A program made the position numbers and the translations under genes. Under the pieces are notes generated by a model, which was not told the origin of the DNA, did no database searches, and saw nothing but the letters and a program-made list of their open reading frames with translations. Shown here piece after piece: positions 1 through 37,666 of a DNA stretch of 37,666 nt. Source of the DNA: Planctomycetia bacterium (GTDB lineage Bacteria > Planctomycetota > Planctomycetia > Gemmatales > Gemmataceae). The stretch covers positions 1-37,666 of the forward strand of contig SYLG01000017.1 in assembly GCA_005808665.1 (NCBI GenBank). Direction: 5' to 3'. How positions within the stretch are numbered: position 1 is the stretch's first letter; the number at the start of each line of letters is the position of its first letter.

Positions 1-962
1 GATCCGGCATCTCGGGTTTGGAGATAGAAATGGGTGTGGGTGACAGGCTCCAGGACGGTTGGGAGGCTGGTATCTTGGGTGAGGAGGAGGGTAGGAATAT
101 TGGCGGGTTGATCGGAAAGGGTGAATTGGGATTGCCATTCTGAGGAGGTGGTATCGGTAGCAACCTTGGAACCATCGGCAAGAATTTGGGTTGCCGAGGT
201 GTAGGAGAGGGAGGATTGATCGATGGACGAAAGGCCAAGTGTAGTGTTAGCGGAAAAGGTCCAAGAACCGGTTGTCAGGAAAGAGGTGGAATCGGACCAC
301 AAGACTTGATTCCAGGTGGTTTGGGAATCCAAAAGGCCCGAAGCGGTGTAGCCCGGGGCACCATCACCTCCATCGAGCCCGAAGTAGTGGAGGCCATGGG
401 TATCCTCGGGTACCGTTTGGGAAAACGGTATCACCGATGCCACGATTTGGCTTATTAAGGATCCGTTTTGTTGAACGAATTGGGAAACGGTAAGGGTTCC
501 CGATTCGGTAACGGAGTTGGAACCAAATTGGACGGCGGCCACGATTTGGATATCCAGGAAAACCTGCTCGCTTGGGCTTTGTGCGTTTAGCGTGTAGTGC
601 CGTTGGTAATTCCCGGTAAGGACCGAAGTGGACAAGGTTTGGGTTATTGTTTCGGCGGGAAAGGTGGTCGGAAAATGGAACTGGGAAAAATCGGTAGGAA
701 CGGCACCCGGTCCCGATGAGGGAGGAGTAGGAGCCACCAGGGGAACGAGGACCGAGTTGGAAGAAAGTGTCGCAACCGATGCCGGTGGATGCAGCCATTG
801 ATCCCCGTTCCATTGGGGGAGAAGTTGCGAGAATCCTTGGCCATCAGGAACAAGCCGGTTTTCGAGGGATTCCAAGGCAAGAGGTGAACGGTTTAGGATT
901 GGGGAAACCGGTCGATAAAATCCCCCTAACCAACGGAAAAGGAATACCACTCGGGAGGACAC
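1..962 (-). CDS. Secreted surface protein with LExLExRxVP signature, partial (C-terminus beyond window start)
   Basis: The minus strand is open for about 320 codons from a GTG at 962 to the window edge; an in-frame TAG at 1005-1007 bounds it upstream. A second GTG at 950 is an alternative start and neither has a strong ribosome site. The N-terminus has an arginine-rich, hydrophobic stretch (FLFRWLGGFYRPVSP), then LALESLENRLVPDG near residues 32-45, the signature found at the start of many planctomycete exported proteins. The rest is rich in Ser, Thr, Gln and Asn, almost free of Cys and Lys, with alternating beta-strand patterns typical of extracellular adhesin-like proteins. No catalytic motif is visible in the part present. 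The coding frame was chosen because its composition is protein-like, whereas the overlapping minus ORFs at 364-813 and 644-880 are rich in Arg, Pro and Trp. The exact function is unknown. Confidence 0.78.
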   Translation of the reverse strand, partial: MSSRVVFLFRWLGGFYRPVSPILNRSPLALESLENRLVPDGQGFSQLLPQWNGDQWLHPPASVATLSSNSVLVPLVAPTPPSSGPGAVPTDFSQFHFPTTFPAETITQTLSTSVLTGNYQRHYTLNAQSPSEQVFLDIQIVAAVQFGSNSVTESGTLTVSQFVQQNGSLISQIVASVIPFSQTVPEDTHGLHYFGLDGGDGAPGYTASGLLDSQTTWNQVLWSDSTSFLTTGSWTFSANTTLGLSSIDQSSLSYTSATQILADGSKVATDTTSSEWQSQFTLSDQPANIPTLLLTQDTSLPTVLEPVTHTHFYLQTRDAG

Positions 963-1458
963 GGCTAGATCCCAGAGGTGATTAATAGGTATACCAGAGT
1001 CAAGCTAATGGGGAAACAGGTTGGAGGCAAGTTTCTTTGGCAAGAAAGGGGGTTTTTCATCAAAATGAAAGGACCTGGATTTGAGTGGATTTGGCCCAAG
1101 GTTTGCAGGCCGGACTATGAAAACCCGGTTTTTCCTTGGAAAAAATCAAATCCGGTTTAAAAAGTCGGGACTACAAAATCCTTTTTTCGGGATCTGGTTC
1201 AAGCGTTAGCACCCTGTAGCCCAAGAGCTCTCAACGGTTTAAACCGAGACAGATAGATTGAAGCTTGCCAGGGCACCTGCGAACAATTGCAAACCCCATT
1301 GGCAAAATCGCACAAGTAGCGGGAAATATCAAGTAACTTGGTCGGGACTACGGGCCGTTTTGAACCCGACATACTCCCAATTCCCGGGAAAAACCACAAT
1401 CCGGGTCCCAATAGGGAGCAAAAAATCGTAAAGAATCACTTCAACTGGGTAACCTGGT
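963..1458. other. Gene-free stretch with a repeated 11-mer
   Basis: No convincing gene lies in these 496 bases between two minus-strand genes. The 11-mer GTCGGGACTAC occurs twice in the same orientation, at 1164-1174 and 1341-1351, and a related GCCGGACTA occurs near 1109-1117. A 70-codon minus ORF at 1199-1411 has no ribosome site or recognisable domain. No tRNA-like arm pattern was seen. Confidence 0.5.
1164..1351. repeat. Direct repeat pair GTCGGGACTAC
   Basis: Two exact 11-base copies (1164-1174 and 1341-1351) flank 166 bases. No inverted terminal repeats were seen inside the flanked segment, so this is not an obvious miniature transposon. A dispersed intergenic repeat family is the more likely explanation. 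Confidence 0.45.
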
Positions 1459-2583
1459 TTACCAATGGGCGATGGGTCCCTCTGGCAATCGAATGTCTAC
1501 TTCCGCCGGATGCCAATCCCCTTTTTCCTCACGGCTTGAAAGGATTTCTTCTATCTTTTGAATGCTGCTTGCAAAGTGCTTTGCGCTTTGGATCATGACC
1601 AATTCCTGCTGGATGGTTTTCCCTGGTCGGATCACCTTGCAGTACCAGGTTGCCACCTTGCGAAAATTGATGCACGCCGACCGTTCCGTTCTCAGTTTAA
1701 GCATCGACTGAAAATGCGCATCCATAAATGCGAGCCGTTCCCGATAAGTAGGGTGGGGCCCTGGATCGCCGGTTTTATCCCAAAGGTCTAGCCGTCGAAA
1801 GATCCATGGGTGCATCAAACCTCCCCGGCCTATAGCCAAACCGGAACAGCCTGTTTCCTTGAGCATTTGGGCCGCTTCCGGAATGGTTTTCACATCCCCA
1901 TTGCCAAAAACAGGAATGCTTTCCACCGCCTCCACCACCCGCTTGATCCCGTCCACATTCACCCCACCACGAAATCCCTGCTCCCTTGTTCGCCCGTGAA
2001 TGGTTAGTCCTGACACCCCGATTTTTTCAAATTCCCTGGCAAAATGGGGAGCAGTGATTTGCTCATCATCCCAACCCAATCGCATTTTAACCGTCACCGG
2101 AATGGAAACCGCTTCGACGACTTTTTGTACCAAGGCTACCGTATCGATGGGTTGGCACATCATGGCAGATCCGCCCCCCCCCTTGGTCACCTTGTTGACG
2201 GGGCAACCCATGTTGATGTCGACAATATGGGCTCCATGGGCCTGACACCACTTGGCCGCCTGGGCCATAACCAGCGGATCGTTGCCGAAAATCTGCATCG
2301 CCAGGGGTTCATCCTCAGGACAAGTTTCGGCCAACTCCAACGACTTCCCCCCCCCAAGGACCAGGGCTCTTGCACTGATAAGGTCCGTGGTGGCAAGCCC
2401 CAATCCACCCAACCGCCTCATTACCAAACGAAAGGGGAGGTTTGTGTAACCCGCCAAAGGTGCCAGGGAAAACCGGGATGCCAAGACCCGATTACCGATC
2501 CTTACAGGCTTGCCGGGTACGGATGGCGTAACCGAATCCGTACCGGATTTTTCCGGGGAAACATTCTGATTGGGGCTCTCCAC
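1459..2583 (-). CDS. dusB: tRNA-dihydrouridine synthase, DusB type
   Basis: An FMN-dependent enzyme that reduces uridine to dihydrouridine in tRNA, using NAD(P)H, in the cytoplasm. The TIM-barrel start LAPLAGYTNLPFR is at residues 40-52, and the family motif NMGCPVNKV places the catalytic Cys at residue 127. The phosphate-binding GNGDV and IGRG segments follow, then the C-terminal helical tRNA-binding domain from about residue 280. Its 374 residues fit the family with a roughly 25-residue N-terminal extension. The start codon is GTG at 2583, preceded by AAAGG, and only three bases separate it from the stop of the upstream dehydratase gene, so the two are very probably co-transcribed and coupled. 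The function is clear; assignment to DusB rather than another Dus subgroup rests on overall similarity. Confidence 0.93.
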   Translation of the reverse strand: MESPNQNVSPEKSGTDSVTPSVPGKPVRIGNRVLASRFSLAPLAGYTNLPFRLVMRRLGGLGLATTDLISARALVLGGGKSLELAETCPEDEPLAMQIFGNDPLVMAQAAKWCQAHGAHIVDINMGCPVNKVTKGGGGSAMMCQPIDTVALVQKVVEAVSIPVTVKMRLGWDDEQITAPHFAREFEKIGVSGLTIHGRTREQGFRGGVNVDGIKRVVEAVESIPVFGNGDVKTIPEAAQMLKETGCSGLAIGRGGLMHPWIFRRLDLWDKTGDPGPHPTYRERLAFMDAHFQSMLKLRTERSACINFRKVATWYCKVIRPGKTIQQELVMIQSAKHFASSIQKIEEILSSREEKGDWHPAEVDIRLPEGPIAHW

Positions 2584-2586
2584 GAA

Positions 2587-2952
2587 TCAACCTTTGTGAT
2601 AAACAAATTTGGCGGGGTTGCCTCCACAGGCTGCCCCCCGTTCTGGTCGCCACAAGGAGGTTTCCTCAATCCGCTTGGCCACCTCCAAATCCTTGGCGGT
2701 AATGCCCCCGGCACTGTGGGTTTTGAGTTTAACCACAACCCTTCCCCAGGTCACTTCCAGATCAGCATGGTGGAATGCTGCCTCGCAAACAAATCCAATG
2801 GAATTAACCAACAAAAGGGTTGTGGGCCAACCGTCGGTATTCAATTTGCGGCGAATCCATCCATTTTCGAGGTACCAATGGTCCAATCCCCACTCCTTGA
2901 GAAGGGATGGGACCATGGTTTCTTCGATTACAGGTTCCGGGGGGTTTCCCAT
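2587..2952 (-). CDS. 4a-hydroxytetrahydrobiopterin (pterin-4a-carbinolamine) dehydratase
   Basis: A small enzyme that dehydrates 4a-hydroxytetrahydropterin to quinonoid dihydropterin, recycling the pterin cofactor of aromatic amino acid hydroxylases. In bacteria lacking those hydroxylases it may act in other pterin steps. The 121-residue protein carries the family pattern: FHHADLEVTWG at residues 60-70 and THSAGGIT at 78-85. H61, H62 and H79 correspond to the known active-site histidines. The ATG at 2952 is preceded by a good GGAGAG ribosome site. The C-terminal 20 residues extend past the usual fold and include two Cys. It is the first gene of a two-gene unit with dusB and diverges from the lipoprotein gene at 3043. 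No pterin-dependent hydroxylase is present in the window. Confidence 0.88.
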   Translation of the reverse strand: MGNPPEPVIEETMVPSLLKEWGLDHWYLENGWIRRKLNTDGWPTTLLLVNSIGFVCEAAFHHADLEVTWGRVVVKLKTHSAGGITAKDLEVAKRIEETSLWRPERGAACGGNPAKFVYHKG

Positions 2953-3042
2953 GGTTTTCTCTCCTTGAGCTTGACGCTAATGATCTTACGGAGCATCCTT
3001 GTAGCAGGAAATCTATCTCACGGCTTTCCCAGAGAACTTGAA

Positions 3043-3612
3043 ATGAATGTTAAATGGACCGGTTTTTCTTTGTTAGCCTTGCCCCTTTGTGGCTGCGTCG
3101 AGGATTTTGAACATCTGAAAGCGATAGGCACCAAGTTGGCCCATCGAACACCCCAAGCGGAAAAATTGGGGAAACTTCCCTGGTCGGATGCCGCCAGACA
3201 GCTCCACTCATCGTTGACCAAGGATCCAGTGTCCCACCGCGTTTCCTATCGGTTAAAATTTGACAAGGACTTGGCAGACCATTCCATCCAGGCTGAAATC
3301 AAAGGCCCCGGGCAAATTGAACTTACCGGGTATGTGGATTCAGCAAACCAACGGGAGCGAGCCATGGAGGTCGCCTCCCGGACGATTGGTGTGGTGGAAG
3401 TCGTAAACAACCTCAAAGTGGGGAAACCGTTAACCGCTGAGCCAGGAGCATCCCAGGAAGGACCACCCAAAGGCGAACCTCTCATCCCGATGCTTGGGTC
3501 TCCTGGTGAGGAAAAACCGGGCATTGTACCCGAGGTTAAACCAGTCCCGCCGTTGACGCCGCCCTCCCTTGGAGCTCCAATCACCATTCCCCCATTGCCA
3601 CCGACGAAATAA
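3043..3612 (+). CDS. BON-domain lipoprotein
   Basis: A 189-residue exported protein. The N-terminus MNVKWTGFSLLALPLCGC is a short lipoprotein signal with C18 as the probable lipidated residue (preceding residues LCG). Residues 66-127 resemble a BON domain: an alternating strand pattern ending in ELTGYVDSANQRERAMEVA and a VVEVVNNLKV strand. BON domains are found in OsmY-like and secretin-type envelope proteins and are thought to bind phospholipid or partner proteins. The last 60 residues are rich in Pro and Gly, probably an unstructured tail. The same frame is open back to 2044, but that part is the antisense of the dus and dehydratase genes, so the start is placed at the ATG at 3043, which gives a signal sequence. 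It probably anchors in the envelope; its specific role is unknown. Confidence 0.8.
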   Translation: MNVKWTGFSLLALPLCGCVEDFEHLKAIGTKLAHRTPQAEKLGKLPWSDAARQLHSSLTKDPVSHRVSYRLKFDKDLADHSIQAEIKGPGQIELTGYVDSANQRERAMEVASRTIGVVEVVNNLKVGKPLTAEPGASQEGPPKGEPLIPMLGSPGEEKPGIVPEVKPVPPLTPPSLGAPITIPPLPPTK

Positions 3613-3644
3613 CCAATAATCCATACCTGGTTGCATTTTGTCCA

Positions 3645-3673
3645 CGAAAAAACCTCCGGGATCACCGGAGGTT
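3645..3673 (-). terminator. Rho-independent terminator of groES-groEL
   Basis: AACCTCCGG (3651-3659) and CCGGAGGTT (3665-3673) form a perfect 9-base-pair stem with a 5-base loop. On the minus strand the stem is followed directly by six T residues (3645-3650). It lies 27 bases past the groEL stop. On the plus strand the stem is followed by a weaker T-rich stretch, so it may also stop transcription from the lipoprotein gene. Confidence 0.9.
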
Positions 3674-3699
3674 CTGATTTTCAAAGCTTTGGTTAGCCG

Positions 3700-5340
<1,641 letters not shown>

Positions 5341-5400
5341 TCAATCAAAAGGGTTGCAAAATCCAAAAAATCCAAAACTAAACTAGGGGTAAGTCGGGGT

Positions 5401-5697
5401 TTATCCTACCACGGCAAGGACATCGTCCTCACGCAAAAGGAGGATATGATCGCCGCTGATGGGTTTGAACTCGTCCCCGGCCCAAGAGGCGAAAATCACA
5501 TGATCTCCCACCTTGACCTGAATGGGGCGACGCTCACCAGTTTTCATAAGCTTGCCCGGTCCAACGGCAACCACCTTACCCTGTTGTGGCTTGTTTTTAG
5601 CCGCATCGGGAAGGATGATACCGCCTTTGGTTTTGTCATCCGAAGATGCCCGCTCGACCACAATGCGATCGGCGATAGGCTTTAGGGTGCTGCTCAT
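5401..5697 (-). CDS. groES: Co-chaperonin GroES (10 kDa)
   Basis: The lid of the GroEL chamber, 98 residues, the normal family length. It starts MSSTLKPIADRIVVERA and contains the mobile-loop segment around KTKGGIILPDAAKNKPQQG and the core GKVVAVGPGK. A longer reading from a GTG at 5709 is possible, but those four codons contain the ribosome site GGAGGAA itself, so the ATG at 5697 is the real start. First gene of the groES-groEL unit. No CIRCE element (TTAGCACTC and its mirror) is visible upstream, so HrcA control is not supported; a 10-base palindrome lies about 100 bases upstream. Confidence 0.97.
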   Translation of the reverse strand: MSSTLKPIADRIVVERASSDDKTKGGIILPDAAKNKPQQGKVVAVGPGKLMKTGERRPIQVKVGDHVIFASWAGDEFKPISGDHILLLREDDVLAVVG

Positions 5698-5994
5698 AGT
5701 TTCCTCCACTTGATGATTCCATTAAGCAAACTCCATGCCCGGGACGAAAAAACCAGGATTAATCGCCCTAAACCATTATTCAATCCAATGTTGTATTAAG
5801 TACTTACTTCTAACCAAAGAAAGGTTTTCTGCCATTCACATCCCCCCTAGGGACCAAACCTGTCGATACGGCAGTCCGGACCAGCCTCCATTTGGTCCTT
5901 GAGATTGGAGGCAAAAAACGGTAACCTACCAGAAGCTTGTTGGGCCAAAAATCCGCAAGTGGGCTCCACCAAAGACAATCACCCTATTTTTCCA
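5698..5994. promoter_or_regulatory. Divergent intergenic region between groES and larE
   Basis: This region must hold the groES promoter on the minus strand and the larE promoter on the plus strand. The only clear structures are the perfect palindrome TAAGTACTTA at 5797-5806, and an inverted repeat GGACCAAA (5851-5858) with TTTGGTCC (5891-5898) enclosing a small GTCCGGAC palindrome at about 5874-5881. No convincing -35/-10 pair or heat-shock promoter was recognised. Confidence 0.4.
5703..5707 (-). promoter_or_regulatory. Ribosome-binding site fixing the groES start
   Basis: GGAGG on the minus strand, 5 bases before the ATG at 5697. It overlaps the codons that would follow the alternative GTG at 5709, which rules that start out. 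Confidence 0.85.
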
Positions 5995-6825
5995 ATGACC
6001 TCAAAAACACATCCCCTGATCACTCTCCTTGCCTCCAGGGGGCCGGTCGCCGTGGCATTTTCAGGCGGCGTGGATAGTTCCCTGGTGGCCTTTGCGGCTT
6101 ATAAAGCCCTGGGACAAAAGGCCATGGCGATTACCGGGGATTCCCCAAGCGTACCCCGCCGTGAATTGGAACAGGCCCAAAAGGTAGCTCAACAAATAGG
6201 GATTCGCCATTTCATTTTGCAAACGGAGGAGTTTCAAAACCCCGACTATGCAAAAAATGATGGTGGGAGATGCTATTTTTGCAAGGGTGAGCTTTATGCG
6301 CAAATCCATAACGCAAAGGCCCGGTTTGGTTTTCAAACCATTTGCAGTGGAGCCAATCTGGATGATTTGGGGGATTTTCGCCCGGGATTATCCGCAGCCA
6401 AAGAGGCAGGAATCTGCCATCCTTTGATAGAGGCTTCCATGACCAAAGCCAAAGTCCGGGAATTGGCCCTTGAATGGGGCCTTGAAATCTGGGACAAACC
6501 GGCCAGTCCTTGCCTTTCCAGCCGAATTGCTCCAAACCTATTGGTAACTCCTGAACGAACACTGCGAGTTGAGAAAGCAGAGGACCTTCTTCATGATTTG
6601 GGATATCCCGTTTGTCGGGTTCGCTATTTACAAGGGGATATTGGCCGAATTGAAGTACCCAAAAACCGCCTCCCGGAACTGGTTAACCATTTCAAAAGGG
6701 TGAGTTCATTCCTTTTGACTCTTGGCTTCACCCAGGTAGAAATCGACCCCGAGGGGTTTCGTTCCGGCAACCTGAACCAGTTGATTCCCCTTAATCAAAA
6801 AATGCGGTGGACCCAGACAGCTTAA
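5995..6825 (+). CDS. larE: LarE-type ATP-dependent sulfur transferase (PP-loop)
   Basis: LarE-family proteins adenylate a carboxylate and insert sulfur, making the nickel-pincer cofactor of lactate racemase; homologues in other settings may act on other substrates. The ATP-binding PP-loop SGGVDSS is at residues 23-29, the family motif CYFCK at 93-97, GANLDD near 119, and PASPCLSSRI at 169-178. Cys173 lies where the sacrificial or cluster-binding Cys sits in known LarE proteins. The frame is open back to a TTG at 5899, but the ATG at 5995 gives 276 residues, the usual length, so that start is preferred although its ribosome site is weak. No larA, larB or larC is in the window. Seventeen bases separate it from the next gene, so it probably heads an operon ending with tsaD. 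Confidence 0.85.
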   Translation: MTSKTHPLITLLASRGPVAVAFSGGVDSSLVAFAAYKALGQKAMAITGDSPSVPRRELEQAQKVAQQIGIRHFILQTEEFQNPDYAKNDGGRCYFCKGELYAQIHNAKARFGFQTICSGANLDDLGDFRPGLSAAKEAGICHPLIEASMTKAKVRELALEWGLEIWDKPASPCLSSRIAPNLLVTPERTLRVEKAEDLLHDLGYPVCRVRYLQGDIGRIEVPKNRLPELVNHFKRVSSFLLTLGFTQVEIDPEGFRSGNLNQLIPLNQKMRWTQTA

Positions 6826-6842
6826 TGCGAGGACCCTTTCCA

Positions 6843-7121
6843 ATGACAGTACCCAACCCCCTTAAACCTGCCCAAACCATGCTTCTTTTGGACCAGCAGT
6901 TTTTGGAAATTCGCTGCAAAATCCTCGACCTGGCAGCGCAACTTGACCGACTTGCCCGGGGCGGGGAAATGGCGGCCATGGAAGGGAATGCGAAATGGGC
7001 CTTGATCACAAAAGGAATTGACCTGTTGGGGACCACCCAAACGGCCAAGGCTCAGGCAGTCCAGGAATTATTTTCCCTTGCCTATGACCCAAACTGGCCA
7101 AAACCCTCTCCTCGGTTTTAG
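6843..7121 (+). CDS. Small helical protein of unknown function
   Basis: 92 residues, with no catalytic motif, signal peptide or membrane segment. Residues 10-75 are predicted mostly alpha-helical (LLLDQQFLEIRCKILDLAAQ and following), with hydrophobic residues at helical spacing; the last 15 residues end DPNWPKPSPRF. The ATG at 6843 is preceded by GAGG at 10-13 bases. An ATG at 6825 overlaps the larE stop (TAATG) and would add six residues. It lies between larE and the TatD-like gene with very short gaps on both sides, so it is co-expressed with them. It could be a partner protein of the hydrolase; that is inferred from position only. Confidence 0.7.
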   Translation: MTVPNPLKPAQTMLLLDQQFLEIRCKILDLAAQLDRLARGGEMAAMEGNAKWALITKGIDLLGTTQTAKAQAVQELFSLAYDPNWPKPSPRF

Positions 7122-7147
7122 AGTTAACCCAAAACAAGGGGCCCATT

Positions 7148-7969
7148 ATGAATTACATCGATCCCCATATTCACATGATCAGCCGGGTAACGGATGACTA
7201 TCACCGGATGGCACGATGCGGGTGTGTGGCCATTTCAGAACCCGCCTTTTGGGCCGGTTTTGACCGGGGTTCGGCGGATGGTTTTCGTGACTATTTTCGC
7301 CACCTGGTTGAGGTGGAACCCAAGCGGGCGGCGCAATTTGGCATCCAACACTACTCCTGGCTTTGTATCAACGCCAAAGAAGCCGAGAATGTTAGCCTTT
7401 CACGGGATGTGATTGCCCTGATCCCTGAATTTTTGAATACGCCGGGAGTTCTTGGAATCGGTGAAATCGGTCTCAACAAAAACACCCCAAACGAGGCTAT
7501 TATTTTTCAGGAACATCTTGATCTGGCCATGAAAACGGATGAGCTGGTCCTGATCCACACTCCTCACCTGGAGGACAAACTCAAAGGGACCCGAATGATC
7601 ATTGATATGCTCAAAAATGACCCCAGGGTAAAGCCACACCGTGTTTGTGTGGACCATGTCGAGGAACACACGGTCAGGTATGCGCTAGAGGGTGGATTTT
7701 GGTGCGGCATGACCCTTTACCCCACCTCGAAGTGCACTCCCTCACGAGCTGTAGACATTTTGGAAATGGTGGGACTTGACAGGATCATGGCCAATTCCGC
7801 CGGTGATTGGGGTAAATCGGACCCGCTCGCCGTCCCGGAGTTGATCCTCGAAATGCGACGCCGGGGGCACCCCGAGTCGGCAATCAAAAAAGTCGTCCAT
7901 GACAACCCCCTTGAGTTCTTCCGACAAAGTTCAAGATGGCAAGAACCGGCACTTCGCAACGAAAGCTGA
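7148..7969 (+). CDS. TatD-family metal-dependent hydrolase, EboB-like
   Basis: A 273-residue amidohydrolase-fold enzyme. Candidate metal ligands are visible in the TatD order: H7 and H9 (DPHIHM), E106 (GIGEIGLN), H137 (LIHTPH), H170 (VDHVEEH) and D220 (NSAGDWG). The N-terminal PHIHMISRVTDDY and the EPAFWAGFDRGSADGFRDYF segment near 31-50 resemble the TatD-like subgroup that occurs in ebo gene clusters (EboB) rather than the DNase TatD itself; this is from memory of the family. The substrate is unknown. The ribosome site AAGGGG is 6 bases before the ATG. It follows the 92-aa gene by 26 bases and precedes tsaD by 26 bases. No other ebo genes (UbiA-like, dehydroquinate synthase-like) are nearby. 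Confidence 0.82.
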   Translation: MNYIDPHIHMISRVTDDYHRMARCGCVAISEPAFWAGFDRGSADGFRDYFRHLVEVEPKRAAQFGIQHYSWLCINAKEAENVSLSRDVIALIPEFLNTPGVLGIGEIGLNKNTPNEAIIFQEHLDLAMKTDELVLIHTPHLEDKLKGTRMIIDMLKNDPRVKPHRVCVDHVEEHTVRYALEGGFWCGMTLYPTSKCTPSRAVDILEMVGLDRIMANSAGDWGKSDPLAVPELILEMRRRGHPESAIKKVVHDNPLEFFRQSSRWQEPALRNES

Positions 7970-7995
7970 CCTTTGCAAACGGGAAATAACAAACC

Positions 7996-8985
7996 ATGTT
8001 CCTTTTGGGGATAGAGTCTTCTTGCGACGAAACGGCCGCATCGGTTTTCACGGATGAGCCAAAAATCCTTTCAAGCGTGGTCGCCTCACAGGATCGCTTT
8101 CACTCCCGGTTTGGAGGGGTGGTTCCAGAGGTTGCGGCCCGGGCTCACCTAACCCAAATCATCCCCGTTTTTCGACAGGCCCTTGCCGAGGCGGGCATTG
8201 TTGCCCGTGACCTGGGAGCTGTGGCGGTACAAAACCGGCCGGGATTGGTGGGGTCTCTCCTGATAGGTGTCTCAGCAGCCAAAATGATAAGCGTAGCCCT
8301 TGGGATTCCCCTGATTGGAGTCGATCATATAGAGGGCCATGTTTATTCCTGTCAATTGGGATCTCAAAAAAGCATTTTCCCCTGCCTTGCCCTGATCGTG
8401 AGTGGGGGCCACACTTTGCTCCTTGATTGCCAGACCGCAACCCAATCCAGACGCATCGGACAAACCCGGGATGATGCGGCCGGTGAGGCATTGGACAAGG
8501 CCGCCGCCATGTTGGGTTTGGGATTTCCGGGAGGACCAGCACTGGAACGGATGGCTAACAAAGGCAACCCAAAGGCGTTTTTGTTCCCGCTTGGAATGCC
8601 CCAGGAGAGCAATCCCGACTTTAGTTTCAGCGGTTTAAAAACAGCTTTGCTTTATACCATCCGGAAACTGGATCAACCCCTTTCCGAAATGCAAAAGGCG
8701 GACCTTGCCGCCAGTTTTCTCCAAGCGGTAGTGCAATCCCTGGTTCGAAAATGCAAATTCGCCCTCAAAGCAACTGGCCACAAACGCCTTGCGGTCGGCG
8801 GAGGAGTGGCAGTCAATGGCCTTTTGAGGTCCCAATTAACCGACCTTGCCACAACCCTTGGGGTGGAACTCATTCTGGCTCCTGTGGCCTGGTGTACAGA
8901 CAATGCCGCCATGGCTGCGGTTTCTGTGGAATACCTTCGCCAAGGCAAAATCTCGCCGCCCGACCTGGACGCCCTGCCCTTATGA
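7996..8985 (+). CDS. tsaD: tRNA N6-threonylcarbamoyladenosine transferase TsaD
   Basis: Transfers the threonylcarbamoyl group from threonylcarbamoyl-AMP to A37 of ANN-decoding tRNAs, working with TsaB and TsaE. 329 residues, normal length. The ASKHA-fold start GIESSCDETAAS is at residues 5-16, and the metal-binding HIEGH motif supplies H111 and H115. Further family blocks follow: ALIVSGGHT, the DDAAGEALDKAA segment and GGGVAVNGLLR. It is the last gene of the larE-started run. Its partner tsaB is also in the window, 27 kb away on the other strand; tsaE and tsaC were not seen. Confidence 0.97.
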   Translation: MFLLGIESSCDETAASVFTDEPKILSSVVASQDRFHSRFGGVVPEVAARAHLTQIIPVFRQALAEAGIVARDLGAVAVQNRPGLVGSLLIGVSAAKMISVALGIPLIGVDHIEGHVYSCQLGSQKSIFPCLALIVSGGHTLLLDCQTATQSRRIGQTRDDAAGEALDKAAAMLGLGFPGGPALERMANKGNPKAFLFPLGMPQESNPDFSFSGLKTALLYTIRKLDQPLSEMQKADLAASFLQAVVQSLVRKCKFALKATGHKRLAVGGGVAVNGLLRSQLTDLATTLGVELILAPVAWCTDNAAMAAVSVEYLRQGKISPPDLDALPL

Positions 8986-9164
8986 ATAGCAGTAAGTGAA
9001 GAAGCCAATCCGGGAAAGTTTGCGGATTATGTGGGATAACATTTGCAAAAATATACTAATGCTGGCAGGATTACCCACCCTTTCTCCAAAATGGTGCAAG
9101 ACTACTCCAGAGGTCGTGATCTTTGAGGAATGAGATTCGACCAGGCACCATGGGGACTTGAAAC

Positions 9165-9539
9165 ATGACAAAGTCAAGGATTGCACTGTCAGGGGTTTTG
9201 ATGTTTTTCGGGGCAGTCTCGGTTCAGGCCGATTCGACCTTCGGGCTTATCCCACTCAATGTGATTCGGCCCAACAAAGCGGACCTTGTTTTGCGTCAAT
9301 ACAATGCTTTCACCCCGCTTTGTTACAGCGGTGTACCTGTCCAATGGCCGAATGTAGACCCAACCGCCCGGCGATTCCCCCGATTGGGTCTTGGGGTTAG
9401 CCTGGGAATGGGCTGCAATACTTGCGGGAACTCTCAAGTCACCATTCCAGGTGCCGAGGGTGAAGTCCTGAGCGAAGGCGAAATCATGGACGGATCTGTC
9501 CGTCCCACCACCAAAATCCGGAACATTCTGGGTCGCTAA
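9165..9539 (+). CDS. Small secreted protein, antisense to the subtilisin gene tail
   Basis: 124 residues with a good Sec signal: MTKSRIALSGVLMFFGAVSVQA with likely cleavage before DS at 22/23. The mature part begins TFGLIPLNVIRPNKADLVLRQ and has a GMGCNTCGNS pair of cysteines near residues 83-90; no known domain was recognised. A TATACT at 9052-9057 could be a -10 box, but no matching -35 is seen. From 9189 on it lies opposite the last 116 codons of the protease frame with codons exactly aligned, so one of the two may be a shadow. The signal peptide extends upstream of the protease stop and is hard to explain by chance, which favours this gene being real. Confidence 0.55.
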   Translation: MTKSRIALSGVLMFFGAVSVQADSTFGLIPLNVIRPNKADLVLRQYNAFTPLCYSGVPVQWPNVDPTARRFPRLGLGVSLGMGCNTCGNSQVTIPGAEGEVLSEGEIMDGSVRPTTKIRNILGR

Positions 9540-11780
9540 ACCCGGAAAGACATTATTTAAACCGCCCTCGTGGAACAACTGATCCGCGAGGGTTTCTGCG
9601 TTTGTAGGCCTGTTTGTTTCCAATATGGTCCGCAGGAGGCCACCACTTCCCATCATGCTTGCGGAAACGCCAACCTTTCCAATGTGACTTGCTCCCCTGA
9701 CACGAATACTCTGGCCAACGCTTTTTTCAGGAACAAATCGTAGGGTCCAACCATTCAGGGTTCCCTGGTCTACCATAACCCGATCGGTAACGGAAAGGGT
9801 CCAATTTCCAGAAGCATTAATCTTGCCTAAATTCCCCATGCCTTTGGATGGTCGGTAGGATCCAGTATAGGGGGCAACCCCATCTGAAAATGCGGTGGTT
9901 GCCAAGTCTTCAAAAATAAGGTCACGGAAATTCCGTCCCGTAGCATTGCGATTAACCAACTCAAAAACCTTGCCTGCCGGAGATTTTAGAGTGATATAAA
10001 GATCGGATAAATCCGAGTGGGTTATGTTAAGGCCAACCTGAATGCGCTCTACCGTTACTCCTTTGGGAATGGAAAGGACGGAGGTACTTGTCCTGAGGTC
10101 CCGGATAGCCACTTTATTTGTATTTGACCAGGATACAGACCCAGCAAGGGTAGTTACCAACCGGAATGAATCTGTCGCCTCTCCTGATTTTCCGTTGTGA
10201 TTTTGATCCAGGGCGTTTCCATTAAGGTCCTTGACTCCCGCTTTTACTAAAAGAGTATAAGTACCAAGTCCTGTTTGGGTGGTCATGGACCCAACAAATG
10301 CCTTGGTGGATTGTCCATTAACCGCGACCCAGGTCAGGGGGATCATCTTTCCAGTAGGACTGGTGAGGGATATGTTGGGAGCAAGAGTAGCCAGATTGAT
10401 TGGCTCGGAAAATTCGATCCGGATTTGACTGATCTGGTCCGAACGGTTCCCTGAAAAGTCCCCGGACAAAACAAAAGGAAACACCTCATCGACCGCAAGC
10501 GTTTCCACTTCTGCCAGAGCCCTATCCAGATTGAGGCGGCCACCCGTGGTAGTTTTCCCCAAAAGGGATGCGGATAGGTCGCTTTGTTCCATTACGGCCT
10601 TGATGATTTCAACATAGCTCAAATCGGGCCGACGATCCCATAATAAGCTCAGGGCTCCTGTAACAAAGGGAGTTGCCATGGATGTGCCACTTAATAGGCC
10701 GAATTTATTCCCGGGAAGAGTGCTAATTATCTCCTCTCCGGGTGCGCCAATATCTACTGATGTCTTGCCGAAGTTACTAAACCACGAAAGTTGATCCTGT
10801 GCCGATGTGCTCGCCACCACAACCACATTGTCATGAATGAAACTGGCCGGATAGGAGGCATTTGTATCGATGTTCACCGATTCATTGCCGGCAGCTGCCA
10901 CGACCAAATGTCCCTTATTCCGGGCCCTGTCCATGGCCTCGGCAAGGGTTGTGCTAAAACCTGCCCCACCCCACGAATTGTTGGAAATCCTTGCTCCTTT
11001 GGAGACGGCATAATCCAAGGCGGATATTGCCCCTGTCAAGTCACCGAATCCTTGCGAATCAAGAAACTTCAGGGCCATAATGCGGGCGTTTGGATTGACC
11101 CCGGTTATCCCGATTTCATTGTTTGCATTGGCTGCTATGATACCCGCAATATGGGTGCCGTGACCATTATCATCCATGGGATTGCCCGTCCCATTCACAA
11201 AATTGGCACCGAAAACATCGTCTACAAATCCATTCTTGTCATCATCGATTCCATTTCCCGATATTTCCGCCGGGTTGGTCCACATCCTTGAGGCCAAATC
11301 CGGGTGGGTATAATCCACTCCGGTATCGATAATGGCGACAAGTGTGCCGCCTGTTCCCTGAAATCGGGAAAGAGCTGGCAAGGCATGAATGTCCGCCCCT
11401 GGAAAACCCCCGTCAGGCCCTGGATTTGCCAACCCCCATTGTTCCTGAAATAGTGGATCATTGAAGAAAAGTTTGGAATCCATCAACCGGTCCGCTTCAA
11501 CATGCAAAACGGACTTGTTAAGTGATATTTTGGCAAGGGCAGCTTCCATGGTTGTTCCGGCGGGAATCGACCACAGCCCAAGTTCCGGGAGCAAATCCCA
11601 AGTCTTTAAAAGTTGGCTTCCGGCAACCGGGTTGGGCCAATATTCCGGTCGAATCGAGGCATTTAGCGTAACAAAAATACCAGGCGTTGGATCAAAAGAA
11701 GCAGGGACTTCCCTGGATTCCAGGGATTCCAGTCGGGGAACAAACAATCCACGCATGCCCTTGCTCAAAGGGACACCCAC
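9189..11780 (-). CDS. Secreted subtilisin-like serine protease (S8) with P domain
   Basis: An extracellular endopeptidase, 863 residues from GTG 11780; an ATG at 11756 eight codons later is an alternative start. Residues 16-28 (RLESLESREVPAS) carry the LExLExRxVPA export signature, followed by a propeptide-like region. The catalytic triad is D152 (IIDTGVDYTHP), H207 (NGHGTH) and S367 (SGTSMATP), with N299 (AAAGNE) as oxyanion residue. A calcium-site-like DDDKNGFVDD segment lies near 179-188. Residues 430-545 resemble an Ig-like SbsA domain, and 565-685 a proprotein-convertase P domain ending GTLNGWTLRFVPE. The last 175 residues match nothing I recognise, and their final 116 codons lie opposite the gene at 9165-9539, so the true end may differ. 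It stands alone, 198 bases from nadE. Confidence 0.88.
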   Translation of the reverse strand: MGVPLSKGMRGLFVPRLESLESREVPASFDPTPGIFVTLNASIRPEYWPNPVAGSQLLKTWDLLPELGLWSIPAGTTMEAALAKISLNKSVLHVEADRLMDSKLFFNDPLFQEQWGLANPGPDGGFPGADIHALPALSRFQGTGGTLVAIIDTGVDYTHPDLASRMWTNPAEISGNGIDDDKNGFVDDVFGANFVNGTGNPMDDNGHGTHIAGIIAANANNEIGITGVNPNARIMALKFLDSQGFGDLTGAISALDYAVSKGARISNNSWGGAGFSTTLAEAMDRARNKGHLVVAAAGNESVNIDTNASYPASFIHDNVVVVASTSAQDQLSWFSNFGKTSVDIGAPGEEIISTLPGNKFGLLSGTSMATPFVTGALSLLWDRRPDLSYVEIIKAVMEQSDLSASLLGKTTTGGRLNLDRALAEVETLAVDEVFPFVLSGDFSGNRSDQISQIRIEFSEPINLATLAPNISLTSPTGKMIPLTWVAVNGQSTKAFVGSMTTQTGLGTYTLLVKAGVKDLNGNALDQNHNGKSGEATDSFRLVTTLAGSVSWSNTNKVAIRDLRTSTSVLSIPKGVTVERIQVGLNITHSDLSDLYITLKSPAGKVFELVNRNATGRNFRDLIFEDLATTAFSDGVAPYTGSYRPSKGMGNLGKINASGNWTLSVTDRVMVDQGTLNGWTLRFVPEKSVGQSIRVRGASHIGKVGVSASMMGSGGLLRTILETNRPTNAETLADQLFHEGGLNNVFPGLATQNVPDFGGGTDRSVHDFAFAQDFTLGTWNGDLRVPASIAAHSQANPKTQSGESPGGWVYIRPLDRYTAVTKRGESIVLTQNKVRFVGPNHIEWDKPEGRIGLNRDCPEKHQNP

Positions 11781-11978
11781 CCAGCTTATAGTTGGAGTTG
11801 ATTGCTAATTGGAAAGAGGGGCGTTTCTTCCCACTTGGTCCTTCGATCATAAGGTAGAGCCTTAATTTTTTATGAAGGAAATCCAGTAGATTTTTCACAT
11901 CACTTGGCAAAAACGAACGATTATAACGGTTGAGGGAACCGCCGGAAAAATAACATTGGGTTCCTGATTTGCCTTTGT

Positions 11979-14000
11979 TCAAAACCAAGGGATCGAACCG
12001 AGATCCGATGGCATGCGCCAATCCCCTCTGGGGGATAAGCTTATTGTCCCAACTTTGGGGCCATCCGGTAAAGTGGATCGCTTGTATTGTTGGGTTGCAA
12101 AGCGGTGGAGAAAAACGCCCAACCAATGGCGGATCTCGTTTTCAGTCCAAGGTTTATCGAATTTGACCTGCCTCGCCAAAAAGAGAAGCTTTTCCGAGGA
12201 GGCTCCATACCTGAGAAAGTGGTAAAGGAAAAAGTCGTGCAATTCATAGGGTCCAACGGTCTTTTCGGTTTCCTGGGCGAAGGTACCATCATGAGTGAAT
12301 GGCAATAGTTCCGGGGAAATAGGCGTTTCCACAATGTCCAATAGAACTTTTTGAATCGGACCATCAAACTCCTGTCGGGCAGCATACTCCACCAAAAACT
12401 TTACCAGCGTTTTGGGTATGCTTGTGTTTGGGTTGTACATACTCATGTGGTCAGCATTAAATGTGCACCACCCTAATGCCAACTCGGACATATCCCCCGT
12501 TCCAACCACAAACCCACGGTTCATCAATAGCATGGTTCGCGTTCTGGCCTGGACATTTTCAAAAACCAAATCGGGTTGTCCCTGTTTCGTTTTCAAGGCC
12601 TCCATGAACCCAACCAAGTCCATGGATTGAATGTCGATTCCAAAAGGCTTGTGCTGCAATAATTTCAACTGGTCCAAACAGGACTGACGAATATCAATCC
12701 TTGCTGACCCCGTTTTTATTTGCTCCATCAAAGTTAGGGCATTGGCAAGGGTCCGACTTGAAGTTCCAAACCCAGGCATGGTCACGGCATCAATCCAGCT
12801 TCGGCCCAAGCCCAAGCGATCGGCCACCTTGGCACACACTAATAACGCCAGGGTCGAATCCAGGCCTCCCGAGACGCCAATTGCAACCCGTTCAAGGTTT
12901 AGTTTTTCGACCCTGCCCGCCAATCCAACCACTTGGGTCTGGAAAATTTCATGGCACCGCTCCGCCAAAGTCGATGGCTCAGAAGGAACAAAGGGGTGGG
13001 CATCCACGACACGGTAAAACCTTTTTTTCGGCGGTCCATCCCCAACAGAATTGCTATTCATGCAGCAATTGCGATATCGAATAGTCGGCTCCAGGCCCTG
13101 CCCAAAGGATTTCATTCGCAGTCGGTCCGTCTGCAGTTTGGCAATATCCACATCAGCCAAAATCATTTGGCTTTCAGGATGAAACCGTTCTCCCTGGGCC
13201 AAAAGGGATCCATTTTCAAGGATCATCAGGTCCCCATCAAAGACAAGGTCGGTGCTTGATTCACCGGGTCCCGCCGAGGCATAAACATATCCAGCAATAC
13301 ACCTTGCTGATTGGGCGGTGGCCAGGATCCGGCGAAATGGGGCTTTCCCGAGCACGGCATTGCTGGCACTCGGGTTCAGGATCAGGTGGGCCCCTTGCAT
13401 GGCCAAAAATCCACTCGGTGCTTGAGGTACCCAAAGATCTTCACAGATCTCAATCCCCATGCCAAACCCAAATGGCCTTTGGTCCGTAGGGTCCCATTTA
13501 AACACCAAATCCGTGCCAAAAGGAGTCCCTTGGAATGGGCCTGATTCCAACCAACCGCCCTGGACACCAAACCCGGGGGAGAAGTGCCTTTGCTCATAAA
13601 ATTCGGAGTAGTTGGGCAGAAACGATTTGGGAACAATCCCCTTTACTACTCCCCCTAAAACGACTGCGGCGACATTGTAAAGTTTGTCGCCATTGGCCCA
13701 AGGTAAACCAACCACCAAAGCCATGTGGGGCCATTTTTCCGAATATTGAACCACTTCCGTAAAGGCTTTCATGGCTGCCTTTAGTAATTGCGGCTGGAGG
13801 AACAAATCACCACAGGTATACCCTGTAAGGCAAAGTTCCCCAAATAGTATTACATCCGCCTCCTGATCCTGGGCCTTCCCTGCCAATTGGAGGATCCGTT
13901 TTGCATTGGACGCTGGATCAGCAAGAGCAACCTTTTGGCGGGCAGCAGCAACGCGAACATAGCCGTGTTGGGAAATCGTATCGGAAGGTGGGAGATCCAT
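11979..14000 (-). CDS. nadE: Glutamine-dependent NAD+ synthetase
   Basis: The last step of NAD synthesis: amidation of nicotinic acid adenine dinucleotide with ammonia channelled from glutamine. Two domains: an N-terminal nitrilase-type glutaminase with E55 (FGELCLTGY), K125 (PKSFLPNYSEFYE) and C186 (GIEICEDLW), and a C-terminal synthetase with the PP-loop SGGLDST at residues 377-383. The segment ARTRTMLLMN and the GTGDMSELALGW block follow. 673 residues, the size of the long, two-domain form. The frame is open to an ATG at 14027, but the CGGAGG ribosome site sits 6 bases before the ATG at 14000, so that start is chosen. It diverges from mqo. Confidence 0.96.
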   Translation of the reverse strand: MDLPPSDTISQHGYVRVAAARQKVALADPASNAKRILQLAGKAQDQEADVILFGELCLTGYTCGDLFLQPQLLKAAMKAFTEVVQYSEKWPHMALVVGLPWANGDKLYNVAAVVLGGVVKGIVPKSFLPNYSEFYEQRHFSPGFGVQGGWLESGPFQGTPFGTDLVFKWDPTDQRPFGFGMGIEICEDLWVPQAPSGFLAMQGAHLILNPSASNAVLGKAPFRRILATAQSARCIAGYVYASAGPGESSTDLVFDGDLMILENGSLLAQGERFHPESQMILADVDIAKLQTDRLRMKSFGQGLEPTIRYRNCCMNSNSVGDGPPKKRFYRVVDAHPFVPSEPSTLAERCHEIFQTQVVGLAGRVEKLNLERVAIGVSGGLDSTLALLVCAKVADRLGLGRSWIDAVTMPGFGTSSRTLANALTLMEQIKTGSARIDIRQSCLDQLKLLQHKPFGIDIQSMDLVGFMEALKTKQGQPDLVFENVQARTRTMLLMNRGFVVGTGDMSELALGWCTFNADHMSMYNPNTSIPKTLVKFLVEYAARQEFDGPIQKVLLDIVETPISPELLPFTHDGTFAQETEKTVGPYELHDFFLYHFLRYGASSEKLLFLARQVKFDKPWTENEIRHWLGVFLHRFATQQYKRSTLPDGPKVGTISLSPRGDWRMPSDLGSIPWF

Positions 14001-14006
14001 GAATTG

Positions 14007-14048
14007 CCTCCGGGATATTTTATACATTTTTCAACCGATCCGTTTCGA
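14007..14048 (-). promoter_or_regulatory. Possible nadE promoter and ribosome site
   Basis: On the minus strand a TCGAAA (14043-14048) and TATAAA (14019-14024) are 18 bases apart, a weak sigma-70-type match. CGGAGG at 14007-14012 is the ribosome site for the ATG at 14000. If the promoter is real the leader would be very short and begin near the ribosome site. Confidence 0.3.
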
Positions 14049-14281
14049 GCCGACTAGCTCCCGACCCTAAGGTCCTTTGGCCAGGCGGTACAATCGTCAA
14101 GTTTTATCCAACCCTCCCCCATTGGATCCCTTTAGGCCACGATCGCCTTACCTTTATGGCGTTTCCCAGGGGGCCACCTATCGGAGGTCAGGTCCTAAAC
14201 CGCTAAGATATCCTCAGGAAAAAGGAATTGGCCACCAGGCAAAGATGGGCATTGACTTCGTTCATTGGGAGTTGGGAATCC

Positions 14282-15790
14282 ATGAGTTTCGGCAAAGAAA
14301 TAATGAACCCTGATGTTATCCTGATTGGTAGTGGAGTCATGTCCTCCCACTTGGGAGCCCTTATCAAAAGTCTCGATCCAAAGGCTAGCATTCAGGTTTA
14401 TGAATCGACCTCTGACCTTGCCCGTGAAAGCTCTGACGGCTGGAACAATGCTGGAACGGGCCATGCAGGCCTTTGTGAATTGAGTTACACCCCGCACAGA
14501 AACCCCGATGGATCGGTTAATGTAACAAAGGCTATTGAAATATTTGAACAGTTTGAACAATCACGACAATTTTGGAGCTACGCTGTCTCGAAAGGAATGA
14601 TCCATTCCCCTAAAGAATTCATCAACTCCGTACCCCACATCAGTTTTGTCCATGGTCAGGAACAGGTCGATTTTCTCAGGTCCAGGCACCAGGGAATGTC
14701 CGCCCATCATTTCTTCCAGGATATGGTCTACACAACCGACCGAAAGACGATTGGGTCCTGGGCTCCGCTACTACTGGACGGGAGAGATGATGTCCCGATT
14801 GCCGCCACCAGGATGGACAATGGGACGGATGTTAACTTTGGTGAGGTATCCCGAAAACTCCTTGGATGGCTTGGGCAACAGCAAGATTGTGGCATTGCCA
14901 CAAGGCACCGGGTGGAGGGGTTAAAAAAAACCGACCTCGGCTGGCAAATCAGGGTTAAAAACCTCGAAACAGGCAAGTATCATTTCAATGAAACAAAATT
15001 TGTATTTATTGGGGCCGGGGGAGGAAGCCTGCCACTCCTTCAAAAGTCAGCCATTCCCGAAAGCAAAGGGATTGGAGGGTTTCCCATTGGGGGTCAATGG
15101 TTGATTTGTGATAATCCCGAAATTGTAAAACAGCATCAGGCAAAAGTGTACGGCCAAGCTCTTGGGGCGGCTCCCACGATGGCCGTTCCCCACTTGGATA
15201 CCCGTATACTTGACGGAAAAAAGACCCTGCTTTTTGGCCCTTTTGGCTCATGGACTACCAAATTTCTCCACAAGACTGGCCACTGGACGGATCTTCCGTT
15301 TTCCATCCGACCGGGTAATCTTTTCACCTTGATCAATGTCGGCATTCGAAACCTTGACCTTGTTGGGTATTTGGTCAAACAGGGGCTGCAAAGCATGGCC
15401 AACCGTCTGGAGACCCTCCATTTGTTCTATCCAGGTGCCAAAGCAGCCGACTGGAGGTTGATCGATGCGGGTATCCGGGTCCAAGCCATCAAGAAAACCG
15501 ATGGGAAATCGGGAATCGTCCATTATGGGACCGAGGTAATAACGAACAGGGAACGAACGATTTCCGCCCTCCTTGGGGCATCCCCTGGTGCTTCTGTTTG
15601 CGTAAACATTGTCCTCGAAGTGATTCAAACATGCCTTCCCCACCTACTCCATTCGGAACAGGGAAAGGCTCGGATAAAAGAGGTTGTTCCTACTTTTGGG
15701 ATGAATGCAATCCTACCCGCAAACGCCTCCAGGTTCAACGAAGTCAGCAAAAAAGCCACTGAAAACCTCCAGCTCCTGCGGGATGGCTGA
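14282..15790 (+). CDS. mqo: Malate:quinone oxidoreductase
   Basis: An FAD-dependent, membrane-associated enzyme that oxidises malate to oxaloacetate and passes electrons to the quinone pool. It replaces or supplements NAD-malate dehydrogenase in the citric acid cycle. 502 residues from the ATG at 14282, the family length; an upstream in-frame ATG at 14228 is less likely because GGGAGTTGGGA precedes 14282. The FAD-binding DVILIGSGVMSS is at residues 11-22. Family segments GWNNAGTGHAGLCELSYTP, FVFIGAGGGSLPLLQKSAIPE, FGPFGSW and GTEVITNRERTISALLGASPGAS are all present. Single gene, convergent with the C45-type gene 47 bases away. Confidence 0.96.
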   Translation: MSFGKEIMNPDVILIGSGVMSSHLGALIKSLDPKASIQVYESTSDLARESSDGWNNAGTGHAGLCELSYTPHRNPDGSVNVTKAIEIFEQFEQSRQFWSYAVSKGMIHSPKEFINSVPHISFVHGQEQVDFLRSRHQGMSAHHFFQDMVYTTDRKTIGSWAPLLLDGRDDVPIAATRMDNGTDVNFGEVSRKLLGWLGQQQDCGIATRHRVEGLKKTDLGWQIRVKNLETGKYHFNETKFVFIGAGGGSLPLLQKSAIPESKGIGGFPIGGQWLICDNPEIVKQHQAKVYGQALGAAPTMAVPHLDTRILDGKKTLLFGPFGSWTTKFLHKTGHWTDLPFSIRPGNLFTLINVGIRNLDLVGYLVKQGLQSMANRLETLHLFYPGAKAADWRLIDAGIRVQAIKKTDGKSGIVHYGTEVITNRERTISALLGASPGASVCVNIVLEVIQTCLPHLLHSEQGKARIKEVVPTFGMNAILPANASRFNEVSKKATENLQLLRDG

Positions 15791-15812
15791 ACCCAAAGGA
15801 ACCAGCCAATGG

Positions 15813-15841
15813 ATAAATCCGGTATTTCCTCCCTGATTTAT
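15813..15841. terminator. Weak hairpin between convergent genes
   Basis: ATAAATC (15813-15819) and GATTTAT (15835-15841) can pair as a 7-base stem with a 15-base loop between the stops of mqo and the C45-type gene. There is no T run on either side, so termination here is only a possibility. Confidence 0.25.
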
Positions 15842-17010
15842 CGTTTTAATGCTTTGGCCAATTCCAATCGCACCAAAGGTCCGGCGCTGGAAGGCGGGCC
15901 GGCAAATGAAACCCAAAGGTCCAGTGCCTCGGTATCGAAGACCATCGTTTGAAGTGTTTTTCTGTCGAGGCGGACAGCATTCAGGCATTGCCTGATGTTT
16001 TCCACCGAAAAGGGATCTGGTTTCAGGGAATTTTCGAGGTAAGAAAGTCGCTCAAGCGATTTGAACGGGTAATTTGGTTTTTCAGGTTTGTGTTCCGCCA
16101 AACAAAAGTGGTTGGTACAGCAGGCTAAACCATTTTTGGGGAATCGCCTGAGAACCTTTTCCGGGGAGATTTCCAAAACAGCCACCTGTTTTCGATCGGC
16201 AATCAAAAGGTTGGTGGTGCAGGTTCGTTTGCATTGCCTGAGGAGGATGATTGCCTCCTCAATGGTTGTGCATTCCTCCAGGACCATCCGATAGGTAATG
16301 GCATAGGGTATGCCTTCCGGGTCGAATCGTTTCTGGCCTTGTTTGACATCAATAACTTCGTGGATGGCAAGGGCCAGGCCCGCATCATTTATGCCGGAAA
16401 GGACCCCAACCAATCCGGGAAAGCCAATGGAAACGAAACTTCGTTTCCCATGCGGTTGGTATACCGTAACCAGGCTGTACCTATGAACCTGGGCCACGGC
16501 AGGGTAATCAAGATTTCGTGCCAAAACGGTACCCTTGGCAAAAGATTTTCCAGGCTCGAGGGCCATCCCAGAGCAGAGAACAAACTTTTTGAGGTCGAAC
16601 ATCGTATTTCCCGCCACAAGGGATTCCCAAGTGGCACCCGATGCGGAATGAATGGTGCGAAGTTCCTCCTGATACGCTTTGGGCAAATGATCGACCATCC
16701 CCTGCCCGATTTTCAAAAGCAAGGGAAAGGTAAATTCCACGCCATAAAGCCTGGCCAAGGCCCGCGGGTACTCAAGAACTCCTGGAGCTTGGACAAGGGC
16801 CAGTTTTCCCACCGCCTCCCCCATCTCTTTTGGTGTACCCCGAACATGAAGCAGCGGAATGCCGCCGACAATTTCCATCCGGCCCGAATGGGATTGTCTG
16901 GGTTGGTAAACCAAACCTGATGGGGGCCCTTGGGTTGGAGTTTGTACCGCTAGCCATGGGGTGAGGGACACCGCAAGAAGGAGGAAAAAGGGGATTGGAA
17001 ATAATCTCAT
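15838..17010 (-). CDS. Secreted C45-type N-terminal nucleophile amidohydrolase / acyltransferase
   Basis: 390 residues with a Sec signal (MRLFPIPFFLLLAVSLTPWLA). It resembles the acyl-CoA:6-aminopenicillanic acid acyltransferase-like (peptidase C45) family. These proteins cut themselves to expose an N-terminal Cys that hydrolyses or transfers acyl amides. The probable nucleophile is C146 in LCSGMALE; the following GTVLARNLDYP (about 159-169) and GFPGLVGVLSGINDAGLALAIHEV match the family pattern, and the later GLACCTNHF fits the conserved C-terminal block. The ATG at 17010 has AGGGTGA just upstream. The natural substrate is unknown; bile-salt-like or acyl-amide hydrolysis in the periplasm is an inference. 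It diverges from rmlD with 72 bases between. Confidence 0.8.
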   Translation of the reverse strand: MRLFPIPFFLLLAVSLTPWLAVQTPTQGPPSGLVYQPRQSHSGRMEIVGGIPLLHVRGTPKEMGEAVGKLALVQAPGVLEYPRALARLYGVEFTFPLLLKIGQGMVDHLPKAYQEELRTIHSASGATWESLVAGNTMFDLKKFVLCSGMALEPGKSFAKGTVLARNLDYPAVAQVHRYSLVTVYQPHGKRSFVSIGFPGLVGVLSGINDAGLALAIHEVIDVKQGQKRFDPEGIPYAITYRMVLEECTTIEEAIILLRQCKRTCTTNLLIADRKQVAVLEISPEKVLRRFPKNGLACCTNHFCLAEHKPEKPNYPFKSLERLSYLENSLKPDPFSVENIRQCLNAVRLDRKTLQTMVFDTEALDLWVSFAGPPSSAGPLVRLELAKALKR

Positions 17011-17082
17011 GGTTCACCCTGGGATTGGAAAATGAATTTAGTTCATAATAATGGACTATATCCTATAGGACTCCGGTGAACG

Positions 17083-17997
17083 ATGTCAGCCTCAATCCCT
17101 CTATTTCTATCCCAAAAAGCCAATCCCCAAATTGCCTTGCTCGGAGCCCAGGGTCAATTGGGGCAATGTTTTATGTCCCTTGGGTTGCCCAATTTGGTAG
17201 CCTTTTCACGGGAGGATGCCGACCTAACCCAACCCCAGAAACTGTCCAAAAAATTTAAGGATTTGGCACCGGATTTGGTTATCAATTGCGGAGCTTACAA
17301 TTTGGTGGACAAAGCCGAAACCGATTATGGACCATGTACCGAAGTCAACGCTCTTGGAGTAATGCACCTGGCCCAAATTTGTAAGGAAATCGGCGCACCC
17401 TTGGTAACCTACAGCACCGACCATGTATTTGGCGGCCCCGCCAAAAGAGATTCCCTTGGTTCCCCAATTCCCTGGGTGGAAACGGACATTCCCTGTCCAA
17501 TAAGTGTTTATGGGGCAAGCAAATTTGCGGGGGAATGCCTGGCCAAGGCGTCCTGGGAAAAATGCTATCTGATTCGGACTTGTGGGCTTTATGGCATTTC
17601 CGGTCCAGGAGGCAAGGGAGGTAATTTTGTCGAAGCCATCCTTCGGGCGGTTTCCCTGGGCAAACCATTGCGGGTTGTGGCAGACCAGATCTGCACACCA
17701 ACCTCGGTAAAAAACTTGGCCCGGGCAACCCTTCAACTTTTAGGGCATTTTGGGCCAGGGACCTATCACCTGACCGATCAAGGGAGTTCCACATGGCATG
17801 CGTTTGCCCAAAGGATAATTCAGGAGGCAGGGCTAATGGTCGAGGTTACCCCGCTTACTTCGGCGGATTGGCCCGCAGCAGCAAAGCGCCCTGCGTTCAG
17901 CGTTTTGGGCTCCATCCACTCGGGCAATCCTCAATTTCCAAGGCAAATACCATGGCAAGATTCACTTGGGGATTACATAAAGCAAAGGGGTTCCTGA
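17083..17997 (+). CDS. rmlD: dTDP-4-dehydrorhamnose reductase
   Basis: An NAD(P)H-dependent short-chain reductase that makes dTDP-L-rhamnose for envelope polysaccharide. The 304 residues show an N-terminal Rossmann motif GAQGQLG at 21-27, DLVINCGAYNLVDKAE at 64-79, STDHVFGG near 111, and the catalytic YGASK with Y143 and K147. The C-terminal sugar-binding part ends the protein at the usual place. The first 14 residues form a short non-family extension. No rmlA, rmlB or rmlC is adjacent, so the pathway genes are scattered; a related sugar-nucleotide reductase cannot be excluded. Confidence 0.9.
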   Translation: MSASIPLFLSQKANPQIALLGAQGQLGQCFMSLGLPNLVAFSREDADLTQPQKLSKKFKDLAPDLVINCGAYNLVDKAETDYGPCTEVNALGVMHLAQICKEIGAPLVTYSTDHVFGGPAKRDSLGSPIPWVETDIPCPISVYGASKFAGECLAKASWEKCYLIRTCGLYGISGPGGKGGNFVEAILRAVSLGKPLRVVADQICTPTSVKNLARATLQLLGHFGPGTYHLTDQGSSTWHAFAQRIIQEAGLMVEVTPLTSADWPAAAKRPAFSVLGSIHSGNPQFPRQIPWQDSLGDYIKQRGS

Positions 17998-18047
17998 AGC
18001 CATTGGAAGGTTGATTTGGCAGGACATTTGACTTTGGGACTTGCGAA

Positions 18048-18416
18048 GTGGACCATGTTACCCAAAATAGCCCCATGATCGAGAATTCCCTCCCTAACCC
18101 TGATGGCAATGCGATTCCAAGGTCCCAGGAGGACCGGCGCAAGGATACCATACCTGTTGCCTTTGAACGGCGAACCGGATTGGATCGGCGCATCCCGGAA
18201 GAAAAACGGCGGATGATAGATCCCGTTACCTTCGAAAAGGAATACACGGAGGAAGAAACCGCATTCCTGAAAGCCATCGACCTTTATAAACGAATCAATC
18301 GACGACCGTTCCCAACCTGCTGCGAGGTCCTTGAGGTATTAATGGCCCTGGGCTATCGGAAGGTCGCAGAGCCCACCCCACTTCCCGGGCTGCCCATGCC
18401 AAAATCGCATCAATAA
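18048..18416 (+). CDS. Small conserved protein of unknown function
   Basis: 122 residues from the GTG at 18048, or 113 from the ATG at 18075; neither start has a clear ribosome site. The first half is charged and probably disordered, with a repeated basic pattern (EDRRKD, ERRTGLDRRIPEEKRR). The second half, FLKAIDLYKRINRRPFPTCC then EVLEVLMALGYRKV at about 75-107, is a compact helical segment of a kind that I associate with planctomycete proteins only. It follows rmlD by 50 bases and is convergent with the MutS-like gene 10 bases away. No enzymatic motif is seen; a small DNA- or RNA-binding protein would fit the basic helices but is speculation. Confidence 0.68.
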   Translation: MDHVTQNSPMIENSLPNPDGNAIPRSQEDRRKDTIPVAFERRTGLDRRIPEEKRRMIDPVTFEKEYTEEETAFLKAIDLYKRINRRPFPTCCEVLEVLMALGYRKVAEPTPLPGLPMPKSHQ

Positions 18417-18426
18417 TCCGTTAGCC

Positions 18427-20220
18427 TTATACCTCCAAACCAACCGCCCGCATGAGAGCCAAGGCGTTGCTATGGCGGGTAACACCGGGTCGCATTTTAT
18501 AATCGAAATGCATTTCCTGTTCTTCCCAGCGATCGGAAAAATGGACATTGTCTGCCGGTACGCCGCTTTCCTCGGCGATCCGGGTTAGGGCCAGGTCATG
18601 CGTGGTTACGATGCCAATGGCTTCTTTGGTCATAAGGCCTCCGACAACCCCCTTTGCCCCCTCCAGTCGATCATGGGAATTGGTTCCACTGAAGATTTCA
18701 TCGAGCAAAAACAGGAGGGGTGGTTTTTTGTCGCAAAGCTTGACCAAAAGCCGAACACGCTCGATTTCGGCCTGGAAACGAGATCGTCCAGCCGCCAACG
18801 AGTCAATAATTCTCATACTAGCCCCAACTTGCATAGGCGAAAGGATGACTTTGCGCGCCCGAACGGGTAACCCCGAGAGTGCCATAACGGCGGTCATACC
18901 AACCGTCCTGAGGTAAGTACTTTTTCCGGACATATTGGACCCACTGATCACCAACAGCCGAGGTTCGGTTCCTCCAAGACGAATGTCATTACGAACACAA
19001 CGGGCAGAAGAAATAAGCGGGTGGCCTGCGGCATCCGCATGCAGAAAGGGAGTTTCGTTTTCCACCAGGTTAGCGTAGGTGTGGTCCGGGTTTTCAAACG
19101 CATAGGCAGCCATACTGATAAGCGCATCGAACTCACCAAGGGTGGCAAACCAATCGGCTAGATGGTCGCCATTTTTGAAACGCCACTTTTCCACCAAATG
19201 GGTAATATGAAGGTCCCAGGACAATGCCAAGGCAAGGGGGGCAAACAGGGCATTCTTTCTCGAGGTGAGTAGGTCTGCATACACCCAAAGCTTGCCAATC
19301 GCCCGCGAAGGGGTTTCCTTGCGAGCGTGGAGCCGTTTTCTGGCCTCATTCAATAGTTGAGATTTGAAATCTTTTTTCTCGATCAATCGCAACATCCCCC
19401 CCAAACGGGAAAGGTCGGTTGCCTGTTTTTCCACAATTTCAAGAACCGGTCGGGTAACACTTTTGAAAATCAGGTGAAGGATCAGGGTCACCATGAAGCT
19501 GGCCGACCAAATCCAAAGGTCCCATGTCCCGGCAATCCAGGCAAAAAAACCGTAAAAGGTGATTGCCGATAGTACCAATGCAAGGAGGCGAACTCCCAAG
19601 GGAATGCGGCTAACGGGCATTCCCCCCCATTTTTCGAGCGGATTCAAATCGACCGGAGCCGCATCTTTGGAATAGGCATACATTCGTTCACGAATGTCTC
19701 CCATGGGAGCTAATTCTCCCAAGGCTTGTTGCCGTTGGCGGATTTCCTCCGGGGACCCTGCCTGTAAAAACATCGCTGCCAATTTGTCCTCGCCGATTCT
19801 GGTTTGGCACAAACAGATCCTTTCAAAAAGGGAATGGTTGCCAAAAATATCCAGGTCCTGGGCATAGGGGTGATCATCCCGAAGAAAACGAAGGCCAGCA
19901 TTTCCCCGCCCCATCCAGCGGTCGGCCATTCGTTCGATTCCCATTTCAACGGAATGGCGGGCCATTCGCTGACGAAACCACCGCCTGTTGATTCGTTCAT
20001 GAATGGCCAAAAGCACGATAAATTGGACAACGGCACCAAAAAGCCACCATCCTGAAAGGGAATGGTTGGCAAAAGTAGACCAACCAAAATAGCAGCCAAT
20101 CAAAGCTACCCCAAACCGGGCGAGGCCCAACCTACCCTCCCAAGCCTTCAGGACCTCCTCACCTTGGTACAACTCTTCTCTTCGCTGTGTATAAAACGCC
20201 TTGGGATCTGACTTATCCAT
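18427..20220 (-). CDS. Membrane-anchored MutS-family ATPase
   Basis: 597 residues from the ATG at 20220; the frame is open to 20388 but the extra 56 residues look non-coding. The C-terminal MutS ATPase domain is complete: Walker A SGSNMSGKST at 426-435, the DSLAAGRSRFQAEIERV signature near 473-489, Walker B LLFLLDEIFSGTNSHDR at 502-518 and VTTHDLA. The N-terminal mismatch-binding domain of true MutS is absent. Instead there are two hydrophobic pairs at about 33-50 and 56-73, and 208-230 and 236-252, which look like four membrane helices. This matches the MutS-related membrane ATPases found in several phyla; they are not expected to do classical mismatch repair and their role is unknown. The gene diverges from the DUF1501 gene. 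Confidence 0.85.
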   Translation of the reverse strand: MDKSDPKAFYTQRREELYQGEEVLKAWEGRLGLARFGVALIGCYFGWSTFANHSLSGWWLFGAVVQFIVLLAIHERINRRWFRQRMARHSVEMGIERMADRWMGRGNAGLRFLRDDHPYAQDLDIFGNHSLFERICLCQTRIGEDKLAAMFLQAGSPEEIRQRQQALGELAPMGDIRERMYAYSKDAAPVDLNPLEKWGGMPVSRIPLGVRLLALVLSAITFYGFFAWIAGTWDLWIWSASFMVTLILHLIFKSVTRPVLEIVEKQATDLSRLGGMLRLIEKKDFKSQLLNEARKRLHARKETPSRAIGKLWVYADLLTSRKNALFAPLALALSWDLHITHLVEKWRFKNGDHLADWFATLGEFDALISMAAYAFENPDHTYANLVENETPFLHADAAGHPLISSARCVRNDIRLGGTEPRLLVISGSNMSGKSTYLRTVGMTAVMALSGLPVRARKVILSPMQVGASMRIIDSLAAGRSRFQAEIERVRLLVKLCDKKPPLLFLLDEIFSGTNSHDRLEGAKGVVGGLMTKEAIGIVTTHDLALTRIAEESGVPADNVHFSDRWEEQEMHFDYKMRPGVTRHSNALALMRAVGLEV

Positions 20221-20463
20221 TGCTTTGTGCGGTTCCACCTGGGTAAATGCCGGGGTGCCGTCCCCTGCAACCGGTCTGGCCAAGGAAGGCAGAAAGTCCG
20301 GCTCTTCAAGATTTGATATGATTTGGAGGCCGGGGATGATATGATAAAAATCGGGAGGGCCCATGCCATCCTGCCCAAACCCCGCCAACGCTTAGCACTA
20401 AACCCCGGAGATTTTCCCTTGCTCCGAATCGATTCGAAACGAAATGCGACTTTTTGCGATGGA

Positions 20464-21783
20464 ATGAAACGCCGCGATTTTCTTCATGCGGGTAGCATTA
20501 GCGCCCTTGGATTAACCATTAGTCCGCAACCTGCCCGGGCAGAAGCCCAACAGGATGGGGACCACAACTGTATTTTTTTGTTTTTGGTGGGGGGCCCCAG
20601 CCACATTGACACATTCGATCCCAAACCAAATGCACCAGAGGAAATCCGGGGCCCTTTCAAGCCCATAAGTACCAAAGTTCCCGGGATCCAAATTACAGAG
20701 ATTTTCCCAAGGACGGCAAAGCTCTCCGATCACTTTTCCATTGTCCGTTCTGCGTACCATACCGCGGCAGCGGTTCATGACACCGGACACCAAATGATGC
20801 AGACCGGCAAACTTTTTGCCTCTGGAGTCGAACATCCCCATGTTGGAAGCATGGTTTCCTACCTCAAAGGCTCCCGAAATGACCTGCCCGCCCATGTCTT
20901 GATGCCCCGGCCCATAGGAAGGACAGGTGGCAACTTGCCGCATGGGCAAACGGCTGGTTTTCTAGGCAAATCCCATGACCCCTTTGTGCTAAATGCCGAC
21001 CCGGCAGCCAAAGATTTCCAAATTCCCGATCTACTTCCTCCGGGATACCTTCCCCCTTTGCGGACGGACCGAAGGCGGAAACTGCGTGATGCGGTTGAAG
21101 AACAATTCAAAGAACTCGACAAGACGGCCCAAGCCAAACAACTCGATGAGCAGTTTCAAAACGCCTACAAGCTCATATCCAACCCAAAAACCAGGGAATC
21201 GTTTGACCTGGCCAAGGAACCCTCCTCCATTAGGGAACGGTATGGGAGAACCCGGTTTGGCCAATCCTGCCTGTTGGCTCGCAGGTTGATTGAACGGGGG
21301 GTCCGGTTTGTCACTGTGAATATGTTTGAAACCGTATTTGATGAGATCACCTGGGACATCCACGGGTCTAGGCCTTTTACCGATATTTCCGAAATGTCCC
21401 GGCTGGTTGTCCCGAGTTTCGATCAAGGGTATTCGGCCCTTTTGGAAGATCTGGGGCAACGAGGCTTATTGTCCACTACTTTGGTGACCGCCATGGGGGA
21501 ATTTGGCCGTACCCCAAAAATCAATCCGGCTGGGGGCCGCGACCACCACCCCGGGGTCTGGTCGTTCCTTATCGGTGGGAGCCGAGTCCAAGGCGGCCGT
21601 GTAATTGGCCAATCCGATGAATTGGGTTACGCACCTCTCAATCGGCCCGTTTCCCCAGGCGAGGTCGCCTCAACCATCCTCCATTCTCTTGGCATTGCCC
21701 CTCATCAGGATGTGCCTGGCCCCCAAAATCGACCGGTTCCCCTGGTGGACTACCATGCGCCTGCTATTCGCGAACTTTTTTAA
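20464..21783 (+). CDS. DUF1501 protein (sulfatase-like fold), Tat-exported
   Basis: 439 residues from the ATG at 20464. The N-terminus MKRRDFLHAGSISALGLTIS followed by PQPARA is a twin-arginine export signal, which argues against the more upstream in-frame start at 20323. The DUF1501 pattern is clear: FLFLVGGPSHIDTFDPKP near 37-54, the long central region with FGQSCLLARRLIERGVRFVTV, then AMGEFGRTPKINPAGGRDHHPG near 344-365. The fold is related to alkaline phosphatase/sulfatase, but the biochemical role is not established. It is the first gene of a three-gene cluster; 12 bases separate it from the DUF1549/1553 gene, and such pairs are a hallmark of Planctomycetes. Confidence 0.93.
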   Translation: MKRRDFLHAGSISALGLTISPQPARAEAQQDGDHNCIFLFLVGGPSHIDTFDPKPNAPEEIRGPFKPISTKVPGIQITEIFPRTAKLSDHFSIVRSAYHTAAAVHDTGHQMMQTGKLFASGVEHPHVGSMVSYLKGSRNDLPAHVLMPRPIGRTGGNLPHGQTAGFLGKSHDPFVLNADPAAKDFQIPDLLPPGYLPPLRTDRRRKLRDAVEEQFKELDKTAQAKQLDEQFQNAYKLISNPKTRESFDLAKEPSSIRERYGRTRFGQSCLLARRLIERGVRFVTVNMFETVFDEITWDIHGSRPFTDISEMSRLVVPSFDQGYSALLEDLGQRGLLSTTLVTAMGEFGRTPKINPAGGRDHHPGVWSFLIGGSRVQGGRVIGQSDELGYAPLNRPVSPGEVASTILHSLGIAPHQDVPGPQNRPVPLVDYHAPAIRELF

Positions 21784-21795
21784 GGCACACTTTTA

Positions 21796-24285
21796 ATGCT
21801 TCATTCACACAAAGTTCCATTCGTTTTGGGCTTTCTGGTGTTTGGCCTAGGGGGATTCAACCCTTCCAAAGCGGCAGAGGCCCACCGGATAGAAATCTAC
21901 CCACCACAAATGCACCTTGCGGGGCCAGGACATCGTCACGGGATCCTTGTACTTGGTAACAATCCGGGAAAACCGACCGTTTCCCTTGTTTCCCAGGCAA
22001 CTTTTAGGGTTGAACCTCCTTCGATTGGATCCGTGTCCAAAACCGGAGAGTTTGAGGCAAAATCCACGGGTAAAGGTATTCTCCGCATCGGTATAAAAGG
22101 TAAGGAATTCCTCCTCCCTCTGGAAATCGGCAACACTTCACTTGGTGACAAAGTCTCCTTTGCCAACGACATCCTCCCAATATTAACCAAGACTGGTTGC
22201 AATAGCGGTTCGTGCCATGGGGCATTGGCGGGAAAGGGGGGCCTAAAGCTATCGCTTCGGGGATACAACCCGGAAGCTGACCATCATGTTTTGACCGCCC
22301 AGTTGGGTGGCAGGCGAATTGATAAAGAAATTCCCATGAACAGTTTGTTATTGCGTAAACCCCTCACGGATATCCCCCATACGGGAGGAAAGAAATGGGA
22401 CAGGAATTCACACTTTGCCTTTTTGGTCATCCGTTGGATTACCCAGGATGCCCAACCGGCAAAGGAAACTGATCCAATCATCAAATCTTTGGCTTTTTTC
22501 CCCCCTTCCCTTACAGGTTTTTCCAATGTTTCCGAACCCCTTGGATTATTGATACAGGCCACCTACTCCAATGGGATAACAGCGGATGTCACCTCGCGAG
22601 CCAAGTTTTCCAGTGCAAGCGAGGATGTTGCCGGAATTGATAACGATGGTATGGTGCGGGTGGTGGGGACCGGGGAATCTGCGATTTCCGCATGGTACAA
22701 CAACCTGGTTGCCACCTCACGGGTGATTTCCCCAAGGCCCGTTTCCGCGGTCAAATCCAAACCTGGAAAGTTTGCCAACTGGATCGATTTGGAGATTCAA
22801 ACAAAGTTGGACGCATTGGAAATCCCTGTTTCTGAAGATTGCAGCGACGAAACATTTCTCAGGCGATCCACCCTGGACCTTTGCGGCGTTTTGCCCACCC
22901 TTAAAGACCTTGAAACTTTTCAGGCCTTGGACCCGGCAAATCGCCGGTCCAATTGGATTGATAACCTTTTGTCCAGGTCAGAATACGCCGATTATTGGAC
23001 CTATAAATATTGCGATCAGTTCCTTGTCTCCACCAAAAAACTAACCCAGTCCGCAGTTTGGGCCTTTGCCCGATCCTTACGGAGGGAGGTAGCCAACAAT
23101 CGTCCATGGGACCAAACATGCCGGGACCTCCTCACCTCAACGGGATCGAACCTCGACCAGGGAGGAGTGAATTTCTTCCTCATGCACCGTGACCCGGGCG
23201 AACTCAATGAGGCCATAGCCGTCACCTTCATGGGTACTTCCATCGCTTGTGCCAAATGCCACAACCACCCTTTGGAGAAATGGACCCAGGATCAATATTG
23301 GTCCATGGCGAACCTGTTTGGCCGGGTGACTTTCAAAAATGGGGTGCGGGATGATGAGGTGATTTTGATCGACGCACCCAGCGGGGATGTAAACCATATC
23401 CGGCGGGGAATCCCCATGGCCCCGCGTCCGTTGGATGGCCCAACGGTAGGGGAAAACCGAAGGGTGGATTTTGCCAGGTGGCTCACTTCCGAGAACAATG
23501 CTTGGTTTGCCAAAGCTCAGGTAAATCGCCTCTGGAAGGGGTTAATGGGTAGGGGGCTTGTGGAAAACGATGATGACCTCCGGGCAACCAATCCCCCATC
23601 CCATCCGGAACTTCTCAATCGGTTGGCCAGGGAATTTGTCCTTTCCGGTTACAATAACAAATCGATTTTGCGGCTCATCACCCAATCCAGAACCTATCAG
23701 AGGTCTTCTACCCCGATTGGTGGAAATGAAACCGACGATCGGTTTTATTCCCACCACCTGTTGAAACGATTGCCCGCCGAAGTCCTTTTGGATGCATACT
23801 CCCAGGTCACCCTGGTTCCCACCAAATTCGACGCAATCACTCCTGGTGGCGGCAATGGAAGTCAACCCTATGGAGGCTATCCCGTGGGAACCCGGGCCAT
23901 TCAACTGCCTGATTCGGCTGTGGTTTCCGCATTTCTCGATTCTTTCGGCCGACCAGAAAGGAATCAGGCCTGTTCTTGTGAAAGGGGCATTGAAACCACA
24001 ATAGGCCAGGCCCTCCATGTGACCAATGGAACGACACTAAACGACAAATTAAAAACAAGGGAGGGGTGGATTACACAGCTCTCCGCTGAAAAAACTTCTC
24101 CGGAGTTTGCAATGGAAAAACTTTGGCTTGCGGCACTATCCCGAAAACCAAGCCAGGGTGAATTGGCCCATTCCTTGCCAGTCCTCAAGGCTTCCTGGGG
24201 TGGGACCCCTGACCAACGGCGCGAGGTGGTGGAAGATCTTTTCTGGGCGGTGCTAACCAGTCGCGAATTCCTTTTTAATCACTAA
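21796..24285 (+). CDS. Secreted cytochrome-like DUF1549/DUF1553 protein with Ig-like domain
   Basis: 829 residues with an N-terminal signal (HKVPFVLGFLVFGLGGF). A planctomycete-type haem-binding motif C135-NSGS-C140-H141 lies in a PSC-cytochrome-like region. It is followed by a bacterial Ig-like (BIG2-type) domain at about 228-310, DUF1549 at about 328-530 and DUF1553 at about 545-790. DUF1549 contains a second CxxCH motif, C485-AKC-HNHP, with a conserved HNHP. These proteins are abundant in planctomycetes and are thought to bind haem in the periplasm and act with DUF1501 partners; substrate and function are unproven. The gene lies between the DUF1501 and WD40 genes with gaps of 12 and 27 bases. 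Confidence 0.92.
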   Translation: MLHSHKVPFVLGFLVFGLGGFNPSKAAEAHRIEIYPPQMHLAGPGHRHGILVLGNNPGKPTVSLVSQATFRVEPPSIGSVSKTGEFEAKSTGKGILRIGIKGKEFLLPLEIGNTSLGDKVSFANDILPILTKTGCNSGSCHGALAGKGGLKLSLRGYNPEADHHVLTAQLGGRRIDKEIPMNSLLLRKPLTDIPHTGGKKWDRNSHFAFLVIRWITQDAQPAKETDPIIKSLAFFPPSLTGFSNVSEPLGLLIQATYSNGITADVTSRAKFSSASEDVAGIDNDGMVRVVGTGESAISAWYNNLVATSRVISPRPVSAVKSKPGKFANWIDLEIQTKLDALEIPVSEDCSDETFLRRSTLDLCGVLPTLKDLETFQALDPANRRSNWIDNLLSRSEYADYWTYKYCDQFLVSTKKLTQSAVWAFARSLRREVANNRPWDQTCRDLLTSTGSNLDQGGVNFFLMHRDPGELNEAIAVTFMGTSIACAKCHNHPLEKWTQDQYWSMANLFGRVTFKNGVRDDEVILIDAPSGDVNHIRRGIPMAPRPLDGPTVGENRRVDFARWLTSENNAWFAKAQVNRLWKGLMGRGLVENDDDLRATNPPSHPELLNRLAREFVLSGYNNKSILRLITQSRTYQRSSTPIGGNETDDRFYSHHLLKRLPAEVLLDAYSQVTLVPTKFDAITPGGGNGSQPYGGYPVGTRAIQLPDSAVVSAFLDSFGRPERNQACSCERGIETTIGQALHVTNGTTLNDKLKTREGWITQLSAEKTSPEFAMEKLWLAALSRKPSQGELAHSLPVLKASWGGTPDQRREVVEDLFWAVLTSREFLFNH

Positions 24286-24312
24286 TGCACTCCTTTTAAT
24301 GGATATTCCTTG

Positions 24313-27300
24313 ATGTTTTCCTTTCTCATTCTGCTGCTGGCCCAACAAGGATCACTCACGCCACCAGCAATTGCGGTTGATGCCAAATCTGACGGGTCCC
24401 TTGTCCTTGCCGGCCAGGGTGCCAACCTGATCATCCTCCAAAAACCCACCGGTTCCAAAGTATGGACCGTCCGGGTGGTTTCCCTTGGAAAGTCTCCTTC
24501 CCGAATCACCCAAATCAAACTCTCACCATCCGGAACAAAAACGGCCGTTGGCCTTGGAATGCCCGGGGTGGAAGGAAACCTTTTGATCCTTGACCCGCTA
24601 GAGGGAAAACCCATTGGTCCCCAAATCACCGCCAAACATAGGGACCTGGTAACGGCCATTGCTTGGTCGGCGGATGAAAAGCGGATCGCCTCAGGTGGTT
24701 ATGACCGAACGATCCTGGTTCACACCCTGGGGTCAAATGCCCCTCCCGGAAAAATTGTGGACCATTCCGATGTGGTTACTTCCATTGAATTTCTTCCTAA
24801 AAATTGCCTGGTTTCAACCAGTTATGACAGGTCGGTCAAACTTTTTGATGACCAGAGCCTGGTGCGCCTCCAAACCCTCGCAGACGCCACGGATTGGGGC
24901 CAAGGCATTGCGGTAAGGCAAAGCGATGGGCTCCTGGCGAGTGTTGGAAGCGATAAACTCATTCGGCTTTACCAGCGGGGCCAGGACAAATCGTATTCCT
25001 TAATGAAATCCTCCTTTGCCCATTCAGCACCCATCCTCCAGGCACGGTTTTCCCCTGATGGAAATAGTTTGGTCACTCTTGGTGAAGACAAATTCATCAA
25101 GCGATTTGCCGTTCCCCAACTCAATCAGTTGGGGGATCCAATCCCCATTGAAACCATACCCACCCGGTTTGCCCTTTCCGGGGATGGCAAAAAAGCTTGG
25201 ATTTCGGACCATTGGGGCCGGGTTCGTGAAATCCTTTTTGACAACCCAAAATCCCACATTGGCCTTTGGCCTGAAACCCAACCAACCGCCCGAATCGATA
25301 AAAAAGAGTTAAGTCCTATCCGGGCGGGAACCCAAGGACAATTAACACTTCACGGGGCGGATTTGCAGTCTGTTCGGCTTTCCTCAAGCATTGCCGGTTT
25401 GATCATCCGCCCCAAGGCGATCAGCGAATCGGTGGCTACCTTTGATATCGATGCTCCACCCTCAATGGGAGGTACCAATCCCCTTATCACTGTCCAATCG
25501 GCAAATAAAACGGTTACTACTTTTCATGCCGAGGTGGATCGTTTTTCCCGCACACCGGACGATTTTCTGCGTCCTGAGCAAATCTCCCAAGGCGTCACTG
25601 TGCAGGGTTTGCTGGACAAGGCTGGGCAAGCCCGGGTTATCACGATTCCGTTAAAAAAGGGAACCGCCCTGGGCGCTGAGGTGGTGGGGACAGCGGGCAA
25701 AACTCCCAAGGAAGCCGGTTGGGAACCCGAATTGGAATTACTCCGCCCCGATGGAACCTTGATGGATAGGGGATTTGGAAAGATTGGGATCGTTGCCGAC
25801 ACCGGGGGCTTGCATACCCTTTCGCTTCGGGACCATCAATGGCGCGGTGGAAATGGTTTTTCCTACCGGATGGACATTGGCCCGGTGCCTGTGGTTTTAG
25901 GCGTTTTTCCACGGGTGGTGAACCCATCGAAGGACCCAATTTCCGTTGAGCTAATAGGTATTAACCTTTCCAAAGAGCCCGTTACCCTTCCGCCTCCATT
26001 TACTCATTCCCAAACCAGGCCAATCAATCTTTCCGGACTTGCCACAAGGGCGGCGGGTAAAACAGAGGTATTGGTGAGTGCAGGGGGAGAAACAACAGAT
26101 TCCAGTAAACTTCTGGAGCCTGGCATGGCAGGGCAGTCGATCCTAAGTGACAAAACGAAGGAAGTCCTTTGGTCGTTTGCCGGCAAAAAAGGTCAACCAC
26201 TATTGTTGGAGGCACAAGCCATGCGATTTGGTTCGCCGCTTGATCCAACGCTTGCCATTCTCGACACAAAGGGCCGACTCCTCATCCGGGCCAAACTACA
26301 ATCCGTGGCAAAAACCCATGTCACCTTCCGCGATCATAATTCCTCCACTCCGGCCATTCGGCTGGATACCTGGGGGGACCTTGCTACCCACGATTTCATG
26401 TTGGCCGGAAATGACCTGATGCGGATTCGCAATTTACCCAAAAACCCGGATGATAACTGCGTGTTTACCAGTCGGAAAGGGATCCGCATCGGTTATTTGG
26501 GTACCACCCCCACACACCAACCAAACGGCCAGGATATGTTCAAGGTCCTGATTCATGCCCCAGGTACCAAACTGGCCCCCAACGGCATGCCCATGGTTGA
26601 AATACCCTGGTTTAATGACGATGGTGATGCCGATTTCCCCCAGGACTCGGTCCTGCAATTTGATCCACCGGCGGATGGAACCTACCTCGCCCGCATCACC
26701 GATGCTCGCGGAACGACCGGTCCGGGGCATTTCGTCAGGTTGGTGGTCCGAAAAACGAAGCCAGACTTTACCCTCAAAGCCGTTGTAAGCGGAAAATGGG
26801 TGGAAGGCAATTCCCAACTGGTCCAGGTTACCGCGACGCGATTGGACGGTTTTTCCGATCCCATTGAACTCTCCTGGAAAGAGGCCACGGGGTTCGTTAC
26901 CCCAAAGGGCCGACTTGGTCCGCTGGATGATGAAATCTTTTTGCCAATTTTTGCCCCGACAGATCCCGGGAAAACAACTTCCCTTATATTAATGGGCAAA
27001 TCAACCGGGCCAGCGAGTGTTTTGATGCGCGAGGCGACCTTAACCCTTGATAAAATTCAAAAGGGATATGGATTATCCATTAAACCGTTAAGCCCAGAAA
27101 TTTCCATTCGACCAGGGTCCACCACAAAGTTTTCATTTGAGATTCAAAGACCAAAAGGGTTCGAAGGACGCATCCCGATCGAGGTCAAGGGGTTACCCCA
27201 TGGTGTGCAGGTTTTGGACATTGGGCTAAACGGTATTCTGATGATTCCAGGCGTTACCAAACGCACCGTAGAAATCGCTTGTGAAGAATGGGTTCTTCCC

Positions 27301-27408
27301 GGGGAGGTGCCATTTGTGGTCACTGCCCGCCAGGAAGGAAAAGACGAGATACCCTCGACTCCGGTGATACTTAAAATTGGGCAAGCACCCCATTCGCCCA
27401 GGAACTGA
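24313..27408 (+). CDS. Secreted WD40 beta-propeller protein with PPC-like domains
   Basis: 1031 residues from the ATG at 24313 (a TTG directly before it is in frame). A short signal MFSFLILLLAQQGSLTPPAIA precedes a beta-propeller at about 30-340, with WD-type repeats such as HRDLVTAIAWSADEKRIASG, HSDVVTSIEFLPKNCLVST and HSAPILQARFSPDGNSLVTLG. Beyond it are beta-rich modules resembling bacterial pre-peptidase C-terminal (PPC) domains around 415-515 and 600-815, one with the acidic FNDDGDADFPQDS loop. The tail continues as beta-sandwich to the end. No enzyme motif is seen. Co-location with DUF1501 and DUF1549 genes suggests a binding or scaffold role for the same exported system. Confidence 0.87.
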   Translation: MFSFLILLLAQQGSLTPPAIAVDAKSDGSLVLAGQGANLIILQKPTGSKVWTVRVVSLGKSPSRITQIKLSPSGTKTAVGLGMPGVEGNLLILDPLEGKPIGPQITAKHRDLVTAIAWSADEKRIASGGYDRTILVHTLGSNAPPGKIVDHSDVVTSIEFLPKNCLVSTSYDRSVKLFDDQSLVRLQTLADATDWGQGIAVRQSDGLLASVGSDKLIRLYQRGQDKSYSLMKSSFAHSAPILQARFSPDGNSLVTLGEDKFIKRFAVPQLNQLGDPIPIETIPTRFALSGDGKKAWISDHWGRVREILFDNPKSHIGLWPETQPTARIDKKELSPIRAGTQGQLTLHGADLQSVRLSSSIAGLIIRPKAISESVATFDIDAPPSMGGTNPLITVQSANKTVTTFHAEVDRFSRTPDDFLRPEQISQGVTVQGLLDKAGQARVITIPLKKGTALGAEVVGTAGKTPKEAGWEPELELLRPDGTLMDRGFGKIGIVADTGGLHTLSLRDHQWRGGNGFSYRMDIGPVPVVLGVFPRVVNPSKDPISVELIGINLSKEPVTLPPPFTHSQTRPINLSGLATRAAGKTEVLVSAGGETTDSSKLLEPGMAGQSILSDKTKEVLWSFAGKKGQPLLLEAQAMRFGSPLDPTLAILDTKGRLLIRAKLQSVAKTHVTFRDHNSSTPAIRLDTWGDLATHDFMLAGNDLMRIRNLPKNPDDNCVFTSRKGIRIGYLGTTPTHQPNGQDMFKVLIHAPGTKLAPNGMPMVEIPWFNDDGDADFPQDSVLQFDPPADGTYLARITDARGTTGPGHFVRLVVRKTKPDFTLKAVVSGKWVEGNSQLVQVTATRLDGFSDPIELSWKEATGFVTPKGRLGPLDDEIFLPIFAPTDPGKTTSLILMGKSTGPASVLMREATLTLDKIQKGYGLSIKPLSPEISIRPGSTTKFSFEIQRPKGFEGRIPIEVKGLPHGVQVLDIGLNGILMIPGVTKRTVEIACEEWVLPGEVPFVVTARQEGKDEIPSTPVILKIGQAPHSPRN

Positions 27409-27427
27409 CAATCCCAAGCGTTGTCAG
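27405..27427. terminator. Short hairpin at the end of the WD40 gene
   Basis: CTGACAA (27405-27411) and TTGTCAG (27421-27427) form a 7-base stem with a 9-base loop that includes the WD40 stop codon. No T run follows. It lies between two convergent genes and could serve both weakly. Confidence 0.3.
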
Positions 27428-27443
27428 GGAAACGCCAGGGGAC

Positions 27444-28718
27444 CTAGACTTTTGCTTTTTCCCGAATCTTGGTTTGGCCAAACGGGTTGACTATTTTTTT
27501 CTGGGGCCCCAGCGCTACCACGGTGGGATGAAGGCAAGAATAGCGATCAATGAGTTGCTTGAGTGAGTGCTGATTGACCTTTTCGTAATTTCGAATTTCA
27601 TCGTCCAGGGAGCGATAGTGCTTGAGGTAGGTCCAATCGCTTCCGATAGCCATCATTCGTGTTGAGGGTTTTTCGCTTGCCCGAACCAATCGTGCCAACG
27701 CTTTGTTACGGGCCTGATTGAGTTCATCATCGGTAATCCCTTTTGCCTGCAGCTCGGTCAGGATTTTTTGCACCTTGGCGATATTGCCGTCCGATTTCTC
27801 CGGATTGCAAACGAGGGAAACATAATAGGCCCCGGTACCATCGTATTCCTGATAGGAGCAGTCCGCACTTTCCGCATCTGCGGTGTCAACAAGGCCCCAA
27901 TGGAGCCTACTATTGCCAGCCTCCCCCAAGACCATTGCCATAAGGCTTGCTGCATACCGCAAGTGATGGGCAGCAGGTGGTCCCGGGTTGACAAAGACGA
28001 CATATTGTTGTTTGACATCGGCCTTTTGTTCGACCAAAAACTCCCCGGTTCCGGTTGTTTGGCGAATGTCATTCCGCCGGGCAACCCCCTCCGGCCAATC
28101 CTCACAAACCCGTGCCAATTGATTACGAACGCGATTCCATTCAAAATTTCCCGTAACCGCAACGGTCACATTTCCGGCCACATATCGCCTGTCGTAATAC
28201 TCGCGCATTCCCGTGGATTTGAGGGAGGTAACCGATTCCCTTGTACCCAAAACCGAATGGGAAAGGGGATGGGTTCCGAAAAAATGGGATTTGGCCGTTT
28301 CACAAATTTTCCAGGAAGGCTGGTCCTCGTACATCTCAATTTCTTCGAGGATAACTTTTTTTTCCATCTCAAAGTCTGTTTCCCGTAGGGCAGGCTGGAG
28401 AATGTCCCCGAACAGGTCTATCAGCCTGGGCAGGTATTCAGGAAGAACCGAACCGTAATAAACGGTATTTTCTTCGCTGGTAAAGGCATTGCTTGAGGCC
28501 CCAATTCGGTCAAGCTCCTTGTTGACCTCTATCGAATCGCGTTTTTCACTCCCTTTGAACACCATGTGTTCAAGGAAATGGCTCAAACCGGATTCACCCG
28601 GGTTTTCGTCACGCGAACCTGTGCGGACAAAAAATCCAATGGCACAAGACCTCGAGGAGGGGTTTACCTCTCCAATGATTTTCAGCCCATTTTCAAGATC
28701 GTCTTCTTCGAATGACAT
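27444..28718 (-). CDS. M16 zinc metallopeptidase, catalytic subunit
   Basis: 424 residues, the size of a single bacterial M16B subunit. The zinc motif HFLEH is intact at residues 47-51, within SGLSHFLEHMVFKG. The third ligand is probably E128 in the LEEIEMYED segment, about 76 residues on. The C-terminal inactive half-domain follows. No signal peptide, so it is probably cytoplasmic or exported by another route. It is the third gene of a run with a GNAT enzyme and a zinc-motif-less M16 protein whose stop is only 7 bases upstream. The two M16 proteins probably form one heterodimeric peptidase; the substrates are unknown. Confidence 0.93.
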   Translation of the reverse strand: MSFEEDDLENGLKIIGEVNPSSRSCAIGFFVRTGSRDENPGESGLSHFLEHMVFKGSEKRDSIEVNKELDRIGASSNAFTSEENTVYYGSVLPEYLPRLIDLFGDILQPALRETDFEMEKKVILEEIEMYEDQPSWKICETAKSHFFGTHPLSHSVLGTRESVTSLKSTGMREYYDRRYVAGNVTVAVTGNFEWNRVRNQLARVCEDWPEGVARRNDIRQTTGTGEFLVEQKADVKQQYVVFVNPGPPAAHHLRYAASLMAMVLGEAGNSRLHWGLVDTADAESADCSYQEYDGTGAYYVSLVCNPEKSDGNIAKVQKILTELQAKGITDDELNQARNKALARLVRASEKPSTRMMAIGSDWTYLKHYRSLDDEIRNYEKVNQHSLKQLIDRYSCLHPTVVALGPQKKIVNPFGQTKIREKAKV

Positions 28719-28725
28719 TAGGGGC

Positions 28726-30174
28726 TCACTTTTTCTTTGGGGTGGTTTTTACAGGATTGCCAGCCGGTTTTGCTTTGGTTGCCACAGGCTTATTTTTTAA
28801 TACTTTGGTCGGGGTTATTTTGGATTTGCCTGGCTTGGAATCCATGACAGCCTTTGCTGGTGCCGGTTTTATGGGTAACGGTTTCCTTGTAACTTCTTTT
28901 TCAATCAAAGCGGCTTTTGGCTGGGCCTTTTCCCTGGAAGCACCCGCTTTTCCCATTTCTGGTCCCATGGTGACCTGGGTAATTTGCTTGGGGGCATACT
29001 TCTTGGCGTATTCCAGAATGGATTTGGGGGTTAAGGCATTGACGGCAGCCTCGATTTCCTCAAGCGTCCTAACCCGCCCCAAATAGAACCAATCACTGGC
29101 AATCGACGCTGCCCTGGTCATGGAGCTATCCTCCTGCATAAGGAGTGCAGTTTTCAAACCCACTTTTACCTGGTCGACCTCTTCCTTGGTAATCCCTTCC
29201 GAAATTCGGGCAATTTCCCGCTTGACCGAGGCAAGGGTAAGCGGTGCGCGATCGTTGGTTGTTCCCGCATAGGCAAAGATGGCTCCCCGATCCGGAAGGG
29301 AAACATGAGTTGCCCAAACAGCATAACAGAGCCCCTGCTTTTCCCTCACTTCGGTGAATAATCGGGAGCTCATGCCGCCACTTAGGACATTAACAAAACC
29401 TTGGGCCTGATAATAATCAGGATGGGAAGGATGGACGCTGTCCCAAGCCAGGGCGATTTGGGTTTGCTGGGTTTCCTTTTCAATATGTGCGGTTGATGGA
29501 CCCCGTTTTCCGGGCTTGATGGTGGATTCCTTGCCATGGGTCCAACCGGAAAAATATTTTTCCACCATACTGAAAACCGCTGTGGTGTCGATTAAACCTG
29601 CCACGGAAAGGATGCTGCCTTTGGCGTGGCCGTGCCGCTCCCAAAAGGCCCTGAGACTTGCATTGGAAATACCCTTGATTCCTTCCGGGGTTCCATAACG
29701 GCTGTTGCAATAAGGATGGGGAAAATGGTTGCTTCGCAACTCTTTTATGACCTGGCCGCGTGGTTCATCATCCAGACCCTGAAGCTCCTGCAGGGCAAGT
29801 TCTTTTGCGGAAGGTAACTCCAGGGGGGGAAGCTTTGCGGCAAGCACTACATCCCGGATAAAACCCAACATGTCCTCGATTTTATCCGCCAATCCGGAGG
29901 CTGTTATCCGAAGATGGTGGGGGCCGACGCTGCATTCCAGGTCGATTCCAAGCCGATCCAGGGCTTGGGCAAAGGCCTTGCTGTCCAATTTGCCCGCTCC
30001 CCGTTCGAGCATTTCGGACAGGACATTGGCAATCCCTTCCTCACCATGGGATTCATGGACAAATCCCGCAGGAATAAGCAGATTCACCACAGCGGAACGA
30101 ACATGATCCATTCGCTGACCCAGTATGGTCAAGCCATTCCGAATCGTTGTTTGCAGAGTTTGGTAAACCACCAC
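28726..30174 (-). CDS. M16 peptidase-like protein without the zinc motif, basic C-terminal tail
   Basis: 482 residues from a GTG at 30174. The place of the HxxEH motif reads NVLSE at residues 50-54, so zinc binding is lost. The second-domain pattern GGMSSRLFTEVREKQGLCY is intact, with R271 and Y284, the Arg/Tyr pair that non-catalytic M16B partners provide to their active neighbour. From about residue 408 to the end there is a 75-residue tail very rich in Lys, Pro and Ala (KPLPIKPAPAKA, KATPxK-like blocks, ending TTPKKK), which is not part of the family fold and is probably disordered. The catalytic gene starts 8 bases after it. The tail may bind nucleic acid or the acidic cell surface; that is conjecture. 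Confidence 0.9.
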   Translation of the reverse strand: MVVYQTLQTTIRNGLTILGQRMDHVRSAVVNLLIPAGFVHESHGEEGIANVLSEMLERGAGKLDSKAFAQALDRLGIDLECSVGPHHLRITASGLADKIEDMLGFIRDVVLAAKLPPLELPSAKELALQELQGLDDEPRGQVIKELRSNHFPHPYCNSRYGTPEGIKGISNASLRAFWERHGHAKGSILSVAGLIDTTAVFSMVEKYFSGWTHGKESTIKPGKRGPSTAHIEKETQQTQIALAWDSVHPSHPDYYQAQGFVNVLSGGMSSRLFTEVREKQGLCYAVWATHVSLPDRGAIFAYAGTTNDRAPLTLASVKREIARISEGITKEEVDQVKVGLKTALLMQEDSSMTRAASIASDWFYLGRVRTLEEIEAAVNALTPKSILEYAKKYAPKQITQVTMGPEMGKAGASREKAQPKAALIEKEVTRKPLPIKPAPAKAVMDSKPGKSKITPTKVLKNKPVATKAKPAGNPVKTTPKKK

Positions 30175-30205
30175 GATCCCTCTACTTTCTTGGATACCTT
30201 TTTTT

Positions 30206-30940
30206 CTAGGTGCGGAGTTTGGGGACCTCGACCTCTTCGCGGCTCTGGTTCAATACCTTGGGTTGACCAGGACCGGTTTTCTCCCCGTGGGATCCCTGAA
30301 TGGAGGGGATCGCTTTGGTTGGAACCGAGCCTGGCGCCCTGGGAACAAACGGTTTGGCAAAGCGATCCGCCACCGCAAATCCCAGGGACCGGTACAAACC
30401 AACCGCCGCCTGATTGCCTTCCGTTACCTCAAGTCTAACCCGAGCCATTCCCCACTGTTGCAAAACAATGGCAGAACGATTGAGAAGTTGGCGACCCAAA
30501 CCCTTACCCCTATGTCCCTCAATCACCCCAATGTTGTGCAGGTTAACTTGCCCAGGGGTGTCGCCCATGATTTGAATCATTGCTATGGGTTGAATACCTT
30601 GGCGCATCAAAAAAGTGGCCGAAGACCAAAAATGACTGTTGGAGGCAACCATTTTAACCAATTTGCGACAACCCTCCAGCGAGCGAAAACTGGGAATGAT
30701 TTCGGCATCCTGGGAGGATAAAAAGGAATGAAACAGGACTTGGGCATAATCTTCCTGGTCGGCCCAATTCCAAGGGCAAATCCGGTACCCTTGTACCTGG
30801 TCCGAGGGTTGGATTGGGTGTCTCCAAAGGTCTAGTTCCATACGCAACCGCCAAAGGTGGGCCGTGGGAACCCCGAAGGGGCTCGCCTGATTGGAAGTGG
30901 GGTCTTGCCCGGGTCGGGTTTGGCTGGACGAATAGGTCAT
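30206..30940 (-). CDS. GNAT-family N-acetyltransferase
   Basis: 244 residues from the ATG at 30940; the frame continues to a TTG at 30994 and an internal ATG at about 30841 is also possible. The acetyl-CoA binding motif EGHRGKGLGRQLL lies at 141-153, after the NLHNIGVI strand, followed by VRLEVTEGNQAAVGLYRSLGF at 168-188, the classic GNAT ending. The N-terminal 50 residues are probably an ill-ordered leader, and the C-terminal 50 are Pro/Gly-rich. The acceptor substrate is unknown. It is the first gene of the run with the two M16 peptidase genes, 31 bases apart. Confidence 0.85.
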   Translation of the reverse strand: MTYSSSQTRPGQDPTSNQASPFGVPTAHLWRLRMELDLWRHPIQPSDQVQGYRICPWNWADQEDYAQVLFHSFLSSQDAEIIPSFRSLEGCRKLVKMVASNSHFWSSATFLMRQGIQPIAMIQIMGDTPGQVNLHNIGVIEGHRGKGLGRQLLNRSAIVLQQWGMARVRLEVTEGNQAAVGLYRSLGFAVADRFAKPFVPRAPGSVPTKAIPSIQGSHGEKTGPGQPKVLNQSREEVEVPKLRT

Positions 30941-31170
30941 GATGAACCATTGTCTTTTAGGTTTTTTAGGATTTTTTTCTAGCCGGTCAATCAAAATAAC
31001 GAATTGCCATTCCCAATTCCCATAAACTTGGGCATTTGGAAATCACCAAGGAGGGTTTTCGCTTCCCACCTTGAAAGCCATGTCAGTCGCTTTATCAAAT
31101 CACTTACCAGCCGACGGAATTGGAAATTGTCCTTTTTTCCGTTCACCATTCCAAAGGGTCAGCCACAATT

Positions 31171-33123
31171 ATGGCCAATAACTCCCAGATTACGAGCGTC
31201 CTCCGGGAAACCCGGACATTTGCCCCGAATCCCACTTTTTCCCGCACCGCTCATGTGGGATCCATGGACCAGTACCGACGCCTTTGGGAATCCGCCAAGG
31301 ACGATTTGGCTGGGTTTTGGGCGGAACAGGCAAAAGATTTGGCTTGGTTCAAAACTTGGCACACCACCCTCGAATGGAAGGCCCCCCATGCCAAGTGGTT
31401 TGAAGGCGGACTGATTAACGCCTCCTACAATTGTCTCGATCGCCACCTGATTGCGGGACAAAACAATAAAGCGGCCCTCATTTGGGAAGGGGAACCAGGC
31501 GATACCCGGACCCTTACCTATCAAATGCTCCACCGGGAGGTCTGTAAATTTGCCAATGGCCTCAAACGCCTTGGGGTTGCCAAAGGGGACACCATAACCA
31601 TCTATATGCCCCTGGTCCCGGAGTTGGTCATTGCGATGTTGGCGTGTGCCCGCCTCGGCGCGGTCCATAGTGTGATTTTTGGCGGATTCAGTCCGGAAGC
31701 CGTTGCGGACAGAAACAACGATTCCAAAAGCAGAATCCTTATCACCGCAGATGGGGGCTGGAGGCGGGGAAAAACGGTCCCCCTCAAAGCTAATGTCGAT
31801 TTGGCGATGGAAAAATCACTCACCATTGAAAAGGTAATTGTTCTTCGGCGAACCGGGCAAGACATTGTAATGAAACCGGGACGGGACTTGTGGTGGCACG
31901 ACCTAACGGCCGGACTGGGAGGGGATTGCCCTGCGGAACCCCTCGATAGCGAACATCCCCTTTTTATCCTTTATACCAGCGGCTCGACAGGAAAGCCCAA
32001 GGGGATCTACCATACCACCGGAGGATACCTGTTGGGCGCACAATATACCCATAAATTGGTTTTCGATATCAAACCTGATGATGTGTATTGGTGTACCGCG
32101 GATGCCGGGTGGATAACCGGTCACACCTACCTTGTCTATGGACCGTTGGCCAATGCCACGACCATCGTTATGTACGAGGGTGCGCCCAATCATCCCTCTG
32201 AAGATCGTTTTTGGGAGATTATTGCCAAATATGGAGTAACCGTTTTCTACACGGCACCCACCGCCATCAGGGCATTCATGAAATGGGGTGACCAACACCC
32301 GAAACGCCATGACCTTTCCAGTCTCAGGCTTTTAGGATCGGTTGGCGAACCCATCAACCCGGAAGCCTGGATGTGGTATCACGAAACCATTGGTGGCGGT
32401 CGCTGTCCTATTGTGGACACCTGGTGGCAAACAGAAACGGGTGCGATCATGATCGCCCCCCTTCCAGGGGCGGTAACCACCAAGCCTGGGTCCGCAACCT
32501 TTCCTTTGCCTGGCATTGTCATTGATATCGTTGACAAGGATGGGAAAACTGTCGGCACCAATGAAGGCGGTTTTTTGGTCGTTACAAAACCATGGCCCTC
32601 GATGCTTCGCACCCTATACCGGGATGATGAGCGCTACCAAAAAACCTATTGGGACCAACACCCGGGGATTTATTTTACGGCCGATGGGGCCAGGCGGGAT
32701 GAAGATGGTTACATCTGGATTATGGGCCGGGTTGACGATGTTCTCAATGTTTCCGGCCACCGGTTAAGCACCATGGAGGTCGAATCCGCCCTGGTCCAGC
32801 ACAAGGCGGTAGCCGAGGTGGCGGTGGTAGGGAAACCCGATGACCTCAAAGGAGAGGGAATATCCTGCTTTGTCACTCTCAAAACGGGCATTGAGGCAAC
32901 CGATGTCCTCAAGGCAGAGCTGCGCGATTTTGTTGTCCAGGTGATCGGGGCTCTGGCCCGACCGGATGAAATTAGGTTTACCGAGAGTTTGCCCAAAACC
33001 AGAAGTGGGAAAATCATGCGACGGCTTCTTCGGGACATTGCCTCCGGCCACCAAATCACGGGAGATACCTCCACGCTGGAAGATTATTCTATCCTGGCGA
33101 ATTTGCGCAGCGACCAGGAGTAA
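31171..33123 (+). CDS. acs: Acetyl-CoA synthetase (AMP-forming)
   Basis: Activates acetate through acetyl-AMP to acetyl-CoA in the cytoplasm. 650 residues from the ATG at 31171, the family length; an in-frame TTG at 31120 would add a weak 17-residue extension. The P-loop [11 protein letters not shown] is at 268-278. The acetate-pocket and adenylation segments ([27 protein letters not shown]) are complete. The C-terminal [13 protein letters not shown] places the catalytic lysine at about residue 614, the site reversibly acetylated in homologues. A GNAT enzyme lies divergently just upstream, but no evidence links it to this control. Single gene, convergent with tyrA. Confidence 0.97.
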
Positions 33124-33206
33124 CCGATTTCAGTCTTTTTCCCGGTTTTGTTTACCATTGTGGCCTTTGGCCCAAGGTCTCGGAAGGATTTGGGTTTTGT
33201 ATGGGA

Positions 33207-34049
33207 TCAATTCAAACGGTTGCGGCTTTCGTTGGCCTTTTGAATTAATCTTTCAATCTCCAGGGTGCCTGCTGCTCCCAGGGCGCTTCGCCACTGTTGA
33301 AGGTTGAGCAAATATTGATCCAGAGCCTCCAGGACACTTTGGCGATTGGTGTCAAAAATCGGTGCCCATATCTCGCTAAGACCGCTTGCGATCCGGGTGG
33401 TATCACGGAATCCCCCTGCAACGAATTCCTCCCATTTGGGCGGCAAGGATTGTGTGAGGGCAAAAGCGGCAAGGTGGGGCAAATGGCTGGTATAGGCCAC
33501 AATACTATCGTGTTCCTTGGCGCCAATTCTAGACACTTTGGCACCCAACTGTTTCCAAAAATCCCCCAAGGAATCCAATGTCCTCTGGGAGGCGGTTCCA
33601 GGAGTTAGAAACACCCATTTTCCCACAAAAAGGATGTCTTTATTGGTTTCCGGACCCGTCTTTTCCGATCCCGCCATGGGATGGGATCCCGCATGGCATA
33701 TGCCCGGTGGAATTTTTTTCCCCAGGGTGGTCTCAATCCTTTCACGGGTGCTACCCATATCCGTGAAAACAGCCCCTCGTTTGGCATGCTGTGATGCTTC
33801 CAACAAGGTAGAAACGATTTGGTCCACGGGGGCGGCACAAACGATCAGGTCGGCATCTTGCACCGTCTCCCTGATGGTTGAAAATACATGATCCACGATT
33901 CCGGCGGATAATGACCATGCCGAACGACCATACAGTGGATCATAGCCTCTAAGGTCCACACCCGGTGGGCCAAATCGCCTGACCGAGGCGGCTAGCGACG
34001 CCCCCATGAAGCCCATACCCAAGATCGCTATTTTTTGAAAGATAATCAT
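33207..34049 (-). CDS. tyrA: Prephenate dehydrogenase
   Basis: An NAD(P)-dependent oxidative decarboxylase, prephenate to 4-hydroxyphenylpyruvate, in tyrosine synthesis. The 280 residues show the Rossmann GMGFMG at 11-16, DADLIVCAAPVD at 66-76, TDMGSTR near 96-102, the signature HPMAGSEKTG at 123-132, and YTSHLPH in the second domain. No regulatory ACT domain. Its ATG overlaps the stop of the esterase gene (ATGA), so it is translationally coupled. Related arogenate dehydrogenase activity cannot be excluded from sequence alone. Confidence 0.94.
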   Translation of the reverse strand: MIIFQKIAILGMGFMGASLAASVRRFGPPGVDLRGYDPLYGRSAWSLSAGIVDHVFSTIRETVQDADLIVCAAPVDQIVSTLLEASQHAKRGAVFTDMGSTRERIETTLGKKIPPGICHAGSHPMAGSEKTGPETNKDILFVGKWVFLTPGTASQRTLDSLGDFWKQLGAKVSRIGAKEHDSIVAYTSHLPHLAAFALTQSLPPKWEEFVAGGFRDTTRIASGLSEIWAPIFDTNRQSVLEALDQYLLNLQQWRSALGAAGTLEIERLIQKANESRNRLN

Positions 34050-35578
34050 TTGGCAGGTGATTTTTCCCTGGGTGGAACTGCCTTGATTTCCGTTTTGGGT
34101 GCCCCAGAAGCCACTGCCATACTTTTGCGAATTTTTGCCATTAATTCCTGGGACAAAAGGGACCCATGGTCCTTTCCTTCCACCAATTCCACGATGGCGG
34201 TGGGATCGAGTTTATCCATTTTTGCCTTCAAGCGAACAACAGCACCCTCCAAAAGGAAAGTATCCTGGGTCCCCATATACACGCGAATGCGCCCCTTGAG
34301 CAGTTGGGAATGGGTGGCCCATTCTCTCTCAATTTTCGCCACAATATCATACGGCATCCAATGTTCAAACACCGTCCTGTCGGTTTTCCCCGTATCATCC
34401 CAAAGTGGTTTTGGCAGGCCGTTTTCACCCACCGGACCAAACACCGCCTGAAACGATTGAAGCTGACCACCGCGACGCATCGGTTGTTCCATGAGGTAAA
34501 ATTCCCGATAAATCATTTGCCTTAGGCCCCGGCTTAAGGGACGAGGATTCCCCTTTGGATCCGTAAAAACATTGTCGGATGGCTGATATAAATCAATTTT
34601 CTGAAAGTCATGAAAATCTACAGGATCCGGAGAAGTGGACCAAGTCCCTCCAAAATAGGCAGGATAGGTCACCATCAACCAAAGGCTACTCCAGCCACCT
34701 GAGGAATGACCTGTAAGGAGGCGAAAATCCCGTTTGCCTCCGCAATGAAATTGTTTTTCGATTTCAGGCAAAAATTCGGTTACAAAAGCGGTTCCAACAG
34801 GCCCATTGTTATCAGAATCGGCAAAAACATGATGACCAAGGCGACAATTCGGATCAGGAACCACCACGACAAAATCGACACCCTCGAAGCGGGTTCCTCC
34901 TTGACGGGAATAACGGCCATGCGACCGATGATCGCCGCCAAATCCACTGATGTCCACCAAAAAGGGATACGCTGTTTTTCGGGTGGGATCAAAGCCTTCC
35001 GGGAGGACAACCGCTGCCTGTTGATAGACATCCTTTTTGTGAAATGCACTTAAAAGGGTACTTTTGATTCGTACCAATTTCACCCGTTCAGTCGTCCGAA
35101 AGGTATCCTCCCCTATCACCTTGTCCAAAACAATTTTGGTTTCCAACCCCACTTTGGGATCCCAATCGATTTTCGGGATGGCCCCCCAAATATTGCCCGG
35201 ACTGGCGGAATAACTGAGTCCTCCCAAATCACGGTCCATCACTGCCAAAAGGGATGTTTTCTTTTTGGCGATTTTTCCCAATTCCGCAGGATAACCCTCT
35301 GTTCTGGAACCAATTTCCAAGGATTCTCCCGCCTTCCAATTTTTGACATCCACAAAATGGTGAGGATTGGGATTGCCCCAGTTGGGCATTCTGGGAGGAG
35401 AAGGATTGTCTCCAGGTATCCAAAGCAGATGGACCCGACCCGTAAAGGGCCCGACAAACAAATTGGCATCGTAACGGAGTTCAATGCGAACCGGGTCCGG
35501 TTTGGCCAACTCCAAGGTTTTTGGGGAGTTGGCTTGATGGCATAATAAACCGGCCAATACAAATAGGTCGAGGATCAT
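34046..35578 (-). CDS. Secreted esterase, D-type alpha/beta hydrolase
   Basis: 510 residues with a short N-terminal hydrophobic segment (MILDLFVLAGLLCHQANS), probably an export signal. Residues 1-185 are a beta-rich N-terminal region. From about 186 (QAAVVLPEGFDPTRKTAYPFLVDISGFGG) it follows the putative esterase family (esterase D / enterochelin esterase-like). The nucleophile elbow GHSSGGWSS is at 290-298 with Ser292, an aspartate candidate lies in GTQDTF, and a histidine in EGKDHGSL. The C-terminus is Lys/Pro-rich. It lies between tsaB and tyrA and overlaps both by four bases (ATGA), so the three are one transcript. The substrate is unknown. Confidence 0.84.
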   Translation of the reverse strand: MILDLFVLAGLLCHQANSPKTLELAKPDPVRIELRYDANLFVGPFTGRVHLLWIPGDNPSPPRMPNWGNPNPHHFVDVKNWKAGESLEIGSRTEGYPAELGKIAKKKTSLLAVMDRDLGGLSYSASPGNIWGAIPKIDWDPKVGLETKIVLDKVIGEDTFRTTERVKLVRIKSTLLSAFHKKDVYQQAAVVLPEGFDPTRKTAYPFLVDISGFGGDHRSHGRYSRQGGTRFEGVDFVVVVPDPNCRLGHHVFADSDNNGPVGTAFVTEFLPEIEKQFHCGGKRDFRLLTGHSSGGWSSLWLMVTYPAYFGGTWSTSPDPVDFHDFQKIDLYQPSDNVFTDPKGNPRPLSRGLRQMIYREFYLMEQPMRRGGQLQSFQAVFGPVGENGLPKPLWDDTGKTDRTVFEHWMPYDIVAKIEREWATHSQLLKGRIRVYMGTQDTFLLEGAVVRLKAKMDKLDPTAIVELVEGKDHGSLLSQELMAKIRKSMAVASGAPKTEIKAVPPREKSPAK

Positions 35579-36267
35579 TGAATACTCCCTTGGAGCTGAA
35601 GCAGTTGAAGTTCGGCGGAGCTTGGTCTAAGGTAGAGTGGCTCCGCAATATCTGAATCATTCCAATCACCTTGTACAATGCGTTCAAAAACGATTCCACC
35701 AAAAATACCCGGTTCCACCTTGCCGTTCTGAATGGTTCCATGGTGTCCTGATTCCTCCAAAACTTTAGTGAGGTTGGTTCCGGGAGCCAAAAGTACAGGC
35801 ATCGACGGCATGGTACCCGTGCGCCATTGTTCTAACGGGGAAAGGCCAAGGTCCCCCACTGGGTTACCCGCCAAGCCAAATTTTTGATGATAGACCCACC
35901 CCTTGAGGGCATCACCCAGAACTTCAAATTCGGGGGGGCCAGATACCCAATCCGGTGGCCGGTTCCGGGCCAAAAGGGAAAAGGTGGGCACAAGCATCAG
36001 GTGACAATCGGTGGCAAAACGAAACGCAAGAGCGGACGCAATCCCAACCCGAAGGCCGGTGTAGCTTCCCGGGCCCTGACTTACGGCAACAACCCCAACG
36101 GACCTGGGATCCATTTGCCGTTCCATAAGGATTTCGCCTACCAAAGGGGCAAGGTCCCGGGCATGACGCCGGTTTTCGTCAAGGGCCCGCAAGGCAACCA
36201 GATTCCCGGCCTCACTCAAGGCAACGAATCCCTGACCTCCCGAGGTTTCTAAAAGGAGTGCAATCAC
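35575..36267 (-). CDS. tsaB: tRNA threonylcarbamoyladenosine biosynthesis protein TsaB
   Basis: Inactive ASKHA-fold partner of TsaD that scaffolds the threonylcarbamoyl transferase complex for t6A37 of tRNA. 230 residues, the family length. The N-terminal IALLLETSGGQGFVAL and the family block AVSQGPGSYTGLRVG at 61-75 are clear, followed by VPTFSLLARN. Start is a GTG at 36267 without a strong ribosome site. It heads the operon tsaB-esterase-tyrA and diverges from the RNase HI gene, whose coding sequence begins 61 bases away. Confidence 0.93.
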   Translation of the reverse strand: MIALLLETSGGQGFVALSEAGNLVALRALDENRRHARDLAPLVGEILMERQMDPRSVGVVAVSQGPGSYTGLRVGIASALAFRFATDCHLMLVPTFSLLARNRPPDWVSGPPEFEVLGDALKGWVYHQKFGLAGNPVGDLGLSPLEQWRTGTMPSMPVLLAPGTNLTKVLEESGHHGTIQNGKVEPGIFGGIVFERIVQGDWNDSDIAEPLYLRPSSAELQLLQLQGSIQ

Positions 36268-36314
36268 GAATTTTCCAGTTTTCTTAGGATTGGGTGATTA
36301 TATTGAACACATCT

Positions 36315-36320
36315 GGAGGA
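36315..36320 (+). promoter_or_regulatory. Ribosome-binding site fixing the RNase HI start
   Basis: GGAGGA, 8 bases before the ATG at 36329. It rejects the longer reading from 36290. Confidence 0.8.
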
Positions 36321-36328
36321 ATAAACGA

Positions 36329-36916
36329 ATGGTTGGCTGGAAACTTTGCACAGACGGCGGGTCCCGGGGGAATCCGGGGGAGTCCGCTTGGGCATTTATT
36401 CTCGAATCACCCACTGGGGAAAAATTTGAACAGGGCGGGTTATTGGGAATCACCACCAACAATTGTGCTGAGTATGAAGGGGTCATTCATGGACTTACTT
36501 TTGCCCTTGGTTTGAAGGTGGAACGGCTTGATCTATACAGCGACAGCGAATTGATAGTCAAGCAACTGCTAGGGGAATTCAAGGTCAAACATCCCGATAT
36601 GATCCCCCTTTGGCAGGAGTCGAAAAGGTTGCTCAAGGGGTTTCAAGGCGAGGTAGGAATCCATCATATCCGCCGTGAGCTTAACAAAGATGCCGACAAG
36701 CTGTGCAACCTTGTTCTTGATGGCAAATGGGTGGGGGCCAAGGGGCACCCAAGTCCGAAAAATTCCTCTGGAACCAAGGTTGGCGCCAATCCCCAAACCA
36801 TAACGGGAGAAGCAACCTTGGCGGCCATTCGGGCGGTTTTTGCCCGTTATGGAGCGTTTATTAGCGAAGAGGAGGCATCGGATGCGGGGATCATGCTTAG
36901 ACAGATCCTGAATTAG
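36329..36916 (+). CDS. rnhA: Ribonuclease HI family protein with C-terminal extension
   Basis: Cleaves the RNA strand of RNA-DNA hybrids. The core, about residues 1-133, has the four acidic catalytic positions D9 (CTDGGSRGNPG), E48 (TNNCAEYEGV), D72 (YSDSEL) and D121 (LNKDADKL). The arrangement resembles the short archaeal/bacterial RNase HI branch that ends at the second Asp helix. A further 60-residue extension of unknown role (GANPQTITGEATLAAIRAVF and onward) follows and is predicted partly helical. 195 residues from the ATG at 36329, with a strong ribosome site. Divergent from tsaB. Confidence 0.92.
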   Translation: MVGWKLCTDGGSRGNPGESAWAFILESPTGEKFEQGGLLGITTNNCAEYEGVIHGLTFALGLKVERLDLYSDSELIVKQLLGEFKVKHPDMIPLWQESKRLLKGFQGEVGIHHIRRELNKDADKLCNLVLDGKWVGAKGHPSPKNSSGTKVGANPQTITGEATLAAIRAVFARYGAFISEEEASDAGIMLRQILN

Positions 36917-36932
36917 GATTTGATTTATTTGA

Positions 36933-36958
36933 TCCTTAAAGGCAATCCTTAAAGGCAA
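36933..36958. repeat. Two tandem copies of TCCTTAAAGGCAA
   Basis: Two exact 13-base copies in direct tandem. The second copy continues into TAATGCCTTAAG, which can pair with it as an imperfect hairpin with the loop ATAA. Confidence 0.8.
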
Positions 36959-37073
36959 TAATGCCTTAAGTGGTTTGGCTCAATGGTTTTGGTTTAGCCA
37001 CATAAAATAGCAAATGGGGAAAGGTTAAAATGGGGTGAAGGACATTTTGAAAAGGCAAAATGGTCATGATCAA

Positions 37074-37162
37074 GGCTCGGCGATTTTATACAACCGATTC
37101 CCTCGCTCGACAGCCCCTTCTTTGGCAGGCCGGGGGCGATCTCCAGTGTCGCCGAACGAGCC
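37074..37162 (+). ncRNA. Candidate structured element: long-range inverted repeat followed by T-rich run
   Basis: GGCTCGGCGA (37074-37083) can pair with TCGCCGAACGAGCC (37149-37162), leaving a bulge of four bases on the second arm. The enclosed 65 bases are GC-rich (GGCAGGCCGGGGGC near 37126), and CTTTCTTTTTAATTGTTTTT follows on the plus strand. This would suit a small RNA with a terminator, or a remnant of a repeated element. There is no independent evidence of transcription. Confidence 0.3.
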
Positions 37163-37173
37163 TTTCTTTTTAA

Positions 37174-37509
37174 TTGTTTTTCATTCCTCATTCCCCCCAA
37201 ATCCGTAACAAGATTGCGACCGCCAGTCAGGCCTCATTTCGCAAATGGCAAAAGGCCGAAATATTCTTTAGAATACTGGAGTATCTTCGAAAAAAGCATC
37301 CAGAATGGTCTAAAAACCTGATGTTAACTATTATCAGGCCTCACTTAGCGCTTCCAGCCATCACCGATATTCCGTACCAATGTTCATTTTTGGCCTTGAC
37401 AACCGATTTTCCAATTGCAAAAATGCGTATGCGTTCACGGGATTTTGAGATTTTAGTTGACACGAGTGGGTCTTTCCAGCGATACCAGCTGGCATGCAGA
37501 CACTCATAA
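37174..37509 (+). CDS. Doubtful ORF, possible remnant of a nuclease-like protein
   Basis: 111 codons from a TTG that directly follows an in-frame TAA; the first ATG is at 37321, so no good start exists. The sequence is more A/T-rich than its neighbours. The protein has a plausible helical part (FRKWQKAEIFFRILEYLRKK, 22-41) and a strand-like segment RSRDFEILVD at about 87-96. This loosely recalls DUF2726 restriction-like proteins, but the resemblance is too weak to assign. It ends 16 bases inside the following coiled-coil ORF. It may be a truncated gene, an inactive remnant or no gene at all. Confidence 0.3.
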   Translation: MFFIPHSPQIRNKIATASQASFRKWQKAEIFFRILEYLRKKHPEWSKNLMLTIIRPHLALPAITDIPYQCSFLALTTDFPIAKMRMRSRDFEILVDTSGSFQRYQLACRHS

Positions 37510-37666
37510 AACTTTTGGAAACGGTACACGATCTCGAGACTTTACTCAGATGTGCCAGGGAGGAGATCCGTTTCCTTCGTAAAAAATGTGAATTGGTTAG
37601 TATTCTCCACATTACTTGTGAAATGTGGCAAACGGATAACATCCGCCTTAAAGCCGAAAATGCCCA
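37494..37666 (+). CDS. Coiled-coil protein, partial (C-terminus beyond window end)
   Basis: The plus strand is open from an ATG at 37494 to the window edge, 57 codons. The translation begins MQTLIKLLETVHDLETLLRC, then AREEIRFLRKKCELVSILH and ends DNIRLKAENA. Leucines and isoleucines recur at heptad spacing, so it is probably an alpha-helical coiled coil. An in-frame stop at 37458-37460 bounds it upstream; the start codon has no strong ribosome site. No domain can be named from this fragment. It overlaps the doubtful ORF at 37174-37509 by 16 bases. Confidence 0.5.
   Translation, partial: MQTLIKLLETVHDLETLLRCAREEIRFLRKKCELVSILHITCEMWQTDNIRLKAENA

Follow-up and report, generated by a model that had tools for sequence, protein, structure and literature searches.

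A subtilase gene in codon-aligned antisense overlap with a small secreted-protein gene in a genus of Gemmataceae, a probable case of 3′ extension

The window analysed here is a stretch of 37,666 nucleotides from a Planctomycetia bacterium of the family Gemmataceae (assembly GCA_005808665.1, contig SYLG01000017.1, positions 1 to 37,666), in which a gene for a small secreted protein and a subtilase gene run towards each other and overlap tail to tail (Table 1). Codon starts are divisible by 3 in both frames, so that the codons of the two genes are exactly superposed over positions 9189-9539. A sequence-only reading of the window had placed the plus-strand frame opposite the end of a subtilisin frame with superposed codon boundaries, had counted 116 protease codons opposite the small gene (9192-9539) and had set the start of the signal peptide, hence the ATG, 24 bases past the protease stop (lower coordinate 9189); its coordinates, lengths, register and both counts are all correct.

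Table 1. Genes, overlap and motif discussed in the text, with their positions in the window
Feature	Position	Strand	Remarks
tsaD	7996..8985	+	neighbour upstream of the small gene; retained in relatives G030 and G001
Small secreted-protein gene	9165..9539	+	ATG start, 124 aa
Subtilase gene	9189..11780	-	GTG start, 863 aa
Convergent (tail-to-tail) overlap, 351 bp	9189..9539	both	codon-superposed, position 1 opposite position 3; 351 bp in G001 too
Protease stop TGA	9189..9191	-	faces Ser9 (TCA) of the small gene
New protease tail, 116 codons	9192..9539	-	antisense of the small gene; purifying selection on the tail not detected
VHDFAF, protease residues 764-769 (VNDLAF in the sister)	9474..9491	-	resembles the last residues of relatives' proteases, HDAIFMV-stop and ADMAFTM-stop
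NAD synthetase gene	11979..14027	-	neighbour of the protease; retained in G001 and G020

Judged by the predicted domains of its product, the 863-aa ORF is a real subtilase gene: the protein carries a Peptidase_S8 domain (residues 145-401; 194.1 bits vs. a Pfam cut-off of 21.8), followed by Big_5 (450-528) and P_proprotein (577-682) domains, and the catalytic aspartate, histidine and serine motifs place these residues at D152, H207 and S367. Domains and motifs are those of the subtilases (PF00082) with a P domain (PF01483), from whose members outside the genus the window protease differs by a 116-residue antisense-derived tail not seen in relatives. The P domain is followed by a linker (690-747, with 57 residues past residue 690) and then by the overlapped tail (748-863). 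No stop interrupts the protease frame between the P domain and position 9189, nor at the equivalent place in the sister genome (G001), and the tail would therefore be made whenever the protease is translated. The whole protease, tail included, is matched in G001 at 65% identity, while outside the genus no protease match reached past residue 718 (E up to 1e-30, 59 genomes searched), and the C-terminal linkers of the proteases of non-overlapping relatives are variable. At the opposite end of the protein, residues 15-27 (window 11700-11738) form the N-terminal stretch PRLESLESREVPA, which we take to resemble the N-terminus of many large exported planctomycete proteins.

The small gene, by the features of its predicted product, is a real gene as well, encoding a signal-peptide protein with independent homologues. 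The Sec-type signal peptide (residues 1-22, predicted by eye) ends in an invariant Ala22 and precedes a conserved core, FGL...R-x-[YF]-N-A-F; both the Ala22 that closes the signal-peptide-like start and the R-x-[YF]-N-A-F core are invariant across ten aligned family members. A protein search retrieved a homologue with 72% identity in G001, of the same genus, and profile searches recovered members, within the family, from 25 of 95 genomes and, within the order and with a profile built from a broader alignment, from 32 of 102 (E up to 0.001). These homologues appear to form a planctomycete family of small secreted proteins marked by the R-x-[YF]-N-A-F motif, with the window's protein among them. 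The latter was matched by no Pfam or NCBIfam family (E up to 1) and by no solved structure (E up to 0.1), and a literature text search for the letters YNAF returned unrelated words only among the matches listed. A scan of the genome contigs gave one locus, again the G001 contig. Two weak matches to the small protein were dropped: one (G038, L008) lies opposite a long HEAT-repeat-like ORF and the other (G000:C116, L002) opposite an ABC-ATPase-like ORF, across stops, both ORFs being recognized by eye. Structure predictions from two-row alignments had mean pLDDT values of 37.9 and 30.7 for the two proteins; since even the well-known protease domain was not reproduced, nothing can be concluded from the low values for the tail.

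Both translations have real homologues, and both frames are open in the sister genome. The sequence-only reading had named the contrary situation, one frame lacking homologues and broken in close relatives, as telling against it. G001 shares the register and the 351-bp length of the overlap, an insertion of four codons preserves both frames, and in both species the tail numbers 116 codons when counted from the stop of the small gene. Gene order is conserved between the 20.8-kb G001 contig and the window, which carries orthologues of the contig's genes. Given that both frames have real homologues and that a second species, about 70% identical at the protein level, has the arrangement as well, the overlapping pair is, to judge from these comparisons, beyond chance. 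A third genome of the genus (G002; L074, G002:C59) has a TsaD with 92% identity; its contig stops 23 bases past tsaD, before the region, and is hence uninformative on the overlap, and following this genome via tsaD and NAD synthetase did not reach the region of interest.

All 25 loci of the family-level profile search were examined, and a convergent subtilase of this kind was present in the available flank of 12 and absent from that of 13. Only two of the 12 convergent pairs overlap, by 351 bp each, and both belong to genus g1 (G000 and G001). The other ten, which represent four genera (g19, g22, g25 and g29) and include some near-copies of one another, do not overlap, and their stops lie 81, 81, 81, 63, 71, 4, 3, 3, 73 and 21 bp apart (range 3-81). 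The order-level search added seven further genomes, five of which were examined (G095 and G005, with no locus, and a second G084 match were left out), and no convergent subtilase was found in the flank of these five. That the small gene converges on a subtilase at 12 loci may be no more than a sign of old neighbourhood. In a tree of ten proteases a branch supported at 100/100 separated both overlap genes from the others; the tree was midpoint-rooted, without power to polarise by itself. Outgroup proteases are only about 44% identical and the genus branch of the tree is long (1.24), so that orthology depends on synteny besides sequence. An overlap gained once in the genus is the simplest account. 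Since ten of the 12 convergent pairs are non-overlapping and only the genus pair overlaps, the 3′ end of the protease gene was probably lengthened in the common ancestor of the genus, as in that option of the sequence-only reading by which the protease had gained a non-homologous tail through antisense read-through.

We consider it highly probable that the two genes were convergent neighbours, that the protease lost its stop in the genus ancestor and now reads antisense through the small gene, and that the resulting tail is tolerated. The ancestral state would have been two old convergent neighbours with a short spacer between them, where a hairpin is found in several relatives. The protease stop would have been lost in the genus ancestor via a point mutation, or via a deletion that took the spacer hairpin too, and the new frame would by chance have been the codon-aligned antisense register, which is naturally stop-poor. 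The protease would then have been extended by about 100 codons through the small gene, as far as the TGA that faces the signal peptide. Purifying selection on the small protein would have persisted, and the tail would have become an obligatory appendage of the protease, its sequence set by the small gene, tolerated and not selected.

A refinement of this account, rather than an alternative to it, is that a single deletion took both stops together with the spacer hairpin, so that the small gene now runs on for about 20 codons into what was the protease end, and the protease into the small gene; we regard this as a tentative possibility. The motif VHDFAF (VNDLAF in the sister) resembles, inside the overlap, the ends of relatives' proteases (HDAIF, DMAF), and may be a remnant of the old protease C-terminus, a resemblance that is suggestive only. 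If the old C-terminus does lie inside the overlap, the small gene must have been extended by about 20 codons as well, and one deletion of the spacer and of both stops would account for this. Towards its C-terminus the small protein does align poorly with its relatives, and the scan found no such hairpin in the overlap genomes, but the motif is of 4-6 residues and was picked post hoc, and codons 105-124 of the small gene have no excess of protease-strand conservation (11 of 20 third positions differ).

The hairpin itself, strong and with flanking A and T runs, lies between the convergent stops in six of the ten non-overlapping relatives (L021, L022, L023, L024, L027 and L038), where it has the look of a putative two-way (bidirectional) terminator; the remaining four are without a strong terminator-like hairpin. 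A consensus scan, which detects consensus-like sites only, gave no terminator-like site around the overlap, be it in the window genome or in G001 (shuffled sequence averages 1.3 and 2.1). Without a terminator the two transcripts might pair, each damping the other. Such antisense-RNA coupling would agree with a hairpin that is present in six of ten relatives and missed by the scan in both overlap genomes; however, the scan has the limit just given, and four relatives without any overlap likewise lack the hairpin, and we think it unlikely. Distinctly unlikely, in our view, is the combined scenario in which one deletion fused the genes end to end, each C-terminus being encoded in the antisense of the other, and the loss of the terminator created an antisense-RNA-coupled unit of protease and secreted protein that was kept in the genus.

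Selection on the two strands was compared in one species pair (window vs. G001), over 111 aligned codons of the overlap. Differences at positions 1, 2 and 3 of the small-gene codons were 0.17, 0.14 and 0.56, the NG86 dN/dS of the small gene was 0.117 within the overlap and 0.13 over its full length, and the small protein is under purifying selection. Counted likewise, the tail frame had a dN/dS of 2.2-2.5, which is the signature of a frame opposite a constrained one. The synonymous sites of the small gene are the first positions of the tail codons, so a constrained tail should slow them. No slowing was seen: unchanged four-fold sites were 18 of 47 in the overlap vs. 523 of 1504 in the orthologue pairs of eight neighbouring genes (Fisher P 0.64), and unchanged two-fold sites 17 of 30 vs. 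666 of 1191 (P 1.0), synonymous sites being near saturation, such that a weak constraint on the tail could escape the test. Tail identity between the species was 0.369, as compared to 0.371 predicted by regression from the antisense of ordinary genes at equal sense identity. Among control antisense windows at matched sense identity (148 of 614) the mean antisense identity was 0.38, and 85 of the 148 equalled or exceeded the tail (the windows were placed every five codons, so they are not independent of one another). Codon positions, four- and two-fold sites and antisense control windows did not, in this species pair, show both proteins of the overlap to be under purifying selection, and the tail looks like a passenger whose sequence is dictated by the opposite strand.

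The strand-wise comparison of substitutions that the sequence-only reading had proposed therefore separates the two frames, the small gene being constrained and the tail lying at the expectation for a shadow. Its suggestion that one frame is a shadow holds with regard to selection, as the tail evolves like passive antisense, and fails with regard to a spurious ORF, as no earlier stop occurs in the protease frame of either genome. The translation of both strands, its remaining option, would follow if both genes are expressed; the three options taken together are partly supported.

In the aligned antisense register stops can arise solely opposite TTA, CTA and TCA. Given the residues of the small protein and codon frequencies from eight flanking genes, a stop-free antisense past the present protease stop has a probability of 0.108 here and 0.289 in G001. 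When 111-codon windows were slid along the neighbouring genes, the antisense was open in 80 of 614 here, in 132 of 614 in the sister and in 15 of 614 in both. The openness of the antisense frame alone is unremarkable; a frame open in both species is allowed by chance, yet not likely (0.108 and 0.289). Counted from the stop of the small gene, the antisense of the ten non-overlapping relatives is open for 120, 68, 121, 82, 129, 3, 96, 17, 119 and 70 codons (the G104 small gene was taken from its match start, hence 103 codons only), i.e., for at least 96 codons in five of the ten. As the register is already often open in relatives, a stop loss in it would often yield a tail of this size, and since no protease reads the frame there, an open frame needs no selection. 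The protease stops differ between the two species, with a TGA opposite codon 9 here and a TAA, reached earlier, opposite codon 13 (TTA) in G001, as expected of a tail ending at the first available stop; TCA at small-gene codons 4 and 9 is common to both.

Another codon-superposed antisense ORF, of 430 codons, occupies positions 3721-5013 (+) of the window, opposite a chaperonin gene (3700-5322, minus strand; Cpn60_TCP1 match, 263 bits). Pfam gave no match to the antisense frame, which we presume to be a shadow.

Dual coding, in which the small protein and the protease tail would both be functional and selected, could account for a tail open over 116 codons from the small-gene stop in both species and for a four-codon insertion that leaves both frames intact. 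However, the identity of the tail is at the shadow expectation, with 85 of 148 matched controls as high or higher, the synonymous sites are unslowed, the protease stops at different codons in the two species and its matches outside the genus end by residue 718 at the thresholds given above, and we judge dual coding very unlikely. A frame run-through produced by assembly or sequencing error, conceivable in that both genomes are fragmented (186 and about 300 contigs), has a negligible probability in view of an identical overlap length in two species about 70% identical and of a codon-position pattern that is that of real coding DNA. On the probable account of a protease extended by stop loss through the small gene, an arrangement known from two genomes only, we regard the tail as an appendage that is tolerated on this exported enzyme.

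Long antisense coding overlaps in a bacterium have reportedly been described in E. coli O157 (pop opposite ompA, asa and laoB), where new ORFs lie within or opposite an old gene and expression data are available; in the present pair, instead, two old genes are involved, one extended into the other, and they are known from sequence alone. A limited literature search gave no planctomycete case of such an overlap among the matches listed, which is no claim of absence from print. For bacteria at large, the excerpted text of one survey counts 178 convergent overlaps of more than 60 bp, of which 124 are 3′ extensions and 54 possibly real, the latter mostly kept in very close species only, and considers most long overlaps in bacterial annotations to be errors (PMC2478687). 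Excerpts of two other studies report that the phase frequencies of E. coli convergent overlaps agree with stop-codon mutation and discuss terminators inside the coding sequence of the partner (PMC2174442), and argue that convergent overlaps require stop movement (PMC4161906). The overlaps described in these excerpts resemble the present one in being tail to tail, with one 3′ end longer than in orthologues and a partner of normal length; the present one differs in its length (351 bp), covering almost the whole small gene, and in its retention by two species whose proteins are about 70% identical, while pairs without overlap are known from four other genera. The pair, with two real genes, a protease longer at its 3′ end than its orthologues and an overlap in more than one species (G000 and G001), is one more convergent overlap by stop-codon movement (3′ extension), a known route.

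Annotation programs would tend to discard one of these two genes. The case shows both genes to be real, with non-overlapping relatives and a selected strand that can be read from codon positions, and it shows how a protein can gain a tail of 116 residues, the sequence of which another gene dictates. The codon-aligned antisense register explains the length of such tails, and a long antisense ORF, even one open in two species, need not be selected.
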